Assembly: GCF_009663395.1 (NCBI RefSeq) | Contig: NZ_QKNW01000001.1 | Coordinates: 1,612,001-1,676,000 of the forward strand | DNA: 64,000 nucleotides | DNA from: Halosegnis longus | Lineage (GTDB): Archaea > Halobacteriota > Halobacteria > Halobacteriales > Haloarculaceae | Direction: 5' to 3' | Part shown: positions 1-64,000 of the stretch, one piece after another | How positions within the stretch are numbered: the first letter of the stretch is position 1 | Layout of the letters: every line of letters begins with the position of its first letter | Program-made: the position numbers and the translations under genes | Notes under the pieces: generated by a model | What the model was told of the DNA's origin: nothing | The model's database searches: none | What the model saw: only the letters and a program-made list of their open reading frames with translations

Positions 1-875
1 GCACCGACCCGCTCGCGAGCGGGCTCGGGCTGCTCGGTCGGCTCCCCCTCGGCTCGGGCCAGTCGGGTCATATCGCCCAGCGGACGGTCCTACTCGCCCG
101 ACGTGCGCCCGCGAAGCTCTCGTATCTCATCCTCCCGTTCGTCATCGCCGGCTCCTTTCTGCTGCAGGCGGTGTTCGGTGAGCTCACGGTCCCGACGGCC
201 GCGTTCGCCCCCGGGTTCGCGGTCGCGCTCCCGTGGGTCGCCGGCGCGGCCTTCACGCTCAATCCCCTCGGCGACGAGGGGCGGGTGTTGCCGCTGACGC
301 TCACCTCCCCCGTCGACGGGCGGACGTATCTCCGTGGACTCGTCCGTCCCGGCGTCGTCATCGGTGGGCTTGTCCTGCCGGCTGTGCTGGTACTCGCGCT
401 CGCGACCGACTACGCGCTCGGCGAGGCGGCGCTCATGCTCGCGGTCGCGGGGCTCGGGATTCCCGCCGTCACGGCCGTCGCCACCGGCATCGGGATGCTG
501 TTCCCCCGAACCGATGCGGTGCGCGTCGCCCGCGGTCGGGAGGCGACGCCACCGACGCTCACCGCGATGGTGCTCTACTCGGTGTGTGTCGGGCTGACTG
601 TCGGCGTCCCGGTCGCTGCCGGCCTTGCACCCGACGCCGTGCGTGCGGTCACGGCTGCGCTCGTCGGCGGTCTGCTCGCGTTCCCGTTCGCCTACGTCGG
701 CGGCCCCCTGACGGGTGTCGCGGAGGGGTTCACCTCGCTCGGCCAGTCTATCGCCGGGCTCGATACTGCCGTCGTCCAGTGGGGTGGGCTCCTCGCGCCG
801 GTCGTCCTCGGTGTCGTGCTCGCGCTCGCCTCCGCCCGGTTTGCGGCCCGCTACGTCGAGCGCTACACCCTGTAA
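1..875 (+). CDS. Membrane transport-like protein, C-terminal part (partial)
   Basis: The frame is open from the window edge (first full codon at base 3) to TAA at 873-875, so the start lies outside. The visible ~290 residues hold about six hydrophobic segments: around SYLILPFVIAG, the FAPGFAVALPWVAGAAF stretch, VVIGGLVLPAVLVLAL, a segment before GIGMLFPR, VLYSVCVGLTVGVPVAAG and the final LLAPVVLGVVLALA. They alternate with short polar loops. The layout resembles the membrane subunit of an ABC-2 type exporter, but I see no diagnostic motif. It is an integral membrane protein of unproven function. An internal GTG at 171 is not credible as the start because the upstream frame stays open and hydrophobic. 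Confidence 0.7.
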   Translation, partial: TDPLASGLGLLGRLPLGSGQSGHIAQRTVLLARRAPAKLSYLILPFVIAGSFLLQAVFGELTVPTAAFAPGFAVALPWVAGAAFTLNPLGDEGRVLPLTLTSPVDGRTYLRGLVRPGVVIGGLVLPAVLVLALATDYALGEAALMLAVAGLGIPAVTAVATGIGMLFPRTDAVRVARGREATPPTLTAMVLYSVCVGLTVGVPVAAGLAPDAVRAVTAALVGGLLAFPFAYVGGPLTGVAEGFTSLGQSIAGLDTAVVQWGGLLAPVVLGVVLALASARFAARYVERYTL

Positions 876-892
876 TCGTATCGAGTCGCAAC

Positions 893-899
893 CGTTAAG
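893..899 (+). promoter_or_regulatory. Possible TATA box of the tRNA-Pro gene
   Basis: CGTTAAG lies about 27 bases before position ~921, a reasonable transcription start for the tRNA whose mature 5' end is at 925. This is inferred from spacing and AT content only. Confidence 0.3.
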
Positions 900-924
900 C
901 GCGACTGTCCAAACCTATGGGTGC

Positions 925-997
925 GGGCCGGTGGGGTAGCTTGGTATCCTTCGAGGATCGGGTCCTCGGTACCTCGGTTCAAATCCGGGCCGGCCCA
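925..997 (+). tRNA. tRNA-Pro (anticodon CGG)
   Basis: The cloverleaf folds by eye. The acceptor is GGGCCGG (925-931) paired with CCGGCCC (990-996), with discriminator A at 997. The D arm starts at 934 with the loop GG at 943-944. The anticodon stem is CGAGG (952-956) with CCTCG (964-968) around a seven-base loop, with U33 at 958 and anticodon CGG at 959-961. The T stem is CTCGG (973-977) with CCGGG (985-989) around TTCAAAT. It reads proline codon CCG. No CCA is encoded, as is usual in haloarchaea, and no intron is visible. Confidence 0.95.
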
Positions 998-1099
998 TCT
1001 TCTCTCGTCGCTCTCGTATCGCCCAGCACTGCTGACTGCTTTCGTCCATTCTCGCCGCGAACAGGAGGATTCATGATAGATGCTCGCACAGTGTGGGCC

Positions 1100-2239
1100 A
1101 TGACGGACAACACACCGGTCGTGGTGAGTGCGAAACGAACCGCCCAAGGGAAAGAAGACGGCGCGCTCGCTGACATCCGGAGCGAGGACCTCTCGATTCC
1201 GCTCGTGAACACCATGCTCTCGGAGTCGGGCGTCAACCCCGACGACGTGGACGACGTGATGTGGGGCTGTGCCCAACAGCGCGACGAGCAGTCGAGCAAC
1301 ATCGCCCGCCAGATTGCCATCTTCTCGGAGCTCGGCGAGTCGGTCCCCGGCACGACCATCGACCGCCAGTGTGCCTCCTCGGCACAGGCCATCATCAGCG
1401 CCTCCGACGCCATCGCGGCTGGCCGCCGTGACGTAATGTTCGCCGGCGGCGTCGAGTCGATGTCGCGCGTCAAGATGGGCGGCGGCAGCGGCACGATGTA
1501 TCCCGAACTCGACGAGCGCTACGGGATGGAGAATCTCTCGATGGGGATGACCGCCGAGAAGGTCGCTGAGGAGTACGGCGTCTCCCGCCAAGAGCAGGAC
1601 GAGTACGGCCTCCGCAGTCAGGAACGCGCCCGCAAGGCCACCGAGGAGGGCCGCTTCGACGACGAAATCGTCCCGCTCGAAACCGAGGATGGGACCTTCG
1701 ACACGGACGAGAGCATCCGTAACACCGACATGGAGACGCTCGGCAAACTGCCGACCGTGTTCAAAGAGGACGGCACCGTCACGCCGGGCAACGCCTCCGG
1801 CATCGCCGACGGCGCGGCCGGCGTCCTGCTCACGAGTCGCGACTACGCCGACGAACACGACCTCGACGTGCTGGCCGAGGTCGGCACGAACTTCGTCGCC
1901 GGCGTCGACCCCACCGAGATGGGCGTCGGCCCGATTCCGGCGACTGAGGGGCTGCTCGAACGCTCCGGCCGCGACATCGACGAGTACGGCCTCGTCGAAA
2001 TTAACGAGGCGTTCGCCTCCCAGTGTCTCTACTCGGCCGAGCAGTTGGGCATCGAGATGGACCGGCTCAACGTGAACGGCGGCGCAATCTCGCTGGGGCA
2101 CCCGCTGGGTGCCTCGGGCGCACGGCTCCCGGTCACGCTCGTCCACGAGATGAACAAGCAGGGCGTTGAGCGCGGTATCGCGACCGAGTGTGTTGGCTTC
2201 GGTCAGGGCGCAGCGATCGAGTTCTCGCTCCCGAACTGA
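1100..2239 (+). CDS. Thiolase (acetyl-CoA C-acyltransferase)
   Basis: This 379-residue thiolase would catalyse reversible condensation or cleavage of acyl-CoA in fatty-acid or polyhydroxyalkanoate-type metabolism. The three catalytic positions are visible: nucleophile Cys91 in DRQCASS, His334 in LGHPLGASG and the second Cys364 in TECVGFGQG. The last motif is a variant of the usual C-x-G-G-G. The chosen ATG starts the typical [14 protein letters not shown] leader of the fold. An earlier in-frame start would run through the tRNA gene and is rejected. No beta-oxidation partner lies next to it, so the substrate is open. Confidence 0.93.
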
Positions 2240-2360
2240 GCCACCTCGTAGACACGTCGCCTCACCGACTTCGATTTTATTTGGCGTCATCGCTGAGAGA
2301 CGTTGGAGCAGCCAACGTCTGCCCGAAACGTTCACCGATGTGAATGTGGTAGGAATTCGT

Positions 2361-2627
2361 ATGAGCGAGCGTGAACGTCAAACAGTCGGGCAGCACGGCC
2401 AAGTGACGATTCCCAAGCCGCTCCGAGAGCGGTTCGGACTCCAGATCGGAGATGAGGTGTTCATCCGTGAAGAGGCAGGCAAACCCGTCATCGAGCGATC
2501 CATGAGTCGCGAGAAGGTTGCCGAGGGGTACCGCCAGCGTGGCGAACAGACTCGCGACCTCACGTCCGAACTGGAGGGTGTTTCGACCGAAGCGAATGAA
2601 CGTCTCGGCGACTCTCCAGAGAGCTAG
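2361..2627 (+). CDS. AbrB/SpoVT-type DNA-binding protein, probable antitoxin
   Basis: An 88-residue protein whose residues ~8-45 form the swapped-hairpin AbrB fold (GQVTIPKPLRERFGLQIGDE, then a short strand). The C-terminal ~40 residues are charged and probably unstructured, the usual toxin-wrapping tail of VapB/MazE-like antitoxins. No intact toxin gene follows: the next 109 bases hold no convincing frame, and the next gene is on the other strand. It may be an orphan antitoxin, a leftover of a decayed pair, or a transcription regulator. ATG 2361 was chosen because the upstream in-frame extension runs through the thiolase end. Confidence 0.8.
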   Translation: MSERERQTVGQHGQVTIPKPLRERFGLQIGDEVFIREEAGKPVIERSMSREKVAEGYRQRGEQTRDLTSELEGVSTEANERLGDSPES

Positions 2628-2736
2628 GCGGTATCTGTCCGTTGTGTAGGTATCGGTACTGTCGCTCATCCCATATGGAAACATGAACAGCAAGACCTGC
2701 GTCCCCGTCGTGTCGTCTATGATGACAAGGAGTGTG

Positions 2737-3261
2737 TCAAACCTTCCACCCGACGAACTCTTCTTCCGGTTCGATACCCATCGCATCGAGCACCCGCGCT
2801 GTCGCGACGTAGTGGGCCGCTAACATCGCCACCCCGACGACCGTCTCGTCGGCGTACTGCTCGCGCAGTCGGTCGTGGTCGCCGTCACGCACGTCACCGA
2901 GCGCGACTGCCCGTGCGTACGCAAGGAGTGCAGCATCCTGCGCGTCGAACGGCTCCCCTCGTCCCTCGCTGATGGCCGTGATTTCCTCGTCGGAGACTCC
3001 CGCTTCCCGCCCGAGTCGGACGTGTTGGTGCCACTCGTACGGGTGTTCGAGAGCGCGCGCCGCGGCCAGAATCACGAGTTCGCGTTCGCGAGCCGGCAGA
3101 ATTTCCCACAGCCGACTGGAGTAGCGCATATACCACTGGAACTGCGTCGGCGCGTTCGCCATCCCGCGGAAGATGTCCGCGGTCCCCACGTCGTTCTGGT
3201 CGAACAGATACCGGTACTCCTCGGGCAGGTCCTCGGCATCGAGTAAGGGTACGCGTGCCAT
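2737..3261 (-). CDS. Carboxymuconolactone decarboxylase (CMD)-family protein
   Basis: A 174-residue all-helical protein of the CMD/AhpD superfamily. The core reads LPARERELVILAAARAL, then YEWHQHVRLGREAGVSDEEI, the classic helix-turn-helix around the active site. AhpD-type peroxidase members carry a C-x-x-C motif here. This protein has none; it keeps the E-x-x-x-H style of the non-redox decarboxylase branch (YEWHQH). The reaction is therefore unknown, with a decarboxylase or hydrolase role likelier than peroxidase. ATG at 3261 is preferred to a GTG two codons earlier. Confidence 0.85.
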   Translation of the reverse strand: MARVPLLDAEDLPEEYRYLFDQNDVGTADIFRGMANAPTQFQWYMRYSSRLWEILPARERELVILAAARALEHPYEWHQHVRLGREAGVSDEEITAISEGRGEPFDAQDAALLAYARAVALGDVRDGDHDRLREQYADETVVGVAMLAAHYVATARVLDAMGIEPEEEFVGWKV

Positions 3262-3297
3262 ACCCACACATTGAGCGGCGTCGGGTTAGTGTTCCCC

Positions 3298-4650
3298 CTA
3301 CGCGGTGAGCCAGTTGGGCGCGAGCACCCGCGCGAGCACCCCCGGCGCGAGCAGCTTCGTCGGGTCCTGCTGGAGCCGGATGACGCGTTTCAGCTCCTCG
3401 GCGACGTAGTCGTTGTCGTGGGCCGTCGGAATCAGCCGGTCCATGTACCGATTGAACAGGTCCGTTCCCGGCGGCTTCGGGCCGGTCGTCGCGTCGTGGG
3501 CGAAGTCCGACCCGACGGTGAGTTGCCACACCGGCTCGATAACATCGGCCGTCCGGTCGAAGAAGCGAGCCGCGAGGTCGTCGGTCCCCGCGGCGAGCGC
3601 GGCGTGGAGCTGGAGCGCATCCAGCGCCGAAACGGACATCCCCTGTCCGTAGACGGGATTGAAGCTCGCGAGCGCGTCGCCGGTCACGAGCAGCCCGTCG
3701 GGGAACGCATCGAGGTGGTCGTAGCGCCGGCGCGTGCTCGACGGGAACCGGAAGGGGCGAATCTCCGCGACGCGGTCGTTTGCAGCGAGCATATCCGCGA
3801 CGTGAGAGACGGGAAGCGATTCCGCACACGCCATGAACCCCTCGGGGTCGGTCGGCGGATACTCGCCGTGGAGCCCCGACAGCGTCACCATCCACTGGTC
3901 GTCCTCGATTGGGATGACGGCTCCGCCCTGGGTCGTCGGCGGTGACGTGCCCACGAGCATCGTCGTCGTCTCCTCGGGCGGGCGCTCGATGCGCGTCGTC
4001 GCGTAGCCCACGTCGACGGACACCGTCTCCGTCTCCGGCGGCTCGTAGCCGTGACGGTCCAGCCACTCCGGCACGGGCGAGGTACGGCCCCGCGCGTCCA
4101 CCACGAGGTCGGCAGATATCGTCGATTCGGAGCCATCCTCGCGGTAGCTGACGCCCGTGACGCGGCGCTCGTCGTCGCTGCTCACCAGTCCCGTCACGTG
4201 TGTCTCGGGTCGCAGCGTCACGTTCGCCGTCTCGCTCGCGTGTCGCCGCGTCAACTGCTCGAACAGCGGCCGACTCGCACAGTACATCGGAACGGAATCC
4301 AAGCCGTCGGCCACGAAGCCGCCGTCGTGGTGGTACGCCAGTTCGTGGGCGGTGTCGATGGTGATGCCGCCGGCGTCCGTCAGGTCGTCGAGGTAGCCGG
4401 GAAACAGCGTCTCCAGCATCGCCCGCGCCGGTTCGAGCATCACGTGCGCGTGGGTCGCCTGCGGGACGCCGCGCCGCGCCACCGGTTCGTCCGGCAGCGG
4501 GTCGCGGTCGAGAACCGTCACGCGGTCGTAGCCGTCCGCAAGCACCCGTCCTGCAAGGAGTCCAGCCATGCTCGCTCCGACGACGACGGCGTGGTCGCCA
4601 ACGGTGTCGACCGCCGTCGCATCGTACGACGGAAGCGACCCTAATGTCAT
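3298..4650 (-). CDS. FAD-dependent oxidoreductase / monooxygenase-like protein
   Basis: A 450-residue flavoprotein of the geranylgeranyl-reductase / p-hydroxybenzoate-hydroxylase superfamily. The N-terminal Rossmann motif is HAVVVGASMAGLLAGRVLA, followed by the acidic strand end VTVLDRD. The second FAD motif is DGLLVTGDALASFNPVYGQGMS, with the GD that contacts the ribityl chain, and an ADLVVDARGR segment lies between. The substrate is unknown; tryptophan halogenase-like and epoxidase-like relatives share these motifs. ATG 4650 is favoured over a GTG at 4671 because a TATA-like box sits about 26 bases upstream of the ATG. Confidence 0.82.
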   Translation of the reverse strand: MTLGSLPSYDATAVDTVGDHAVVVGASMAGLLAGRVLADGYDRVTVLDRDPLPDEPVARRGVPQATHAHVMLEPARAMLETLFPGYLDDLTDAGGITIDTAHELAYHHDGGFVADGLDSVPMYCASRPLFEQLTRRHASETANVTLRPETHVTGLVSSDDERRVTGVSYREDGSESTISADLVVDARGRTSPVPEWLDRHGYEPPETETVSVDVGYATTRIERPPEETTTMLVGTSPPTTQGGAVIPIEDDQWMVTLSGLHGEYPPTDPEGFMACAESLPVSHVADMLAANDRVAEIRPFRFPSSTRRRYDHLDAFPDGLLVTGDALASFNPVYGQGMSVSALDALQLHAALAAGTDDLAARFFDRTADVIEPVWQLTVGSDFAHDATTGPKPPGTDLFNRYMDRLIPTAHDNDYVAEELKRVIRLQQDPTKLLAPGVLARVLAPNWLTA

Positions 4651-4671
4651 GTCTCCACCCTCGGACTCCAC

Positions 4672-4679
4672 GAATTTAC
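4672..4679 (-). promoter_or_regulatory. Probable TATA box for the flavoprotein gene
   Basis: On the minus strand the sequence reads GTAAATTC, centred about 26 bases before the ATG at 4650. This fits a leaderless transcript and supports that start. Confidence 0.4.
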
Positions 4680-4725
4680 GTTTCTCGCTGGGTTGTCAAA
4701 TTTTTCTTACCTTGGGTCGTCGGCC

Positions 4726-4849
4726 GGTGATTGGCAGAGCAGCGTATTATCGACCCGCAGTGATTGGCGGGTCGGACTCCTACCGACCTGCAGTGGTTGG
4801 CAGGTCGGATTTCTACCGACTTGCAGTGGTTGGCAGGTCGGACTCCTAC
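4726..4849 (+). repeat. Tandem hairpin array, 33-bp period, three full units and one degenerate unit
   Basis: Unit 1 pairs CGACCCGC (4751-4758) with GCGGGTCG (4767-4774). Unit 2 pairs CCGACCTGC (4783-4791) with GCAGGTCGG (4800-4808). Unit 3 pairs CCGACTTGC (4816-4824) with GCAGGTCGG (4833-4841). The loops are AGTGATTG, AGTGGTTG and AGTGGTTG. Units 1 and 2 differ by a compensated base pair; unit 3 has one G-T pair. Spacers are ACTCCTA, ATTTCTA and ACTCCTA. A decayed copy (GGTGATTG at 4726-4733) lies exactly one period upstream of unit 1. The array fills the space between two divergent genes and ends ~10 bases before a TATA box. Confidence 0.9.
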
Positions 4850-4856
4850 CGACGCC

Positions 4857-4865
4857 GATATACGA
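4857..4865 (+). promoter_or_regulatory. Probable TATA box for the gene at 4886
   Basis: GATATACGA is centred about 25 bases before ATG 4886, fitting a leaderless transcript. It directly follows the hairpin array. Confidence 0.45.
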
Positions 4866-4885
4866 CCACACACCCGAGGACGGCT

Positions 4886-5605
4886 ATGTCAGACCGACTC
4901 GATATCGCCGCCGACCCCGACGCCGTCGCCGCGGAACGCGACGCGGTCGTTTCCCGCATCCGCGACCACGCCGGCGATATCGCCTACGCCATCGCCCGCA
5001 TCGAGGGGGGTGACTACGGCCGCCGCAGCTTCGAGACGGACGACGGCGAGTGGACCGTCAAACACGAACAGGGGGACATCGAGTTCCTGTTGTTCGAACC
5101 CCGAAGCGGACAAGAGACCTACGTCGTCTCCACGCAACAGCCTCCGGAACCCGCGGCCCTCGTCGACGCGCTCGCCGACTACGACGCCTTCGTCGAGCGG
5201 TTCGACGCCTACGTTCGGTCGCTCGACGGCCTGCTCGATGACGTGCCGACGGAGTTTCCGACGCCCACCTCCGCCGCGGATGTCGTCGCGGAGCGCGACC
5301 GTATCGTCTCCCGCCTGCGCGAGGTGTGCAACCAGATGGCCGGCGAACTGTATCGGTACGAGATGGACGACTACGGCACCTTCACCGCCCGCGTGAACGG
5401 GACGCGGTGGGAGCTCAAGCGCGAGGAGTCGAGCACGTCGTATCTCCGCGTCGGCGGCTCCGGCGGGACGTATCTCCTCTCGCAGTACGGTCCACCCTCT
5501 GCGGAGGCAGTCCGCGAGTTCGCGCCCGATGCACCCGACTTCGTCGCGGCGTACAACGACCACGTCGCCGAGTTGGAACTCGACTTGGCGCAAATCGACC
5601 TCTAA
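4886..5605 (+). CDS. Hypothetical protein with two tandem copies of one domain
   Basis: A 239-residue acidic soluble protein of unknown function. It is an internal duplication. Residues ~14-120 start with AAERDAVVSRIRDHAGDIAY and continue to a DYG, a W-x-x-K/E-x-E strand and a Y-V/L-S strand. Residues ~132-239 repeat this pattern, starting with VAERDRIVSRLREVCNQMAG and then DDYGTFTAR, WELKRE and YLLSQYGPP. Each copy looks like a helix followed by a small beta sheet. No catalytic motif or membrane segment is seen. It has its own upstream promoter behind the hairpin array, and its stop overlaps the converging gene by four bases. Confidence 0.8.
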   Translation: MSDRLDIAADPDAVAAERDAVVSRIRDHAGDIAYAIARIEGGDYGRRSFETDDGEWTVKHEQGDIEFLLFEPRSGQETYVVSTQQPPEPAALVDALADYDAFVERFDAYVRSLDGLLDDVPTEFPTPTSAADVVAERDRIVSRLREVCNQMAGELYRYEMDDYGTFTARVNGTRWELKREESSTSYLRVGGSGGTYLLSQYGPPSAEAVREFAPDAPDFVAAYNDHVAELELDLAQIDL

Positions 5606-5793
5606 GCCTCGGTGCCCCCAGCCCGGTGTGCGGTCGCTTCGTACCCCACCTGTAACACGGCGGCGACGAGTACCCCGACGGCGATGCGCACTACGAACGT
5701 CGAGTCGGGCATCCCGTCGCCCAACAGCAGGACGACGGCGACGACGTTCAGCAGGCCGCTCGCTAACCGGAAGGGCGTTCGCACGGTGACCAT
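5602..5793 (-). CDS. Small membrane protein, two transmembrane segments
   Basis: A 63-residue protein with two hydrophobic helices, LLNVVAVVLLLGDG and VVRIAVGVLVAAVLQVGYEA, and short charged ends. ATG 5793 is chosen because the upstream in-frame extension is basic and low in hydrophobicity, like a shadow frame. It converges on the duplicated-domain gene with a 4-base overlap. No function can be assigned. Confidence 0.6.
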   Translation of the reverse strand: MVTVRTPFRLASGLLNVVAVVLLLGDGMPDSTFVVRIAVGVLVAAVLQVGYEATAHRAGGTEA

Positions 5794-5836
5794 ATCGGGT
5801 CCGTCACTCGTTGTCGTGACAAGCCTTGTGCCGGCG

Positions 5837-7498
5837 CTACGGTTCGACCCAGACCGGCCCGAGCCACGCGGCTCCGCCGGGTACGTACCCCGAATCTGCC
5901 CGCGTCGCCTGCTGTGCCCGCAGATAGTAGTAGTCGGCGTCACCGCCGCGGCCGTCCTCGTAGGTCGGGCCGGTCACCGGAGCGTCGTCCGTCAGCGTTC
6001 CCGACTGTGCAAACGTCGACAGCGGCGCGTCGAAGTCGGTCGTCCCCGTCGCGACGTGGAACGGTTCCCCGTTCTTCACGATGGTAACCGACTCCACGGG
6101 TGCAGTCCCGTGGACTTCGAACCGAATCGTCCGTTCACCGTCGGCGGTGACGGTGCTGTCTGCTTCGCCGACGCGGGTTCCGTCGACGGACAGCTCCGCG
6201 AGGATGCGGTCCGGCTGGGTCGTCGCGTACACCGACCGCGACCGGAGCGCGTCGAAGACGGCCTCGCGCGACCGCTCCGGGGCGCGGAAGGCAGTCAATC
6301 CGCCGGGGTAGGATTGCTCGTTCCACACCCGCCAGATGTGGCCCCAGCCGACGCCGTCGCGCCGCCACTCCGCCAGCGACGGGAGATGCGGTTTCGCGTG
6401 CATCAGCGAGTGGCCCGGATACGGGCCGTGATAATCCGAACTGCCGAGCAGTCCGACCCGGTGGCCGAGCGCGAGCGCGTCCTGCACGTACGTGCCGGGG
6501 CTGTCCGTCTCGCCGTGGCCCATCCGGATTGGTCGCCGATTCCCCTCGCGGCCGGGCCGCTCACTCGACCCCCACTGGGAGTACACCTCCACCAGCGGCG
6601 CGAGGTCGTCATCGTACGCCGTCGCGGCGAAGTCGAACGGGTACATCGCCTCCGCCGGGTGGTGCGGGATGGTGAGTACGTCGCCCTCGCCTGAGTCACG
6701 CCACTCTCTCAACTGCTCCCACAGCCCCTCGTAGCTGCCTGTCGCCTCGGCGTGCGAGTCGAACAGCTCTGCGCCCTCCACGCCGTCGAAGTAGACGTTG
6801 ATGTGGCCACCCTTCGTCGGCTGTTTCGTCCACTCGTAGCCGAACAGCGTCACGAACTCGCCGGGCTCGTTGTTGGCCGCTGTGGTGCGTTTCAGCCGGT
6901 CGAAGTAGCGGTCGTGCATCCGCTCGCGCTGCCACCGCGGCGGGATGAAGAAGCCCATCGTATCGTGGTCGGTGTAGGCGCACACGTCGAGTCCCATCAC
7001 CTCCCGAGCGAACGCGAAGCCGTCGGCCGCCGACCCCGCCCCGTCCGACAGCGACGAGTGGAGGTGAATATCCCCCCACAGCGTCCGCTCGTCCGGTTCG
7101 GTGTCGTGGACGCGAACCGGGTTCGAGACGAACCGTTCGCCGCGGTACTCGGCGGTGAGATACTGGACGCCCGTCGTGGAAAACGTCACCTCGACGGTCG
7201 TGAACCCTGCCTCGGGGTTGCCGGGGCCGACGCTCGGTCCGTTCCCATCGAAGGAAACGTCGGCCGGCACGGTGGCGTCGTCGTCGGTCGAATCGAGCGA
7301 CGGCATCCCGTCGATGGCGTGGAGGCGTTCGTACTCGTCCCACGCCTGCACCCGGACGGTCACCGACTCCCCGGCGACGGCGTCGGAGGGCGAAATCAGA
7401 TGGAGACGGTCGAACCGTCCCGACCGAGACGCCCACAGTGCTCGCAGTGATGGGCGAGAGGCGGCGAAGACGCGAATCGATTCGTGTGGCCCAGCCAT
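5837..7498 (-). CDS. PHP-domain metallohydrolase of the DUF3604 type
   Basis: A 553-residue protein. After ~160 residues of beta-rich N-terminal domain comes the PHP signature LWGDIHLHSSLSDG, then VCAYTDHDTMGFF. Later metal ligands appear in DVLTIPHHPAEA and GLLGSSDYHGPYPGH, so the multinuclear metal site looks complete. A beta domain near the C-terminus (after RDAVFDALRSRSVYAT) is typical of DUF3604. The family is presumed to hydrolyse phosphoesters, but no substrate is established. No signal peptide is visible. ATG 7498 opens MAGPHESIRV; the upstream in-frame extension overlaps the promoter of the divergent Nudix gene. Confidence 0.85.
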   Translation of the reverse strand: MAGPHESIRVFAASRPSLRALWASRSGRFDRLHLISPSDAVAGESVTVRVQAWDEYERLHAIDGMPSLDSTDDDATVPADVSFDGNGPSVGPGNPEAGFTTVEVTFSTTGVQYLTAEYRGERFVSNPVRVHDTEPDERTLWGDIHLHSSLSDGAGSAADGFAFAREVMGLDVCAYTDHDTMGFFIPPRWQRERMHDRYFDRLKRTTAANNEPGEFVTLFGYEWTKQPTKGGHINVYFDGVEGAELFDSHAEATGSYEGLWEQLREWRDSGEGDVLTIPHHPAEAMYPFDFAATAYDDDLAPLVEVYSQWGSSERPGREGNRRPIRMGHGETDSPGTYVQDALALGHRVGLLGSSDYHGPYPGHSLMHAKPHLPSLAEWRRDGVGWGHIWRVWNEQSYPGGLTAFRAPERSREAVFDALRSRSVYATTQPDRILAELSVDGTRVGEADSTVTADGERTIRFEVHGTAPVESVTIVKNGEPFHVATGTTDFDAPLSTFAQSGTLTDDAPVTGPTYEDGRGGDADYYYLRAQQATRADSGYVPGGAAWLGPVWVEP

Positions 7499-7572
7499 AC
7501 GACCGCTCGCGCGGGCAGGAGCATAAACGTCGGTCCCGGGGGAGTCTTTGTCCCGCCGTCCCACTCCGACGT

Positions 7573-8115
7573 ATGGACGACGACCTCGCGTGGGAGACGA
7601 CCGACTCCCGCATCGACTACGACTGTCCCGGCTTCGAAGTCCGAGAGGACTCCGTCACGTTCCCCGACGACTCCACGGGTCAGTACCACAGCGTCACCGA
7701 ACCCGACGCCGTCGTAATCCTCCCCTTCACGCCCGACGGCGACGTGGTCGCTATCGAGGAGTGGCGGCAGGCCGTCGGCCGGGTGAACCTCGGCCTGCCA
7801 GCGGGGGGGCTCGAACCAGACGACGATGACCTCGTCGCCGCCGCCCGTCGCGAACTCCGCGAGGAGACTGGCTACGAGGCCGACCGACTCGACCCCGTCG
7901 CGACCGTCGAGCCGGCGAACGGCCTGCTCGACGCGACCCACCACCACTTCGTCGCGTACGACTGTGAGCCGACGACGGACCAGTCGCTCGACGAGAACGA
8001 ATCTATCCGCGTCACGGAACGCGACTTCGAGACGCTGCACCAGCGCGCCGTCGCCGGCGAGTTGCGCGACGGCCGTGCGGCCGTGAGCGTGTTGCGATAC
8101 GCGGCCGCGGAGTGA
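7573..8115 (+). CDS. Nudix hydrolase, ADP-ribose pyrophosphatase-like
   Basis: A 180-residue Nudix protein. The box is GLEPDDDDLVAAARRELREE followed by TGY: the catalytic REL-x-EE-x-G core is intact, while the first conserved Glu is replaced by Asp. The upstream IEEWRQAVGR and GLPAGG segments match ADP-ribose/NDP-sugar pyrophosphatases, which hydrolyse a diphosphate bond with Mg2+. Substrate specificity cannot be read from sequence. It is divergent from the DUF3604 gene with 74 bases between starts, so the two could share a control region. Confidence 0.9.
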   Translation: MDDDLAWETTDSRIDYDCPGFEVREDSVTFPDDSTGQYHSVTEPDAVVILPFTPDGDVVAIEEWRQAVGRVNLGLPAGGLEPDDDDLVAAARRELREETGYEADRLDPVATVEPANGLLDATHHHFVAYDCEPTTDQSLDENESIRVTERDFETLHQRAVAGELRDGRAAVSVLRYAAAE

Positions 8116-8166
8116 GGTGCCTGGAGTGACCGTCAGCTACTTTTCGTTCGCCGGCGACGGTTCAGC

Positions 8167-8679
8167 GTGGATACCGCACGCGTTGCCCCCGTCGCCGTCG
8201 TCGCCGTCGTCGCCCTGACGGCCCTCGTCTCCGGGCCGGCGACGCCGCTGGATTTGACCCCCGACACGAACCCGTGTGAGGGTGACGTGCGCACACAAGT
8301 CGGGAACGCGACCGTCGAGGTCCGGTCGCTGCCCGACCGCGCGACGCTCACGCAGGCCGGCTACGGCGCCCGCGTCTGGTCGCTGTCCGTCCCGCCGGCC
8401 GTCGTCAACGTCTCCGACGTGGACGGTCGGCCCACGCTCTCCTACCGCATCTTCCTCCCCGAACTCGGCCGCCAGGTCGGCAGCCGCACCGTCGTGAATC
8501 GGTGTACCACCGGCCGGCTCTCGCTCGCCGTCGGGGACTCCACCTTCGACCCCGACGAGGTAACGCCCGGTGAGTACAACGCCACCGTCTCCGTCGTCTA
8601 TCGCGGCACCGACGGCGGTCAGCAGGTCGAACGCACGCTCGCCGAGCGAACCATCACCGTCGTCGCCGAGGAGCCGTGA
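8167..8679 (+). CDS. Secreted or membrane-anchored beta-rich protein
   Basis: A 170-residue protein starting at GTG. Its N-terminus is a hydrophobic signal segment (VAVVAVVALTALVSGPA). The remainder is beta-rich with two cysteines (NPCEGD near residue 37 and NRCTTG near 112) that could form a disulfide outside the cell. Its stop overlaps the next GTG start by four bases, so it is co-transcribed with the large membrane protein and probably works with it. No known family is recognised. Confidence 0.75.
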   Translation: MDTARVAPVAVVAVVALTALVSGPATPLDLTPDTNPCEGDVRTQVGNATVEVRSLPDRATLTQAGYGARVWSLSVPPAVVNVSDVDGRPTLSYRIFLPELGRQVGSRTVVNRCTTGRLSLAVGDSTFDPDEVTPGEYNATVSVVYRGTDGGQQVERTLAERTITVVAEEP

Positions 8680-10577
8680 GCCGTACGCGCTGGCGGGTCG
8701 TCTTCGGCGACCGTCGCGGGCTGTTCGTCTGCCTGCTCGCCGCCCTCGCCGCGACCGTCGGCTGGCGCACCACGGTCACTATCACGGACAACTACACCGT
8801 CCTCAACGGACTCGTCGCGCTCTCGGAGGGCCACGTCGTCGTCCGCGAGGCGGTGTTCGGCTCCTCGCTCCAGACGCCGGGGATGGTCACCGGGCAGGGT
8901 GGTCCGGTCGCCCGCAACTACGCCCACATCGTGCTCTCGCTGCCGGCGCTGTGGCTGTTACAGGCAATCGCCGCCGTCGCGGACCTCACCGTCGCCCTCG
9001 TCGGGGGATGGTCGCTCCTCCTGCTCGCGACGGTCGTCGTCGCCGGCGACCTCCTCGACCGCGGCCGCCTCGCCCGCCTCGTCGGCTCCGGACTCGCCGT
9101 CGTCGCCTTCGTCGCCGGCGTCGCCCTCGCCACCCCACTCGACCAACCGCATCTCGCGCTGCTCGCGATGCAAACTACGACCGTCGCCGTCGCTGGGCTT
9201 GCCGCGACCCTCCTCTATCGACTGGTCGCACTGTTGCACGACGAGCGCACGGGACTGGCTGCTGGTGTCGCCCTCGCTGTCGCCTCGCCGGGCGTCCTGT
9301 GGGCGACGATACCGAAACGCCACGTCCTGACCGCGGCGTTCGCGCTCGCGGCTTGCTACTGGCTCGTTCGGAGTCGCGCGACCGGCCGGTCTGCTCGTCG
9401 GTTTCACGCCCTCGCGTACGTCCCCGTCGGCCTGACCGCGTGGCTCAACGCCGCCGAAGGACTCGTCCTGCTCGCTGCTCTCGTCGCCGTCGACCTCGCC
9501 ACGCTCCCGCGACTCGACGCTCGCCGGCTCGCCGTCGTCGCCGGCGCGTTCGGCTGTTCGCTCCTCCCGCTCATCGTGACGAATCTGCTCGTCGCCGGCG
9601 ACCCGCTCACCACGCCGCGGATGCTCCCGCCGTACGGGTCGGGTGGCGATATCCGGTTCGGCGGCGGTGGCGGCGGTGGCGGCGGTGGTGGCGGTAGTGT
9701 TGGTGGCAGCGGTGGTGGCGGTAGTGCGGGTGGTGGCGGTGGTGGCGGTAGTGCTGGTGGAGGCAGTGGCGGTAGTGCGGGTGGTGGCGGTGGCGGCGGC
9801 GGTTTCTCTCTCGCTCCGCTCCTCAGTCCGTTCGCCGAATCGCTCTCGCGGCTCAGCGTCTTCACCGGCTTCCTCACCGACGGTGTGCGCGCGAGCATCA
9901 CGACACCCTCGAAGCTGTATCACGCCTTCGTCCGGAGTGGCTACGTCGCCACGCAGAACACCGGCTCGACCGGACTCGCCATCAATCTCGCCTTCCTCGA
10001 AGCACTCCCTATCGCCGGGGTACTCGCCGCACTTCCGGTGCTCGCGGCTCGCCGCGCCCGGACACTTGATATCGCCGACTTCCGAGCGTCGCTCGCAACA
10101 CCGGCCCGGACGGCCGACGCCTTCGCGCTCGGCTACGCGGTCCTCCTCACGCTCGTCTACATCCCGCGGCTCCCGGTTCACGCGACGTTGACAGTCCGGT
10201 ATATCTACCCGCTGTTCCCGCTCGCGCTGTACGCCGTCGCCCGACTGCCCGCGGCGCGTGCGGTCGTCCGCGAACAGGCGACCTTGCTCGCGTTCACCTA
10301 CGCCGGCGGCGTCGCTATCGGTGGCCAACTCACCGTCCTCGTCGTCGCCCTCGCCGACTGCGGCGCGAGCGAGACGCTGCAGGCGTACGCGCTGCTCGCC
10401 CTTGGACTCGCGGCGCTGCTCGCCGGCTGGTCGGTCGCCGCCGCGCTCGGTCGCCGCACCACCCGCACCGGGGCCGTCCTGTTCGGACTGGCCGGCGCGT
10501 GCGCGAGTAACGTCATCGGCGTCTTCCTATTCCAGTTCTTCGGCGAGGCGTTCCTCCTCCCGTTCGTGCCGCTGTGA
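8676..10577 (+). CDS. Polytopic membrane protein with poly-glycine insert
   Basis: A 633-residue protein with about 12 hydrophobic segments. An N-terminal helix is followed by a large polar loop (ITDNYTVLNGLVALSEGH), the pattern of lipid-linked-sugar glycosyltransferases (GT39/GT-C type) and related haloarchaeal proteins. I see no full catalytic DD or DE motif, so glycosyltransferase activity is only a possibility. Residues 329-376 are almost pure Gly/Ser/Ala, placed after the GDPLTTPRMLPPYGSGG loop and before the second membrane half. GTG start is set by the 4-base overlap with the upstream secreted-protein gene. Confidence 0.8.
   Translation: MSRTRWRVVFGDRRGLFVCLLAALAATVGWRTTVTITDNYTVLNGLVALSEGHVVVREAVFGSSLQTPGMVTGQGGPVARNYAHIVLSLPALWLLQAIAAVADLTVALVGGWSLLLLATVVVAGDLLDRGRLARLVGSGLAVVAFVAGVALATPLDQPHLALLAMQTTTVAVAGLAATLLYRLVALLHDERTGLAAGVALAVASPGVLWATIPKRHVLTAAFALAACYWLVRSRATGRSARRFHALAYVPVGLTAWLNAAEGLVLLAALVAVDLATLPRLDARRLAVVAGAFGCSLLPLIVTNLLVAGDPLTTPRMLPPYGSGGDIRFGGGGGGGGGGGGSVGGSGGGGSAGGGGGGGSAGGGSGGSAGGGGGGGGFSLAPLLSPFAESLSRLSVFTGFLTDGVRASITTPSKLYHAFVRSGYVATQNTGSTGLAINLAFLEALPIAGVLAALPVLAARRARTLDIADFRASLATPARTADAFALGYAVLLTLVYIPRLPVHATLTVRYIYPLFPLALYAVARLPAARAVVREQATLLAFTYAGGVAIGGQLTVLVVALADCGASETLQAYALLALGLAALLAGWSVAAALGRRTTRTGAVLFGLAGACASNVIGVFLFQFFGEAFLLPFVPL
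9660..9803 (+). repeat. GGN-codon microsatellite encoding a Gly-rich linker
   Basis: This 144-base run of GGT/GGC codons, interrupted by AGT, GCG and GCT, encodes 48 residues of Gly with a few Ser, Ala and one Val. Blocks such as GGTGGTGGCGGTAGTGC recur imperfectly, which suggests growth by slippage. Length changes in multiples of three keep the reading frame. Confidence 0.9.
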
Positions 10578-10643
10578 GCTGTTTTCCACCGTTTACGCCC
10601 TCACCGACAGCACACTTTTGCCGGCTCGGCTGAAACTACGGGT

Positions 10644-10937
10644 ATGTCGAAGGGTGCCAGCCGACGAATCACGGATGACCAGATGAGCGAACCGCACGTT
10701 CGCGGTCACCGCGTCAGCGTCCGCCAGATTCACGCCCTCGTTGAGGAGGCCGACACCGACCCCGAGACGGTTGCCGACCGATACGACCTCGATGTCGCCG
10801 ACGTGTACCACGCGCTCGCGTACTATCACGACCACCCCCGCGAGATGCGCGACGTGGAGCGCACCCGCGAGACGGCGATAGACGCCATCCGCGAGTCAAT
10901 TGACCGCCCCGACGACGTCAGCCCAGATACGGCCTGA
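10644..10937 (+). CDS. DUF433-family protein, probable antitoxin
   Basis: A 97-residue protein with the DUF433 core: VRGHRVSVRQIHALVEEADT, then ETVADRYDLDVADVYHALAYY, a winged/helix-turn-helix-like DNA-binding fold. A basic-acidic tail follows. DUF433 genes are commonly paired with DUF5615 PIN-like genes, and such a gene starts one base after this stop. The likely role is antitoxin and autorepressor. ATG 10644 was preferred; a second Met lies 13 codons in. Confidence 0.85.
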   Translation: MSKGASRRITDDQMSEPHVRGHRVSVRQIHALVEEADTDPETVADRYDLDVADVYHALAYYHDHPREMRDVERTRETAIDAIRESIDRPDDVSPDTA

Positions 10938-10938
10938 G

Positions 10939-11283
10939 ATGGCCAACTGGCGATTTCTGCTCGACGAGAACATCGACCCGAAGACTGCGACGTATCTCGC
11001 GAAAGAGGGTGTTGATGTCGAACACGTCCGCGACGCGCTCTGGCAGGGGGCACGCGACGAACGAGACGTGCTGCCGTACGCACGAGCCGAACAGCGAATC
11101 GTCGTGACGAGCGACGTCACCGATTTCGGTGGGCTGGAGAATGCCGACCACGCCGGACTCGTCCTGCTCTACGATGATACGATGCCAGCGTACCAAGTGG
11201 CGTCTGGGCTGCTCTCGATGGTCGATGCCTACGGTACCCGCGAGCGGTTCGCCGGGCGCGAGGAGCTTGAGCCGTGGGTGTAA
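10939..11283 (+). CDS. DUF5615 PIN-like protein, probable toxin
   Basis: A 114-residue PIN-like protein. The first acidic cluster is RFLLDENIDPKTATYL, followed by EHVRDALWQGARDERDVLPYA and the second acidic strand RIVVTSDVTDFGG. These Asp/Glu residues match the Mg2+-binding RNase site of PIN folds. It begins one base after the DUF433 stop, forming a compact bicistron. RNase activity is expected from family only. Confidence 0.85.
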   Translation: MANWRFLLDENIDPKTATYLAKEGVDVEHVRDALWQGARDERDVLPYARAEQRIVVTSDVTDFGGLENADHAGLVLLYDDTMPAYQVASGLLSMVDAYGTRERFAGREELEPWV

Positions 11284-11331
11284 GCCGTCATCGTTCGACG
11301 CCGCTTTGCTCGCTCGGTGCGAGCGACGGCT

Positions 11332-11919
11332 ATGCGCCAGTTCGTCGTCGTCGGCCACGACGCACCCACGACACCTGATTTCCCGCTCGATGACCTCCCG
11401 TCGGCCGCCGGCAGACTCGACGTGCTCTGTCGGTGTGTCAACAGCGCCCTCTTTCTTTCACACGGAATTCGTGATTCCCGCGTCCATCTCGTCCTCGCCG
11501 ACGAGTACACCGTCACCTTCGACGGGGCGACCGCCCGCCACCTCCATCCGGACGAGCGCACCACGGCCGCCCGCATCCGCACCGCGCTCGACTCACGCGA
11601 GGACGCCATCGGTCACATGCCCGCAGAGCCGTCGCCGGGCGTCGAACTCCGGCGGCTGGGGTTCGAAGAGACCCTCGACCGCGTCGGCGGCACACTCGTC
11701 TCCCTCCACGAGGACGGCGACCCACTTCCCGAGTCGGAACCGCCCGCGGACCCGACGTTCGTACTCTCTGACCACAACGACTTCACCGCCGCCGAGCGCG
11801 ACCTGCTCGCGGCGCGTGCCGACAGCAGGGTCCGGGTCGGTCCCGAACGGCTCCACGCCGACCACACCATCACCGTCGCGCACAACTGGCTCGACACCGA
11901 CGGGTACACGGAGTATTGA
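11332..11919 (+). CDS. trmY: tRNA (pseudouridine(54)-N(1))-methyltransferase TrmY
   Basis: A 195-residue SPOUT methyltransferase. It starts with [20 protein letters not shown] and contains [20 protein letters not shown] and the C-terminal [13 protein letters not shown] knot segment, all typical of archaeal TrmY. The enzyme methylates N1 of pseudouridine 54 in the tRNA T-loop using SAM. An in-frame ATG five codons upstream exists, but the MRQFVVVGH start matches the family. It stands just upstream of the glycan locus with no obvious tie to it. Confidence 0.93.
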
Positions 11920-11968
11920 ATCGCCGCCCGACCGAACCGCCTTTTTCGGTCGCTGTGCGACTTCCGAC

Positions 11969-12910
11969 GTGAGCGACCCCGCCGTCAGCGTCGTGATTCC
12001 CGTCTACGACCGCGCCGACAGGGTCGGCGACGCAATCGAGAGCGTCCGCGACCAGACGCTCGACGACTGGGAACTCGTCCTCGTGAACGACGGCTCGACC
12101 GACGGCTCGGGCGAGGTCATCGACGAGTACGCCGCCACAGACCCGCGGATTCACGCCCACCATCACGACGAGAACCGCGGAATCAGCGCGGCCCGCAACA
12201 CCGGCATCGACGCCGCGACGGGCGAGTTCGTCTGCCCGCTCGACAGCGACGACCGCTTCCGGCCGGAGAAGCTCGCCCGCCAGCTCTCGTACATGCGCTC
12301 GCTTCCCGAGGACTACTGTGGCTGTTACACCGCGGGCGTCAGCTACGACGCCGCCGGGAGACGTATCGAAACGATTCGGACAGGTGCATCGGGTGATCTC
12401 TGGCCCGAGGTGCTCGTCCGCCACGACTTCCGGCCACACTCCTCGCACATGGTTCGGCGGTCGTGTCTCGATGCCGTCGGCGGCTACGACACCGACCTCG
12501 CGCGCGGCGTCGACTGGGACATCGCCATCCGACTCGCGCGCCGCTTCCGGGTCGGCTTTCTCGACGAAATTCTCGTCGAGCGCCGCTTCGCCGACGACAA
12601 CGTCTCCGGCGACCCGACCGCCGGCAATCCGACGTATCAGGTCACTATCCGCGAATACCTCCGGGAGAAGTACGCCGACGCACTCGCCGCCAATCCCCGA
12701 ACCGGTCGGCAGTTCGACGCCCGCCTCGCCCGTCACCGCGGGCTGGCGGCGCTCGAAGCGGGCGACCGCTGGCGTGCGCTCCGGGAGTTCACCCGTGCGA
12801 CCCGACTCGAACCGACGCTCGGACACGCGCTGCTCGTCCCGCTGTCGGTCGGCGGCTGGTCGACGTATCGTCGCGCGTCACGGCTGGTCGACCGGAACAC
12901 ACCAGTTTAG
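11969..12910 (+). CDS. Family 2 glycosyltransferase
   Basis: A 313-residue GT-A glycosyltransferase. The nucleotide-sugar fold begins at VSVVIPVYDRADRVGDAI, with NDGSTDGSGE, the ENRGISAARNTGI motif and the metal-binding DSDDRF (D-x-D-like). The acceptor half holds VDWDIAIRLARRF and VERRF. It lacks membrane helices, so it acts at the cytoplasmic face. It is a close paralogue of the gene at 15875. GTG at 11969 is used because the fold starts six residues later; longer in-frame starts run back through trmY. Confidence 0.92.
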   Translation: MSDPAVSVVIPVYDRADRVGDAIESVRDQTLDDWELVLVNDGSTDGSGEVIDEYAATDPRIHAHHHDENRGISAARNTGIDAATGEFVCPLDSDDRFRPEKLARQLSYMRSLPEDYCGCYTAGVSYDAAGRRIETIRTGASGDLWPEVLVRHDFRPHSSHMVRRSCLDAVGGYDTDLARGVDWDIAIRLARRFRVGFLDEILVERRFADDNVSGDPTAGNPTYQVTIREYLREKYADALAANPRTGRQFDARLARHRGLAALEAGDRWRALREFTRATRLEPTLGHALLVPLSVGGWSTYRRASRLVDRNTPV

Positions 12911-12933
12911 AGGCCGGCTTCCGATGGAGGGGT

Positions 12934-13716
12934 ATGCCGACGCTCGCACTCCTCGCCAGCCACCCGCTGGGCGTTCGCTGTCTCGACCGCCTCCACGACC
13001 ACCCCGACATCGAGGTGACGACCGTCGTCACCTACGCCCCCGACGCCGAAACGTGGTGGGAGGGGTCGGTGCGCGGCCGCGCACACGAACTCGGGTACGA
13101 CGTGCTCGCGCGCGAAGATGTCGACCGACTCACCGACACGCCCGTCGACTACCTGCTTTCCGTCTACTTCCCAGATATCCTCGGGGAGACGCTACTGGAC
13201 CACCCGAACGAACTCCCGCTGAATCTCCATCAGGCCGAACTCCCCCGCTACCGTGGCAGTAACGTCTTCTCCCACTCCATCCTCAACGCCCGCGACGACG
13301 ACTACTGGCAACACGGTACCACGCTGCACGTCATGGAGCCGTCGGTCGATTCGGGCGCCGTCATCGATCGTCGTTTCGCCGAGATTCGCGAGTCGGACAC
13401 GGCGCGGTCGCTGTACGAACGCGTCAAGGAGCAGTCGGTCGAGTTATTCGAGGCGTGGCTGCCGGCCATCGCCGACCGCACCGTCGGCGACCACCAGACG
13501 CCACAGTCCGAGTTCGACGGCCCGCGCTACTTCTACGCGAAGGACAGCCTCGACGACCTGAAATCCATCCCGCCCGAGCGACTCGCCGATCCCGACACGG
13601 AACTCTACGACCGCATCCGTGCGCTGGATTTCCCGCCCCACGAGCCGGCGTGGACCACCGTCGCCGGCGAGCGTATCTACCTCACTCGCGACGGCTACCG
13701 ACGCTACCAACGGTAA
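12934..13716 (+). CDS. Formyltransferase-fold protein, probable sugar N-formyltransferase
   Basis: A 260-residue protein with the methionyl-tRNA/GAR formyltransferase fold. The expected triad is visible: Asn and His in LPLNLHQAELPRYRG, and Asp in SVDSGAVIDR. It uses N10-formyl-tetrahydrofolate in this family. It is shorter than methionyl-tRNA formyltransferase, and archaea do not formylate initiator tRNA. Its place among aminotransferase and Gfo/Idh genes argues for N-formylation of an amino sugar nucleotide. It converges on the Gfo/Idh gene with a 35-base tail overlap. Confidence 0.85.
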   Translation: MPTLALLASHPLGVRCLDRLHDHPDIEVTTVVTYAPDAETWWEGSVRGRAHELGYDVLAREDVDRLTDTPVDYLLSVYFPDILGETLLDHPNELPLNLHQAELPRYRGSNVFSHSILNARDDDYWQHGTTLHVMEPSVDSGAVIDRRFAEIRESDTARSLYERVKEQSVELFEAWLPAIADRTVGDHQTPQSEFDGPRYFYAKDSLDDLKSIPPERLADPDTELYDRIRALDFPPHEPAWTTVAGERIYLTRDGYRRYQR

Positions 13717-14683
13717 CCGTCTCGCCCCGCTCGTCGGCCTGCTCGGCGTACGAAAGCAGTTCGACCGCGCGCGCACCGACTCGCCCCGAGGCGTCGAACG
13801 ACCCGTCCCCGCGTGCGGCCGCGATGAACGACTCCACCTCCATCCGGAGCGGCTCGTAGCCGTCCACCTCGTAGGTGGTCTTCCCCTCGTCGCGTGCCCG
13901 GAGCTGGCCACCCTCCTCGACAACCGTCGCGTCGAACAGCGCCAGCTCCGTATCGGCCAGATAATCGATGGACGCCGCACGCTCCGTCCCGACGGCCACG
14001 AGTTCCCGGCGCTTCCCGAACGTCGGCACCTGCCACGAACTGTTGATGACGCCCGTCGCGTCCGCGTACTCGAGCACGACCGTCGCGGTCTCGTCGGTGT
14101 CCGGGCGGAGATGCCGGTCGAGTCGACAGTACACCGTCTCGGGGCGCTCGCCCACGAGCCACCCGTAGATATCAACGTCGTGGACGGCAAGCGAGTGGAG
14201 GGTGCCGGCCGTCGCTCGCGGCGCGCGGAAGGCGTACCGGTCCGTCGAGAGATACTTCAGCCGGCCGAGTTCCCCGCGGTCGACGCGGCGCTTGAGTTCG
14301 CGCAACGCCGGATGATATCGGAAGATGTGCCCGACGCCGAGCGTCGCGTCGGCAGCCTCGGCAGCGTCGACGATAGCCCACGCGTCGGCCGCCGTCAGCG
14401 CGAGCGGCTTCTCGACCAGACAGTCCGTCCCCGACGCGAGCAGGTCCGTCGCGATTTCGCGGTGGGTCGGTGAGGGTGTCGCCACGACCGCAGTGTCGAC
14501 ATCAAGGTCGGCGTGGTCGGTAACGTACTCGACCCCGTAGTCGTTGGCTGCCGAGGCCGCCCGGTCGCGGTCGGCGTCACAGACGACGAGTTCGTCGATG
14601 ACGCCCGCTTCCGCCAGCTCCGCGCCGACGCGGACGTGGTTGCTCCCCCAGTAGCCGGTGCCGACGACGGCGTGGGTACTCAT
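13682..14683 (-). CDS. Gfo/Idh/MocA oxidoreductase, WbpB/WlbA-like
   Basis: A 333-residue NAD(P)-dependent oxidoreductase. The Rossmann motif is AVVGTGYWGSNHVRV. The catalytic-site EKPLAL follows a DCLV strand, then GHIFRYHPAL, and HSLAVHDVDIYGWL supplies the active-site His/Asp. This resembles WbpB/WlbA, which oxidises C3 of UDP-HexNAc uronic acid before transamination. Its stop overlaps the formyltransferase end. Its start overlaps the stop of the DegT gene by four bases, so the oxidase and aminotransferase are co-transcribed, as in wbpB-wbpE operons. Confidence 0.87.
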   Translation of the reverse strand: MSTHAVVGTGYWGSNHVRVGAELAEAGVIDELVVCDADRDRAASAANDYGVEYVTDHADLDVDTAVVATPSPTHREIATDLLASGTDCLVEKPLALTAADAWAIVDAAEAADATLGVGHIFRYHPALRELKRRVDRGELGRLKYLSTDRYAFRAPRATAGTLHSLAVHDVDIYGWLVGERPETVYCRLDRHLRPDTDETATVVLEYADATGVINSSWQVPTFGKRRELVAVGTERAASIDYLADTELALFDATVVEEGGQLRARDEGKTTYEVDGYEPLRMEVESFIAAARGDGSFDASGRVGARAVELLSYAEQADERGETVTVGSVGSRRE

Positions 14684-15792
14684 CGCTCCCCCTCGGCGAA
14701 CGCCTCGACGGCGTCACACACCGTCGCGATGTCGTCGTCACTCAGTCGTGGATGCATCGGGAGCGACACGGTTCGAGCGCAGTACTCCGCCGCGACCGGG
14801 GTCTCGCTCGCGTCGACGCGCTCGCGCACCGCCGGCTGTGCCTGCACGGTGCGGTCGTAGTGGACGCCCGTCGAGACGCCCCGCTCGTCGAGGAACGCTC
14901 TGAACGCCTCGCGCTCGCCCGCTGGCACCTGCACCGGATAGTGGTGATAGACGTGCGTCGCCCCCTCGACGGTCGCCGGCGTCACGACCGCCGAACAGGC
15001 GTCGAGCCGGTCGTCGTACGCCGCGGCGGCCTCGCGGCGGCCATCAATCCACGAGGGAAGCCGGGCCAGCTGCTCGTCGCCGACCGCCGCGTTCGTCTCG
15101 TCGAGCCGGTAGTTCAGCCCGAGCGCGACGTGCTCGCCCGATTCGTCGCGCCCGTGATTCCGGAGCGCGCGGATGTGGTCTGCGAGCGTCTCGTCGTCGG
15201 TCGTCACCATCCCGCCGTCGCCGCCGACGGTCATGTTCTTGGTCGGGTAAAAAGAGAAACAGCCGATGTCGCCGAGGCTCCCGACCGGTCGGTCGTCGAC
15301 CGTCGCGAGGTGCGCCTGTGCGGCGTCCTCGATGACGCGCAAGTCGTGATTGTCGGCGATAGCGAGGAGTTCGTCCATCGCCGCCGGCTGGCCGTGCATG
15401 TGGGTCACGGCGACCGCAGCGGGGGACTCGCTGGCTGCGACCGCGTCCTGCAGCGCGTCCGTGTCCATCGTGTACCGCTCGGGGTCGATGTCGACGAACC
15501 TCGGTGTCGCGCCGAGTTCGAGCACCGGCGACACGGTCGCGAAGTAGGTGTGTGCGGGGACGAACACCTCGTCGCCCGGGCCGATGTCGAGCGCCTTCAT
15601 CCCGAGCAAGAGGGCGGCAGTCCCGTTCGAGACGGCGACCGCGTGGTCGGTCTCACACGCCGCAGCGAAGTTCGCTTCGAACGTCTCACACTCCGGTCCC
15701 TTGACGTGGCGACCGGACCGCAACACCGCCTCGACTCGTTCCACCATCGCGTCGTCCATCGCGATATCCGTGAACGGCACCGACTCTGACAT
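14680..15792 (-). CDS. DegT/DnrJ/EryC1 aminotransferase, WbpE-like
   Basis: A 370-residue PLP-dependent sugar aminotransferase. Family marks are SNGTAALLLGMKALDIGPGD, the VFVPAHTYFAT strand, IEDAAQAH for the PLP ring, and Lys185 in SFYPTKNM as the Schiff-base residue; NYRLDETNAAVG contacts the partner subunit. It would place an amino group on a keto sugar nucleotide, probably the C3 product of the adjacent Gfo/Idh enzyme. The start is uncertain: ATG 15792 is listed, and a GTG four codons upstream (15804) is also possible. Confidence 0.9.
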   Translation of the reverse strand: MSESVPFTDIAMDDAMVERVEAVLRSGRHVKGPECETFEANFAAACETDHAVAVSNGTAALLLGMKALDIGPGDEVFVPAHTYFATVSPVLELGATPRFVDIDPERYTMDTDALQDAVAASESPAAVAVTHMHGQPAAMDELLAIADNHDLRVIEDAAQAHLATVDDRPVGSLGDIGCFSFYPTKNMTVGGDGGMVTTDDETLADHIRALRNHGRDESGEHVALGLNYRLDETNAAVGDEQLARLPSWIDGRREAAAAYDDRLDACSAVVTPATVEGATHVYHHYPVQVPAGEREAFRAFLDERGVSTGVHYDRTVQAQPAVRERVDASETPVAAEYCARTVSLPMHPRLSDDDIATVCDAVEAFAEGER

Positions 15793-15874
15793 ATTTTCGC
15801 TCACACAGCCACGACCGTAGCTCTACCGACCCCGCTCCGGAAGGCTTTCGCCCCGGGCCACCCCACTGCGTGGC

Positions 15875-16813
15875 ATGCCGCTCGTCTCCGCCCTGATACC
15901 GACGTACAACCGCGCGGACCGCGTCGGCGGCGCGATAGACAGCGCCCTCGCACAGACCCACGACGAGCTGGAGGTCGTCGTCGTGAACGACGGCTCCACC
16001 GACGACACCCGCGCGGTGCTCGCGGAGTACGCCGACGACGACCGCGTCCGCGTCCGCCACAACGAGGAAAACCGCGGCATCGCGGCCACTTTCGACCGCG
16101 CCGCCGAGGTTGCAAACGGCGAGTATCTGGGTATCTTGGGCGACGACGACCGCTGGCGTCCCGAGAAGACGACCCGCCAGCTCGACCGCTTCGCCCAACT
16201 CGGCGACGACTACGGCATCGTCTACGCCGGCGGCGTCAGGGTCGACGACGACGGGCAAACGCTCACCGAAGTGCACCCGACGGTCCACGGGGACTGCTAC
16301 CCCGAGATTCTCACCGAATTCCCCCTCGCACCCCACTCCAGTCACCTCCTCCGGGCGTCCTGTCTCGATGCCGTCGGCGGCTTCGACACCGACTTCCCCG
16401 AGGCCGTCGACTGGGAGGTGAACATCCGGCTCGCCCGGGAGTTCCGCGTCGCATACGTGGACGAGGTTCTTGTCGAGCGCCAGTTCCACGGCGGCAACGT
16501 CTCCGGCGGTGCTCTCACTGGCGACCCCGCCTATCAGGTCGCCGCCCGCGACCGCATCTGGCGGAAGTTCCGCGAGGAACTGCGCGCACACCCCGAGACG
16601 GAGCGCCGGTTCGCCGCGACCCACGAGAAACACCGCGGGCGGGTCGCCGTCGGAGACCGCGACCGGCGGCGCGCGACGGCTCACTTCCTCGCCGCCTCGT
16701 GGCTCGACCCCTCCGTCGAACATCTCGGCTCGCTCGCGGCCGCGACGATTCACCCCCGGCTATACGACGCCCTCGCCGGCCGCGAAACCTCGCCCGCGGA
16801 GGTGCTCGGATGA
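15875..16813 (+). CDS. Family 2 glycosyltransferase
   Basis: A 312-residue GT-A enzyme with the start VSALIPTYNRADRVGGAID, NDGSTDDTR, ENRGIAATFDRA and the metal motif GDDDRW. It shares long blocks with the 11969 enzyme: PHSSH, SCLDAVGG-x-DTD, VDW-x-x-x-IRLA and NVSG. An ancestral duplication is therefore likely. It replaces the usual NTGI with FDRA in the sugar-binding stretch, which may mean a different donor. Its stop overlaps the dehydrogenase start by four bases. Confidence 0.92.
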   Translation: MPLVSALIPTYNRADRVGGAIDSALAQTHDELEVVVVNDGSTDDTRAVLAEYADDDRVRVRHNEENRGIAATFDRAAEVANGEYLGILGDDDRWRPEKTTRQLDRFAQLGDDYGIVYAGGVRVDDDGQTLTEVHPTVHGDCYPEILTEFPLAPHSSHLLRASCLDAVGGFDTDFPEAVDWEVNIRLAREFRVAYVDEVLVERQFHGGNVSGGALTGDPAYQVAARDRIWRKFREELRAHPETERRFAATHEKHRGRVAVGDRDRRRATAHFLAASWLDPSVEHLGSLAAATIHPRLYDALAGRETSPAEVLG

Positions 16814-18039
16814 AGGTCGCCGTCGTCGGACTCGGTCACATCGGGCTGCCGACCGCGCTCCTGCTGGCCCGGCGACACGAGGTGGTCGGCGTCGACGTGG
16901 ACGAGTCGCTGGTCGCCACCCTCAACGACGGGGAGCTACCTCTCGACGAACCCGGGCTCGATTCGCTCCACGACGAGGTAGCGGAGCGGTTCACCGCGGC
17001 GACGGAGCCGGAGCCGGCAGACGCCTACGTCATCACCGTGCCGACGCCGCTCGACCAGCGCGAGAACGTCGCCGACCTCGGCTTCGTCCGCGCGGCCGTC
17101 GAATCCGTCGCCGAGGTGGTCTCCGCGGGCGAACTCGTGGTGCTCGAATCGACCGTGCCGCCGGGGACCTCCGAGCGACTCGTTCAGCCGATTCTCGCCG
17201 ACGCCGCCGATGACGTGCGGTACGCCCACTGTCCCGAACGGGCTATCCCTGAGCGCACGCTCGAAGAGATGACAGCAAACGACCGCGTCGTCGGCACCGA
17301 CGAGCGCGCGACCGAGACGATTCGGGACCTCTACGCGTTCACCGACGGCGAACTCCATCTGACGGACCCGACTACGGCTGAGTTCGTCAAGCTGGCCGAG
17401 AACACCTCTCGCGACGTGGGTATCGCGCTCGCAAACGAGTTCGCGATGCTCGCCGAGGGTATCGGCGTCGACGCCCACGAGGCAATCGACATCGCGAACG
17501 AACACCCCCGCGTCGACATCCTGAACCCCGGCCCGGGCGTCGGCGGCCACTGTATCACGACGGACCCGTGGTTCCTCACCGGGGCCGATGCGCAGGCCCG
17601 ACTCGTCCCCCTCGCTCGCGATATCAACGACGGGATGCCGGACCACGTGCTCGGACTCGTGCGCGAACAGGTGGCACACGTCCGCCGGCCGCGAGTCGCC
17701 GTGCTCGGCGTCGCCTACAAGGGGAACGTCAGCGACACGCGCGAGACGCCGGCCGGCCGGTTCATCCGCCGGGCCGAGAACGACGGCTACGACGTGCGCG
17801 TCCACGATCCCCACGTCGAGGCCTACGACGAACCGCTGGTCGACCGCGAAACCGCCCTTGAGGGCGCAGATTGTGCGGTCGTCATCACCGACCACGACGC
17901 CTTCCGTGAGCTTTCGCCCGCCGACTTCGACGGGATGCGAACCCGGACCGTCGTCGACTCGCGGAACATCCTCGCCCACGAGACGCTTCGAGAGGCGGGT
18001 ATCTCGGTGTCCGTGCTCGGCGACGGGACGCAAGGCTAG
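16810..18039 (+). CDS. UDP-HexNAc 6-dehydrogenase, WecC/WbpA-like
   Basis: A 409-residue UDP-sugar dehydrogenase that oxidises C6 to a carboxylate with two NAD+. It has the N-terminal NAD fold KVAVVGLGHIGLPTALLLA, central FVKLAENTSRDVGIALANE, and catalytic Cys248 in GPGVGGHCIT. The GGHC-I-x-x-DPWFL signature is that of UDP-ManNAcA/UDP-GlcNAc dehydrogenases rather than UDP-glucose dehydrogenase. The C-terminal domain has VLGVAYKGNVSDTRETP. With the 2-epimerase at 25684 it can make UDP-ManNAcA. No intein is present at its cysteine, unlike the paralogue at 26772. Confidence 0.92.
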   Translation: MKVAVVGLGHIGLPTALLLARRHEVVGVDVDESLVATLNDGELPLDEPGLDSLHDEVAERFTAATEPEPADAYVITVPTPLDQRENVADLGFVRAAVESVAEVVSAGELVVLESTVPPGTSERLVQPILADAADDVRYAHCPERAIPERTLEEMTANDRVVGTDERATETIRDLYAFTDGELHLTDPTTAEFVKLAENTSRDVGIALANEFAMLAEGIGVDAHEAIDIANEHPRVDILNPGPGVGGHCITTDPWFLTGADAQARLVPLARDINDGMPDHVLGLVREQVAHVRRPRVAVLGVAYKGNVSDTRETPAGRFIRRAENDGYDVRVHDPHVEAYDEPLVDRETALEGADCAVVITDHDAFRELSPADFDGMRTRTVVDSRNILAHETLREAGISVSVLGDGTQG

Positions 18040-18065
18040 TTAGGGTCGGGGTCGCAGACGGGGGT

Positions 18066-19082
18066 ATGAGCGACGACGCCGACCCACTCTACCGGATTAT
18101 CGCCCGCAAGGTGCGTGCAAACGGGCTGAATCCGCGCTGGTGGGTGACGAACGCGTACCCGTGGCTCCGCCGTCGACTCCGCGATGCTGCGTTTCGCGGG
18201 CTGATGGAGTTCCGGCGTCGCGACGCCTTCGACCACTACGAGGCCGAGTGGGACAATCTCGTCATCCTCGACGCCTGCCGGTATGACCTCTTTGCGTCCA
18301 CGCACGACCTCCCGGGCGAACTCGAACAGCGCCACTCCAAGGGATCTGCGACCGCCGAGTGGCTCCGCCGTCACTTCGCCAACCGCGACGCCCACGACAC
18401 CGTCTACGTGACGGCGAATCCGATGTATCGCGCGACCGAGTGGGTCGGCGCGGACCTCTCGGAGACGTTCCACGACGTTATCGACCTGACCGAGGGTGCG
18501 TTCGTCGAGGACGGCACCACGATGCCGTACACCGTCGCCGCCGCAGCCGCGTGGGCCGCAGATGAATACCCCGACAAGCGGCTGCTCGTCCACTTCATGC
18601 AGCCACATCACCCGTTCGTTAGCCGATTCGCCCGCGAACGCGGGCTGCTTGACCCCGAGATGCGCCTCCGACAGTTCGTCACCGACGGCGAGACCAAGAC
18701 GGAGGTCCGGGCGTGGCGCGCGTGGGGCCGGCAGGTCGAGGAGGGGGAACTTCCCGTCGAGACGCTGTGGCGGGCCTACCGCGAGAACCTCAAACTCGCG
18801 CTCCCTGCTGTCCATGACCTACTGGATGCGCTTGACGGCCGAACCGTCGTGACCAGTGACCACGGCAACATGCTCGGTGAGCGCGCGACCCCGTTCGCCG
18901 AAACCGTCTGGGGCCACCCGCAGGAGTACCAGACGCCCGAACTGGTCGGCGTGCCGTGGCTGGTCACCAATCCCGACGCGCCGAGACGGGCGACGACGGC
19001 CGACCCACCAATCGACCGCACCGCCCGCGACGCCGCCGACGATGAACTCTCCGACCGACTCTCCGCGCTCGGGTATGCCTGA
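18066..19082 (+). CDS. Alkaline-phosphatase/sulfatase-superfamily protein
   Basis: A 338-residue protein with the metal-binding strands of the alkaline phosphatase fold: NLVILDACRYD near residue 63 and TVVTSDHGNMLGE near 262, with HFMQPHHPF between. The Asp, Asp-His and His residues for two metals are there. The usual Ser/Thr/Cys nucleophile lies after the first strand; here that position is CRYDLF, so Cys or another residue would have to serve. No signal peptide is present. Its genomic setting suggests transfer or removal of a phospho- or sulfo-group on glycan. The next gene's ATG overlaps its end. Confidence 0.75.
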   Translation: MSDDADPLYRIIARKVRANGLNPRWWVTNAYPWLRRRLRDAAFRGLMEFRRRDAFDHYEAEWDNLVILDACRYDLFASTHDLPGELEQRHSKGSATAEWLRRHFANRDAHDTVYVTANPMYRATEWVGADLSETFHDVIDLTEGAFVEDGTTMPYTVAAAAAWAADEYPDKRLLVHFMQPHHPFVSRFARERGLLDPEMRLRQFVTDGETKTEVRAWRAWGRQVEEGELPVETLWRAYRENLKLALPAVHDLLDALDGRTVVTSDHGNMLGERATPFAETVWGHPQEYQTPELVGVPWLVTNPDAPRRATTADPPIDRTARDAADDELSDRLSALGYA

Positions 19083-20520
19083 CCTCGAAGGGCAGGCCGC
19101 CCGCGGCGGGCTGTGGGCGGCCGGCGAGACCGCGCTCGTCCGCGGGCTCGAACTCCTCCGATACGTCGCCATCGCCCGCCTGCTCGTTCCGAGCCAAATC
19201 GGGCTGTTCACGTTCGGTATCATCACCCTCTCGGTCGTCAAGCAGTTCTCGAATCTGGGTATCGACGCCGCCATCATCGCACAGGACGGCGATATCGACC
19301 GCCAACTCGATGCCGCCTTCAGCCTCCAAATCGTTCGCTCGCTCGTCCTTGCCGGCCTCCTCTACGTCGCCGCGCCGATTCCGGCCGCCGTCTTCGGCGA
19401 TGAGTCCGTCGTCCGGCTCGTCCGGCTCATTGCTATCATCCCGCTCATCGATACGGTGGAGAACCCCGCGACCGTCGTCTTCGAGAAGGAGCTGAACTTC
19501 CGGCGGCGCTCGCTGTTCCGGATTTCGGGCGTGCTCGCGAACGCGGCCGTCTCGATTGGACTTGCCTACCGATTCCGGTCCGTCGACGCACTCGTGGCCG
19601 GAGTCATCGCCGGCGCGGCGGTTCATACCGTCGTCTCGCATCTCCTCACCGACCACAGCCCGTTTCCCTCGTTCGATATCGAACAGATGCGAACGCTGTT
19701 CGACTACGGCAAGTGGCTCACCGGCAGTTCCATCGTCTCGTGGATTTACCGGGAGGGAGACGACGCGCTCGTCGGGGCCGTCGTCGGGAGCGCCGGCCTC
19801 GCCTACTACCGGAGCGCGTTCCAGTTCGGGCAGGCCCCTCAGTCCGAACTCACGGGCGTCGTCAGCGAGGTGGCGTTCCCGACGTACGCGCAAGTGAAGG
19901 ACGACGCCCACGCCCTGCTGGTCGGCTACCGGCGGACGCTCTCTGTCGCCGTGACAGCCGTCTTCCCTGCCGCCGCCGGCACCGCACTCGTCGCGCCCGC
20001 CTTCGTCCCGGTCGTGCTCGGACCGGGGTGGGAGCCGACGATTCGCCCGCTCCGGATTATCGCGCTTGCAGCCGTCGGTCACGCCGTCGCGGCCACCGCT
20101 GGCTCGCTCTGGCAGGCGCTCGACCGCCCGGACCTCTCGACGAAGACACAGACGCTCTCGATGGTCGTCCTCGCCGTGACCGCCGTACCCGCCACCCTCG
20201 AATACGGCGTTGTCGGCACCGCGACCGCCGTTACCGTCACCGCGTTCGTCGTCGCGCCGGTCCGCATCCTGCTCGTCGCGCGGCTGCTCGATACCTCGAT
20301 TGTTTCGCTCCTGACGCCGGTCGCCGGACCGGCACTCGCGACGCTGTCGATGGCTGCCGCTGTCGCGCCGACGGTCACAGCCCTCCCGACGACGTTGCTC
20401 GGACTGCTCGGGAGTATCGGGGTCGGCGTCGTCGCCTACGGCGTGGCCATCCTGGTGCTCGACGTGACCCGGCTCGATACCCTCGCGCCAGTTCGGGAAC
20501 TGCTCGACGCGCTCACCTGA
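19075..20520 (+). CDS. Polysaccharide/lipid-linked oligosaccharide flippase (Wzx/MVF type)
   Basis: A 481-residue polytopic protein of the MOP superfamily. It starts with the typical amphipathic GQAARGGLWAAGETALVRGL and has about 12 hydrophobic segments. Motifs include LGIDAAIIAQ, NPATVVFEKELNFRRR (characteristic of this family, reversed charge loop) and SGLAYY-like VGSAGLAYYRSAFQF. It would turn lipid-linked glycan to the outer face. The start overlaps the preceding stop by eight bases. It converges with the GT4 gene, again overlapping by eight bases. Confidence 0.9.
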   Translation: MPDLEGQAARGGLWAAGETALVRGLELLRYVAIARLLVPSQIGLFTFGIITLSVVKQFSNLGIDAAIIAQDGDIDRQLDAAFSLQIVRSLVLAGLLYVAAPIPAAVFGDESVVRLVRLIAIIPLIDTVENPATVVFEKELNFRRRSLFRISGVLANAAVSIGLAYRFRSVDALVAGVIAGAAVHTVVSHLLTDHSPFPSFDIEQMRTLFDYGKWLTGSSIVSWIYREGDDALVGAVVGSAGLAYYRSAFQFGQAPQSELTGVVSEVAFPTYAQVKDDAHALLVGYRRTLSVAVTAVFPAAAGTALVAPAFVPVVLGPGWEPTIRPLRIIALAAVGHAVAATAGSLWQALDRPDLSTKTQTLSMVVLAVTAVPATLEYGVVGTATAVTVTAFVVAPVRILLVARLLDTSIVSLLTPVAGPALATLSMAAAVAPTVTALPTTLLGLLGSIGVGVVAYGVAILVLDVTRLDTLAPVRELLDALT

Positions 20521-21676
20521 GCAGCCCCTGTCCCGTGAGCCGTCGCTCCTTCTCGCGACAGAAGTCGGTCCACGTCGGGACGGCGTCCCGGTTCGGCGTC
20601 TCGTCGCTGTCGAGTCGCGCAGCGACGGCGTCGGCCCACGATTCGGGGTCGGGGTCGGCGACCGAGACGGCCGGCTCCGCAGCGAGTAGTTCCTTCGCGT
20701 AGGTGTCCATCGAGAGCACCACGGGCGTCCCGACGCCGTACGCCTCCAGCGGCGACAGCCCGTAGGACATCCACGCCGAGCAGCCGAACACGTCCGCGCC
20801 GGCGTAGTAACCCGGCAGGTCGGCGTCGTCGACGTAGCCGGCGAACGTCACCCGACCCTCGACGCCGGCGTCGGCGACCGCCTCGCGCAGTCGTCCCTCG
20901 TCCGGGCCGGTGCCACAGACGGTGAGTCCCACGTCGTAGCCACGCTCCGCGAGCCGAGCGACGGCGCGAATCTGGGTCTCGATGCGCTTGCGCGGGTCGA
21001 GTCTGCTCACCGACAGCAGGTCGTACTCGTGCTCGGAGAGCGCCCGGGGGTCGTGGCTGTCCAGCCACGCCGCGTCGATACCCGGCCGGACGACGGTGCT
21101 GTCGGCGTCGTACAGCCCGTCGAGTTCGCGGGCGACACGCTGTGAACCGGTGAAGACGGCCGCCGCCTTCCGGAGCCCGCGCCCGCGAACGCGCTCGCCA
21201 ATCGTCGCCCACAGTCGTTGTCGCGCAGAGAGGTTCGGCGGGTCGTGGAACGTCCGGTGGCCCGGCACCTCCGAAACGAGTCGCTCGTAGGCCGGGGTGT
21301 TGACGTGCGGGACGAGCCGCGGGTCGTCGGGAAACCACAGCACGGAGCCGTGGACGTGGGGCGCATACGGCGTCCCGTCGAGACCACAACAGACGCTCAC
21401 TTCCTCGGTGGCGTAGTGGGAGAGAACGAGGTCGGGGTCGCGCTCGGAAAGCAGGGGACGAAGCCGGCGAACCCCGCGCCACCCCTTGTGCGGGCGACCG
21501 TATTCGACCGCCTCCACGCTGTCTGGCAGCGTCTCTGCCACGTAGTCGGCGTCGTACTCCGGAGCGAACACCGTCACCTCGTGGTCGTCGGCGAAGTGGC
21601 TCGCCTCCTCGATGCAGAGCCGTTCCGCGCCGCCGGGGGGTGCGAGCGTGAGACCGAAGACGACGCAGATGTGCAT
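20513..21676 (-). CDS. Family 4 (GT-B) glycosyltransferase
   Basis: A 387-residue GT-B enzyme. The N-terminal glycine loop is FGLTLAPPGGAERL. The donor half holds LLSVSRLDPRKRIETQIRA, LTVCGTGPDEGRL and the E-x7-E-type sequence SAWMSYGLSPLEAYGVGTPV. These fit a retaining GT4 enzyme at the cytoplasmic membrane face. Its start at 21676 lies about 45 bases from the hairpin array and about 24 bases from a TATA-like box. Confidence 0.9.
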   Translation of the reverse strand: MHICVVFGLTLAPPGGAERLCIEEASHFADDHEVTVFAPEYDADYVAETLPDSVEAVEYGRPHKGWRGVRRLRPLLSERDPDLVLSHYATEEVSVCCGLDGTPYAPHVHGSVLWFPDDPRLVPHVNTPAYERLVSEVPGHRTFHDPPNLSARQRLWATIGERVRGRGLRKAAAVFTGSQRVARELDGLYDADSTVVRPGIDAAWLDSHDPRALSEHEYDLLSVSRLDPRKRIETQIRAVARLAERGYDVGLTVCGTGPDEGRLREAVADAGVEGRVTFAGYVDDADLPGYYAGADVFGCSAWMSYGLSPLEAYGVGTPVVLSMDTYAKELLAAEPAVSVADPDPESWADAVAARLDSDETPNRDAVPTWTDFCREKERRLTGQGLLR

Positions 21677-21695
21677 ACCCGGCGAACGCCGCGAC

Positions 21696-21702
21696 GGAAA
21701 AA
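21696..21702 (-). promoter_or_regulatory. Possible TATA box for the GT4 gene at 21676
   Basis: The minus strand reads TTTTTCC, centred about 24-26 bases before the ATG at 21676, consistent with a leaderless mRNA. The hairpin array begins 18 bases further upstream. Confidence 0.35.
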
Positions 21703-21720
21703 GTCAGTTGTGCTCGGTGT

Positions 21721-21811
21721 CGTTCGGCTACGGCAGTCGAACGGACAGGAGTGCTGTCCGGTTACGGCAACCGGACAGACAGGAGTGACGTTCGTCTACG
21801 GCAGTCGAACG
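21721..21811 (-). repeat. Tandem hairpin array, 34-bp period, three units
   Basis: On the plus strand, unit 1 spans 21721-21743 (arms CGTTCGGCT and AGTCGAACG). Unit 2 spans 21755-21777 (arms TGTCCGGTT and AACCGGACA, perfect 9-bp stem). Unit 3 spans 21789-21811 (arms CGTTCGTCT and AGTCGAACG). The loop is ACGGC in all three. Units 1 and 2 differ at three compensated base pairs. The two spacers are GACAGGAGTGC and GACAGGAGTGA. Unit 3 overlaps the last codons and stop of the GT2 gene. Read on the minus strand, the sense of the downstream GT4 gene, the spacers contain ACTCCT. Confidence 0.92.
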
Positions 21812-22674
21812 GACAGATGCTTACTCGCGCGATAGGCTCGCCACCCGCCGAGCGCCGACGCGAGCGGGACGGCCCGCGCGGGCGTCGGCCGGGTTCGAAA
21901 GGCGCGCCAGAACTCACTGAGTGCGGCGCGACGCTCCCCCGACCGGAGCAGTTGTTCTCCGGCCTTGCGTGCCGTGTCCGCGACCGCCCGTTTGCGCGCC
22001 GCCGGATACTCCTCGTAGAGGGCAGCGTACTCGTCGATGATGTCGCGCCGGCCCTCGATGAGTCCCATCGACTTCCCGCGGGAGTCGGGTTCGACGGCGC
22101 GGGTGACGAGCAGGTCGTCGACGGCATTGAACGGGGTCCGCCGGGCGAGTTCGATGATGAGTCCGAGGTCGTCACCGCCGGGCCGGTCGGCGAGCGGGAG
22201 GAGCGACCGGAGCAGTTCTCCCTCCACCAGCAGCGTGGAGGTGAGACACGGCGAGGCGTCAAAGGCGAGTGCCGCGTCGAGCATCTCGCCCGTCGCTCGC
22301 GGGTAGCGCTCGTCGCCGTTCTCGAACCGGAAGCCGCAGAAGCCGACGCGGGCGTCGCTCTCGCGCAGCGACTCCATTCCGCGTTCGATACGCTCGGGGT
22401 GGAGTTGGTCGTCGTCGTCGAGCAGGTGGACGTACTCCCCCTCAGCGCGTTCGATACCGGCGGTGCGGGCGGGGTTCCCCCCGCGATTCTCGTCGAGCGC
22501 GAGATACGTCACCTCGGGGTGGTCCGCGACCGGGGCGGCGTGTCCTTCGCCGGAGTCGTCGACGACGACACACTCCACGTCGGGATGGGTCTGTGCCCGG
22601 ACGCTCTCGATGGCGTCGGCGAGTCGCCCGTTGCGGTAGTGTGTGGGGATGACGACGGAGACGAGCGGGGCCAT
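21796..22674 (-). CDS. Family 2 glycosyltransferase
   Basis: A 292-residue GT-A enzyme: VSVVIPTHYRNGRLADAI, then VVVDDSGEGH in place of NDGSTD, ENRGGNPARTAGI and the metal motif LDDDDQL. The body is shorter than the other two GT2 genes of the locus but shares the C-terminal layout. The last codons (KHLSVRLP then stop) are encoded by the third unit of the hairpin array, so the repeat has been captured as the gene end. ATG 22674 starts MAPLVSVVIP directly at the fold. Confidence 0.9.
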   Translation of the reverse strand: MAPLVSVVIPTHYRNGRLADAIESVRAQTHPDVECVVVDDSGEGHAAPVADHPEVTYLALDENRGGNPARTAGIERAEGEYVHLLDDDDQLHPERIERGMESLRESDARVGFCGFRFENGDERYPRATGEMLDAALAFDASPCLTSTLLVEGELLRSLLPLADRPGGDDLGLIIELARRTPFNAVDDLLVTRAVEPDSRGKSMGLIEGRRDIIDEYAALYEEYPAARKRAVADTARKAGEQLLRSGERRAALSEFWRAFRTRPTPARAVPLASALGGWRAYRASKHLSVRLP

Positions 22675-22755
22675 ACCGTGCGTTCTGGCCCGGCAGGCGA
22701 ATGCGTTTCGACCGCCAGCCGGAAGGCTGATTGTGCGACTCCCGGTGAAACCGGT

Positions 22756-24498
22756 ATGGACGACCGGACGCGCCTGCTCTCCGAGTGGGTGGACCAACCC
22801 CCCGCCGGCCCGCTCGTGCAGTATCTCCGCGACGCCGAGCGACGCGCCGTTCTCGAGACGCTCGATTCGCCGACCCACGTGCTCGATATCGCCTCCGAGA
22901 CGGGCGTCACGCGTGCCCTTCCCGATGACGCGGCCGTCACCCGCGTCGATTTCTCACCCGAGGCCAGTGCCCGGGAACGAGAGACGCTCGACGGCGTCGA
23001 GACGTTCGCGTCGACGACCCCCGAATCACCGACGCTTCCGTTCGGGCGGTCGCGGTTCGACGCCGCGGTGTGTGTCGGTCCCCTCGACTGGCGGTTTCTC
23101 GACGCCGACCACCTCTCGCGTGAGGTGAGCCGCGTCCTCACGCGCGGGGGGACCTTCGCCGTCACCGCCCCGACGCCCGAATCCCCCTACCACGTCGGCG
23201 GTCGCTACGAACTCACCTACCGGACCCCCGACGAGTTCGAGAGCGTGTTGGCCCCGCATTTCCACCCCAACGACCAGACGTACATCTACCAGCCGCCCGA
23301 GAAGGTGCAGTGGCTCGCGGGCACCCTCCCGACTGGCCTCGAACGGCGGGTCGCCGACTACGCGCAACGCCGGACGGAGACCTGCTCCCGTGACCGCGCC
23401 AGCTACGTCGTCACCGGGGCGACCGCGCCGGGCTACCGCGCCCGACTGGACGACGCGCTCGACTGTCTCCTTCGTCCGGTCGCCGAGCAGGGGTTCTTCG
23501 ACCCCGAGACCGACCGCTTTCACGGCCGACTCGACTACTCGCTGACGGACACGGGCGCGATGCGCTGGCGCGCCGGCGAGGGGTCACGCCAACGGTACGG
23601 CCCGCTCGCCCTGCTCGGGGTGGCGCGCTGGCGACAGTCGCCGCTCGGCGACGACCGCTATGACGACCGAATTTCCCGGCTCGCCGACGGCTACGAGACG
23701 CTCGTCGAGACCGAGGGGGACGAGCTTCCGAGCTACGCGCTCGGCCCCCTGACCGGGGCGTTCGCGCTCCTCTCGATGGCCGGCTTCGACACGCTCTCGG
23801 TCGCAGAGGACGCCTTCGCCCGATCGCGCGACCGCTTCGCGTTCGACCACAGCGAGGACGGACTCCTGCTTCACGGCTGGAGCTATCTCCACGACGCGAC
23901 CGGGGACCCGGTCGAGGTGACCACCGCCCTCCGCGAGGGAGCACAGGCCGTCGCCGCCCGACAGGACCCCGAGACGGGACTGTTCGCGTTCGACAACCCG
24001 ACGACCGATCGCCACCAGAACCAGATGTACGTGCTCTGGGGGCTGTGTCGCGCTATCGAGGTAGCCGCCGGCGACGGCTATCTGGAGAACGCCACGGCCG
24101 TTCTCGACTACACGCTCGACGCGCGACTCCGCGAGGACGGCGCGCTCCTGTGGCTCGAACCCGGGCGCATCGAAGAGCTAAGTGTTGCACTCGGGCGCGG
24201 TGAGTACCCCCAGTGGAAGCTGCTGTTCGCCTGTCATCAGTCCTTCTTCGCCATCGCGGCGGCTCACTACCGACGCGCGGGCGGTGACCGTAACCTCGAC
24301 AAACCAGTAGAGCGTGCGATGGCGTGGCTCCACGGGACCAACGACCTCGGGCGGGACCTGACCGACCTGACGGGACTCGGCGTGCCGGCCCGCCATCTCA
24401 CCACCGACGGCCGGCTCGATGCGCCCCGCGAGCAGTTCAAGGGGGCCTACGAAATCGGCGCGTATCTGTTCGCGCTGACCGAACTCACCGCGTGGTGA
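22756..24498 (+). CDS. SAM-methyltransferase-like domain fused to an alpha/alpha-barrel-like domain
   Basis: A 580-residue two-part protein. Residues ~35-170 look like a class I methyltransferase: HVLDIASETGVTRALP as motif I, an acidic strand end VTRVDFSPEA, RFDAAVCVGPLDW and SREVSRVLTRGGTFAVTAPT. Motif I lacks the usual G-x-G-x-G, so SAM binding is uncertain. Residues ~245-580 are helical with recurring SYALGPLTGAFALL, LLLHGWSYLHDATGDP, QDPETGLFAFDNP and NQMYVLWGLCRAIE. These recall alpha/alpha-toroid sugar-processing enzymes. A role in glycan modification is inferred from the locus. Its end converges with the GT4 gene by 14 bases. Confidence 0.75.
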   Translation: MDDRTRLLSEWVDQPPAGPLVQYLRDAERRAVLETLDSPTHVLDIASETGVTRALPDDAAVTRVDFSPEASARERETLDGVETFASTTPESPTLPFGRSRFDAAVCVGPLDWRFLDADHLSREVSRVLTRGGTFAVTAPTPESPYHVGGRYELTYRTPDEFESVLAPHFHPNDQTYIYQPPEKVQWLAGTLPTGLERRVADYAQRRTETCSRDRASYVVTGATAPGYRARLDDALDCLLRPVAEQGFFDPETDRFHGRLDYSLTDTGAMRWRAGEGSRQRYGPLALLGVARWRQSPLGDDRYDDRISRLADGYETLVETEGDELPSYALGPLTGAFALLSMAGFDTLSVAEDAFARSRDRFAFDHSEDGLLLHGWSYLHDATGDPVEVTTALREGAQAVAARQDPETGLFAFDNPTTDRHQNQMYVLWGLCRAIEVAAGDGYLENATAVLDYTLDARLREDGALLWLEPGRIEELSVALGRGEYPQWKLLFACHQSFFAIAAAHYRRAGGDRNLDKPVERAMAWLHGTNDLGRDLTDLTGLGVPARHLTTDGRLDAPREQFKGAYEIGAYLFALTELTAW

Positions 24499-25687
24499 GG
24501 TCGTCGTACACCCGGCGCAGTCGCTCGGCGTCGCGCGCCCAACCGTACTCCCCCTCGACGGCGCGGCGACCCGACTCGCCGTAGTGTGTGAGGTCTCTTC
24601 CGACCAGCTCCGAGATTCGCGCGGCGGTCGCGGTCGGATTCTCCGGCGGAACCACGACCCCCGATTCCGTCTCGCGGACGATACGACCCAGCGGGCCGAC
24701 GTCCGTGACGAGCACCGGTGTTTCGAGCGCCATGTACTGAAACAGCTTGTGCGGCACCGTCGTCGCGGTGTGGCCGGTCTCGCGGTGTGGCACCGTCGCG
24801 AGGTCACTCGCCGCGATGTAGCGGGGCACGTCCGCGAAGTCGACCCACCCGGTGAACGTGACCCGGTCGGCTACGCCCTCCGATTCGGCTAGCTGCCGGA
24901 GCCGGCGGTCCGACTCCGGGCTTCCGGCACCGACGAGCAGGAGCGACACCTCTGGCGGCGTCTCTGGAAGCGCCCGAATCAGCGTCTCCAGCCCGCGGTG
25001 TGGCCCGAACGCGCCGACGTAGGAGACGACGAAGCCGTCGGGCACGTCATCGGGAACCGGCGTGTGGTCCATCGTCTCGATGCGGTCGAGGTCGACCGTG
25101 TTCGAGACGACGTGGACGCGGTCGGGGTCGCCGTCGCAGTCTGTGATGTAGTGATCGCGCGCCTCCTCGACGACCGTCACGAGCGCGTCCGCCTGCCCGA
25201 CGGCCTCGCGCTCGGCGCGCTCGATGCGCGAAATCGGCCGGAGGAGTCGACCCTGCAGTCGCTCGAACAGCGACCGCTCGGAGCGGTACTGTGCCATCGC
25301 CGCCGGATAGTTCTCGTGGAGGTCGGCGACGACGGACACGTCACCGAGCGAACGGGCGACCCGCAGCCCCGTCCGGACCAGCGGGAGGTCGTGGACGTGG
25401 AGCACGTCGATATCGTGGACCGACGCAAACCGCCGCGCGCGCCGGAACCAGATGGCGTCGAACGAGCCGAACAGGTAGCTCGCGCGGTTCACCGCGCGGG
25501 TCGCCACGCTGTAGCCGTCCCAGTCGATGCGCTCGATTGCGACGCCGTCGACGGCCGCCGGCTCGGTCCCCTCGCCTGCGAGACAGAGCAGATACACCTC
25601 GTGGCCGGCTTCCCGGAGTGCCGCCGCCTCCTTCCGAACACGGATATCCTCCGGGTAGGTTCCCCGCAGGAGCATCCCGACCTTCAT
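24485..25687 (-). CDS. Family 4 (GT-B) glycosyltransferase
   Basis: A 400-residue GT-B enzyme starting MKVGMLLRGTYPEDIRVRKE, a common GT4 opening. It holds IDVLHVHDLPLVRTGL and ADLHENYPAAM, then VSYVGAFGPHRGLETLIRAL and LLLVGAGSPESDRRL for the donor site. GHTATTVPHKLFQYMALETP stands in place of the E-x7-E motif. It would add a sugar to a lipid carrier on the cytoplasmic side. Its start overlaps the epimerase stop by four bases; the epimerase and UDP-glucose dehydrogenase lie upstream in the same operon. Confidence 0.9.
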   Translation of the reverse strand: MKVGMLLRGTYPEDIRVRKEAAALREAGHEVYLLCLAGEGTEPAAVDGVAIERIDWDGYSVATRAVNRASYLFGSFDAIWFRRARRFASVHDIDVLHVHDLPLVRTGLRVARSLGDVSVVADLHENYPAAMAQYRSERSLFERLQGRLLRPISRIERAEREAVGQADALVTVVEEARDHYITDCDGDPDRVHVVSNTVDLDRIETMDHTPVPDDVPDGFVVSYVGAFGPHRGLETLIRALPETPPEVSLLLVGAGSPESDRRLRQLAESEGVADRVTFTGWVDFADVPRYIAASDLATVPHRETGHTATTVPHKLFQYMALETPVLVTDVGPLGRIVRETESGVVVPPENPTATAARISELVGRDLTHYGESGRRAVEGEYGWARDAERLRRVYDDLTTR

Positions 25688-26778
25688 CCGTCCACCTCCA
25701 GACTCTCGACCAGCGCGTCGACGATACGCTCGCCCGCCCGTCCGTCGCCGTAGAGGTCCGGATGGCCGGTCATCGCGGCCCGCGCGTCGGCGTCGGTCGC
25801 CAGCGTCCGGAGCCGCGTTGCGAGATTCGACGGCTCGACCAGTTCGTTCACGCCGGCCTCGACCGTCTCCGGGCGCTCGGTGTTCGGCCGCACCGTGAGA
25901 CACGGCGTTTCGAGGACGGACGCCTCCTCCTGTACCCCGCCGGAGTCGGTGACGACGACATGTGCCCCGTCGAGTAAGGCGAGGAAGTCGAGATACCCCT
26001 GCGGCTCCGCGAGCCGGAGCGAGCCGTCCGGCTCGACTCCGAGCGCCTCGATTGCGGTCTCCGTGCGCGGGTGGGCGGGGAGGACGACCGGTATCGGCGC
26101 GCCGTCGAGTGCGCCGAGAATCGCCCGCAGCCGGTCGGGAGCCTCGGTGTTGTGCGGCCGATGTATCGTCGCGAGCGCGTACCCGTCCGACTCGACGCCG
26201 AACCGCGAGCGCGCGTCGGACTGCTCGCGCGCGACGGGCGCGTGGTCGAGACACGCGTCCACGACCGTGTTTCCGGTCTGCGTGACGCCCACCTCGATGC
26301 CCTCGCCGGCGAGGTTGGCAACGGCGCTCTCCGTGGGGGCAAACAGCAGCTCCGAGAGGTGGTCGGCGACGACGCGGTTCACCTCTTCGGGCATGGTTCG
26401 GTCGTAGCTTCGCAGGCCGGCCTCAACGTGGCCGACGAGCGTGTCGCGTTTCGCCCCGGCCAGCGTCGCCGCGAGGACGGCGTTCGTGTCTCCGAGCGTG
26501 AGCACGGCTGCCGGTTCCCGTTGGGCGATATCGGCGTCGATACCGACGAGCCCGTCGGCGGTCTGTTGTGCGCCGCCGGTGCTGCCAACGTCGAGATTCA
26601 CCGCCGGTTCGGGCAGCCCGAGCACGTCGAAGAACTCGCCGCTGAGCTCCGCGTCGTAGTGTTGGCCGGTGTGAAGCAGCCGCGGCTCCGTCGCCGGGTG
26701 AGCATCGAGCGCGCGAATCACCGGAGCCATCTTCACGAGTTCGGGTCGCGTCCCGACGACGGCGAGCACCGTCACCAC
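25684..26778 (-). CDS. wecB: UDP-N-acetylglucosamine 2-epimerase (non-hydrolysing)
   Basis: A 364-residue enzyme interconverting UDP-GlcNAc and UDP-ManNAc. Family marks are VVGTRPELVKMAPVI, LHTGQHYD, GDTNAVLAATLAG, VGHVEAGLRSYDR-x-MPEE, HRPHNTEA and TDSGGVQEEA with the following NTERPET. All are present and the length is normal. The start is GTG 26778 (MVTVLAVVGTRPE), overlapping the upstream dehydrogenase stop by seven bases. It supplies UDP-ManNAc, the substrate of a WecC-type dehydrogenase such as the one at 16810. Confidence 0.93.
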   Translation of the reverse strand: MVTVLAVVGTRPELVKMAPVIRALDAHPATEPRLLHTGQHYDAELSGEFFDVLGLPEPAVNLDVGSTGGAQQTADGLVGIDADIAQREPAAVLTLGDTNAVLAATLAGAKRDTLVGHVEAGLRSYDRTMPEEVNRVVADHLSELLFAPTESAVANLAGEGIEVGVTQTGNTVVDACLDHAPVAREQSDARSRFGVESDGYALATIHRPHNTEAPDRLRAILGALDGAPIPVVLPAHPRTETAIEALGVEPDGSLRLAEPQGYLDFLALLDGAHVVVTDSGGVQEEASVLETPCLTVRPNTERPETVEAGVNELVEPSNLATRLRTLATDADARAAMTGHPDLYGDGRAGERIVDALVESLEVDG

Positions 26779-29462
26779 GTCAACCCCTCGTAGGTCATCC
26801 CCTTGCGGGCCTCGATGATGCGCCGACCGTCAACGACGACCTGTCGCGCCATCGCGTCGAACTCGCCATCGAGGGCACCGAACGCGGGCCAGTCGGTGAC
26901 GACGAGCGCGCCGACGGCTCCGTCGAGGGCACCGCTCGCGCTGTCGGTGTACTCAACGTCCGGGTACGCACGCGCCATCGTCTCGCTCGCGTCCGAGGGG
27001 TCGTACGCCGCCACCTCGGCTCCTCGTTCCTGTAGCCCGGCGATGACCGGCTTCGCGCGCGACCCGCGGATGTCGTCGGTGTCGGGCTTGAACGCGAGTC
27101 CGAGCACGGCGACGCGTTCGCCGGCCACGTCGACGTGCCGGTCGAGGAGTTCGAGCAGGCGGCGCGGCTGCGTCTCGTTCACCCCGACGACCGCGTCGAG
27201 CAGTTCGGGTTCGTAGTCGCGGTCGCGGGCGGCGGCCCGGAGCGCGTCGGTGTCCTTGGGGAAGCAGTTGTGTACGACTAACCCGTCCGTCGTCACGAAT
27301 GTACTGTTATCTGCCACCTCAATTGAATACACCTCTGTCTCCGTCTGCTGTGTCGAGATTTCATTGACATTGACACTGAGCGTCCCGCCATCCGTGTATC
27401 CAATTGGTGCAATCTCCCGCTCGTACTGTTCGAGTCGATTCTCAATCTTCGCTTGCTCTTCTGGCTGGAACAACTCCGTAAGCGCAGCTATCTGTGCTTT
27501 CGAGCTGACGCGAAGGAAATGAGCGGGCTGGGTAGATTTCTCGGATTCGGACTGCTTGTAGCTTGGCACGATACCGAGACTGTGGAGGAGAAACTGCATC
27601 CCCTGGATGAGTTCCTCACTGACCGACCCGTAATCATAGACAACTGCATTCGAGTGGTTCGTATAGTTGATGTGGCCGTCTCCACGGAATAAGCCAGCCA
27701 GCAGTGCTCGCTTGTGTGTGGCCGTCTCGTCGTGTGCGATATCTGGTACAGCTGCCGAATATGACCCTGTTCCACAGCCAAGAGATTCGATGAAAGCTGC
27801 GAACACACGACTCGACACCTCAATTTGTGTCGAAGTCTCCTGTGTGTCTGTCCGGTAACGAATACCGATATCCTCAAAATACGTCTCTACGTCAGCTACA
27901 AGCTCTGGCTCATCGCTCGGATGGAAACTGATGAATAACCGACGGCGCGGGGTAGAGCCGTGCCCGGAACTGTCGTCGTGGATATGTCCTTCGCTGAGAT
28001 AGTAGCCAATAAACCGCCAGAACGACTCGTCCGCATCGATAATTCCTGGGACGTAGGTCTGTCCGCCGCCACGGGTCGTGTAGAGACTGACTGCTGCCCG
28101 TGTAAGTGGAAGTGAAGACTCAAACTCAAGAAACACGTCAAGCGGAATGTAGTTGTTCCGGATGAACTCGTGGACGCGGTCGTAGCTATGATTGCGGTTG
28201 TACGCTTCCAATACGTCCCGAAGCTCATCTTTGACGGTCTCTAACTCGAAGTTTGGCTTGAGATACACTCGTTCGTTGTCGAACCGCGCCGCGTCTGCGA
28301 CGAACTCGATGAGGTCAAACTGACCGACAGGGTTTGCTGGCATCGAATCGAGCGTCGGCAGTCGGTCTCCTTCCGTGAGGTTCTGTGCTTCTACCACCGC
28401 TGTCCCTCCATCGCTCGCGACCAGCATCGGGTGGTCGTGCGTGACGGTTACCGACTTACTCATGCTCGTCTCGATAGTGTGGAGCGGTCCTGTGTACTGT
28501 CGCTTCGTCGCGCCGGTGACTGGCTTGAACTCGAATCCGTCGCCATCGTGGCTGAGTACTGTGACATCTCGAACTGTCTCACCGTCGACGAACCGCTCGT
28601 GGAACTGCTCGAACGTAATAAGCTCAGTTTTGTCAGCCGTACGAATCAGAAGCCGCTGGTCCCCGGTGAGACAGCTACCCCCCCATCCCACCCCCGACCG
28701 GAGGAACTGCGCGCCGATGCGGTCGTCCAGTCCCATCGCCTCGGCCACCTCGTAGGAGTCGACGCCGTACTCCTTGCAGATGTTGCCGAGTTCGTTGATG
28801 AGCGAGACTTTCGCGGCGAGGAAGACGTTGTTGGCGTACTTCATCATCGCGGCCTCTCGGCGACCCGTCTCCACGACCGGCGGCTCGTCGGGAAGAGGTG
28901 CATACACCGCCCGGAGGGCGTCGAGCGCGCGGTCGTCGTCGGTGCCGAGTACGACCTTGTCGGGGTGCATGAAGTCGTCCACGGCGCTGCCCTGTGCCTG
29001 AAACTCGGGGTTGACCGCCGTCGCGAAGGTCTCGCCTTCCGGACCCGCGGCCTGCTCGATGCGCGGGACGACCTCCTCTTCGACCATCCCAGGGATGACG
29101 GTGGATTTGACGGCGACGGTGTGGAACGTCTCCTTCTGTGCGAGTGCCTCTCCGAGCGATTCGGCGGCGGCGAGGACGACCGACGGGTCGATGCTGCCGT
29201 CCTCGCGAGCGGGCGTCTGGACGGTGATGAACGAGCAGTCGGTGTCGCGGACGGCGGCGTAGTCGGTGGTCGCGGAGATTCGGTCGGCGTTCTCCGCGTA
29301 CAGGGAATCGAGTCCGGGTTCGGCCATCGGTGGCTCGCCGGCCTCGATGCTCGCGACGACCGACTCGTCGATGTCGATTGCCGTCACTTCGTGGCCGAGC
29401 GCGGCCAGACAGCCGGTGAGGGTCGCGCCGACGTAGCCGGAGCCGATGACGCTGACGTGCAT
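26772..29462 (-). CDS. UDP-glucose 6-dehydrogenase interrupted by an intein
   Basis: The 896-residue precursor splices to a 427-residue dehydrogenase. The N-extein (1-263) has MHVSVIGSGYVGATLTGCLA and VKSTVIPGMVEEEV, and ends GVGWGGS. The C-extein begins at Cys733, giving the joined active site GWGGS-CFPKD typical of UDP-glucose dehydrogenases (AglM-like in Haloferax), and continues with VLGLAFKPDTDDIRGSRA. Residues 264-732 are the intein. Without splicing the enzyme could not work, because the catalytic Cys is the first C-extein residue. The product UDP-glucuronate feeds surface glycans. It leads the operon ugd-wecB-GT4. Confidence 0.93.
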   Translation of the reverse strand: MHVSVIGSGYVGATLTGCLAALGHEVTAIDIDESVVASIEAGEPPMAEPGLDSLYAENADRISATTDYAAVRDTDCSFITVQTPAREDGSIDPSVVLAAAESLGEALAQKETFHTVAVKSTVIPGMVEEEVVPRIEQAAGPEGETFATAVNPEFQAQGSAVDDFMHPDKVVLGTDDDRALDALRAVYAPLPDEPPVVETGRREAAMMKYANNVFLAAKVSLINELGNICKEYGVDSYEVAEAMGLDDRIGAQFLRSGVGWGGSCLTGDQRLLIRTADKTELITFEQFHERFVDGETVRDVTVLSHDGDGFEFKPVTGATKRQYTGPLHTIETSMSKSVTVTHDHPMLVASDGGTAVVEAQNLTEGDRLPTLDSMPANPVGQFDLIEFVADAARFDNERVYLKPNFELETVKDELRDVLEAYNRNHSYDRVHEFIRNNYIPLDVFLEFESSLPLTRAAVSLYTTRGGGQTYVPGIIDADESFWRFIGYYLSEGHIHDDSSGHGSTPRRRLFISFHPSDEPELVADVETYFEDIGIRYRTDTQETSTQIEVSSRVFAAFIESLGCGTGSYSAAVPDIAHDETATHKRALLAGLFRGDGHINYTNHSNAVVYDYGSVSEELIQGMQFLLHSLGIVPSYKQSESEKSTQPAHFLRVSSKAQIAALTELFQPEEQAKIENRLEQYEREIAPIGYTDGGTLSVNVNEISTQQTETEVYSIEVADNSTFVTTDGLVVHNCFPKDTDALRAAARDRDYEPELLDAVVGVNETQPRRLLELLDRHVDVAGERVAVLGLAFKPDTDDIRGSRAKPVIAGLQERGAEVAAYDPSDASETMARAYPDVEYTDSASGALDGAVGALVVTDWPAFGALDGEFDAMARQVVVDGRRIIEARKGMTYEGLTW
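27267..28673 (-). mobile_element. Intein with LAGLIDADG homing endonuclease, in UDP-glucose dehydrogenase
   Basis: 469 residues (264-732 of the precursor). Splicing block A starts with Cys264 (CLTGDQRLLI). Block B is VTVTHDHPML, with the T-x-x-H pattern at Thr341 and His344. Block F/G is VYSIEVADNSTFVTT to GLVVHN, with His731-Asn732 followed by Cys733. The two endonuclease motifs are FIGYYLSEGHI (acidic Glu491) and LLAGLFRGDGHIN (Asp595), so both catalytic acids are kept. The DNA is visibly more AT-rich and less biased in codon choice than the flanking exteins, indicating recent arrival. Confidence 0.95.
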
Positions 29463-29498
29463 ACGCCCGCTTCGCTACCCCCGGACTTCAGCGGTTCG

Positions 29499-29957
29499 CT
29501 ACTCGTCCTCGCCGTGACTGTGCCCGTGACTGTGTCCGTCCAAGGCTCCGTCGAAGTCATCGACCGGGATGACGGAGTAATCGACCGAGAGGGTGTCCTT
29601 CGTCGCGCGAATCTTCCCGACGAACGTGGAGATTTCGTCCAGTTGTCCCTCGACGATGAACAGCTCCATGCAGTAGTGGTCGCCGACGTGGTTGTGGACG
29701 TTCGAGGTGACGAGTCCCTCGTGTTCGTGGCGCAACTGCATCATGCGCTGTTCGGCCGCCGACGTTTCGTAGTTGAACAGCACGGTGATGACGCCGATGA
29801 GCCGGCGGTCCTCCAGCCGCTTGTCCTCGAACTCGCCGAGCAGATTCCGGGAGGCTTCCCGGACGACCTCGCTCCGGCCCGTGTAGCCGTGCTCGTCGGC
29901 GAACTCGTCCAAGCGATTCAACAGCGACTCCGGCATCGACACGCTGACGACTGTCAT
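29499..29957 (-). CDS. nikR: Nickel-responsive regulator NikR
   Basis: A 152-residue repressor. Residues 1-45 form the ribbon-helix-helix DNA-binding domain ([20 protein letters not shown], then [12 protein letters not shown]). The ACT-like metal domain holds the square-planar nickel ligands His88, His90 and Cys96 in [10 protein letters not shown], plus an upstream His (RHEHEG, 77-79). The tail [11 protein letters not shown] is an extra His-rich stretch not found in E. coli NikR. No nickel transporter or hydrogenase/urease gene is adjacent. The Opp-type importer 10 kb away is a possible but unproven target. Confidence 0.88.
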
Positions 29958-29980
29958 ATTGTGAACCCACGGCCGCTCAG

Positions 29981-29990
29981 CTGTTAATGA
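29981..29990 (-). promoter_or_regulatory. Possible TATA box for nikR
   Basis: The minus strand reads TCATTAACAG, centred about 27 bases before the ATG at 29957. This fits a leaderless transcript; it is judged from spacing only. Confidence 0.35.
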
Positions 29991-30044
29991 TTGCTACTCT
30001 CAACAGGGGGACAAGAATTTCCTCCCGGCTCGCGTTCCACCGGT

Positions 30045-31235
30045 ATGTCCGCCGAACGCGTGCGCGCCGCGACGCGGGTCTGTTACGCCTGTGGCGCGGC
30101 AACGACCGCCCCCGCCGTCCGCTGTGACTGTGGCGAACCGCTGTGGCTCCCTGAGGTCACCGACACGACCGAAACCGACGCGCCGGGCATGTGGCGACAT
30201 GCCGGCCTACTGCCGGTCGATTCACCCGGCGGCGTGGCCGACGCCGTCGGTGACACACCGCTCGTCGCCCCCGACGCCGTGGCCGACTTCGCCGGCGTCG
30301 ACGTGTCGCTCAAGCTGGAAGGCCACGCGCCGACCGGGTCGTTCAAAGACCGGGGGAGCGCGCTCGCCGTCGCTGCCGTCGAGGCCGGCTACGCGGGCGA
30401 CGTGCGCGCGGTCGGCACCGTCTCGCACGGCAACATGGCGATGAGCACCGCCGCCTTCGCCGCGAGCGCGGACCTCCCGTGTGTCGTGCTCGTTCCCGAC
30501 GACATCCCCGAATCGCGACTCGGCGTCATCGCGCAGTACGACCCGACAATCGTCCGCGTGGACGGCGACTACGGGCGGCTGTACGAGCGCTCGCTCGAAC
30601 TCGGCCGCGAACACGACATCGCCTTCCTCAACTCCGACGTACCGCTGCGCGTCGAGGGGCAAAAGACCACGACCGTCGAGGTGTGTCTCGACGCGGCCCC
30701 CGACGTCATCGTCATGCCGGTCTCAAGCGGGGGTCACGCCAGCGGCGCGTGGAAGGCCGTCCGCGAACTCCACGCCGCCGGCCGCATCGACCGGATTCCC
30801 GACCTCCACTTCGTGCAGGCGAGCGCCTGTGCACCCATCGCCGAGGCGTTCGCCCGCGGGGACGATACCGTCGCGCCCGTCGAAGGTGGGGAGACAATCG
30901 CCTACTCGATTGCCAACGCCGACCCGCCGAGTGGCAATCGCGTGCTCGCCGCGGCTCGCGACACCGGCGGAACAGTCACCAGCGTCGACGACGACGCGAC
31001 CCGCGCGGCCCTCGACACTCTCGCACGGGCCGGCATCAGCGTCGAAGCCTCGTGTGCCGTCGCGCTCGCCGGCACGCGTGAGTTGGTCCAATCGGGCCGA
31101 CTTGACCCCGACGCCGAGGTAGCCACTGTCATGACCGGCACGGGGCTGAAGGAGGCGAGCGGTTCGGCCGACACCGCCCGCGCCACCGTCGACAGCCTCG
31201 ATACTGTGCTCGGCGGGGTCGGAGTCGAGCGGTGA
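30045..31235 (+). CDS. thrC: Threonine synthase
   Basis: A 396-residue PLP enzyme converting O-phosphohomoserine to threonine. A zinc-ribbon-like N-terminus (CYACG, then CDCGEP) precedes the fold. Lys101 in GHAPTGSFKDRG is the PLP lysine. TVSHGNMAMSTAAFA contacts the phosphate/PLP, and MPVSSGGHASGAW binds the cofactor phosphate. The family includes short archaeal threonine synthases of this length. ATG 30045 starts at the ribbon; the longer in-frame extension runs into the nikR promoter. Its GTG-start downstream partner overlaps by four bases. Confidence 0.9.
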   Translation: MSAERVRAATRVCYACGAATTAPAVRCDCGEPLWLPEVTDTTETDAPGMWRHAGLLPVDSPGGVADAVGDTPLVAPDAVADFAGVDVSLKLEGHAPTGSFKDRGSALAVAAVEAGYAGDVRAVGTVSHGNMAMSTAAFAASADLPCVVLVPDDIPESRLGVIAQYDPTIVRVDGDYGRLYERSLELGREHDIAFLNSDVPLRVEGQKTTTVEVCLDAAPDVIVMPVSSGGHASGAWKAVRELHAAGRIDRIPDLHFVQASACAPIAEAFARGDDTVAPVEGGETIAYSIANADPPSGNRVLAAARDTGGTVTSVDDDATRAALDTLARAGISVEASCAVALAGTRELVQSGRLDPDAEVATVMTGTGLKEASGSADTARATVDSLDTVLGGVGVER

Positions 31236-31408
31236 GCAGCCGTCGGACAGTCGCGACCGTGGGCGCGTTCGTCGTCGGATTTCTCGTCGTCGGTATCGCG
31301 ACGACGGCACTGCTCGACCCGTACGTGTGGCCGTCGCTCGTGGTCGGAATCCCGGCAGGAATCGTCGCTGGGGTCGTCGCTGCCCTCGCCGTCCGGCTCA
31401 GTTCGTGA
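31232..31408 (+). CDS. Small membrane protein, two transmembrane segments
   Basis: A 58-residue product, GTG start overlapping the thrC stop by four bases. It reads MSSRRTVATVGAF, then a first hydrophobic helix (VVGFLVVGIATTALL), the turn DPYVWPS and a second helix (VVGIPAGIVAGVVAALAV), ending RLSS. The 4-base overlap and clean hydrophobic profile support a real gene. It overlaps the end of the converging RaSEA gene by 11 bases. Function unknown. Confidence 0.7.
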   Translation: MSSRRTVATVGAFVVGFLVVGIATTALLDPYVWPSLVVGIPAGIVAGVVAALAVRLSS

Positions 31409-32474
31409 GCGGCGCGCCGAAGCTCTTCTCGCGGTCGAGCACCGTTTCGTGGGTGAGCTCACACTCACAGGACACCTGCTCGAACACCGAGGGGTCCTGT
31501 CGCAAATCGAAATCCTTGATGGCCTTCTGGACGCGGTCGTCACACTCCCCGCAGTTGTGGGGACCGCGGTCGGAGCCGTGGCCGACGGGGTCGGAGACGA
31601 CGATTGCGTCGGCGTCGGCCGTCGCTTCGAGCACCTCGCAAATCGACCACAGCCACGGCGGCCGGTAGCCGCCGTCGTGGTAGAGTTCCTCGACCATCGT
31701 GTACCGCTGGACGTTGGTCGGGTTCATCGAGACGGTGTGACACCCCTCCACGTCGGCACACCGGCGCACGGAGGCTTTCATGTCCGCGACCGCCTCGCGC
31801 TCCGTGAGGAACGGCGGCTTCAGGAGGAGATACGCCTTGATGCCGGCGTCGACGGCCCGCGCCTCGTCGCAGGCGGTCTCGAAGTCGGCGAAGTCGAAGT
31901 ACTTGTTCACGCAGTCGTGGCGCACCCGGTCGGTCGCGGTTTCGAGCCCGACGGCCACGTCCGTCTCCAGTCCCTGCTCGGTGAAGTCGGTCAGCTTCTC
32001 GCGCTCCACGAAGTCGGGCAGCGACTCCACGACGATGCGCTCGCGGTCGCTGAACGTCTCACCGATGGCAGCACGCGTCTCCGCCGGCACCTCGCGCTCG
32101 TCGAGGAAGGAGCCGGAGGTGTAGATTTTGATGAGTTCCGCGGGCTCGTCTGCGTTCTCCGTCTCGTGGTCGAGACAGTGCTGGATTTGGGTCAGCAGGT
32201 TCTCGTGGCCGACGCTGCCGCCGTCGACGGACTCGGCGACGTAGCCGCACATCGTACAGCCGCCGGCGCGTGCCCACCGACAGCCGCCGGTGTTGAGGAT
32301 GATGGTGAGCGACTGTTTCACGCCGTCCGGGGTGTTGTCCTCGTCGAGCCAGACGCGGGTCGGCTCGGTCGGGTCGTAGGTGTTGTCGTTTCGCGCCCGA
32401 ATCTCCCGCATCGCCGCGTTGTGGGCGTCCATCCCCCGGTTCGACTCGTAGACCTCGGGGCTCGGCTTACTCAT
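31398..32474 (-). CDS. Archaeosine synthase radical-SAM subunit (RaSEA)
   Basis: A 358-residue radical SAM enzyme. The iron-sulfur cysteines are Cys65, Cys73 and Cys76 in GGCRWARAGGCTMCGY: the spacing C-x7-C-x2-C, unlike the usual CX3CX2C, is the mark of RaSEA. Further conserved segments are IKIYTSGSFLDEREVP, VGLETATDRVRHDCVNK and SMNPTNVQRYTMVEELY. With ArcS it converts tRNA position 15 preQ0-lysine adduct to archaeosine. The ArcS and TgtA genes sit 3.5-6 kb away in this window. Confidence 0.9.
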   Translation of the reverse strand: MSKPSPEVYESNRGMDAHNAAMREIRARNDNTYDPTEPTRVWLDEDNTPDGVKQSLTIILNTGGCRWARAGGCTMCGYVAESVDGGSVGHENLLTQIQHCLDHETENADEPAELIKIYTSGSFLDEREVPAETRAAIGETFSDRERIVVESLPDFVEREKLTDFTEQGLETDVAVGLETATDRVRHDCVNKYFDFADFETACDEARAVDAGIKAYLLLKPPFLTEREAVADMKASVRRCADVEGCHTVSMNPTNVQRYTMVEELYHDGGYRPPWLWSICEVLEATADADAIVVSDPVGHGSDRGPHNCGECDDRVQKAIKDFDLRQDPSVFEQVSCECELTHETVLDREKSFGAPLTN

Positions 32475-32561
32475 TGTGTCGGTTAGCGGGTGGCCGCTGA
32501 AAGCCGTGTCGGGTGCCGGTCGCCCCGTCACTCTACATGCGATGGCTCCGTTCGTTGCGAC

Positions 32562-33065
32562 ATGGCAGGCGAGCGTACGAACCGGGACGCCACGAACGTC
32601 TCCGTGACCGTCGAGCGACGGCTGGACGCTCCCCCCGAGGTCGTGTGGGACGCCATCGGCGATATCGACGTGACCAGAGCGATGCTCCCGGGGTGTGAGG
32701 AACTCGACTTCGGCGTCGACCGCGACCACGTCGAGGCCGGTGACGAGGGCACCGCCACCATCGCCATCGGTATCGGCCCCCTTTCACCGTCGTTCGAGAC
32801 GGACGTGAAAGTGCTCCGGCGCGACTACCCGAAGATGGCGATCACCGCCAGCGGGAGCGCCGCCGGCTCCACCTTCGACACGACGGCCGACCTCAGCCTC
32901 GCCGAGGTCGAGGGCGGCGAGCAGACCGACGTGACGTGGGACGCGACCGCCGCCGTTTCCGGCCGCGTCGAGGCCTTCTCCGGCGCGCTCAAGCCCGTCG
33001 TCGGCGAGGTGGCACAGCGCTTCTTCGAGCAGCTCGACGACCACGTCACCGACCGAACCGACTGA
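32562..33065 (+). CDS. CoxG/SRPBCC-family protein
   Basis: A 167-residue protein with the helix-grip START-like fold: VSVTVERRLDAPPEVVWDAI, DVTRAMLPGCEEL (the typical L-PGCE of CoxG proteins), IGIGPLSPSFETDV and LKPVVGEVAQRFFEQLDD. CoxG proteins associate with the carbon monoxide dehydrogenase family or act as lipid/polyketide binders. No cox genes are adjacent, so a ligand-binding role is the safest statement. It converges with the VanZ-like gene, overlapping by 20 bases. Confidence 0.82.
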   Translation: MAGERTNRDATNVSVTVERRLDAPPEVVWDAIGDIDVTRAMLPGCEELDFGVDRDHVEAGDEGTATIAIGIGPLSPSFETDVKVLRRDYPKMAITASGSAAGSTFDTTADLSLAEVEGGEQTDVTWDATAAVSGRVEAFSGALKPVVGEVAQRFFEQLDDHVTDRTD

Positions 33066-33405
33066 CGACGGCGGTACCGACTGCCGCGCCGACCGCGTCG
33101 GCGAGTACGTCTCCGACCGAGAACGCACGACTCGCGAGCGGCAACTGGAGACACTCGATGAGGACGCCGTAGCCGACCGTCGCCGCGAACGCCACGACCA
33201 GCCCCTGCACGCGTGGTCGGTCGCCGACTTGGAGCGCGTAGCCGAGTGCGCCGGCGAGCACGGCGTACCCGCCCAGGTGTTGCCACTTGTCGAGGCCGAC
33301 ACCCAGCAGCGTCGGCGTCGCGCCGCCGCTCGTCGGGACGAGACTCGCGACCAGAATCACCCCGGCGACGACCGCGACGAGGAGCCACCGACGCCGCGGG
33401 GTCAC
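33046..33405 (-). CDS. VanZ-like membrane protein
   Basis: A 119-residue protein with four hydrophobic helices: WLLVAVVAGVILVASLVP, LGGYAVLAGALGYALQVG, LVVAFAATVGYGVLIECLQ and VLADAVGAAVGTAVV. DKWQHLGGYAVLAG and ECLQLPLASRAFSVGDVLAD are the VanZ-family signatures. GTG 33405 starts it, overlapping the CinA-like stop by four bases. The family role is not settled. Confidence 0.82.
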   Translation of the reverse strand: MTPRRRWLLVAVVAGVILVASLVPTSGGATPTLLGVGLDKWQHLGGYAVLAGALGYALQVGDRPRVQGLVVAFAATVGYGVLIECLQLPLASRAFSVGDVLADAVGAAVGTAVVSRFGR

Positions 33406-33926
33406 TGTCCGCGCTTTCCTTCTACGGCCGTCAACAGGTCCTCCAACGCCTGCCGAGCAATCTGTTCTTTCACCTCGAGTCGCGTGCCGTCGAACTCGTG
33501 GCGGCGCACCCGCGCGAAGGAGTCCTGTGTCCCCCACTCGCCGCGGTAGGCGACGCCGATGAACACCGTGCCGACGGGCTTCTCGTCGCTGCCGCCGTCG
33601 GGACCGGCGATACCGGTCGTGGAGACGCCCCACGTCGTCCCCGCAGTATCGCGCACGCCACGGGCCATCTGGCGGGCGACCGGCTCCGAGACCGCACCGT
33701 GTTCATCGAGCGTCTCGCGGGGAACCCCGACGAGGTCCATTTTCGAGTCGTAGCTGTAGGTTGCGAGCGTCCGGTCGAAGTAGTCGGAGGAGCCGGGCAC
33801 GTCGGTCAGATACGAGCCGATGAGTCCCCCCGTACAGGACTCGGCGGTGGCGACGGTGGCGTCCGTCGCGCGCAGCGGCTCGGCGATGCGTTCCTCGATC
33901 GGTGGCTCGGCGGCGAACTCGCGCAT
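33402..33926 (-). CDS. CinA C-terminal-type protein, nicotinamide-nucleotide amidase-like
   Basis: A 174-residue single-domain protein: TVATAESCTGGLIGSYLTDVPGSS with the catalytic Ser-Cys region, YSYDSKMDLVGV, SEPVARQMARGV and VSTTGIAGPDGGSDEKPVG. These match the PncC/CinA C-terminal domain, which deamidates nicotinamide mononucleotide to recycle NAD. ATG 33926 opens MREFAAEPP. It is operonic with the VanZ-like gene. Confidence 0.88.
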   Translation of the reverse strand: MREFAAEPPIEERIAEPLRATDATVATAESCTGGLIGSYLTDVPGSSDYFDRTLATYSYDSKMDLVGVPRETLDEHGAVSEPVARQMARGVRDTAGTTWGVSTTGIAGPDGGSDEKPVGTVFIGVAYRGEWGTQDSFARVRRHEFDGTRLEVKEQIARQALEDLLTAVEGKRGQ

Positions 33927-33957
33927 ACCCGGGGGTTCGTGTGCCGGACGCTTCAAA

Positions 33958-34314
33958 CTACACCGCGCCGGTGTCCGTGTAGGTCCACCGCTCCGTAATC
34001 AGTCCGTCGTCGTCGAACCGATGGTGGTCGGCGAAGCCGAACGCGACCGTCTCGCCGTCCTGTTTCCCCTCGAACGTTCCGCGTACGGCGACCGTGTCGT
34101 CGCCGACGGTGAGCGACTCGACGGTGTGTTCCCCCTCCGAGAGCGGGCGGTCCTCGCGGTAGAACCGCTCGAACTCGGCCATCCCGTCGAGCGAGGGCTG
34201 GCCGGGCCGGTGGTAGGTCACGTCGTCGGCGAACAGCGCGAACACCGACTCGAGGTCGTCGGCGTCGATGTGCTCGTAGTAGTCGCGGATGCGTTGTGCG
34301 TCAACGTCGGCCAT
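33958..34314 (-). CDS. SnoaL/NTF2-like protein
   Basis: A 118-residue cone-shaped fold: IRDYYEHIDADDLESVFALF, DDVTYHRPGQPSLDGMAEFE, FYRED and VRGTFEGKQDGETVAFGFAD. The NTF2-like superfamily includes isomerases, cyclases and binding proteins. No catalytic residue can be fixed, so the role stays unknown. It is divergent from the aminotransferase gene. Confidence 0.8.
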   Translation of the reverse strand: MADVDAQRIRDYYEHIDADDLESVFALFADDVTYHRPGQPSLDGMAEFERFYREDRPLSEGEHTVESLTVGDDTVAVRGTFEGKQDGETVAFGFADHHRFDDDGLITERWTYTDTGAV

Positions 34315-34394
34315 ACGCGAGAGTGTGCGGTCGCGAGCAAAAGCGTTCGGCTCGCAGACAAAAGCGCCAAAGCCGACGGGGGCCAACGCCGGCT

Positions 34395-35495
34395 ATGGAC
34401 GACGACAGGCCACTGTTCTTCCACGTCATGGCCTACGCCGACGACGCCGACCACGACGTCATCGACATGGTGAGCGGCGACCCCGACTGGGAGCCGCCGA
34501 CCGCACTCCGCGAAGGGCTTCGCGAGTTCGCCGACGCGCCCGTGGCCGACTACCAGTATCCGCCCAGCGAGGGTCGCGGTGACCTCCGCGACCTGCTGGC
34601 CGACCGCCACGACGTGCCAGTCGAGCGGCTCGTCGTCACGAACGGCGGCGGCGAGGCGAATCACCTCGCGATGGCCTGCGGCCTGGAGGCCCACGCCGGC
34701 AACGAGGTCATCCTCACGGACCCGGTGTATCCGTACTACGCCGACCGCGCCGAACTGCTCGGGGCCGACGTGACCTACGCCCCCGTCGCCGACGACGGTG
34801 CGCTCGACCCCGAGACAGTGCGCGCGGTCGCGAGCGAGGAGACCGCGCTCATCGTCGCCTGCTCGCCGAACAATCCGACCGGCGCAGTGTACGGCGAGTC
34901 GGTCAAGCGCGAGTTGACCGACATCGCCGAGGCGAACGACGCGCTGTACGTCAGCGACGAGGTGTACGAGGCGTTCGACTTCTCGGGGCGGTTCCACTCC
35001 GCGCTCGCGTTCGACTCCGAGAACGTCGCCGTCACCAACTCATTCTCGAAGGCGATGGCGACGACCGGACTGCGGGTCGGCTACGCCATCCTCCCCGACC
35101 ACCTCGTCGACCCGGTGCGCACTCGGCACATGCTCACCAACGTCGCCGTCACCGCCCCCGGTCAACACGCCGCGCTGAAGGCGCTCCGGGAGACGCCCGA
35201 CGACTACTACGCCGAGACGCGCGCCATGCTCGAATCCCGCATCGAGCACTTCTGTGAGGCGCTCGATGCGGCCGGCGCGGAGTACATCCAGCCACAGGGA
35301 GCTTTCTACGTGCTCGCGCGGTTCGACGGCTTCCCCGGCACGCTCGACAACACCAAACGGCTCATCGACGAGGCGGGCGTCGCGGGGATGCCCGGCGACG
35401 CCTTCGGCAGCGCCCGCGAGGAGTGGCTCCGGTTCGCGCTCGTCTCGCCCCGGGCCGACGAGGCCGCCGACCGGCTCGCGGCGTATTTCTCCTGA
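34395..35495 (+). CDS. Class I PLP-dependent aminotransferase
   Basis: A 366-residue fold-type I aminotransferase. The core is DYQYPPSEGRGDLRDLLAD, GGGEANHLAMACGLEAHAGN for PLP phosphate, SPNNPTGAVYGESV, YVSDEVYEAF for the PLP ring, and the Schiff-base Lys in TNSFSKAMATTGLRVGY. The substrate is probably an amino acid such as aspartate, aromatic or branched-chain acids; it cannot be narrowed from sequence. ATG 34395. Confidence 0.9.
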   Translation: MDDDRPLFFHVMAYADDADHDVIDMVSGDPDWEPPTALREGLREFADAPVADYQYPPSEGRGDLRDLLADRHDVPVERLVVTNGGGEANHLAMACGLEAHAGNEVILTDPVYPYYADRAELLGADVTYAPVADDGALDPETVRAVASEETALIVACSPNNPTGAVYGESVKRELTDIAEANDALYVSDEVYEAFDFSGRFHSALAFDSENVAVTNSFSKAMATTGLRVGYAILPDHLVDPVRTRHMLTNVAVTAPGQHAALKALRETPDDYYAETRAMLESRIEHFCEALDAAGAEYIQPQGAFYVLARFDGFPGTLDNTKRLIDEAGVAGMPGDAFGSAREEWLRFALVSPRADEAADRLAAYFS

Positions 35496-35533
35496 GCGGC
35501 GGATTCTTCCGTCCCGCCTCCCTTCCATCGAAT

Positions 35534-35866
35534 ATGAGTGAAGACCAAGACGCGACCATCGTGTACGAACGCGGCGAGGAAGTCGTCGAGGAGACCGTCC
35601 CGAACAAGCACCTCGTCTACTTCCAGGACCACTGGGTGCTCCACGCTGGCGAGGACGACGACGGCGTCCGCGTCCGGCGGATTCCCCGCGAGCGCGTCCA
35701 GTACGTCGAGCGGTCGGTCGGCGAGTTCGGCGACGAGGTGTCGACGCTGAAGAACCGCGCCCAGACGCTGGCCGACGACCTCCGCGACCGCCTGCTCGGC
35801 GAGGGTGAGACCCACGAGTCCCACGACGAGGAGGAGCCGACCCACATCAACGTCGCGGACAAGTAG
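35534..35866 (+). CDS. Acidic hypothetical protein
   Basis: A 110-residue soluble protein with a small beta domain (ATIVYERGEEVVEETVPNKH, LVYFQDHWVLHAGEDDDGVR) and a heptad-like C-terminal helix (EFGDEVSTLKNRAQTLADDL). A charged tail EPTHINVADK follows. I recognise no family. It precedes tgtA by 39 bases and may share its transcript. Confidence 0.7.
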   Translation: MSEDQDATIVYERGEEVVEETVPNKHLVYFQDHWVLHAGEDDDGVRVRRIPRERVQYVERSVGEFGDEVSTLKNRAQTLADDLRDRLLGEGETHESHDEEEPTHINVADK

Positions 35867-35905
35867 AAACGACACGCTTACCGGCGGCTCCGGCACAAGG
35901 GCGGT

Positions 35906-37384
35906 ATGCGCGACTGCTTCGAGGTTCGGGACTACGACGCCGCCGGCCGCATCGGCGAACTCACCGTCCCGCGGGCGGGAGTCACCGTCGAGACGCCCGC
36001 ACTCCTCCCCGTCATCAATCCGCATCTCCAGACCATCGCGCCGAGTGAACTCGAACGCGAGTTCGGCGCGGAGATGCTCATCACGAACGGCTACATCTTC
36101 TACGGCTCCGACGACTACCGCGAGCGCGCCCTCGATGAGGGACTCCACGACCTGTTCGATTTCTCGGGAGCCATCATGACCGACTCCGGCTCCTTCCAGC
36201 TCGCCGAGTACGGCGACATCGACGTGGACACCCCCGAGATTCTCCAGTTCCAACGCGACATCGGGAGCGACATCGGCACGCCCGTCGACATCCCGACGCC
36301 GCCGGACGCGAGCCGCGAACAGGCGACCGAGGAACTCGCCGAGACCGAGACCGCCCTCGAAATCGCCGAGGGTGTCGACGTGGGCGAGATGCTCGTCAAC
36401 GCCCCGATTCAGGGGTCGACGCATCTCGATCTCCGGGAGGCGGCGGCGGCCCACGCCTACACGACCGACCTCGACGTGTTCCCCATCGGCGCGGTCGTCC
36501 CCCTGCTGAACGACTACCGCTACGACGACATGGTGGACGTCGTCGCCGCGGCCAAGCGCGGGCTGGGTGCCGACGCGCCCGTCCACCTGTTCGGGGCCGG
36601 CCACCCGATGATGTTCGCGCTCGCCGTCGCGATGGGGTGTGACCTGTTCGACTCGGCCGCCTACGCGCTGTACGCGCGCGACGACCGCTACCTGACCGTT
36701 CGGGGGACGAAGCAGCTGGCCGATATGGATTACTTCCCCTGCTCGTGTCCCGTCTGTACGAGCCACGAGCCGAGCGAGATTCGCGCGTGTGCCGACGACG
36801 AGCGTGAGACCTTACTCGCCCGCCACAATCTCCACGTCACCTACGCGGAGCTCCGCCGCGTCAAGCAGGCGATTCGGGAGGGGACGCTGCTGGATCTGGT
36901 CGACGAGCGCGCCCGCTCGCACCCGACGATGCTCGACGGCTACCGCGCCATGCTGGAGTACGTCGACCAACTGGAGGAGACGGACCCCGTCCGCAAGGAC
37001 AGCTTCTTCCACACCTCAGCCGAGAGTGCGCGCCGCCCCGAGGTGTTGCGCCACCACGAGCGGCTCGACCGTATCCCCGTCGAGGGCGACGACGTGTTGC
37101 TCTCCGAGGGGGCGAAGAATCGCGGCTTCGACGCGACGTGGCGGCTCAAACCGCCCTTCGGCCCGTTCCCGCGGCAGCTCTCGAAGACGTACCCGCTCAC
37201 CGCGCAGGTTCCGGACCGGCTCTCGCGGGAGGCGTACGAGGCCGCCGCCGACGGTATCGCCCGGCTGGTCGACGCGAACCCCGGGACAACGTTCACGGTC
37301 GCACACTTCGACTGGCCCGAGAGCGCGCTCGCACGACTGCCGGACCTCCCGCTCGTCGACCTGAGCGAGGAGGACGCGAACTGA
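35906..37384 (+). CDS. tgtA: tRNA-guanine(15) transglycosylase
   Basis: A 492-residue archaeal TGT that swaps guanine-15 of tRNA for preQ0, the first step of archaeosine formation. Asp93 in [13 protein letters not shown] is the substrate-recognition Asp. [15 protein letters not shown] and [15 protein letters not shown] line the active site. The zinc site is FPCSCPVC with a downstream His. The C-terminal third (~350-492) has extra RNA-binding sequence as in archaeal TgtA. It lies directly before arcS, with 33 bases between, and near RaSEA. Confidence 0.95.
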
Positions 37385-37388
37385 AAGC

Positions 37389-37396
37389 GAATTAAA
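37389..37396 (+). promoter_or_regulatory. Possible TATA box for arcS
   Basis: GAATTAAA is centred about 25 bases before ATG 37418, suggesting that arcS can be transcribed on its own as a leaderless mRNA. Confidence 0.4.
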
Positions 37397-37417
37397 GACG
37401 CGTCTCGTTTCGAGTTT

Positions 37418-39172
37418 ATGACCGACTACTTCGAGGTTCACGACCGGGACGGCCCGGCCCGGCTCGGTGAACTCAGACTCACCGACCCGGTTCGGACGCC
37501 CGCGCTCGTGGACGACGTGCTCCACGACGCCGGCAGCCTCTGGCGCGAGGAGCAGCCGACGCCCGAGGGCGACGAGAGCAAACTGACCGTCCTCCCGCAC
37601 CGCGCGTTCCCGGCGGGGACCGACGAGGGCGTGAAAGACGCGTTCCAGGTCGCCTACGACGACGTAGCGTTCCCGAGCGCAGCCGTCGTCTCCCCGGAGA
37701 CGGCCCGCGACTTCGGGGCCGACGCCTACGTGCTCTCAGGCGGTCCGGGGCTGTCGGGGTACGCCGAGGGGTTCGTCGACGCGCTGCTCGAAACGAAGAC
37801 ACAGATTCCTGCCGACACCGGACTCTACGTCTCGGGCATCGCAACCCCTGCAAACGTCGCCACGCTCGCGTACGCGGGCGTCGACCTCTTCGACGGCGAC
37901 TACGCCTACACCCGCGGCACGGAGGGCTTCTATCTCCACACCGACGGCGAATCCTTCCTCGAAGACCTCGATGAACTCCCGTGTGCCTGCCCGGCCTGCC
38001 AGCAGCCGCGCAGGGAGTTCGACCACCGCGACTGCGCAGAGCACAACGTCAACGCCCTGCGCGCTGAACTCTCTCGCGTCCGCCAGCGCATCCGCCGCGG
38101 CCGGCTCCGCGATTACATCGAAGGACAGGCGCGCCACGAGGCGTGGACGACGGCCCTGTTCCGGCGACTCGACGGCGAGTACGCCTACCTGGAAGAGCGG
38201 ACGCCGCTCTTGCGCCGACAGGACATCCTCGCCGCGAGCGAGGACACCCTGAACCGGGTCGAAATCCAGCGGTACGCCGACCGCGTCACCTCCCGGTACG
38301 TCCCCCGACTCGACGACCGGCCGCTCGTCATCGTCCCGTGTTCGGCCCGGAAACCCTACAGCGACTCACAGAGCCACGAGCAGTTTTCTCGCGCCATCTC
38401 CTACCGGGGTCACGTCGTCTCGATGACCTCGCCCATCGGCGTCGTGCCGAACGAGCTCGAACTCACCTACCCCGCCCAACACTACGACTCGGTCGTCACC
38501 GGCGACTGGACCGAAGGCGAGTACGCCTTCGTCGCGGCCGTCCTCGAACGGTATCTCGACCGGAACCGCGACGCCTACACCGACCTCATCGCGCACGTCC
38601 CCGAGGAGTATCGCCCAATCTGTGAGCGCGTCGAGGAGTCGCTGGGTGTCTCCTTCCAGTACACCGTCACCGACCACCCGACGACTGGGGAGTCGCTCGC
38701 CGCGCTCTCGGACGCGCTCGACGGCTACGACAGCTTCCGGATGCAGGAGCGCGAGCACGCGACCGTCCGCGCCATCGCCGACTACCTCATCGGCCACGGG
38801 GCCGGCGACGAGCTGTTCGACGACATCGAGACGGGCGGACGCTACCCGAAACTCCGGGTCCACAAGGACGGTGAGCAGTTGGCAACGCTCGTCGCGCAGT
38901 ACGGCACCCTCTCGTTTACCATCGCCGGCGCGCGCGAGTGGGTCGCGTCGGACGTGCCGACGAAGACGGTCGAAATCGACGCGTTCGTCCCGCAGGGGAG
39001 CGTGCTCGCGCCGGGTATCGTGGACGCGAGCGACGAGATTCGCGTCGGCGACGAGGTCGTCATCGAGGGGCCGAAGGCCTTCGCCGTCGGCCGCGCCGAG
39101 ATGTCCGGTCCCGAGATGACGGATTCGACGCGTGGGCTGGCCGTCGAGGTGCGCCACTGCGAGGAGCGGTGA
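37418..39172 (+). CDS. arcS: Archaeosine synthase ArcS (lysine-transferring subunit)
   Basis: A 584-residue TgtA paralogue. The N-terminal half keeps the barrel (PALVDDVLHDAG, FPSAAVVSPETARDFG, LYVSGIATPANVATLAYAGV) and the zinc motif LPCACPACQQP. The middle domain carries VIVPCSARKPYSDSQSHEQF, the ArcS-specific PC-x3-KPYS motif, and VPNELELTYPAQHYD. A PUA RNA-binding domain ends it (EIDAFVPQGSVLAPGIVDA, IEGPKAFAVGRAEMSG). ArcS joins lysine to preQ0-tRNA; RaSEA then forms archaeosine. The length is normal for haloarchaea. Confidence 0.94.
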   Translation: MTDYFEVHDRDGPARLGELRLTDPVRTPALVDDVLHDAGSLWREEQPTPEGDESKLTVLPHRAFPAGTDEGVKDAFQVAYDDVAFPSAAVVSPETARDFGADAYVLSGGPGLSGYAEGFVDALLETKTQIPADTGLYVSGIATPANVATLAYAGVDLFDGDYAYTRGTEGFYLHTDGESFLEDLDELPCACPACQQPRREFDHRDCAEHNVNALRAELSRVRQRIRRGRLRDYIEGQARHEAWTTALFRRLDGEYAYLEERTPLLRRQDILAASEDTLNRVEIQRYADRVTSRYVPRLDDRPLVIVPCSARKPYSDSQSHEQFSRAISYRGHVVSMTSPIGVVPNELELTYPAQHYDSVVTGDWTEGEYAFVAAVLERYLDRNRDAYTDLIAHVPEEYRPICERVEESLGVSFQYTVTDHPTTGESLAALSDALDGYDSFRMQEREHATVRAIADYLIGHGAGDELFDDIETGGRYPKLRVHKDGEQLATLVAQYGTLSFTIAGAREWVASDVPTKTVEIDAFVPQGSVLAPGIVDASDEIRVGDEVVIEGPKAFAVGRAEMSGPEMTDSTRGLAVEVRHCEER

Positions 39173-39212
39173 CCCCACATTCCCAAGCCGCTCGATTGCG
39201 TACGACCAGTCG

Positions 39213-39578
39213 ATGACCGACGAGCTACTCACCGACCTCCGGGCGTTTCTCGGCGACGACCTCCACGCCTTCACCGCCTACGACGGGGACGAAATCGGGA
39301 ACTACTATATCCACGAGGACCTCGAAGGCCTCCTCTCCGAGGAGGATATCGCCGACATCCAACAGAACACCATCCTCGAATCCATCGGCTCGCCGGGACT
39401 CGAATCCGTCTACCCCGAGGCCGGGACGCTGCGCGCCACCATCCACGAGTTCGGGGAGATGATCGTCATCAACGTGCTCGTCGCCGACACCGAGGGGGTC
39501 CTGTTGAGCGTCGACGCCGACACCGACGTTCGGGTTCGCGATATCGTCGACCGCTGTCGCACGCACTTCACCGAGTAG
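39213..39578 (+). CDS. Haloarchaeal hypothetical protein
   Basis: A 121-residue acidic protein: LLTDLRAFLGDDLHAFTAYD, YYIHEDLEGLLSEEDIADIQ, then two strands (LRATIHEFGEMIVINVLVAD and GVLLSVDADTDVRV) and IVDRCRTHF. A roadblock-like sensor fold is possible from strand order, but no family is recognised with certainty. It converges with the ABC ATPase gene, overlapping by 11 bases. Confidence 0.7.
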   Translation: MTDELLTDLRAFLGDDLHAFTAYDGDEIGNYYIHEDLEGLLSEEDIADIQQNTILESIGSPGLESVYPEAGTLRATIHEFGEMIVINVLVADTEGVLLSVDADTDVRVRDIVDRCRTHFTE

Positions 39579-40788
39579 CGTGCAGATGACAGGCCGCGAC
39601 TCGCCCCTCCTCGTCGGCCGTCGGCTCCGGATTCTCCCGTTCACACACCGTCGTGAACGTCTCGGCCAGTCGGTCGGCCGCCGACGCCTCGTGTCCGTCG
39701 AGTAGTTCATCGAGCGCCGCGTCGAGTTCCGCCTCTGCCTCGTCGTCGGTCAGCGTCGCGGGCACGTCGTAGGCAGCCCGCACCGCGGGCTTCCCGTCGA
39801 ACGCCTCGGGGTCGACCTCCCCGCTCTCGACGGCGAGTCGGAGGTCGAGCACCGACCGGAACACGCCCTCCGCGAACTCGTACCCCTCGGTCGGAATCAC
39901 CGCCGGACATCGCGGGTGGAACGAACAGCCGGACGGCGGGTCCGCGGGGTCGGGCACGTCGCCGGTGAGGTCGGCACGCTCGCTCTCCGTCGTCGGGTCG
40001 GGGTCGGGAATCGACCCGAGCAGCGCCCTCGTGTACGGGTGTTGTGGGCTCTCGAACAGCTCCTCGACGGGGGCGTTCTCCACCACCTCGCCCAGATACA
40101 TGACGACGACCCGGTCACACACCTCGCGCACGACGCCGAGGTCGTGGCTGATGAACAGCACGGAGAGTCCCAACTCCCCCGAGAGCTCCTCCAGCAACTG
40201 GAGGATGTCGGCCTGGATACTCACGTCGAGGGCCGACACCGGCTCGTCGGCCACCAGCAGGTCCGGGTTCAGGACGAGCGCCCGCGCCAACGCGATGCGC
40301 TGTTTCTGCCCGCCGGAAAAGGAGTCGGGGTAGCGGTCGAGCGCGCCCGCGCCGAGCCCGACGCCCTCCAGCAGTTCCGCGACGATATCGCGCCGACGGT
40401 CGGCGTCGTCGATGCCGTGAATTTCCAGCGGCTCGGCAACCGACTCGGCGACCGTCATCCGGGGGTCGAAGGCGGTGTTGGGGTCTTGGAAGACGACGCC
40501 CGTCCGCCGGCGGAACCGCTCGCGCGCTTCGCTGTCGTGGTCGGCCACCGGCTCGCCGTCGAACCGGACGGTCCCGCCGGTCGGCTCCTGGAGCCGGAGA
40601 ATCGCCTCGGCGGCCGTCGATTTCCCACAGCCCGATTCGCCGACCAGTCCGACCGTCTCGCCCGCTTTGACCTCGAAGCTGATGCCGTCGACCGCCTTCA
40701 CGTGGCCGGTCGTTCGGCGGAGCAACCCCTCCCGAATCGGGTAGTGCTTTTCGAGGTCCTCGACCGCGAGCAGCGGGTCCTCACTCAT
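39568..40788 (-). CDS. Oligopeptide/dipeptide-type ABC transporter ATPase (OppF/DppF-like)
   Basis: A 406-residue ATPase. The Walker A is GLVGESGCGKST, the Q-loop VVFQDPNTAFDPR, the signature FSGGQKQRIALARAL, Walker B LLVADEPVSALDVS and the switch His FISHDLG. The C-terminal Opp extension holds SGCSFHPRCP, with iron-sulfur/zinc-like Cys. A further ~80 residues (to HLHATR) make it longer than usual DppF; a late CxxH-type CHLH motif replaces the typical end. It overlaps the partner ATPase by eight bases. Confidence 0.92.
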   Translation of the reverse strand: MSEDPLLAVEDLEKHYPIREGLLRRTTGHVKAVDGISFEVKAGETVGLVGESGCGKSTAAEAILRLQEPTGGTVRFDGEPVADHDSEARERFRRRTGVVFQDPNTAFDPRMTVAESVAEPLEIHGIDDADRRRDIVAELLEGVGLGAGALDRYPDSFSGGQKQRIALARALVLNPDLLVADEPVSALDVSIQADILQLLEELSGELGLSVLFISHDLGVVREVCDRVVVMYLGEVVENAPVEELFESPQHPYTRALLGSIPDPDPTTESERADLTGDVPDPADPPSGCSFHPRCPAVIPTEGYEFAEGVFRSVLDLRLAVESGEVDPEAFDGKPAVRAAYDVPATLTDDEAEAELDAALDELLDGHEASAADRLAETFTTVCERENPEPTADEEGRVAACHLHATR

Positions 40789-41773
40789 CGGTCTCACCCA
40801 GCTCCGCCGGTAGCTCGTAGGGGTCCTCGTGGAGGATGCAGGCGGCCTCGTGGTCGCCGTCGACGGTGGCGAACGGCGGGCGGTCGCCCTGCTCGCAGGC
40901 CGGCACGGCGTGTGGACACCGGGGGTGGAACCGACAGCCGGTCGGCGGGGCCTTCGGGTCGGGGAGCGAGCCGTCGATGGTCGCCGACGCGCCGCGGCCG
41001 GGGAGACAGTCGAGCAGCGCCTTCGTGTACGGGTGTGAGGGCCGCGTGAACACCTGCTCGACGGTGCCACGCTCCATCACCTGCCCGGCGTACAGCACGA
41101 CGACGCGGTCTGCGATCTCGGCCACGACGCCGAGGTCGTGGGTGACAAACAGGATACCCATCCCGCGTTCGGCCTGCAGGTCGGCGAGCAGGTCGAGCAC
41201 CTGCGCCTGGATGGTCACGTCGAGGGCCGTCGTCGGCTCGTCGGCGATGAGCAAGTCGGGATCACACGCCAGCGCGATTGCGATGACGACCCGCTGGGTC
41301 ATCCCGCCGGAAAACTGGTGTGGGTAGTCGTGGAAGCGCTCGTCGGCGTTGCCGATGCCGACGCGGTCAAGCAGGTCGATGGCCCGCGATTTCGCCTCGG
41401 CCTTCGAGTCGTCGCGGTGGAGGCGAATCGCCTCCACTACCTGACTGCCGACCGTGTAGACGGGGTCGAGCGCGTCCTGCGGATTCTGGAAGATGTGCCC
41501 GACGCGCCCGCCACGGTACTCGCGGAGCGCGCGCTCTGACTTGTCCGTTAGCTCCTCGCCGTCGAAGCTGACGCTCCCCTCGATGCTCCCCGGCGGGGTC
41601 GGGAGCAGTTGGGTGACCGACTCGCAGGCGACGGTCTTGCCGGAGCCGGATTCGCCGACCAAACAGACCGTCTCTCCCTGCTCGACGGCGAAGTCGATGC
41701 CGCTGACTGCGTGGACGGTACCGGTCTCGGCGTCGAAGGTGACCGACAGGTCCTCGACGGAGAGGAGCGTCAC
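40781..41773 (-). CDS. Oligopeptide/dipeptide-type ABC transporter ATPase (OppD/DppD-like)
   Basis: A 330-residue ATPase: Walker A CLVGESGSGKT, Q-loop HIFQNPQDALDPVYTVG, signature FSGGMTQRVVIAIAL, Walker B LLIADEPTTALDVT and FVTHDLG. The Opp C-terminal motif PTGCRFHPRCPHA follows. The GTG start overlaps the permease stop by four bases. The two ATPases form the motor of the importer whose permeases are at 41770 and 43076. Confidence 0.93.
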   Translation of the reverse strand: MTLLSVEDLSVTFDAETGTVHAVSGIDFAVEQGETVCLVGESGSGKTVACESVTQLLPTPPGSIEGSVSFDGEELTDKSERALREYRGGRVGHIFQNPQDALDPVYTVGSQVVEAIRLHRDDSKAEAKSRAIDLLDRVGIGNADERFHDYPHQFSGGMTQRVVIAIALACDPDLLIADEPTTALDVTIQAQVLDLLADLQAERGMGILFVTHDLGVVAEIADRVVVLYAGQVMERGTVEQVFTRPSHPYTKALLDCLPGRGASATIDGSLPDPKAPPTGCRFHPRCPHAVPACEQGDRPPFATVDGDHEAACILHEDPYELPAELGETDE

Positions 41774-42984
41774 CGGCTCACCCCCTTGGGGTCGAGCACG
41801 TCACGCAGTTCGTCGCCGAGCAGACTGTACGCGAGAACGAACACGACGGTGAACAGGATCGGAATCGCGGTCAGCCACCAGAGGTCCGTCCACGCGAGCG
41901 CGCCCGACGGGTCGGTGAACGACGAGCGGAGCGTCTCGCCGAGCGAGCCGCCGCCGGTCGCGGAGTTCAACGCGAGATACGCCAGCGCAATCTGGATGAG
42001 CACGAGCAGGGGAATCCGGCGAGTGAGCGCCGTCACCAGCGTCGGCATCGCGTTCGGGACGACGTGGCGACGGAGCACGTGGCGGTCGGTCGCCCCGACG
42101 GCCTTCGCCGCGCGGATGTAGCCGGCCGACCGGCGCGTGAGCACGTCACTCCGGACGACGCGCGCGATTCCGCCCCAATCGAGCAGCCCGAAGACGAGCG
42201 CGAGCGAGAACAGCTTCCCGTCCTCGACGCCGCCGATGTTGCCCAAAAACAGCGTCGCGACCACGAGGTAGATGACGAGCGCCGGAATCGTCTGCTGGAT
42301 GTCGACGTAGCTCATCAGGACGCTGTCGGTGAGCCCGCCGACGTAGCCCGCGACCGTCCCGACCACCATCGCGACGACCCCCATCACGAGTGTCGTCGAG
42401 ACCGCGAGCTTCACGGCGACGACGTTCCCCTCGAACAGCCGCTGGACGACGCTCGCGCCGTAGCGGTTGGTGCCGAGCGGATACTGCCACGTCCCCCGAC
42501 AGTAGCCGTTCGCGAGTTCGCCGACGCAGTTGTAGGCGTACACGTCCTCGACGTGGAGTCGCGTGAACACCGGCGGCTGGTGGGCGTGGGCGAGTCTGGC
42601 GTAGTCCCAGCTGATGAACTCCGGCCCGACGAGCGCGAACAGCAGCGACACGAGGACGAAGCCGGCAGACAGCGCACCGACGGGCCGAGAGAACAGTCGC
42701 TTGAGCGCGGGCAGCGTCCGGTCGCGGTCACGGACCATCGGGTACAGTCCGTACCGGAGACCGAGCAGCCCGGCCAACAGTAACAGCCATGCGATGCGGG
42801 GCGGCTCCCAGCCGATGAGTCCGAAGGGGGTACCGCCGACGCGGAGTTTGTGGACGGCCGCCGCGGCGAGTACGACGAGGCCGGCGAGCAGGCCGACGCT
42901 CGGCCAGTGGAGACTGTGCCCGCCGGCTTCCTCCTCCCAGTCGATGTTCGCGAACGCGGCGTCGTCCAGCCGTTTGGAGGGCAT
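41770..42984 (-). CDS. ABC transporter permease (OppC/DppC-like)
   Basis: A 404-residue permease with an unusually long N-terminus holding extra helices (SVGLLAGLVVLAAAAVH, IAWLLLLAGLLGLRYGL) before the OppC start (LFSRPVGALSAGFVLVSLLFALVG). A polar outside loop NCVGELANGYCRGTWQYPLG with two cysteines follows, then the transport core with the EAA-type loop YIRAAKAVGATDRHVLRRHV. ATG 42984 (MPSKRLDDAAF) is supported by a TATA-like box about 33 bases upstream. It is co-transcribed with the two ATPases. Confidence 0.9.
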   Translation of the reverse strand: MPSKRLDDAAFANIDWEEEAGGHSLHWPSVGLLAGLVVLAAAAVHKLRVGGTPFGLIGWEPPRIAWLLLLAGLLGLRYGLYPMVRDRDRTLPALKRLFSRPVGALSAGFVLVSLLFALVGPEFISWDYARLAHAHQPPVFTRLHVEDVYAYNCVGELANGYCRGTWQYPLGTNRYGASVVQRLFEGNVVAVKLAVSTTLVMGVVAMVVGTVAGYVGGLTDSVLMSYVDIQQTIPALVIYLVVATLFLGNIGGVEDGKLFSLALVFGLLDWGGIARVVRSDVLTRRSAGYIRAAKAVGATDRHVLRRHVVPNAMPTLVTALTRRIPLLVLIQIALAYLALNSATGGGSLGETLRSSFTDPSGALAWTDLWWLTAIPILFTVVFVLAYSLLGDELRDVLDPKGVSR

Positions 42985-43013
42985 CTGAACGAACGTTCTG
43001 TGCCGGCACGCCC

Positions 43014-43020
43014 GGATAAA
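43014..43020 (-). promoter_or_regulatory. Possible TATA box of the importer C-D-F operon
   Basis: The minus strand reads CTTTATC about 33 bases before ATG 42984, so transcription would start a few bases before the start codon. The divergent promoter and palindrome lie on the other side. Confidence 0.35.
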
Positions 43021-43039
43021 GACACCGAATCCCCGACAG

Positions 43040-43045
43040 TTATAC
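43040..43045 (+). promoter_or_regulatory. Probable TATA box of the importer permease B gene
   Basis: TTATAC lies 26 bases before GTG 43067 and 35 before ATG 43076. Transcription near 43067-43069 would give a leaderless or very short-leader mRNA. Confidence 0.5.
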
Positions 43046-43048
43046 TCG

Positions 43049-43062
43049 CTGGTAGCTACCAG
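43049..43062. promoter_or_regulatory. 14-bp perfect palindrome, operator candidate
   Basis: CTGGTAGCTACCAG equals its own reverse complement. It lies between the TATA box (43040-43045) and the likely transcription start of the permease B gene, where a bound repressor would block RNA polymerase. It also sits in the shared region between the two divergent importer operons. Confidence 0.55.
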
Positions 43063-43075
43063 TGGCGTGTCCCCC

Positions 43076-43993
43076 ATGAGTTATCTCCGCTATCTCGCTC
43101 GCCGGTTCGGGTTCGCGGTGTTCTCCTTCTACGCCGTGGTGTCGCTGGCCTTCCTACTCGGCTCGGCGATGATACAGAAGAACCTCTCTGGCATCCTCGC
43201 GTCGGCCAGATACAACGGCGCGAGCCCCGAGCGAATCGCCGAAATCCGCGCGGCGTTCCGGGCCGAACGCGGGCTGGACGTCCCGCTCCACGAGCGCTAC
43301 GTCTCGTGGCTCGTCGACGTGACGACGCTCCAGTGGGGCCAGTCGGTCTCCTACGACGCGAGCGTCATCGCCGTCCTCGACGGGCGGGTCCAGACCACCC
43401 TCGCGTACGTCCTGCCCGGCGTGGCACTCGGCGTCCTCGCGGGCGTTCTGCTCGGCGTTCTCGCCGCACTCACGCACAATCGGCTTCCCGACTGGCTCTC
43501 GCGATTCGGCGCGTACGTCGCCTTCGGCGTGCCGTCGTTTGCCGTCGCCGTCGTCGCGATTCGCATCTACGCCGACCTGCTCACGCCGCAGTACATCGCG
43601 GTCGGAGCCGTCGCGCTGTCTGTCGTCGCCGGCCAACTCCGGTTTGCTCGCACCGCCGCGCTCGAACGCAGCGGCGAGCCGTTCGTCACCTTCCTCCGGG
43701 CGAAGGGGACCGGCGGGCTGCGACTCGCCCGCCACGTGTTGCGCAACGCCGCGCTCCCCATCATCTCGCTGTCGGTGACGGAACTCGTCGGCGTGCTCGT
43801 GTTGCAGATTTACGTCGTCGAGCTGGTGCTCGGCATCGACGGTATCGCGCGGGTGAGCCTGACGGCGATTCGCGAATCCGACGTGGCGCTCGTCATCTGG
43901 ACGACGATGGTCGTCGTCGTCGTCGGCATCACCGGCAACTTCCTGAAGGACGCACTCTACGGCGTCCTCGACCCGCGCGTCACCACACAGTAG
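43076..43993 (+). CDS. ABC transporter permease (OppB/DppB-like)
   Basis: A 305-residue permease starting MSYLRYLARRFGFAVFSFYAVVS, the typical OppB helix. It holds the outside loop with RAAFRAERGLDVPLHERYVSWL and LQWGQSVSYDASV, then the EAA loop FLRAKGTGGLRLARHVLRNA and the closing DPRVTTQ. A GTG nine bases upstream (43067) is an alternative start. It is transcribed away from the C-D-F genes. No substrate-binding protein gene is nearby, so the ligand (peptide, nickel or other) is open. Confidence 0.9.
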   Translation: MSYLRYLARRFGFAVFSFYAVVSLAFLLGSAMIQKNLSGILASARYNGASPERIAEIRAAFRAERGLDVPLHERYVSWLVDVTTLQWGQSVSYDASVIAVLDGRVQTTLAYVLPGVALGVLAGVLLGVLAALTHNRLPDWLSRFGAYVAFGVPSFAVAVVAIRIYADLLTPQYIAVGAVALSVVAGQLRFARTAALERSGEPFVTFLRAKGTGGLRLARHVLRNAALPIISLSVTELVGVLVLQIYVVELVLGIDGIARVSLTAIRESDVALVIWTTMVVVVVGITGNFLKDALYGVLDPRVTTQ

Positions 43994-44021
43994 CCGGACG
44001 CCGCGACTGATTTGGCCGTGA

Positions 44022-44822
44022 TTACAGCAGATTCGGCAGCGCGGCCACCTGCTCGGGGTCGTGACCGTAGACGACGAGCGCGTCGCGTCGCGCCTCGATA
44101 TCGCGGACCCGCCGACAGCTCGCCTCCCAGTCGGGTCGCGAGTGGAGTAAATCACGACCCATCGGGTGACCGTCCTCGTAGTTGGCCGCCGAGTAGGCCA
44201 AATCGCCCGCGACGACGAGGTCGCGCCCGTCGGCCGCACCAGCCTCCACGACCAGCCCGACGAGCCCGGGCGTGTGACCGGGCAGGTGTACCCAGTCGAT
44301 ACCCTCGGTGAGGTAGCCGCCGTCGCCGTACAGCGGCTCCCACGCGAGGTCGTGGTCGAAGTCGCCGCGCACGTAGGCGGAGCTGTCGCCGGTCGCGGCC
44401 TCGAAGTAGGCGTGTTTCAGCTCCGCCGCGTGGACGTAGACGGGCACGTCCGTCCCGGCGAAGTTGTGGAGTCCCCCCGCGTGGTCGAGGTGGAGATGCG
44501 ACTGGACGACGGCGTCGATATCTGCGAGGTCGAAGCCGGCCTCGGCGAGCGCCTCGGGCAGTGGGTGGTCGGCCGCATCGTGGTGTGTGAACTCGTCGTA
44601 GAGGGCAGGCGGCCAGTGGCCGTCGCCCGCCTCTGGGTGTGAGCCAGTGTCCCACAGTAGGGTCTGTTCGTCGGTTTCGATGACGAGATTGAACACGGGA
44701 CCGTCGGCGCGGATGGCGTCGGGATTCGGGTTCGAAGCCGTCGCCGTCACCGCGCCTTCGAGCGGGTAGTTCACGTCGATTTCCATCGTGCCGCGGTCGA
44801 CGAGGTGGACTGTCGGAGCCAT
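44022..44822 (-). CDS. Metallo-beta-lactamase-fold hydrolase, lactonase-like
   Basis: A 266-residue protein with the dizinc motif SHLHLDHAGGL. The later ligands are His in VHLPGHTPGLVGL, Asp in VVAGDLAYSAANY and His in VYGHDPEQVAAL. The overall pattern is that of AHL-lactonase-like MBL enzymes, which open lactones. No quorum-sensing gene is nearby, so the natural substrate is unknown. ATG 44822 (MAPTVHLVDRGTME) was chosen over a longer upstream frame that overlaps the neighbour's promoter. Confidence 0.87.
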   Translation of the reverse strand: MAPTVHLVDRGTMEIDVNYPLEGAVTATASNPNPDAIRADGPVFNLVIETDEQTLLWDTGSHPEAGDGHWPPALYDEFTHHDAADHPLPEALAEAGFDLADIDAVVQSHLHLDHAGGLHNFAGTDVPVYVHAAELKHAYFEAATGDSSAYVRGDFDHDLAWEPLYGDGGYLTEGIDWVHLPGHTPGLVGLVVEAGAADGRDLVVAGDLAYSAANYEDGHPMGRDLLHSRPDWEASCRRVRDIEARRDALVVYGHDPEQVAALPNLL

Positions 44823-44895
44823 ACCGTCCCGGCGGCTGGCGCGAGCAAAAGTGTCGGGGCGAAAGCGGTTTCTCTCCGCGCGCTTCCCTCGGTGT

Positions 44896-45687
44896 ATGGA
44901 CACCGGCGACGGACCGACCTATCGACTCGTGTGGGCGGTGTATCTGACGGCGCTCGTCGGGGCGGTCGCACTCGCCGCGTTCCTCACGCGGACGCCGACC
45001 GGCGACGCGGTCGCGATGGCCGTCATCTTCGGCGGCTCCGGGCTGCTCGCGCTCGTCGGCACCGTGCTCGGACTCCGGGGGGTTCCACGCCCGCTGGCCC
45101 CGCGTCCGCTGTACGCGAGCCGGCTTCGACTGCTGCCGATGGCGGTCGGTGTCGTGGCCGCGCTCGCGAGCCTCGGGCTGTTGCTCACTGATACCGGTCC
45201 CGTCCCGTCGGCGTCGCTGCTCGCGCTCCTCTTCGGTGGAGTCCTGCTCGCAGCCGCGGGTGGCGTCGTCGCGCTGTTGGCGACGAACGCCGAGGCGCGC
45301 GCCCGACTCGACGGCGTCGACCCAATCGAGTGGCGTGCCCGCCCCGACCGTCGACGACGGCGGACGTGGCACGGCGTGGCCGTCGCGATGTTCGCCGCGT
45401 TGGTCGCGCTCGCCGCCGTAACGAGGGATTTCTTCCACGTCTCGCTGCTCGGGTACCCCGTCGTCGCGTGGGTGCAAGCCGAGAACGAACACACCTACTG
45501 GCTCACCGACGGCGAACTCGTCTTCGGGAACACGACCGCCTATCGCATCCTCGACCGGCGCGACATCACGAACGTACGACACACCGACGACAGCATCCGC
45601 ATCGAGCGGCGGGGGTGGCGACCCGCGCTCACCTGCGATACGGCGGGCATCGCCGACCCCGAGCGCGTGAGGGAGGCGCTACGGTAG
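44896..45687 (+). CDS. Membrane protein with C-terminal PH-like domain
   Basis: A 263-residue protein with five hydrophobic helices (VWAVYLTALVGAVALAAFL, AMAVIFGGSGLLALVGTVLG, LPMAVGVVAALASLGLLL, LLALLFGGVLLAAAGGVVALL and VAVAMFAALVALAAV). The final ~75 residues are a small beta domain (YWLTDGELVFGNTTAYRILD, RRDITNVRHTDDSIRIERRG), which fits a PH/bPH2-like domain. Function unknown. It converges with the hydrolase gene, overlapping by nine bases. Confidence 0.72.
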   Translation: MDTGDGPTYRLVWAVYLTALVGAVALAAFLTRTPTGDAVAMAVIFGGSGLLALVGTVLGLRGVPRPLAPRPLYASRLRLLPMAVGVVAALASLGLLLTDTGPVPSASLLALLFGGVLLAAAGGVVALLATNAEARARLDGVDPIEWRARPDRRRRRTWHGVAVAMFAALVALAAVTRDFFHVSLLGYPVVAWVQAENEHTYWLTDGELVFGNTTAYRILDRRDITNVRHTDDSIRIERRGWRPALTCDTAGIADPERVREALR

Positions 45688-46566
45688 AAACGCACGCACG
45701 TCCTCGCAGAACCGGTCCGGTTCGTCGGCGTGGAGCCAGTGGCTCGCGCCCTCGTAGCGCTCGACGGTCGGGTCGTCGATGCCGCTCGCGAGGCGGTCGA
45801 GCACCGACGGCCGGAGCGCGAAGTCGTCGGTCCCCCACAGCAGTTTCGTCGGGACGACCACGCGGGCCGGGGAGCCGAGGGGATGTTTGAGCGTCTGCCG
45901 GCCGAGTGCGCGGTAGTAGTTGATACTCGCCGTGAGCGCACCGTCGCGCTCCCACGCGCCGCGATACCGCTCGATGTCAGTCTCGTCGTAGCCGTGGCGG
46001 TCACGGAACAGGTCACACATCGCGCGGTAGTCGCGCGCGCCGAGCGCACGCTCCGGAAGCCACGGGAGCTGGAAAAAGCCCGAGTACCACGACCGGAGGA
46101 GCTGGCGACCCCGGAGCTGGGCGGCGAGTCGCTCGGGGTCGAGCGTGTTCGCGACGACCAAGCGGTCGACGTGGGCGGGGTGGTGGCGGGCGAAGGAAAG
46201 CGCGAGCGAGCCGCCCCAGTCGTGGCCGACGACACTCGCCGTCCCGTAGCCGAGCTGCTGGATGAGTTCGTACACGTCGGTACGGAGGCGGTCGAGGCGG
46301 TACGAGGCAACGCCGCGCGGGCGCACCGACCGATTGTACCCCCGGAGGTCGGGGGCGACGACGCGGTACTCCGCGGCGAGGGGGGCGATGTGGTCGCGCC
46401 AGGTGTACCAGAAATCGGGGAAGCCGTGGAGCAAGAGGACGAGCGGCGCGGTCTCTGGGCCCGCGGCGACGTAGTGGATGGGACCGACCGAACAGTCCGC
46501 GAAGTCCACCTCGAACCCTTCGTCGGTGGCCCACTGCTCTGCGGGGCCGGGGTCCGGGTGAGTCAT
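45679..46566 (-). CDS. Alpha/beta hydrolase, epoxide-hydrolase-like
   Basis: A 295-residue hydrolase. The oxyanion motif is LLHGFPDFWYTWRDH and the nucleophile elbow VVGHDWGGSLALSF, with Asp as nucleophile, as in epoxide hydrolases and haloalkane dehalogenases. The acid lies in LLWGTDDFAL and the catalytic His in YEGASHWLHADEP. The HGFP-x-x-W-Y-x-W pattern is that of epoxide hydrolases. It overlaps the CorC-like start by four bases. Confidence 0.87.
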   Translation of the reverse strand: MTHPDPGPAEQWATDEGFEVDFADCSVGPIHYVAAGPETAPLVLLLHGFPDFWYTWRDHIAPLAAEYRVVAPDLRGYNRSVRPRGVASYRLDRLRTDVYELIQQLGYGTASVVGHDWGGSLALSFARHHPAHVDRLVVANTLDPERLAAQLRGRQLLRSWYSGFFQLPWLPERALGARDYRAMCDLFRDRHGYDETDIERYRGAWERDGALTASINYYRALGRQTLKHPLGSPARVVVPTKLLWGTDDFALRPSVLDRLASGIDDPTVERYEGASHWLHADEPDRFCEDVRAFLP

Positions 46567-47630
46567 CGGTCGCTCGCCTCGATATCGTACGGGTCTTCGA
46601 TTTCCCCCATCACGGTTTCGAGTGCGTCCGTCGCCGTAAGTAGCCCCACCACTTCGCCGTCGCCCATCACGAGCGCGAGCTCCTGATGTTGGGTCTGGAA
46701 CTGGTCGTAGGCGTCGGTGACGGCGGTCTCGGGCGAGAAGACGAGCGGTTCGGTCGCGATGGACGCGAAGTCTGTCTCGCCCGACTCGATGGCGTCGAGG
46801 TGGTCCACGACGGAAGGCACGTAGACGACGCCCTCGAAGGATTCGAGGTCGCCGTCGACGAGCGGGTAGCGGGTGAACCGGCCCGTCGAGAGCGTGTCGA
46901 GGTTCCGGTCGCGTTCGCCGACGTAGAGCGCGACGATATCCTCTCGCGGCACCATCACCGAGGAGACGGGAGTCTCGCCGGCGGTGAGCGCGCTCAACAC
47001 CTCGGCTCTGCGCTCCTGTGAGAGGTCCCCCTCGTCGAGGGTGCTGGAGAGCCGATTCCGGAGGTCGGCGCGCGATTCGATGGCGTCTTCTTCCGTCTCG
47101 CGCCACGCGCCCGTCATCTCGATGCCGAAGAGGCCGAGGGTCCACTTCGCTACCGTGTCGCCGACGGCGATGAACGGGCTAACCAGCTTCGTGAAGTAGT
47201 ACAGCGGGGTCGCGCCGTAGCGACAGACGAACTTCGTGCGCTCGACGCCCAGATACGTCGGCGTCTGTTCGCCGTGCGTGAGATGGACGAGATTGATGAC
47301 GAGGAAGGCGAAAGCGGTGCCCAGCCCGTAGGTCGCGAGCGTCGTCCCCTGAATCGCGGGTTCGACGAGCGCGGCGACGGCCGGCTCGGCGACGATACCG
47401 AGCGCGATACTCGTGGCCGTGATGCCGACCTGACAGCTCGTCAGGTAGATTTCGAGGTCGTCGGTCATCTCCCACGCGCGCCGGAGGCCCGGCTTGTCGA
47501 ACTCCGCCTTCGAGTACTGGCGGGTCCGGGTCAGCCCGAACTCGATGGCGACGAAGAAGCCGTTCCCGAGAATCAGGGCGACACCGCCCAGTAGTCGCAA
47601 CCCCGTTTCGAGCGAGACCATTTGTACCAT
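46563..47630 (-). CDS. CNNM/CorC-type transporter (DUF21 plus CBS pair)
   Basis: A 355-residue membrane protein. The DUF21 domain (residues ~8-160) has GNGFFVAIEFGLTRTR, YLTSCQVGITATSIALG and NLVHLTHGEQTPTYLGVER. A CBS pair follows (~215-345): VSSVMVPREDIVALYVGERD and YPLVDGDLESFEGVVYVPSV. It ends near VVGLLTATDALETVMGEIED. This family moves Mg2+ or Na+ and links to hemolysin C-like proteins. ATG 47630 is listed; a Met three codons later is possible. Confidence 0.9.
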   Translation of the reverse strand: MVQMVSLETGLRLLGGVALILGNGFFVAIEFGLTRTRQYSKAEFDKPGLRRAWEMTDDLEIYLTSCQVGITATSIALGIVAEPAVAALVEPAIQGTTLATYGLGTAFAFLVINLVHLTHGEQTPTYLGVERTKFVCRYGATPLYYFTKLVSPFIAVGDTVAKWTLGLFGIEMTGAWRETEEDAIESRADLRNRLSSTLDEGDLSQERRAEVLSALTAGETPVSSVMVPREDIVALYVGERDRNLDTLSTGRFTRYPLVDGDLESFEGVVYVPSVVDHLDAIESGETDFASIATEPLVFSPETAVTDAYDQFQTQHQELALVMGDGEVVGLLTATDALETVMGEIEDPYDIEASDR

Positions 47631-47970
47631 CTACGCTCGGGGGCGGCCTAAAGCCGGACGGTGGCTCACCCCGAAGACAAACCGATGGGGTGGCGTGGTC
47701 CGAGTGCGCCCCGTGCGCGCGAGTCAGCGCGAGCTCCGACAGTGGATGAACGGCGAAGGAACGTGAGCGACCGATATGTCACGGCGAAACCGGGACACGG
47801 CCGGGGATTTCAACTCGTGTTGACCGGCGTAGTCAAATCCGACAAGCGACGCTCCGGAGACTCGCGACGCATCCAGGACAAAACACTCCACGCAAGAAGC
47901 TCCCCGAGCAGAACAATCCAACCCAGCCCCAGACAAGTAGGCTTGTTACCCCTCCCGCCGACGACCGGGT
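47631..47970. other. Intergenic region with dispersed repeat copy A
   Basis: This 340-base gap holds repeat copy A at 47695-47770 and no convincing gene. The remaining ~200 bases to ATG 47971 carry no clear TATA box. Confidence 0.6.
47695..47770 (+). repeat. Dispersed repeat, copy A (short form)
   Basis: It runs from GTGGTCCGAGTGCGCCCCGT through GCGCGAGTCAGCGCGAG to GACAGTGGATGAACGGCGAA and GTGAGCGAC. It aligns with copy B at 50879-50987. Copy A lacks about 30 bases containing copy B's central hairpin. Confidence 0.8.
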
Positions 47971-48483
47971 ATGAACAAGAAAGGCCACGTCCTGAACGGC
48001 ATCCTCCTCGCCATCGGACTCGGCTACATCCTCGAACCCGCCGGTGACGTGGCGACGTTCCAGACCATCGCCGCAACGCTCGTCCCGGTGACGCTCGGCG
48101 CACTCCTCCCCGACGTGGACACCGCCTTCGGCAAACACCGGAAAACGCTGCACAACATCCCGCTGCTCGTCGTGGTCGCGGCTTACCCGATTTACTTCGG
48201 AAACCTCCAGTACGTCTGGATTGGCGTCGCGACCCACTACGTCCTCGATATCGTCGGCTCGCGCCGGGGCATCGCCCTCTTTTACCCGCTGTCGAGCACG
48301 GAGTACGGCTTCCCGACCGGCGTGACGACCTCCTCGAAGTACGCCGACGTGGTGACGGTCGTCGTGACGATCATCGAACTCGGGATTATCGCCGTCTTCG
48401 TCCACGTCGTGCCGGGGGTGCTCGACACGGCCGTCGAGTCGCTACCGTACACCGTCGAGAACGCGACGAACGTGCTTCAGTAG
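47971..48483 (+). CDS. YdjM-like membrane-bound metal-dependent hydrolase
   Basis: A 170-residue protein with four hydrophobic segments. It starts MNKKGHVLNGILLAIGLGYI and has PVTLGALLPDVDTAFGKHRK (the LPD-x-D metal motif), TLHNIPLLVVVAAYPI and THYVLDIVGSRRGIALFYPL. These Asp and His residues match the LexA-binding/YdjM membrane hydrolase family. It converges with the PHP gene, overlapping by seven bases. Confidence 0.8.
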   Translation: MNKKGHVLNGILLAIGLGYILEPAGDVATFQTIAATLVPVTLGALLPDVDTAFGKHRKTLHNIPLLVVVAAYPIYFGNLQYVWIGVATHYVLDIVGSRRGIALFYPLSSTEYGFPTGVTTSSKYADVVTVVVTIIELGIIAVFVHVVPGVLDTAVESLPYTVENATNVLQ

Positions 48484-49226
48484 ACGCTCACGTCGTCGAA
48501 CCGGCCGCCGTAGGCGACGTTCTTCGGGTGGGTCGGCTCCGTGCCGGACAAAAACAGGCGGTCGATTTTCTTCCACGTGTTCTCGTAGCCGAGGTGGGCG
48601 TACTCGAGGTGGCGACGGAGCGCGTGGCCGTAGCCGTCGCGGTGGAAGATACGACGCGGCTCCCCCTCGCGGAACGCCTCGACGACGGACTCGGGACCGT
48701 CGAGGCTCCCCTCGAACTCCGTCCACACCTCCCCGACGGTCCCGTGGAGGTGGGCGTACGAGGAGCCGAAGCCGGGAAGGCCGGTCTCGCGGGCGATGCG
48801 CTGGGCGCGCTCGTTCTGGTACTCCCGGTGTTTGGGGTTGTACACCTCGGCCGCGTAGAGGTGGTCGCGGTACTGGCGAATCTCCTCGGTGCCGAGACTG
48901 ACGGTCGCAAACTCCGGGTGGGGGACGAGACCGACGCCGTCCTGTCGGTCGAGCTCGGCCATCGCACCCTCGAGAGTGATGAAGTCGGGAACCGGCTCCG
49001 AGAGGCCGAGCATGAGGACGTGTTTGCGCGTGCGCCAGTTGCCGGTGAACACCTCGCGACCGGGAACGATGACGAGGTCCTCGTCGGCGAAGCGACGGGC
49101 GCGGGCGCGAATCTCGTCGAGGCGGACGAAGTGGGGGGCGTAGACGATGGCGTCCAGTCCGCGCTGTTTCGCCCGGCGAACGACGTGTTCGTCGAGAATC
49201 TTCACGTGGGGGTCGACCCGGAACAC
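48477..49226 (-). CDS. PHP-domain metallohydrolase
   Basis: A 249-residue PHP protein. Metal ligands lie in VYAPHFVRLDEIRAR, IVPGREVFTGNWRTRKHVLM, LVPHPEF and GFGSSYAHLHGTVG. The first motif normally reads H-x-H; here the N-terminus is FRVDPHVKILDEHVV, so the first pair is D-x-H, a possible change in metal binding. GTG 49226 starts it. Its role may be phosphoesterase or tRNA/DNA-related, as for other short PHP proteins. Confidence 0.75.
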   Translation of the reverse strand: MFRVDPHVKILDEHVVRRAKQRGLDAIVYAPHFVRLDEIRARARRFADEDLVIVPGREVFTGNWRTRKHVLMLGLSEPVPDFITLEGAMAELDRQDGVGLVPHPEFATVSLGTEEIRQYRDHLYAAEVYNPKHREYQNERAQRIARETGLPGFGSSYAHLHGTVGEVWTEFEGSLDGPESVVEAFREGEPRRIFHRDGYGHALRRHLEYAHLGYENTWKKIDRLFLSGTEPTHPKNVAYGGRFDDVSVY

Positions 49227-49283
49227 ATCCGATACTGTGGCGAGGACGGCTTAGCGGTTTCCGTCGGCGACGCATCCCGAACG

Positions 49284-49289
49284 TATATA
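49284..49289 (+). promoter_or_regulatory. Probable TATA box for the zinc-finger gene
   Basis: TATATA lies about 27 bases before ATG 49314, fitting a leaderless transcript. Confidence 0.5.
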
Positions 49290-49313
49290 CCCGATGCGTG
49301 GACACGTCGTGGT

Positions 49314-49622
49314 ATGTGGTCGTGTGCAATCGCCGGCTGTGACACGGAAACCGAGCGCGTCGAGGACCTCATCGTCCACCAGGCGAGAGACCACGAGCGC
49401 GTCCAGTGTCCGGTGTGTGCCACGGTGCTCCCGGACGGCTACTTCGCGATCAAACACACCTTCGAGGAACACACCCGGACGGACTTCATGCGGGCGTACG
49501 ACGCCGAGTCGAAGGATATCCGCCAGCGCGAGGCCGTCATCGAGGCCGTCGAGTCCCGCGCCGACATGGACGAGGTGCTCTCGCGGCTCGACACCGACAG
49601 CCCGCCCGCGGAACGCGCCTGA
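49314..49622 (+). CDS. Small protein with two C2H2 zinc fingers
   Basis: A 102-residue protein. Finger 1 runs Cys4-Cys9-His22-His27 (C-x4-C-x12-H-x4-H). Finger 2 is CPVCATVLPDGYFAIKH then TFEEH (C-x2-C-x12-H-x4-H). The C-terminal half is a charged helix (RQREAVIEAVESRADMDEVL). DNA or RNA binding is likely; the target is unknown. It is divergent from the PHP gene with 87 bases between starts. Confidence 0.8.
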   Translation: MWSCAIAGCDTETERVEDLIVHQARDHERVQCPVCATVLPDGYFAIKHTFEEHTRTDFMRAYDAESKDIRQREAVIEAVESRADMDEVLSRLDTDSPPAERA

Positions 49623-49629
49623 TTTTCGC

Positions 49630-50814
49630 CTACACGTCCAGTCGACTCCCTGCCGCGACAGCCGCGAGCCCGCCGAGACACAGCAGTCCCAACCCCGTCG
49701 CGTAGGTTCCGGTCGCGTCGTAGAGCGCACCGATGACGACCGGGCCGCCGAAGCCACCGACCTCGCCGCCCGCGAAGACGAAGCCGACGGCCACGCCCGT
49801 CAGCCGCGGCCCGATGCCGTCGAGTTCGGGTGGAATCGCCCGTACCAACGGCGAGAGTCCGCCGACGCCGAGTCCGGTGCAGACGATACCGGCGAGCAGC
49901 GCCACGCCGACGCCGGTTCGGGCGATGGTCGCGACGCCGACCGCCACGGCCGCGCCACAGCAGACGACGGCCACCCGCCGCGCGTCGTAGCGGTCTGCGA
50001 GCACCGGTATCGTCAGGATGCCGGCCGCGTTCGCAACGACGAGCAGCGTGGCGGTCTGGCCGGCCGTCCCGCTCGCCATTCCGCGGGACTCGAGTATCGT
50101 CGGCAGCCACCCCTGGAGCCCGTGGAGCACGGAGAGGTAGACGACGCCGAGCACGACGACCAGCCGGAGGGCCGGGTTCGAGAGAATCGCCCGGAGGTCG
50201 GCAGTGAGCGACTCCAACTGAAAGTCGCTGTCCGTCTCAGCGGCGGGCACGGCCGCCCGCGCCACGAGCGCCCACACGAGTGCGTATCCGAGCGCGACGG
50301 CTCCACTCGCGAGGAAGAGTGGTCGCCACCCGCCGAGTGCGGGACCGAGTATCGGTCGCCCGACGGAGAACGCGCCTGCCGTTCCAGCGGAGGCGCACAG
50401 CAGATACAGCGACGAGGCCGCGCCGGTCTCGCCGGCCGGGAACAGCGTCGAGACGAGCTTCGGGAGGCCGAACGTGATGGCCGTCGCCCCGACACCGAGC
50501 AGAAGCGTCGCGGCCAACAGCGACGGGAAGCCGCCCGCCACGCTCCGGGCCATCTGTGCGACGGCGACGATAGCCAGCCCGACGGAGAGGCTCCGCCCCG
50601 CGCCGACCCTGTCCACGACTAGCCCGGAGACGAGCGCGAGGGGGATGTAGACGAGCGGGACCGCGCCGGCGACCAGCCCGGCCTGCGTGCCCGTCAGCGT
50701 GAGTTCCGTCTGAATCGTCGAGAGATACGCCGGCAGCGTGAACCAACAGAACATCAAGGACGTGTAGGTGAGGGCGGCCAACAGCGTGAGGCCGTACGCG
50801 CGGCGTGTGGTCAC
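49630..50814 (-). CDS. MFS transporter (CynX/NimT-like)
   Basis: A 394-residue 12-helix transporter: LTLLAALTYTSLMFCWFTLP, the motif A-like loop LVSGLVVDRVGAGRSLSVGL, LLGVGATAITFGLPKLV and LFPAGETGAASSLYL. The second half holds IPVLADRYDARRVAVV and FVFAGGEVGGFGGPVVIG. The GTG start is at 50814. The substrate may be an organic anion, cyanate or nitroimidazole-like compound, but this is not fixed. Confidence 0.86.
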   Translation of the reverse strand: MTTRRAYGLTLLAALTYTSLMFCWFTLPAYLSTIQTELTLTGTQAGLVAGAVPLVYIPLALVSGLVVDRVGAGRSLSVGLAIVAVAQMARSVAGGFPSLLAATLLLGVGATAITFGLPKLVSTLFPAGETGAASSLYLLCASAGTAGAFSVGRPILGPALGGWRPLFLASGAVALGYALVWALVARAAVPAAETDSDFQLESLTADLRAILSNPALRLVVVLGVVYLSVLHGLQGWLPTILESRGMASGTAGQTATLLVVANAAGILTIPVLADRYDARRVAVVCCGAAVAVGVATIARTGVGVALLAGIVCTGLGVGGLSPLVRAIPPELDGIGPRLTGVAVGFVFAGGEVGGFGGPVVIGALYDATGTYATGLGLLCLGGLAAVAAGSRLDV

Positions 50815-51119
50815 AGTCGACGGTCGCCCGCCGGCGATATGAACGTCGTGGTCGGACTGATTCTCAGCGTGCGATGTCGTGGCCCGAGCGCGCCCTGTGC
50901 GCGCGAGTCAGCGCGAGGTCGTCGCGAGGGCGACAGCTTGTCAGCGCGTGCGCTGACAGTGGACGAACGGCGAATGAAGTGAGCGAGTCGGCTGGGGAGG
51001 CTCGTGGGCGGTGCGGTCGGGCGGGGCTTTCGGGCTGAGAATGGCAAATAACCAGTAAGCGACACTCGATGATATCGAGCACAGAAACAGCGAGAGAAAC
51101 GCCCAGTCAGGAAGACAGC
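50815..51119. other. Intergenic region with dispersed repeat copy B
   Basis: This 305-base gap between the MFS start and the spt5 stop holds repeat copy B at 50879-50987. No convincing gene is seen in the rest. Confidence 0.6.
50879..50987 (+). repeat. Dispersed repeat, copy B (long form)
   Basis: It starts GTGGCCCGAGCGCGCCCTGT and ends GGCGAATGAAGTGAGCGAG, matching copy A at 47695-47770. The extra segment contains a perfect hairpin, TGTCAGCGC (50939-50947) with GCGCTGACA (50950-50958) around GT. The two copies are 3.2 kb apart in the same orientation. Confidence 0.85.
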
Positions 51120-51557
51120 TTACCGTTCCTCGGAGTCGAGAACGCGAATCTGGTCGCCACGCACGGTGACCGGAATCGGAACGGTCGCCTCGTACAGCTC
51201 GACGGTGACCTGGTCTTTCCCCTCGTCGATGCGCTGGACCTGCGCCTTCTCGCCCTTGAACGGACCGGCGACGAGTTCGACGATGTCGCTTTCTGCGATT
51301 CCCTCCACGTCCGGCTTCGGAGAGAGGAAGTGCTCGACCTCCGCGATGCCGGACTCGCCGGGGACGACGCCGCGGGAGTGGGGGATCTCGTCGAGGATGC
51401 GCTCGAAGACGGAGCTGTCGTCGGCCTCGACCATGACGTAGGAGGTGAGCGAGTCGGGCGCGAGCGCGGCGTGAATCGACTCCTCCTCCTTGCTCATGAT
51501 CATGTCGGCGACGGTGCGCTCCTGTGAGGCCGTGGTCTTGACGGCGAAAATCCCCAT
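51120..51557 (-). CDS. spt5: Transcription elongation factor Spt5
   Basis: A 145-residue Spt5/NusG protein. The NGN domain starts [20 protein letters not shown] and holds [10 protein letters not shown] and [11 protein letters not shown]. The KOW domain follows ([20 protein letters not shown]). It binds the clamp of RNA polymerase with Spt4 to keep elongation going. Its ATG overlaps the secE stop, and both follow ftsZ1 in a conserved haloarchaeal order. Confidence 0.94.
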
Positions 51558-51733
51558 CAGAGACCAGCCCCCGGCACGAACGACATCAGCAGGAAGATGA
51601 CGAATCCGAGCAGGCCGACCAGCGCGACACCGGCACCGGCGATGAGTGCGACGCGGGAGAACTCCTCCCACGACGGGGTGCTCGCCAGCTTCAGCACCCG
51701 CACGTAGCTGTTCAGGTCGAAAGGTACGTCCAT
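51557..51733 (-). CDS. secE: Protein translocase subunit SecE/Sec61-gamma
   Basis: A 58-residue protein: an amphipathic N-terminus ([20 protein letters not shown]), [13 protein letters not shown] and one membrane helix ([20 protein letters not shown]). It completes the SecY channel. The stop TGA at 51557-51559 overlaps the spt5 ATG. Identity rests on size, single tail helix and position before spt5. Confidence 0.9.
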
Positions 51734-51754
51734 AGGTGTCGTTCCGCGGCTGGC

Positions 51755-51762
51755 TTTCTATA
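51755..51762 (-). promoter_or_regulatory. Probable TATA box of secE-spt5
   Basis: The minus strand reads TATAGAAA, centred about 26 bases before ATG 51733, which fits a leaderless secE mRNA separate from ftsZ1. Confidence 0.5.
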
Positions 51763-51801
51763 CCTGTTGGTCTCCGTCGTCACCCGAATCGAGACGAACG
51801 C

Positions 51802-53028
51802 TCAGTTGATGAACTCCGTTTCGTCGTTGTCCGTCGTCCGCTCCGCCGACTCGCTCGGCGAGCGGTCGCCCGCGCGCCGACCGCCCGCGCCGACGTCACG
51901 CTGGCTTGCCTGCTCGCGTTCGGCCTCGCTCTTGCCGTAGATCTGGGGCGACTCGACGCCGGTGACGACGATCATCGTCTCCATCTTCCCGTCGAACTCG
52001 TTGTTGACCGACGCGCCCCAGATGATGCGGGCGTCGGGATCGATGCGGTCGTAGATCTCCTCGACGACCCCCTCCGCCTCGTCGATGGACATGTCCGGAC
52101 CGCCGACGACGTTGACGAGCGCGGAGTTCGCGCCGTCGAACTCCACGTCGAGCAGGGGCGACCGGAGCGCCGACCGAATCGAGTCCTGTGCTTTGTTCTC
52201 GGAGTCGGACTCACCGAGCCCGATCATCGCGACGCCGCCGTTTTCCATGATGGTCTTCACGTCGGCGAAGTCCACGTTGACCAGCCCGGGCTTCGTGATG
52301 AGTTCGGTCATCCCCTTGACCGAGCGCATCAACACGCGGTCACAGATTTTGAACGCGTCCTGCAGCGGGAGATTCGGCGCGTAATCCAGCAGTCGGTCGT
52401 TCGGGATGACGATGACCGTATCCGAGACAGCGCGAAGTCGCTCCAGCCCGGCGTCGGCGTTCGCGCGCCGTCGTTCGCCCTCCGCCGTGAACGGAACCGT
52501 CACGATGGAGATGGTGAGCGCGTCCTGCTCCTGTGCGGCCTGTGCGACGACCGGGGCGCTCCCGGTGCCGGTTCCGCCGCCGAGCCCGGCGGTGATGAAC
52601 ACCATGTCCGAGTCCTCGATCGATGCCTGAATGTCTTCGATGTTCTCCTGTGCGGCTTCCTCGCCGATGCGGGGCACCGAGCCGGCACCGCGCCCGCCCG
52701 TGCGCTGGCGACCCATGAGAATCTTCGTGTCGGCCTCGACTTCGGTGGCGAGATGCTGTGCGTCCGTGTTGGCGGCGACCAGCTTCGCGCCGTGGATTCC
52801 CTCCTGTGCCATCCGGGTGACGGTGTTGCCGCCCGCGCCGCCACAGCCGACGACGGTAATCTTCGTCTCTAAGTCCTTGACGACGCTCGCGAGCTCGTCG
52901 TCCGTCATAGTCCCCGACGCGCTCGGGGATTCGTCTGTCTCGACCGGTGTCGACTCCGTAGGCGGGGCCGACTCCTCGTCGGCCGTCTCCTCGGCTTCGT
53001 CGATGGCGTCGTCGATGATGGAATCCAT
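51802..53028 (-). CDS. ftsZ1: Cell division protein FtsZ1
   Basis: A 408-residue tubulin-fold GTPase. The acidic N-terminal extension [20 protein letters not shown] is typical of haloarchaeal FtsZ1. [17 protein letters not shown] binds nucleotide; the tubulin signature [10 protein letters not shown] is at residues ~149-158. The T7 loop Asp lies in [13 protein letters not shown]. The C-terminal tail (after QIYGK) is acidic and ends TEFIN. FtsZ1 acts with FtsZ2 at the division site. Its position before secE-spt5 supports the FtsZ1 call. ATG 53028 has a GGAGG sequence four bases upstream. Confidence 0.94.
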
Positions 53029-53052
53029 TATGCCTCCGTTTGCGCCATGCAG

Positions 53053-53062
53053 GTATTGTATC
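53053..53062 (-). promoter_or_regulatory. Probable promoter of ftsZ1
   Basis: The minus strand reads GATACAATAC about 25-34 bases before ATG 53028. A Shine-Dalgarno-like GGAGG at 53033-53037 precedes the start by four bases. Confidence 0.4.
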
Positions 53063-53226
53063 TTTCCCTGTTTCGGCAACAGACACCGGGATTTTGCCGT
53101 TCGGACGCAGGTCGACCGAACAGCAGTCATAAATCAAATGCCACGATATAGAATAGATAGCCCAGCCTCATACTGGCCACTTGCTGACTATCTTGTACGA
53201 AAAGAACGCCGATTCGACGACCAGAC

Positions 53227-53994
53227 CTACAACGCCGAGTAGCCGCCGTCAACCACCAGCTCGTGGCCCGTCACGAAGGAGGCGTCGTCGCTCGCGAGGA
53301 AGGTGATTGCGCCGGCAATCTCCTCCGGTTCACCGATGCGTTTGAGCGCGTACTGCGATTCGAGGGATTCGCGGGCCGCCTCAGGGTCTTCGTGATCTTC
53401 GAGTCCACCCTGCACCATCGGCGTGTCGGTGAATCCGGGACAGACGGCGTTGGCTCTGACGCCATAGCGTCCGAGTTCGCCGGCGATGGAGCGCGTGAAT
53501 TTCGCGACGCCACCCTTCGTGAAGGCGTACGCGCTCGACCACGGTTGGCCGATGACGCCCGCAAGCGACGCCGTGTTGACGATGTTTCCGGAGCCCTGCT
53601 CTTTCAGGTGCGGAATCGCGGCCCGACAGCCGTTCCAGACGCCCATCGCGTTCACCCCGAAGACGCGGTCGCGGTCCGTCAGCGACACCTCCTCCATCGG
53701 CCCGCTCGTGTGCGAGATGCCGGCGTTGTTCACCATCACGTCGAGCCCGTGCGCCTCGACGGTCGCGTCGACTGCGTCTCGGACCGCGTCGGCGTCGGTC
53801 ACGTCGAGTTCGACCGACTCGGCCGTGCCGGCCACGTCCGACTCGGCAATCTGTTCGGCCGTCTCGGCCGCCCCGTCGGCGTCGATGTCGGCCGCCACGA
53901 CCGTCGCGCCCTCGCGGGCGAACCGTCGCGCGCTCTCCCGTCCGATTCCGCTCGCGCCGCCGGTGACGAACACCGTCGTGTCATCGAATCGCAT
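53227..53994 (-). CDS. Short-chain dehydrogenase/reductase
   Basis: A 255-residue classical SDR. The cofactor motif is VFVTGGASGIGRESARRF, with an acidic residue at the end of strand 2 (AADIDADG), which points to NAD(H). LDVMVNNAGI is the NNAG motif; the catalytic Ser lies in NTASLAGVIG and Tyr-Lys would be in SSAYAFTKGG. Here the order is Y-A-F-T-K, a normal YxxxK. The substrate is unknown. Confidence 0.9.
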   Translation of the reverse strand: MRFDDTTVFVTGGASGIGRESARRFAREGATVVAADIDADGAAETAEQIAESDVAGTAESVELDVTDADAVRDAVDATVEAHGLDVMVNNAGISHTSGPMEEVSLTDRDRVFGVNAMGVWNGCRAAIPHLKEQGSGNIVNTASLAGVIGQPWSSAYAFTKGGVAKFTRSIAGELGRYGVRANAVCPGFTDTPMVQGGLEDHEDPEAARESLESQYALKRIGEPEEIAGAITFLASDDASFVTGHELVVDGGYSAL

Positions 53995-54075
53995 ACCCTC
54001 TCGTGTGTGGGCTGGCATATAACTGATTGCTGTTTTGCGTGCTACTGTATACCACGAACGCGTTAGGGCTAAGTA

Positions 54076-54106
54076 GCCGGCTCAGAATGTTCGACTATGA
54101 GCCGGC
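54076..54106. repeat. Inverted repeat between the SDR and MFS genes
   Basis: GCCGGCTCA (54076-54084) pairs perfectly with TGAGCCGGC (54098-54106) around a 13-base loop. It lies about 180 bases before the MFS start. It could be an operator or a structured RNA element. The surrounding region 53995-54284 has no gene. Confidence 0.55.
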
Positions 54107-54284
54107 GCGCTGTCGTGTTCGACCCGCTCGCGCCGCCAGCCAGTCGACCGGCCGGATAGCTGCAGCACCCGTCTCGTTTTCGATTACCAGCTATCCGCAC
54201 GCGAATGACGCCATATCACCGGCCGCAGCCGCGGCCACTCGACCACTCGCATCGCTCGACAACCACGCGGTCACGGGGGGACCA

Positions 54285-55571
54285 ATGAGCGACGGCTCCG
54301 TCTGGCGGAATCGGAGCTTCGTCGCCTTCCTCGCCGGCCAGTTCGCGACGAACGCCGGCGACAGCCTCTACACCGTCGCCCTGCTGTGGCTCACCCTCCA
54401 GCTCACGGGGTCGTCTGCCGTCGTCGGGGCGGTCAACGCGATTCTCCTGTTGCCGTGGCTGTTGCAGGCACTCGCCGGCCCGTTCGTCGACCGACTCCCA
54501 CTCCGACCGCTGCTCGTCGGCTCCCAACTCACGCAGGGGGCAGTCGTGCTCGTGCTTCCGCTCGCGCACGCGACCGGGGGGCTGACCGTCGATGTCATCC
54601 TCGCCGTCGCGGTGACGCTGATGGTCGCCTCGCTCGTGATGGCCCCGATGGAGTCGGCGCTGCTTCCTCGCATCGTCGCCGACAGCCAGCTCTCGCGGGC
54701 GAACTCCGCGCTCGCGACCGTCACGCTCGGCCTCGACATGGTGTTCGACGCGGTCGGCGGCGCGTTCATCGCCGTGTTCGGCGCGACGACGCTGTTTCTC
54801 GTCGACGCCGGCACGTTCGCGCTCGCCGCCGTCCTGTTCGCCACGGTGACGGTCGCGCCGCTCCCCGAGCCCGCCGACGAGGACGACACGACCGACGCGG
54901 ACACCACCCGCCTGCGCGAGTATCTGGCCGACCTCCGGGTCGGCGTCGACGTGCTCCGTGGCACGGCGTTCGTCGAACTCACCGCCCTGACCGCTCTCGC
55001 CAACTTCACGACCGGCGTGACGCTGGCAATCCTCCCCGCCTTCGGGGCGAGTCTCGACGGGGCGAGACTGCTCGACGTTCCGCTCGACGGGGCGGTCGTC
55101 TACGGCGCGATGCTGGGCGCGCTCGGTATCGGCCGGCTCGTCGGCTCCGTGCTCGGCCCGCGCTTCGAGACGGTCCCCTACGGGCGCTTCTCCATCGCCG
55201 GCAACGCGGTCAGCGGACTCGCGTGGCTCGCGTCCGTTCTCGTGTCCGGTCCCGCGCTCACGGTCGGGCTGTTCGGGCTCGCGTGGGTTCCGGTCGGTAT
55301 CAGCGGCGTGCTCTCCTCGACACTCCGCCAGCAGCTGTTTCCGACCGAGGTGCTCGGGCGCGTCTCCGCGGTCAAAGGAACCGCCTCGGGCGCGACACTC
55401 CCGCTCGGCTCGCTCGTCGGCGGGGTCGTCGGCACTGCACTCGGTATCGAGGTGACGCTCGCGCTGGCGGCGCTCGGATTCGGACTCGCCGCGCCGTATC
55501 TCGCCGTCCGGACGCCGCTCCGACGGCTGCCGTCCGTCTCGGAGGCAGCGCCGGCCGACTTCGGCTTATGA
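54285..55571 (+). CDS. MFS transporter (enterobactin-exporter/macrolide-efflux-like)
   Basis: A 428-residue 12-helix transporter. It starts VWRNRSFVAFLAGQFATNAGDSLY, typical of MFS_3 efflux proteins. PFVDRLPLRPLLVGSQ is the inner loop, MAPMESALLPRIVADSQLSRANS the next, and the second half is joined through an acidic loop (EPADEDDTTDADTT). It likely exports a small hydrophobic compound. ATG 54285 begins the fold; longer in-frame starts are not supported. It converges with dtdA by six bases. Confidence 0.87.
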   Translation: MSDGSVWRNRSFVAFLAGQFATNAGDSLYTVALLWLTLQLTGSSAVVGAVNAILLLPWLLQALAGPFVDRLPLRPLLVGSQLTQGAVVLVLPLAHATGGLTVDVILAVAVTLMVASLVMAPMESALLPRIVADSQLSRANSALATVTLGLDMVFDAVGGAFIAVFGATTLFLVDAGTFALAAVLFATVTVAPLPEPADEDDTTDADTTRLREYLADLRVGVDVLRGTAFVELTALTALANFTTGVTLAILPAFGASLDGARLLDVPLDGAVVYGAMLGALGIGRLVGSVLGPRFETVPYGRFSIAGNAVSGLAWLASVLVSGPALTVGLFGLAWVPVGISGVLSSTLRQQLFPTEVLGRVSAVKGTASGATLPLGSLVGGVVGTALGIEVTLALAALGFGLAAPYLAVRTPLRRLPSVSEAAPADFGL

Positions 55572-56894
55572 CTTCACCGGGAACCGCTCTTCGCGCGTCT
55601 CGTGGACGACCTCGGGGTCGATGGTGCGGCCGTCCACTTCGACCGACTCGCCGGCGGCCAGCGCACCGAAGGCCGGTCCCTCCCCCACGCCGAGGGTCGC
55701 GGCCTTCTCCGGCTTGAACTGCTGGTCGCGCGCGAGGACGGCCTCGTCGGTCACCTCGACCGACTCGTAGCTGTCGCGCAACACGTCGGCCAACGCCTCA
55801 ACGATAGCGTCGAACGCCGACTCCTCGGCGAGTGCTACCCGCCCGATCGGCCGGGTTCCGCCCTCCTCGGTCTCGAACGCCACCGCCGCGCTCGCGACGG
55901 CCGCCCGCGCCGCATCGGTGTCGATGTTCGCCGCCTCGCTCGCCAGCGACTCTGGCAGCGTTCGGACGACGACCTCGCCCTCGTAGCCGGTCGCCGGCGT
56001 ACCGAATCGGAGCCCGTCATCGACCGTCGTGACGGCCGCCTCGACGGTCTCGACGGTCGAGAGCGGGACGCCGTCCGTCGTCTGCGTGAACGTCTCGCTC
56101 ACGACGCGGTAACCGAGCGACTCGATGACCTCACACAGGACGGGATGGTCACCCTCCACGACGGCGTGGCGCGCGCCGGACCGCTCGAAGGCGGCCCGAA
56201 TCGTCGCCTCGGCCTCCCGGGGATGCGCCATCTCGTCGAGCGACCAGTCCGCGAGCATGTGGCCCGGCGACCAGTCCGTCTCGCGGGTGATGCGCTCGAA
56301 TCGCGGGACGTAGTGGCCGCCGCCGACGCCGACGAACGGCCGCCGTGTCGCCGGAGCGTCTCTCGCGTCGAAAATTGCCCGTGCGACGGCGCGCGCGCCG
56401 GCGGGGTCGTCCCACTGCTCGTCGTCGCTTCCGAGTTCCACGAACAGCGAGGGACAGTCGATGTCGGTCGGTCCGTGGTGGGTACACTCGATTGCCGTCC
56501 CGTAGCCGTCGGGCGCGTACTCGTCGAACGCATCGAGCAGCGCCGCGAGCGAATCCGGGTCCGCGCGGGCGAAACTGGCGTTGTCGCCGCCGTGTTCGGC
56601 CGGTCCGGGATTCCCGGTCGGGTGGGTCGTCAACAGCGGTCCGGTGTCGCCGGCGTGCCGGCTGGCGACGAACAGGCGGTCGGGGGCCTCGAACGCCGAC
56701 ACGAGTCCCTCGGCGTGGATGTGGAGTTCCTCGAACGTCCGGAGTTCGATGCCGTCGGTTCGGTACACCGTCCCGCCACCCTCGGCGTCCGGCCGGCTCG
56801 CGTCCTCGTGTTCCGTCCACGAGCCGAGCGCGAGCAGCTGCTCGCCGATGTGTTCTGAAGCTTTGTCCGCACGCGAGACGACGACAGCAAGCAT
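55566..56894 (-). CDS. dtdA: D-aminoacyl-tRNA deacylase, archaeal type
   Basis: A 442-residue DTD2/GEK1-type enzyme that removes D-amino acids mischarged on tRNA. Conserved stretches are MLAVVVSRADKASEHIGEQL, LFVASRHAGDTGPLLTTHPTGNPG, AIECTHHGPTDI and FVGVGGGHYVPRF, which hold the metal/catalytic His and Glu residues of the archaeal family. The C-terminal ~170 residues are an extension that is common in haloarchaea. Confidence 0.92.
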   Translation of the reverse strand: MLAVVVSRADKASEHIGEQLLALGSWTEHEDASRPDAEGGGTVYRTDGIELRTFEELHIHAEGLVSAFEAPDRLFVASRHAGDTGPLLTTHPTGNPGPAEHGGDNASFARADPDSLAALLDAFDEYAPDGYGTAIECTHHGPTDIDCPSLFVELGSDDEQWDDPAGARAVARAIFDARDAPATRRPFVGVGGGHYVPRFERITRETDWSPGHMLADWSLDEMAHPREAEATIRAAFERSGARHAVVEGDHPVLCEVIESLGYRVVSETFTQTTDGVPLSTVETVEAAVTTVDDGLRFGTPATGYEGEVVVRTLPESLASEAANIDTDAARAAVASAAVAFETEEGGTRPIGRVALAEESAFDAIVEALADVLRDSYESVEVTDEAVLARDQQFKPEKAATLGVGEGPAFGALAAGESVEVDGRTIDPEVVHETREERFPVKS

Positions 56895-56995
56895 ACCGAC
56901 TCTCCGTCACCGCCGAGTAACTGTGTTCCGCTCTCGGAAGCAGATACGCCCGAGCCTCCCACATCTGTGTTCCGACTCCGTCCGCGTTCGGTCGC

Positions 56996-57364
56996 TCAGA
57001 CCTGTTCGACACGGCGGGCGCGGTTTCGCCGCCGACCGATTCCGAGTCCGGCGACCGCCAGCCGGCCGATGAGGACCCACCCCATCGTCGCCACCAGCCA
57101 CGGCGTCGTCCCGACGACCCACCAGCCGAACGCGACCACGAAGAGCGCCGCAGCGACCTCGAGCGGACGCGTCGAGGTCGCCTTCGTCCGCGACCGGCCC
57201 GTACCGACACCGAGCGCCAACCCGATGCCGATTGCCGTGGGCAACACGAGCGTGCTTGCCGTCCCCGCACGAACCTCGATTGCGACTAGCCCGGCCAGCG
57301 CTGCGACGGTCACCAGTAGCTCGAAGCGTATCGTCGCCGTCCCTACGAACGTCTCTCGATTCAC
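56996..57364 (-). CDS. Small membrane protein
   Basis: A 122-residue protein with four hydrophobic segments (LLVTVAALAGLVAIEVRAG, STLVLPTAIGIGLALGVGTG, LEVAAALFVVAFGWWVVG and WLVATMGWVLIGRLAVAGLG) and a basic tail (RRRNRARRVEQV). The GTG start is about 27 bases from a TATA-like GTTTAAC. No function is recognised. Confidence 0.72.
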   Translation of the reverse strand: MNRETFVGTATIRFELLVTVAALAGLVAIEVRAGTASTLVLPTAIGIGLALGVGTGRSRTKATSTRPLEVAAALFVVAFGWWVVGTTPWLVATMGWVLIGRLAVAGLGIGRRRNRARRVEQV

Positions 57365-57387
57365 GCCTCACGTACGCTCGCTGCACT

Positions 57388-57394
57388 GTTAAAC
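57388..57394 (-). promoter_or_regulatory. Probable TATA box for the gene at 57364
   Basis: The minus strand reads GTTTAAC about 27 bases before GTG 57364, fitting a leaderless transcript. Confidence 0.45.
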
Positions 57395-57457
57395 CCCTCA
57401 GTCAGCAAACAATACGGCCGAATCCCGGAGCTTCGGCCCGAACCGGCGTGTCGACCG

Positions 57458-58606
57458 CTAGCCGCGCAGTGATTCGACCGGCGGCTCCCACGCCGCTCGG
57501 TACGCCGGATAGAGACCCCCGCCGAGCGCGATCAACATCCCGAACCCGAACGCGCCGAGCACGACAAGCCCGTTCGTCGGCACGAGCACGGCAGACAGCG
57601 GGAGTCGGGTGCCGAGCGCCACTCCCACGACAACGACTGCCCCGAGCACTGCCCCGAGTGCCCCGCCCACGACCCCGAGCAGCGTCGACTCCACGAGCAG
57701 CGTCCGGAGCACCTCGTCGCGGTGGATGCCGACGGCCCGGAGCACGCCGATTTCCCCCCTGCGCTCGGAGACCGTCATCAACATCACGTTGAAGATAGAG
57801 ACGCCGGCGACGACGAGCGAGATGCCGGCCACGGCGAGCAAGAACCCGTTCAACAGCGCGAAGAACTCGGTGATCCGCGAGAGCACGCTCGTCAGCGAGA
57901 GCACCGACACCCGTTCCTGGCGGCTGTTCAGCCGCTCGCGGACGCCGTCGGCAATCGCCCGCGCGTCGTCCGCGGAGTCGGCCTGCACCACGACCTGTGC
58001 GTAGTCGTCGGCGACGAACTCGTCGGGCGGGAGCACGACAGCGGACCCCGGCCGAATCGGCGAGAAGGTCCCCTCGGAGTCGATAATCGCGAGCACGCGG
58101 TAGCGGTTCCCCTCGATTTCGATTGCCGACCCGACGCGCGCGCCGACTCCGGCAGCGAGTTCATCACCGACCGCGACCCCCTGTCTGAGGGTGTCGGGCA
58201 CGTCGTCGACGCCGAACAGCGCCGCCGGCTGTGTGGTCCCGTACAGTTGGGCGAAGGACTGCCCGTTCGGCCCGGAGACGCTCGCCCCGCCCGACTTCAG
58301 GGGGATGACGGTTCCGCCGCCGGCCGCAGCCTGCCGGATGGCCTGTATCTCACGCGGGCCGAGATTCTCCTCGCCGTCGCTGGGACTGATGATGACCTGA
58401 TTGCCGAGTCCGCCGAGTTCGGCCAGCGCGGCGGTCTGGAGTGCCGTGCCGAGCATCCCGAGCGTGACGACCGCGAAGACGCCGATGACGATACCGAGCA
58501 TCGCGAGCCCCGCCCGGAGCCGCTGGCGCGAGAGGTTCCGGACGGCGAGCGAGCCTGCGGGAAACCGCCGGGTCAGCCGCGTCGCCAGCGACTCCTCGTT
58601 AGCCAT
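57458..58606 (-). CDS. MacB/FtsX-type ABC transporter permease
   Basis: A 382-residue permease with four membrane helices. Helix 1 is [21 protein letters not shown] large extracellular domain spans ~60-250 ([41 protein letters not shown]). Then follow [25 protein letters not shown] with the conserved [14 protein letters not shown], and two more helices near the end. It forms a transmembrane machine with the ATPase at 58599 and the CARDB-type protein at 59276, and probably extrudes or handles an exported substrate. Confidence 0.9.
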
Positions 58607-59279
58607 CGAGCACCCCGTCGATTAGCTCGACCGTCCGGTCGGCGTACTCGCCGACGAGGCTGTCGTGGGTGACGGCGACGACGCCGACGCCGCCGTCGGC
58701 GATGGTCTGTATCTCTCCGAGCACGGCTTCGCCGGTGTCGCGGTCGAGGTTGCCCGTCGGTTCGTCGGCGAGCAGCACGTCCGGTTCGTTGATGAGCGAG
58801 CGCGCAATGGCGACCCGCTGTTTCTGGCCGCCCGACAGCTCGTCTGGCGTGTGTTCCAGCCGGTCGGCGAGACCGACCCGGCCGAGCAAGTCGACCGCGC
58901 GGTCGGTGTAGTCAGCGTCGAGAAACCGGGTCGGCAGCCGGACGTTCTCGACGGCAGACAGCGTCGGAATCAGATGGAAATCCTGGAACACGAAGCCGAC
59001 GCGCTTGCGGCGTACGTCGGTCCGTTCCCGAGCCGACAGCGCGGCGACCGGCTCGCCAAGCAGCTCGACGCTGCCAGTCGTCGGGTCGTCGAGCAGGCCG
59101 AGCATGTTCAACATCGTCGACTTGCCCGAGCCGGACGGTCCCATGATGGCGGTCACCTCGCCGCGCTCGACGGTGAACTTCACGTCGCTGAGGGCGGTGA
59201 CGGTACCTCCGCCACCCTCGTACTGCTTCGTGACGCCGTCGAGTCGCAGCGGCGGCGGGGTCTCGTCCGCGCCGCTCAT
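58599..59279 (-). CDS. MacB/LolD-type ABC transporter ATPase
   Basis: A 226-residue ATPase. Walker A is [16 protein letters not shown]-loop [13 protein letters not shown], signature [16 protein letters not shown], Walker [15 protein letters not shown] and VAVTHDS. The DRD after TGNLD is typical of LolD/MacB. It overlaps both partner genes (8 and 4 bases). Confidence 0.93.
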
Positions 59280-60841
59280 CGGTAGCGACGCGCGCCGAAG
59301 ACGACCAGCGGCAGGGTGACCAACAGCCCGACGCCGAGTCCGACGACGGTGCCCTCGACGCCGCTCAGGAACCGCCCGCCGTCGCCGTCGTCGTCGGTCG
59401 CGACGGGCACGTCGACGGTCGTCGTCTGTCGCTCACCGGCGGTCGTGTAGGTGACGGTTATCGGGACGGTGGTCACGTTCTCCGAGTCGATTCGTGCGGT
59501 CAACTCGAACGGGGCGAACTCGCTCGGGCCGACGGTGCCGAGGAACTGATTCCTGTTCGGATACGTCGGGCCCGCGTACTCGTTCTCGCCGACGCCGACC
59601 ACGACGCCACGCACCTCGCCGTCGCCGACGTTGCCGAGATTGCCCGACAGTTCGAGGCGGTCGTCGTCGGCGCTGAGACTCAGCCCCGTCACCGACACCG
59701 CGCCCGTCGCGCGGTCGAGGTCGTACGGACGGGTGACGGTGCTCGCGTCGCCACCGACGGTGTACTCGACTGCGAGCCGGAGCGTCGCGGCATCGGTTCC
59801 AGAGAGGTCGACGGTCACGCTCTCGGTCGCGCCGGGTGCGATACCGCCGGCGACGGCAGTCCGGCCCACCCCGGGCGCTACCGTTCCGTTCGGGAGTCGC
59901 GGGACGAGCACCGGACTCTCGATGGCCGCGTTCCCGAAGTTCGTCACCGTCACCCTGACGCCACTCGACTGTCCGCCGGTCGCGTCCTCGTCGTCTGATT
60001 GGAGGGTGTTTCCGCCGCCGAGCGCGCCTACGATGCCGCCCAGTCCGCCGGCGTCTGCGGCCGCCGACTGCTGGTCTGTCGTCACTCGCTCGACGCGGAC
60101 CCCCACGTCATCCCGCAGCGGCGCGACCGATACGGTCCGGGCTTGAGTCGCGGTCGCGCGCGTGCCTGCGGCCGTCGTGTATCTGGCCTCGACCGTGAGG
60201 TCGCGCTCGCCGGCGGTCGCCGGAGCGAGACTGAAGTTCAGCGACTGGCTCACGCCGGCCGGAAGCGTCGCCACCGTTCGCCGGGTCCGGTCACCCGCAA
60301 CGTCGGTGAACGCGACCGTGATGTCGCGCAGGGCTGCTCCCGTGGGATTCGAGACGGTCACCGTCGCGTCCGACTCCGCTCCCGCCGTGAGTCCCGCCGC
60401 GTTGGTCGTTAGCTGCGGCGCGCCTGCCTCGACGGCGACGGACAGGGGCCGGCGGACCGTCGCCTGGTCGTCGTCCGCGTCGGAGACAGTCGCGACGACG
60501 GTGAGGTCGCGCGCGCCGGGGTCGGGGAACCGGACCGTCACGGGCACCGTGAGCGTCTCACCCGGCGAGAGCGTGCCGAGTCCGGTCGCGCTCGCGAGCG
60601 TCGCGCCCGTCTCGTTGACGACGGCGACGCGTTCGAGCGTCCCCGCCGAGTCGCTGCCGGCGGAGAGTCGGACGGTCGCCGAGACGGTCGTCGGCGCACC
60701 GGCGGTCGGGTTCTCCGGCGCGACGGTCGCGTCGGTAATCGTCACGCGGCTGTCCGGAATTGCGCCGACGGCGAAGCCGGGAACGGTCGCGGTCACGAGG
60801 AGAGCGGCGATGACGAGGGCTGCGCCGCGGATACGGGCCAT
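59276..60841 (-). CDS. Extracellular CARDB/NEW3-like protein with C-terminal membrane anchor
   Basis: A 521-residue exported protein. A signal peptide (ALVIAALLVTATVPGFAVGA) leads several Ig-like beta domains. They begin at VTITDATVAPENPTAGAPTT, LTTNAAGLTAGAESDATVTV, SSGVRVTVTNFGNAAIESPV and SVTGLSLSADDDRLELSGNL. NEW3/CARDB-like repeats are common in archaeal surface proteins. A final helix (VVGLGVGLLVTLPLVVFGA) with a basic RRYR end anchors it. As first gene of the ABC operon it may be the external adaptor of the complex. Confidence 0.82.
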   Translation of the reverse strand: MARIRGAALVIAALLVTATVPGFAVGAIPDSRVTITDATVAPENPTAGAPTTVSATVRLSAGSDSAGTLERVAVVNETGATLASATGLGTLSPGETLTVPVTVRFPDPGARDLTVVATVSDADDDQATVRRPLSVAVEAGAPQLTTNAAGLTAGAESDATVTVSNPTGAALRDITVAFTDVAGDRTRRTVATLPAGVSQSLNFSLAPATAGERDLTVEARYTTAAGTRATATQARTVSVAPLRDDVGVRVERVTTDQQSAAADAGGLGGIVGALGGGNTLQSDDEDATGGQSSGVRVTVTNFGNAAIESPVLVPRLPNGTVAPGVGRTAVAGGIAPGATESVTVDLSGTDAATLRLAVEYTVGGDASTVTRPYDLDRATGAVSVTGLSLSADDDRLELSGNLGNVGDGEVRGVVVGVGENEYAGPTYPNRNQFLGTVGPSEFAPFELTARIDSENVTTVPITVTYTTAGERQTTTVDVPVATDDDGDGGRFLSGVEGTVVGLGVGLLVTLPLVVFGARRYR

Positions 60842-61034
60842 TGCGTGGTCTCGACTGGGGGCTGGACGACCATGAGTCCTTCCCGTACACCTCCGCCGTG
60901 GTGCTCGACGGTCGACGTTCCGGCGCAGCGTCGCTGTGCCCGACGCGCTCACAATCGCCCGCTAATCGCGGCTATACACGGAAAACCCGAATTTGCTATC
61001 GTAGCATACCGTTTATCGCTGCTCGCGCCGGGCG

Positions 61035-61040
61035 TATTTT
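61035..61040 (+). promoter_or_regulatory. Probable TATA box for the gene at 61067
   Basis: TATTTT lies about 29 bases before ATG 61067. Transcription would start at or just before the start codon and could run through polX and the Mut7-C gene. Confidence 0.45.
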
Positions 61041-61066
61041 GGTCGCGGAGGCCGTTTCGTCGGACA

Positions 61067-61513
61067 ATGCAGGAGTACGAGCGCGAGATACTGCTCGAAC
61101 GAATCGGGCGCGAGAGCGCCACCGTCGGCGCGTCCATCCCCGACCGTATCGAGGTGCAGGGCGAGGAGGTCGATCTGCAGGAGTTCGTCTTCGAAATCAA
61201 GCGCCGGGATACGATTCCGGACGGCGAGCGTGAGCGCGTCGAGCGCGCGAAGAAGAACCTCCGACGGGAGCGACTCCAGCGCAAACAGCGCATCGAGGGC
61301 GAGACGGACGAGGACCTCACGTTCACGGACGGCGAGCAGTTGGCCGAAGATATCATCGGTATCGACCGGGCGCTCGCGGCGCTCGAATCGCTCCGGCCGA
61401 CGGATATCGAGGGAGAGCGCGAGCGCCAGGAGACGGCCGACACCAAACGCTGGCTGAACTTCCTGAAACAGGCGCTCGGCCACGAGAATAACTCGCAGTT
61501 GGGTGGACGATGA
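61067..61513 (+). CDS. DUF5788-type haloarchaeal protein
   Basis: A 148-residue charged helical protein: EREILLERIGRESATVGASI, EVDLQEFVFEIKRRDTIPDG, a long basic-acidic helix (RERVERAKKNLRRERLQRKQ) and LAEDIIGIDRALAALESL. It resembles the haloarchaeal DUF5788 family, which has no assigned function. Its stop overlaps the polX ATG by four bases, so a DNA-repair link is possible. Confidence 0.75.
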   Translation: MQEYEREILLERIGRESATVGASIPDRIEVQGEEVDLQEFVFEIKRRDTIPDGERERVERAKKNLRRERLQRKQRIEGETDEDLTFTDGEQLAEDIIGIDRALAALESLRPTDIEGERERQETADTKRWLNFLKQALGHENNSQLGGR

Positions 61514-63246
61514 GCCGAAACGCCGCCGTCGCCGACCGACTCGACGAGATGGCAGACCGGCTTGAGGCCACCGGCGTCGAGTACAAACCCCGCGCCTACC
61601 GGCAGGCGGCCGACAACATCCGCGGCCACACCGTCGCCATCGAAACGCTCGCCGAGGAGGGCGTCGCGGGCGTCAAACAGATCGACCGCGTCGGCGACGC
61701 CATCGCACAGAAGGTCGTCGAGTATCTCGACACCGGGGAAATCGAGGAACTGGAAGCGTTGCGCGAGGAGCTACCGGTCGACATCGAGGCCATCACGCGC
61801 GTCGAGGGAGTCGGACCGAAGACCGCGGCCGACCTCTACGAGACGCTCGGTATCGAGGACTTGGACGACCTCGAAGCCGCGGCCGAGGCCGGCGAGATTC
61901 AGGAAGTGAAGGGATTCGGCGCGACGACCGAACAGAACATCCTCGACGGGATTCCCTTCGCCCGCGAGAGCCACCAGCGCGAGCTACTGGGCGATGCCCA
62001 GCCGCTCGCCGACCGCCTGCTCGCGTATCTGCGCGACCTCGATGCGGTCGAGGCCGCCGACACCGCCGGGTCGCTCCGGCGCTGGCGACCGACCGTCGGT
62101 GACGTGGACGTGCTGGCGGCAAGCGACGCTGGCGAGGCGGTAATCGAGCAGTTCACCGACTTCGACGGTGAGATCATCGAGGCCGGCACCTCGAAGGCGA
62201 GTCTGCGCGTCGACGGCCTGCGCGTCGACCTCCGGGTCGTCGTCACCGAGGAGTGGGGAAGCGCGCTCCAGTATTTCACCGGCAGCCGCGACCACAACAT
62301 CGTCGTCCGCAACCGCGCGCTCGATATGGACCTGAAGGTGAACGAGTACGGCGTCTTCGACGTGTCGGAGGTGGACGACCCCGACGCCGGCCAGCGGGTC
62401 GGCGAGCGCGTCGCCGGCGAGACCGAGGCCTCGATGTACGAGGCGCTCGATCTGCCACACATCCCCCCAGAACTCCGCGAGGACAGGGGCGAAATCGACG
62501 CCGCGGCCGCCGGCGACCTCCCGACGCTCATCGAGGAGGGTGACCTCCGTGGCGACCTCCACCTCCACACCGACGCCTCCGACGGGCAGGACTCCGTTGC
62601 CGGGATGATTCAGGGAGCCGCCGACCGCGGCTACGACTATCTCGCCGTCACCGACCACGCGACCGGTCCGGGGATGGTCGGCGGCGTCGGGGTCGGCGAC
62701 GATGGCCTGCTCGAACTCGCCGAGACGGTTCGCGAGGCGGCCAGCGACACCGACCTCCGCGTGTTCACGGGCGTCGAGGCGAACATCGGCGAGGACGGCT
62801 CCGTCAGCGTGGCCGACGACGTGCTCGCGGACCTCGACTGCGTAGTCGCCTCGCCACACGCCGCGCTCGACGGTGACGGAACCGATCGACTCGTCGCCGC
62901 CGTCGAACACCCCGAGGTGAACATCCTCGGTCACCCGACCGGTCGACTGCTGAACCGCCGTGAAGGACTCGACCTCGATATGGAGCGAATCGCAGAGACC
63001 GCCGCGGCGAACGATACCGCGCTTGAAATCAATGCGAATCCGAGCCGGCTCGACCTCCGGGGTGGCTACGTCAAGCAGGCAATCGAGGCCGGCACGACCA
63101 TCGTCGTCAACACCGACGCCCACCAGCCGTCGAGTCTCGATTTCGCCCGGTTCGGCGTCCACACCGCTCGCCGCGGCTGGGCCGAGGCCGACGACGTGCT
63201 CAACACGCGAAACGCCGACGGAATCGCCGACTTCCTCGGACTGTGA
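61510..63246 (+). CDS. polX: DNA polymerase X family protein with PHP domain
   Basis: A 578-residue PolX. The 8-kDa-like helical part (residues 1-~85) is followed by helix-hairpin-helix motifs (EAITRVEGVGPKTAADLYET). The polymerase palm has GSLRRWRPTVGDVDVLAAS with GDVD acidic residues and LRVDLRVV, then FTGSRDHNIVVRNRAL. The C-terminal PHP domain starts GDLHLHTDASDG and holds VTDHAT, VFTGVEANI, SPHAALDG and NTDAHQP. Such enzymes fill gaps and may proofread or remove 3' phosphates in base-excision repair. Confidence 0.94.
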   Translation: MSRNAAVADRLDEMADRLEATGVEYKPRAYRQAADNIRGHTVAIETLAEEGVAGVKQIDRVGDAIAQKVVEYLDTGEIEELEALREELPVDIEAITRVEGVGPKTAADLYETLGIEDLDDLEAAAEAGEIQEVKGFGATTEQNILDGIPFARESHQRELLGDAQPLADRLLAYLRDLDAVEAADTAGSLRRWRPTVGDVDVLAASDAGEAVIEQFTDFDGEIIEAGTSKASLRVDGLRVDLRVVVTEEWGSALQYFTGSRDHNIVVRNRALDMDLKVNEYGVFDVSEVDDPDAGQRVGERVAGETEASMYEALDLPHIPPELREDRGEIDAAAAGDLPTLIEEGDLRGDLHLHTDASDGQDSVAGMIQGAADRGYDYLAVTDHATGPGMVGGVGVGDDGLLELAETVREAASDTDLRVFTGVEANIGEDGSVSVADDVLADLDCVVASPHAALDGDGTDRLVAAVEHPEVNILGHPTGRLLNRREGLDLDMERIAETAAANDTALEINANPSRLDLRGGYVKQAIEAGTTIVVNTDAHQPSSLDFARFGVHTARRGWAEADDVLNTRNADGIADFLGL

Positions 63247-63698
63247 GCGACGGCCCGTTCCTGCTCGACGTGATGTGCGGGAAGCTGGCGACGATGCTCC
63301 GGGTGTGTGGCTACGACGCCGCCTACGCGCTCGACCGCGGGGTACAGGACGACGACCGCCTGCTCGACATCGCGCGGCGCGAGGACCGAACCCTGCTCAC
63401 CCGCGATGTCGAACTGGCAACGCGGGCCGGCGACCGGGGTGTCTGTCTCACCGAGCGCGACACCGACGGCCAGCTGCGCGAACTCGCGGCCCGCGGACTC
63501 GACATCTCGCTCGACCCCGACCCGGACTACTGTGGTGACTGCAACGGACCGGTCGAGGCTGTTCCCGACGGGGACCCGACGCCCGACTACGCGCCGTCGA
63601 CGGACGAGTGTGCCGTCTGGCGGTGTCGCGACTGCGGGCAGTGCTTCTGGAAAGGGTCACACTGGGACTCGATGAAGGAGCGACTCGCGGCGATTTAG
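63243..63698 (+). CDS. Mut7-C RNase-domain protein with zinc ribbon
   Basis: A 151-residue protein. The PIN-like Mut7-C core has FLLDVMCGKLATMLRVCGYD, DDRLLDIARREDRTLLTRDVEL and RGVCLTERD. A C-terminal zinc ribbon (YCGDCNG, then CRDCGQCFWKGSHW) follows. It is likely an RNase. The GTG start overlaps the polX stop by four bases, which links it to the same operon. Confidence 0.88.
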   Translation: MSDGPFLLDVMCGKLATMLRVCGYDAAYALDRGVQDDDRLLDIARREDRTLLTRDVELATRAGDRGVCLTERDTDGQLRELAARGLDISLDPDPDYCGDCNGPVEAVPDGDPTPDYAPSTDECAVWRCRDCGQCFWKGSHWDSMKERLAAI

Positions 63699-64000
63699 TC
63701 GGCCGTCCACTCTGAGCAGGCGTCCATGTCGTCCATGACCTCCTCGTGAAGCCCGCAGTACGGCTGCAGACCGTCGTCGGTGCGGACGTACTTGAACTCG
63801 CTACAGTTGCCACAGTAGCGGTCGCCGACGGCGGACTCACGGTCCGATGTCGTGGAAAGCTGGTCGACGCCCGGCTCCGGCGAGGACCCGTCGACCTCTT
63901 GAATTGACTCCGTCGTCGCGCCGCCGTCGGAGCCGAGCACCTGCGCGCCGCCCGTCCCCGGCGTGGACTGCTGGCGCGAGCGGGTCGTCTCCGGAGCGTT
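63695..64000 (-). CDS. Cys-rich small-zinc-ribbon protein, C-terminal part (partial)
   Basis: The minus-strand frame is open from the window end to the stop at 63695, so the start lies beyond 64000. The visible C-terminus holds YCGNCSEFKYVR and YCGLHEEVMDDMDACSEW, a CxxC-x-n-C-x-n-C metal-binding pattern seen in small haloarchaeal zinc proteins. A disordered Ser/Gly/Gln-rich stretch precedes it. A GTG at 63940 could start a shorter form. It overlaps the Mut7-C stop by four bases. Confidence 0.65.
   Translation of the reverse strand, partial: NAPETTRSRQQSTPGTGGAQVLGSDGGATTESIQEVDGSSPEPGVDQLSTTSDRESAVGDRYCGNCSEFKYVRTDDGLQPYCGLHEEVMDDMDACSEWTAD

Follow-up and report, generated by a model that had tools for sequence, protein, structure and literature searches.

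The window analysed here, a stretch of 64,000 nt from the genome of Halosegnis longus (G000), contains a tandem array of hairpin units that occupies the gap between two divergent genes, both of which have a TATA-like box near -26 (Table 1; G002 and G003 denote the genomes of sister species). The 239-aa protein encoded downstream of the array had no match in Pfam or NCBIfam. Leaderless transcripts are the haloarchaeal norm and make up 72% of the protein-coding transcripts in Haloferax volcanii (PMC4983044). Because the TATA-like boxes at about -26 fit leaderless transcripts, the array is predicted to lie outside both mRNAs, and this spacing bears out, at the level of prediction, the claim of a first-pass annotation of this DNA that the array is placed between divergent probable leaderless promoters and belongs to neither predicted mRNA.

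Table 1. Features of the window locus and of two further hairpin arrays in G000
Feature	Coordinates	Strand	Details
Divergent FAD-dependent oxidoreductase gene	3298..4650	-	PF01494, E = 2.7e-16
TATA-like box TAAATT of the divergent gene	4673..4678	-	~-26 relative to the ATG (4650); conserved in G000, G002 and G003 (as GAATTTA)
Decayed fourth unit	4726..4746	+	GGTGATTGGC...; 33 bp ahead of unit 1 and in phase with it; arms unpaired
Head-to-tail array of 33-bp hairpin units (n = 3)	4747..4845		Units 1 to 3 below
Unit 1	4747..4779	+	Hairpin 4751-4774, CGACCCGC AGTGATTG GCGGGTCG; model match 45.5 bits
Unit 2	4780..4812	+	Hairpin 4784-4807, CGACCTGC AGTGGTTG GCAGGTCG; model match 49.6 bits
Unit 3, promoter-proximal	4813..4845	+	Hairpin 4817-4840, CGACTTGC AGTGGTTG GCAGGTCG; 3' edge 45 bp before ATG at 4886
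TATA-like box GATATAC of the + gene	4857..4863	+	~-26 from ATG; kept in array-less G003
Gene downstream of the array	4886..5605	+	239-aa protein of unknown function, duplicated domain; homologues in 96/142 family genomes
Unrelated hairpin array	21717-21830		Loop TACGGCA on +; period 34, ~3 units; ends 44 bp before glycosyltransferase start at 21676 (-)
Third hairpin array	G000:C1:445740-445810 (inside L302)		34-bp period, two units and a partial one

In each unit of the window array, AGTGRTTG is flanked by two arms of 8-9 bp, and a 9-bp linker, GAYTYCTAC, comes after the hairpin. Using Tandem Repeats Finder, a period of 33 with 3.1 copies and 88% matches was obtained over 4751-4853, and a repeat search returned spacings of 33 and 33 together with a weaker in-phase copy from 4726-4727. 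The arm letters read CCC/GGG in unit 1 and CCT/AGG in unit 2; the stem of unit 3 contains a single T.G mismatch. On folding of the + strand, z values of -3.9 as RNA and -3.7 as DNA were obtained, and none of 200 dinucleotide shuffles was equally stable. The description of three 33-bp hairpin units with a decayed in-phase fourth was thus confirmed. Known classes were likewise considered. A CRISPR array was rejected, since the units stand head to tail and the 9-bp linkers are themselves repeated, leaving no unique spacers; an intrinsic terminator was rejected, since GACTCCTAC or GATTTCTAC, rather than a T run, comes after the hairpins; and a search of five loci against Rfam at E up to 1 returned only a sub-threshold chance match outside the array, which disposed of a known structured RNA or riboswitch. 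Repeat layout, downstream letters and Rfam therefore agree with the earlier statement that the array matches none of these.

The consensus search of haloarchaeal genomes that the first-pass annotation had proposed yielded exactly one further array of the module in G000, at C1:1806522-1806621, 190 kb from the window array and upstream of a gene of the two-domain VOC/glyoxalase type by Pfam, as well as copies in both sister species. In G002, the window locus carries a single intact unit with a decayed one immediately upstream, and the VOC locus carries two units. The VOC array of G003 comprises three units, and the number differs among the three sister species as 1, 2 or 3. G003 has no array at the window locus, yet it retains both flanking genes, FAD and downstream, together with the GATATAC box; this empty site does not align base by base with the array-bearing one. 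Absence of the repeat at this site in relatives had been named beforehand as grounds for abandoning the reading, and on this point the relatives are divided, G002 having a unit there and G003 none. No unit was present upstream of the VOC orthologues in G001, G004 and G005. A first model, for which G003 was out of sample, recovered the G003 array (E = 8.8e-8) and a copy within a G003 coding sequence (E = 1.4e-5); its other family-wide matches (E ~1e-5 to 0.01; L060-L069), when read singly, looked like chance or coding sequence. The same applied to the order-wide matches of a second model (L269-L279), with which a sample of 392 genomes across the order yielded no convincing match beyond G000, G002 and G003. 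A scan of genome contigs for two loops ~30-37 bp apart returned 73 stretches, of which only the G003 contig passed a stem check, the others being simple repeats or unpaired. The module was not found in 72,556 plasmids, 50,697 phages or, in a single-unit scan, viral contigs. The second locus, the variation in copy number, the empty G003 site and the coding insertion had not been foreseen.

Comparison of 13 units indicated that the core GCAGTGRTTGGC is nearly fixed and that the outer arm positions vary, mostly pairwise: five of the nine pairs had double changes and 91% of cells pair. Double-changed cells numbered 16, vs 5.7 in shuffles; none of 500 shuffles reached the covariation score, and the score was lost when the pairing partner was slid along. 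Differing but paired arms occur within one genome (CGACCTGC, TGACTCGC), and half-changed intermediates are found in unit 3, L2a and L9b. These compensating arm changes run counter to the other ground for rejection named beforehand, namely units without pairing conservation. Of the 24 positions of the promoter-proximal VOC unit, 4 are changed between G000 and G003, forming two compensated pairs, and the 16 central bases are identical. Four-fold sites of both downstream genes are 35-45% different between these genomes, and the chance of 16 identical central bases is 0.65^16 = 0.001, although core conservation alone is weak (P ~0.06) if homogenisation reduces the three G003 units to a single case. 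The change between CCT/AGG and CCC/GGG does keep pairing, as the first-pass annotation had stated and as the covariation confirms; its conclusion that symmetry is selected is too strong, since template-switch correction could mimic this pattern, and selection for pairing and such correction cannot be separated on the present sequences.

The distance to the promoter was also compared between the two loci. From the end of the core to the ATG, the window units lie at 52/85/118 bp, and those of the VOC gene at 55/89/122 bp in G000, 54 bp in G002 and 54/87/120 bp in G003. The window and VOC promoters are non-homologous, and the sequence between core and ATG is unrelated; nevertheless, in every carrier species and at either locus, 45-48 bp separate the proximal hairpin edge from the ATG. 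In G000 the first hairpin of the VOC locus begins ~12 bp past the stop of a co-directional gene, whereas in G003 the array is separated from this former upstream neighbour by 987 bp (vs ~12 bp), with a PIN-domain gene between them (L070:5536-6523), and has stayed beside the VOC promoter despite the changed neighbour. The conservation at the VOC gene, the equal core-to-ATG distance and the retention of the array in G003 favour a promoter-linked role at the DNA level. This reading is based on two loci, and the shared register could partly be coincidence or a limit set by promoter tolerance. That the module keeps a constant distance from two unrelated promoters strengthens the earlier suggestion of a DNA-level role; no regulator was identified.

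One unit resides within a protein gene. At G003 C16:73238-73271, it lies in a winged-helix gene (L070:9069-9563, - strand) as an in-frame insertion of exactly 11 residues, equal to 33 bp and thus to the unit length. Alignment with homologues from other genera placed this insertion between two of the domain's predicted helices, and it is absent from the aligned homologues; the gene itself is absent from the window genome. The arms of the coding copy, CTGACTCGC/GCGAGTCAG, are closer to those of the G000 VOC array than to those of G003's own array. On this comparison, the coding copy shows that the 33-bp segment can be copied as a unit. In this one clean case no target duplication was obvious and no parent transposon was seen.

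Other tandem near-identical hairpins were sought in 2.06 Mb of the 2.77 Mb of G000, with a fifth-order Markov control. At the stricter setting, five sites were found, vs 0-1 per 1.6 Mb of control: the window array, the VOC array, two unrelated arrays of 34-bp period (Table 1) and one coding-looking site; the remaining part of G000 may hold more. In the 21.7-kb array the arms of the middle unit are quite different yet paired; G002 has one unit of it, and in the G003 version the hairpin edge is 35 bp before the start. Because this array extends across the upstream gene's stop codon and partly duplicates that gene end, it may be a different thing. The array at C1:445.74 kb is located between an adenylate kinase gene and a probable deoxyhypusine synthase gene, 45 bp before the start of the latter, with a diverged version in G002 (L260). 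Measured from the end of the proximal hairpin, the next start codon is 44-48 bp away in all four non-coding G000 arrays. On a rough gene prediction of G000, upstream palindromes outnumbered those of shuffles 2-4 fold; the high bins lay at 40-49 and 70-79 bp before starts, and the excess is suggestive only. Four unrelated arrays of 33-34 bp at this distance would imply a structure-reading, sequence-tolerant promoter element, recurrent in the lineage and acting through extruded DNA hairpins or a hairpin-recognising protein, a generalisation that we consider improbable. Elsewhere in the window, a Gly-rich tandem repeat of 9/27-bp units was noted at 9660-9803 within a predicted membrane protein gene.

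As judged from sequence comparison, the array may well be a promoter-adjacent cis-acting DNA module that has spread by copying and tandem duplication, and we adopt this explanation tentatively. Each unit, with its fixed core inside a palindrome, is probably best seen as a candidate protein-binding site in a palindromic setting. One to three units (at most four) abut the upstream edge of the core promoter; a protein would read the core, either alone or framed by arms in an extruded or some other symmetric form, and once bound would modulate the downstream promoter. Units would increase by tandem duplication, with occasional copying elsewhere, the direction of spread being one that we infer. A conventional dimeric operator is argued against by paired but differing arms in one genome: a dimeric repressor would be expected to have conserved half-sites and a free spacer, whereas here the centre is fixed and the arms vary pairwise. 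Several observations also tell against the cis module itself, namely the copy number of 1 to 3 for one gene, the persistence of the downstream gene and TATA box without an array in G003, a 33-bp period that does not correspond to an integral number of helical turns, and the copy within coding sequence.

The main competing explanation, which we regard as rather unlikely, is a tiny mobile palindromic repeat, of the mini Rickettsia palindromic element or REP-like kind, that was amplified in tandem and is nearly neutral, with no regulatory role; its persistence just upstream of promoters would then reflect tolerance only. The exact in-frame insertion into the winged-helix gene, the two unlinked loci with presence and copy number varying among sister species, and the fixed loop with drifting arms, typical of such elements, are all consistent with mobility. 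A tally of only two arrays plus a single stray copy over three genomes, however, is far under the usual copy numbers, neither a parent transposon nor an obvious target duplication accompanies them, and neutral copies would not be expected at a conserved orthologous site with equal promoter distance. If the unit is mobile, a very small palindromic element would have been caught entering an archaeal protein gene in frame.

Two further explanations appear improbable to a similar degree. The arrays could be transcribed and act as RNA hairpins, either as a small RNA or as 3' UTR structures of the upstream gene; a fixed loop with covarying arms is a classic RNA signature, and the G000 VOC array does start just past a co-directional stop. 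The neighbours at the window locus are divergent, however, the upstream neighbour of the G003 VOC array has been replaced by an opposite-strand gene, no Rfam match was found, and the half changes favour neither strand (on the + strand, about four are G.U and two A.C). Alternatively, the process could be purely mutational, with hairpin replication slippage making copies and template switching correcting arms without selection on pairing. Template switching that extends identity between the arms of imperfect palindromes has been described in yeast (PMC3820800), and both the half-changed intermediates and the unrelated G000 hairpin arrays of similar period fit such a process, which nonetheless leaves the fixed core, the two-locus module, the coding copy and the equal promoter distances unexplained. 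Should the promoter-adjacent module instead regulate, it would show an archaeal promoter acquiring a control site by copying and multiplying a palindrome at a set TATA distance, and how archaeal regulatory sites originate and grow could then be tested in three sister species.

Among known systems, REP/BIME sequences with RAYT transposases resemble the module as short intergenic hairpins, tandem or paired, but the module occurs at two loci only, upstream of promoters, and G000 has no Y1 transposase. An IS200/IS605-derived PATE or REP was rejected, since PF01797 is lacking in G000 and the hairpins near the Y1 genes of G002, G003 and G005 differ. The Y1 (IS200-type) transposase gene is broken in G003 (L248) and intact in G002 and G005. 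In Haloquadratum, PATEs, MITEs and small mobile repeats have been described, the PATEs with near-terminal palindromes and forms down to 52 bp consisting of the termini only (PMC3119063). These are likewise haloarchaeal transposase-free repeats, unlike which the module is very low in copy and tandem, with no related IS605-type ends found. Rickettsia palindromic elements place a palindromic unit in frame within protein genes and keep the palindrome (reviewed in PMC10969869). The in-frame palindrome insertion in the G003 winged-helix gene is of this kind, in one case only; the module differs in being 33 bp long vs ~150 bp, in having one coding copy vs dozens and in forming tandem arrays at promoters. 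Archaeal upstream activator sites adjoin the BRE/TATA region and modulate the promoter, as do the upstream sites of haloarchaeal bop and gvp. The module shares with bop/gvp-type sites a short DNA element of palindromic flavour directly upstream of the core promoter, and is set apart from them by the tandem repetition of 33-bp units, an asymmetric core that stays fixed while the arms covary, a copy number that varies and a stray copy in a gene.

Follow-up and report, generated by a model that had tools for sequence, protein, structure and literature searches.

Are the three tandem hairpins that lie between two glycosyltransferase genes of Halosegnis longus kept because they fold, or does their self-complementarity have another origin? 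A first-pass annotation, made from the letters of this DNA alone, had taken matched changes on the two arms as strong evidence that pairing is kept. We re-examined the locus within the 64,000-nucleotide stretch that was analysed (hereafter, the window; contig NZ_QKNW01000001.1, positions 1,612,001 to 1,676,000) and compared it with Halosegnis rubeus F17-44 (G002, contig NZ_QJOW01000001.1), which is placed in the same genus as our genome, and with the MAG QH_7_65_31 (G003, contig PXQU01000004.1). We consider it probable that the array consists of tandem copies of the 3' end of the adjoining GT2 gene. The copies are self-complementary and would be easily gained or lost, and which of them is in live use varies by species.

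The outline given in the first-pass annotation holds: there are three 34-bp units, spaced 34 and 34 bases start to start at 21717-21818 (TRF score 109), and the loop ACGGC is identical in all three. The array occupies the minus-strand gap region between the end of a GT2-family glycosyltransferase gene and a GT4-type glycosyltransferase gene, and all of these features are read on the minus strand. The GT2 gene (21796-22674, PF00535) has its likely start at 22674, and an in-frame extension to 22878 is probably not used. Its differences from the QH_7_65_31 gene number 22, 25 and 100 by codon position over 293 codons, and on this basis the gene looks functional. The co-directional downstream gene (GT1, 20513-21676, PF00534/PF13439) has its ATG 43 bases past the last hairpin, and these 43 bases (21677-21719) are rich in T between about -26 and -22, a possible weak TATA element or terminator T-run.

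The unit nearest GT1 (U1, 21717-21750) forms a hairpin of 10 pairs at 21720-21744, two of them G-U; U2 (21751-21784) forms a perfect hairpin of 10 Watson-Crick pairs at 21754-21778; and U3 (21785-21818), whose 3'-most gene codons we return to below, forms a hairpin at 21788-21812 with a T-T mismatch at pair 8 and its outer pair open. From U1 to U2, three stem pairs have changed on both sides with compensation and two on one side only. The fold check proposed with the first description bears out the structure on both strands: the folding energy of the array region beats 200 of 200 dinucleotide shuffles on each, with z-scores of -5.7 (minus) and -3.6 (plus), and U2 alone, folded as DNA, reaches -6.3. 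The minimum-energy fold of the region pairs U1 with U3, enclosing the U2 hairpin. A scan for tandem similar hairpins over the window and 20 stretches of 20 kb from the same genome (464 of 2768 kb) returned only this array and two arrays of a second family with a member at 4.7 kb, plus 30-bp-period matches in two stretches (L117 and L121). Since it folds beyond all shuffles and others are nearly absent from the 464 kb scanned, the array is a real and rare feature. DNA, pattern and covariance-model searches place it at a single locus in the 2.77-Mb genome; Rfam 15 has no match at gathering score in the window, and a search of plasmids and phages gave no match to the unit.

Read on the minus strand, every unit of the array spells the same protein ending, LSVRLP followed by a stop. 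In U3 this is the live tail of the GT2 protein, with the stop TAG at 21796-21798, and, as first noted, U3 holds the final codons of a coding sequence together with its stop. These are not confined to U3: U1 carries both in the same phase beyond the live stop, and U2 carries both in a copy that is not live here. The same LSVRLP-stop is found in the single H. rubeus unit and in one of the two QH_7_65_31 units (G003a), making five of six units, and the sixth (G003b) reads LTVRLQ-stop. U2 departs from U1 and U3 at 5 of 21 bases (TCC/TCT, GTT/GTC, CGA/CGG, CTG/TTG, TAG/TAA), always synonymously. In tests framed post hoc on six units from three genomes, where pairing ties some of the changes together, the simulated chance that five random changes (two-thirds transitions) would all be synonymous is 0.004; the four changed positions in the ten-base coding arm of the stem are exactly those that permit a synonymous change, which is arithmetically 1 of 210 choices; and the three differences in 21 bases between our U1 and G003a, both non-live, are all synonymous (simulated chance 0.048). 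Between G003b, which is live, and our U2, which is not, there are one synonymous and two non-synonymous changes.

This bears on the first-pass proposal that the array has invaded the gene or extended into it, for which the C-terminus of relatives free of the array was the suggested check. In eight GT2 homologues from other genera, the C-termini fall within some residues of the end of our protein in the alignment, and inspection of the flanking bases by eye found no tandem hairpins after their stops. These array-free tails are similar in length to ours, with nothing added, and do not bear out an invasion. Because of that similarity, and because every unit copies the gene tail, our GT2 tail is not an added piece, and an origin of the array from within the gene is more likely.

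Comparing unit number between relatives, another check suggested at the outset, shows that copy number differs between the three species by whole units: three in our genome, one in H. rubeus and two in QH_7_65_31, the last with hairpins 32 bases apart. When 59 relatives and 392 genomes from the order were searched at the DNA level, the array was confined to these three; in the remaining three genomes of the genus there was neither a convincing array match nor a GT2 relative reaching E 1e-50. Over 29 nucleotides (the 21 coding bases and 8 of the right arm), G003b is nearest to our U2, with 4 differences against 11-13 to the others, and G003a is nearest to our U1 and the H. rubeus unit, with 5 differences each. 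Judged by these distances, the live tail is of the U1/U3 type in our genome and H. rubeus, and of the U2 type in QH_7_65_31. The ancestor of the three would probably have had both unit types, with units lost or gained since.

A covariance model run against 146 genomes of the family found no further array, returning weak matches (E 0.002-0.02) at 11 loci in 10 genomes. Nine of these loci are single matches with no tandem array seen, although for one of them, L175, the inspected stretch missed the match itself; another, L171, spans a stop codon, which we take as a lone coincidence. The other two loci both belong to a single tandem repeat of 37-bp period in G027, a genome of a different genus; this repeat (L178, about 1440-1540) is also palindromic and is unrelated in sequence. 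As a separate matter, the H. rubeus locus (L037, 6429-9163, against 21785-22668 of the window) has most of GT2 replaced by divergent, apparently frameshifted sequence beside an extra 563-aa gene, and its 3' end is nearly identical to ours, the picture of a mosaic glycosyltransferase locus.

Is pairing itself kept? The claim was built on three double changes that separate U1 from U2, and these are genuine. However, both unit types are also present in QH_7_65_31, so the contrast between them is old and counts once. Compensated pair changes across orthologues, the sign of a selected hairpin, were not found: three pairs changed between our U1 and G003a and one between our U2 and G003b, and all four ended unpaired. 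G003a forms no stable hairpin (z +0.66, with 149 of 200 shuffles folding at least as well), yet its LSVRLP-stop is intact. Taking the six units together, 88.3% of cells are paired, and column shuffles reach the observed covariation score in 8 of 500 cases and the paired percentage in 10 of 500. Moreover, template switching during DNA synthesis can copy one arm onto the other in a single event (PMC8794818), and matching arms therefore need not mean selection. With more units compared, the co-variation on which the first reading depended is largely lacking for this array, unlike the 4.7-kb family.

That family (loop AGTGRTTG), a separate tandem-hairpin family, is represented in the window at 4750-4849 and also at L044 1503-1595, L045 1499-1559 and L078 1434-1525. 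It resembles the GT2-tail array in having units of 33-34 bp, three copies, a count that varies among the same three species and a comparable spacing to the following ATG, which lies 44-48 bases downstream. It differs in being intergenic, unrelated in sequence and present at several loci, with compensated stem changes and no recognised coding tail. Our genome has two loci (3 and 3 units), H. rubeus the same two (1 and 2 units), and QH_7_65_31 has the family at one of the two (3 units) and lacks it at the other, with an isolated single match at C16:73235. Over 12 units the loop core is nearly constant, and the stems show 15 doubly changed cells, a number as high in none of 500 shuffles and at 0-4 in slid controls. 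The kept-pairing claim thus fits the 4.7-kb family better than the GT2-tail array. The two had been described as sharing one design with different stems and loops; the stems do differ and the families are unrelated, but the stems at 4.7 kb are better kept and have no coding tail. Its stems are well kept and it lies in a similar position ahead of promoters, so that of the two families the one at 4.7 kb is the likelier to be a functional element.

For the GT2-tail array, we propose that the unit comprises about six C-terminal codons, the stop and a following arm able to pair with the coding arm. Slippage or unequal recombination, aided by the self-complementarity of the units, would add and remove copies, and each gain or loss would supply GT2 with another ready tail and stop, so that the protein would be neither truncated nor extended. 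Earlier service as the live tail may be what keeps the units coding-like. The matched arm changes would most likely stem from hairpin-templated DNA synthesis copying one arm to the other, with at most weak selection on the hairpin. As every copy bears the same ending and stop, gain or loss of repeats would be harmless to the protein. The locus would then illustrate how changes on paired arms, commonly taken to prove a selected structure, can be better accounted for by duplication of a coding tail and one old contrast.

The array has what is expected of a minisatellite or VNTR at a gene end, namely head-to-tail imperfect copies of 34 bp and, in a between-species comparison, whole-unit differences in copy number among three close relatives. 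Unlike such repeats, the present unit is self-complementary and spans the stop, every copy having the same tail and stop, so that the protein stays intact. Quasi-palindromes made by template switching (PMC8794818) likewise have arms with matched changes that one mutational event could make; ours are tandem and lie over a coding end, and the event is one we infer. No paper describing such arrays in haloarchaea was found by title or abstract. Several points weigh against the tail-copy explanation. Two non-synonymous changes separate the live G003 unit from our non-live U2, although one would expect better conservation in a tail that is in use. Selection on the hairpin would likewise produce the perfect 10-bp stem of U2 and the compensated changes. 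The near-constant distance from the last hairpin to the next ATG at three loci is unaccounted for, and the synonymous pattern, spotted afterwards, comes from six units in three genomes.

A rival reading is that the hairpins persist for their structure as RNA: lying at the 3' end of the GT2 transcript, ahead of GT1, they would act as a tandem terminator or would stabilise that end. The strong minus-strand folding (z -5.7) and a TTTTT run past the array in the direction of transcription agree with this, and one tested hairpin motif of Haloferax volcanii terminated 59% of transcripts (PMC7237163). We nevertheless think it unlikely: G003a does not fold, the pair changes between orthologous units are uncompensated, and H. 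rubeus has only one hairpin, which is imperfect. Nor are stop-centred hairpins enriched in the genome, where 5 of 303 stops have a stem score of at least 7 and the 18 other offsets each give 2-14 of 303, a test that used rough gene calls and stems without mismatches and in which our own GT2 stop scores only 3, so that the live unit is not flagged.

The spacing to the next gene raises a different possibility, that the arrays are cis-acting DNA elements (an operator, a supercoil-relief cruciform or an insulator) that sit immediately before the next gene's basal promoter. The last hairpin lies 43-48 bases before the next ATG in seven of eight array instances and 33 bases before it in the eighth, counted over three loci and both families, and in the 4.7-kb family this spacing would leave room for the TATA-like element of a leaderless promoter. 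However, the regularity rests on three loci and was noticed afterwards; short intergenic regions might produce it by coincidence, or it might signal a promoter-proximal role. Furthermore, GT1 is preceded by a T-rich element that is weak and varies between species, one 4.7-kb locus of QH_7_65_31 has the gene and no array, and the stems vary among units, unlike a fixed operator. We hold this to be somewhat less likely again than an RNA role.

Alternatively, the array could act as a bank of interchangeable tails, letting a GT2 of a surface-polysaccharide locus recombine at its 3' end with the stop always kept. If so, the H. rubeus GT2, mostly replaced with its tail end kept, would be such an exchange; we regard this as a long shot.

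Insertion of a mobile palindrome of REP or MITE type at the end of the gene is very improbable: palindromic units of about 25 bp do occur in a small group, and the linker AGGAGT resembles the GTAG/GGAG tags of REPs, but the single locus per genome, the lack of other arrays in the 146 family genomes (weak matches only) and the 392 order genomes, and the fact that the unit is part of the gene mostly refute it. Our genome also has no Y1 (RAYT) transposase (PF01797); matches to this domain occur in H. rubeus, in G005 and, with internal stops, in QH_7_65_31. REP/BIME elements with RAYT transposases (PMC2817692, PMC3733652) are likewise short palindromes, sometimes in tandem, whereas the present array has one locus, a low copy number, a coding overlap and no RAYT.

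Elsewhere in the window, a UDP-glucose/GDP-mannose dehydrogenase gene (26772-29462) contains an intein with a LAGLIDADG domain; the insert, at about 27267-28672, is missing from the aligned region in both H. rubeus and QH_7_65_31.
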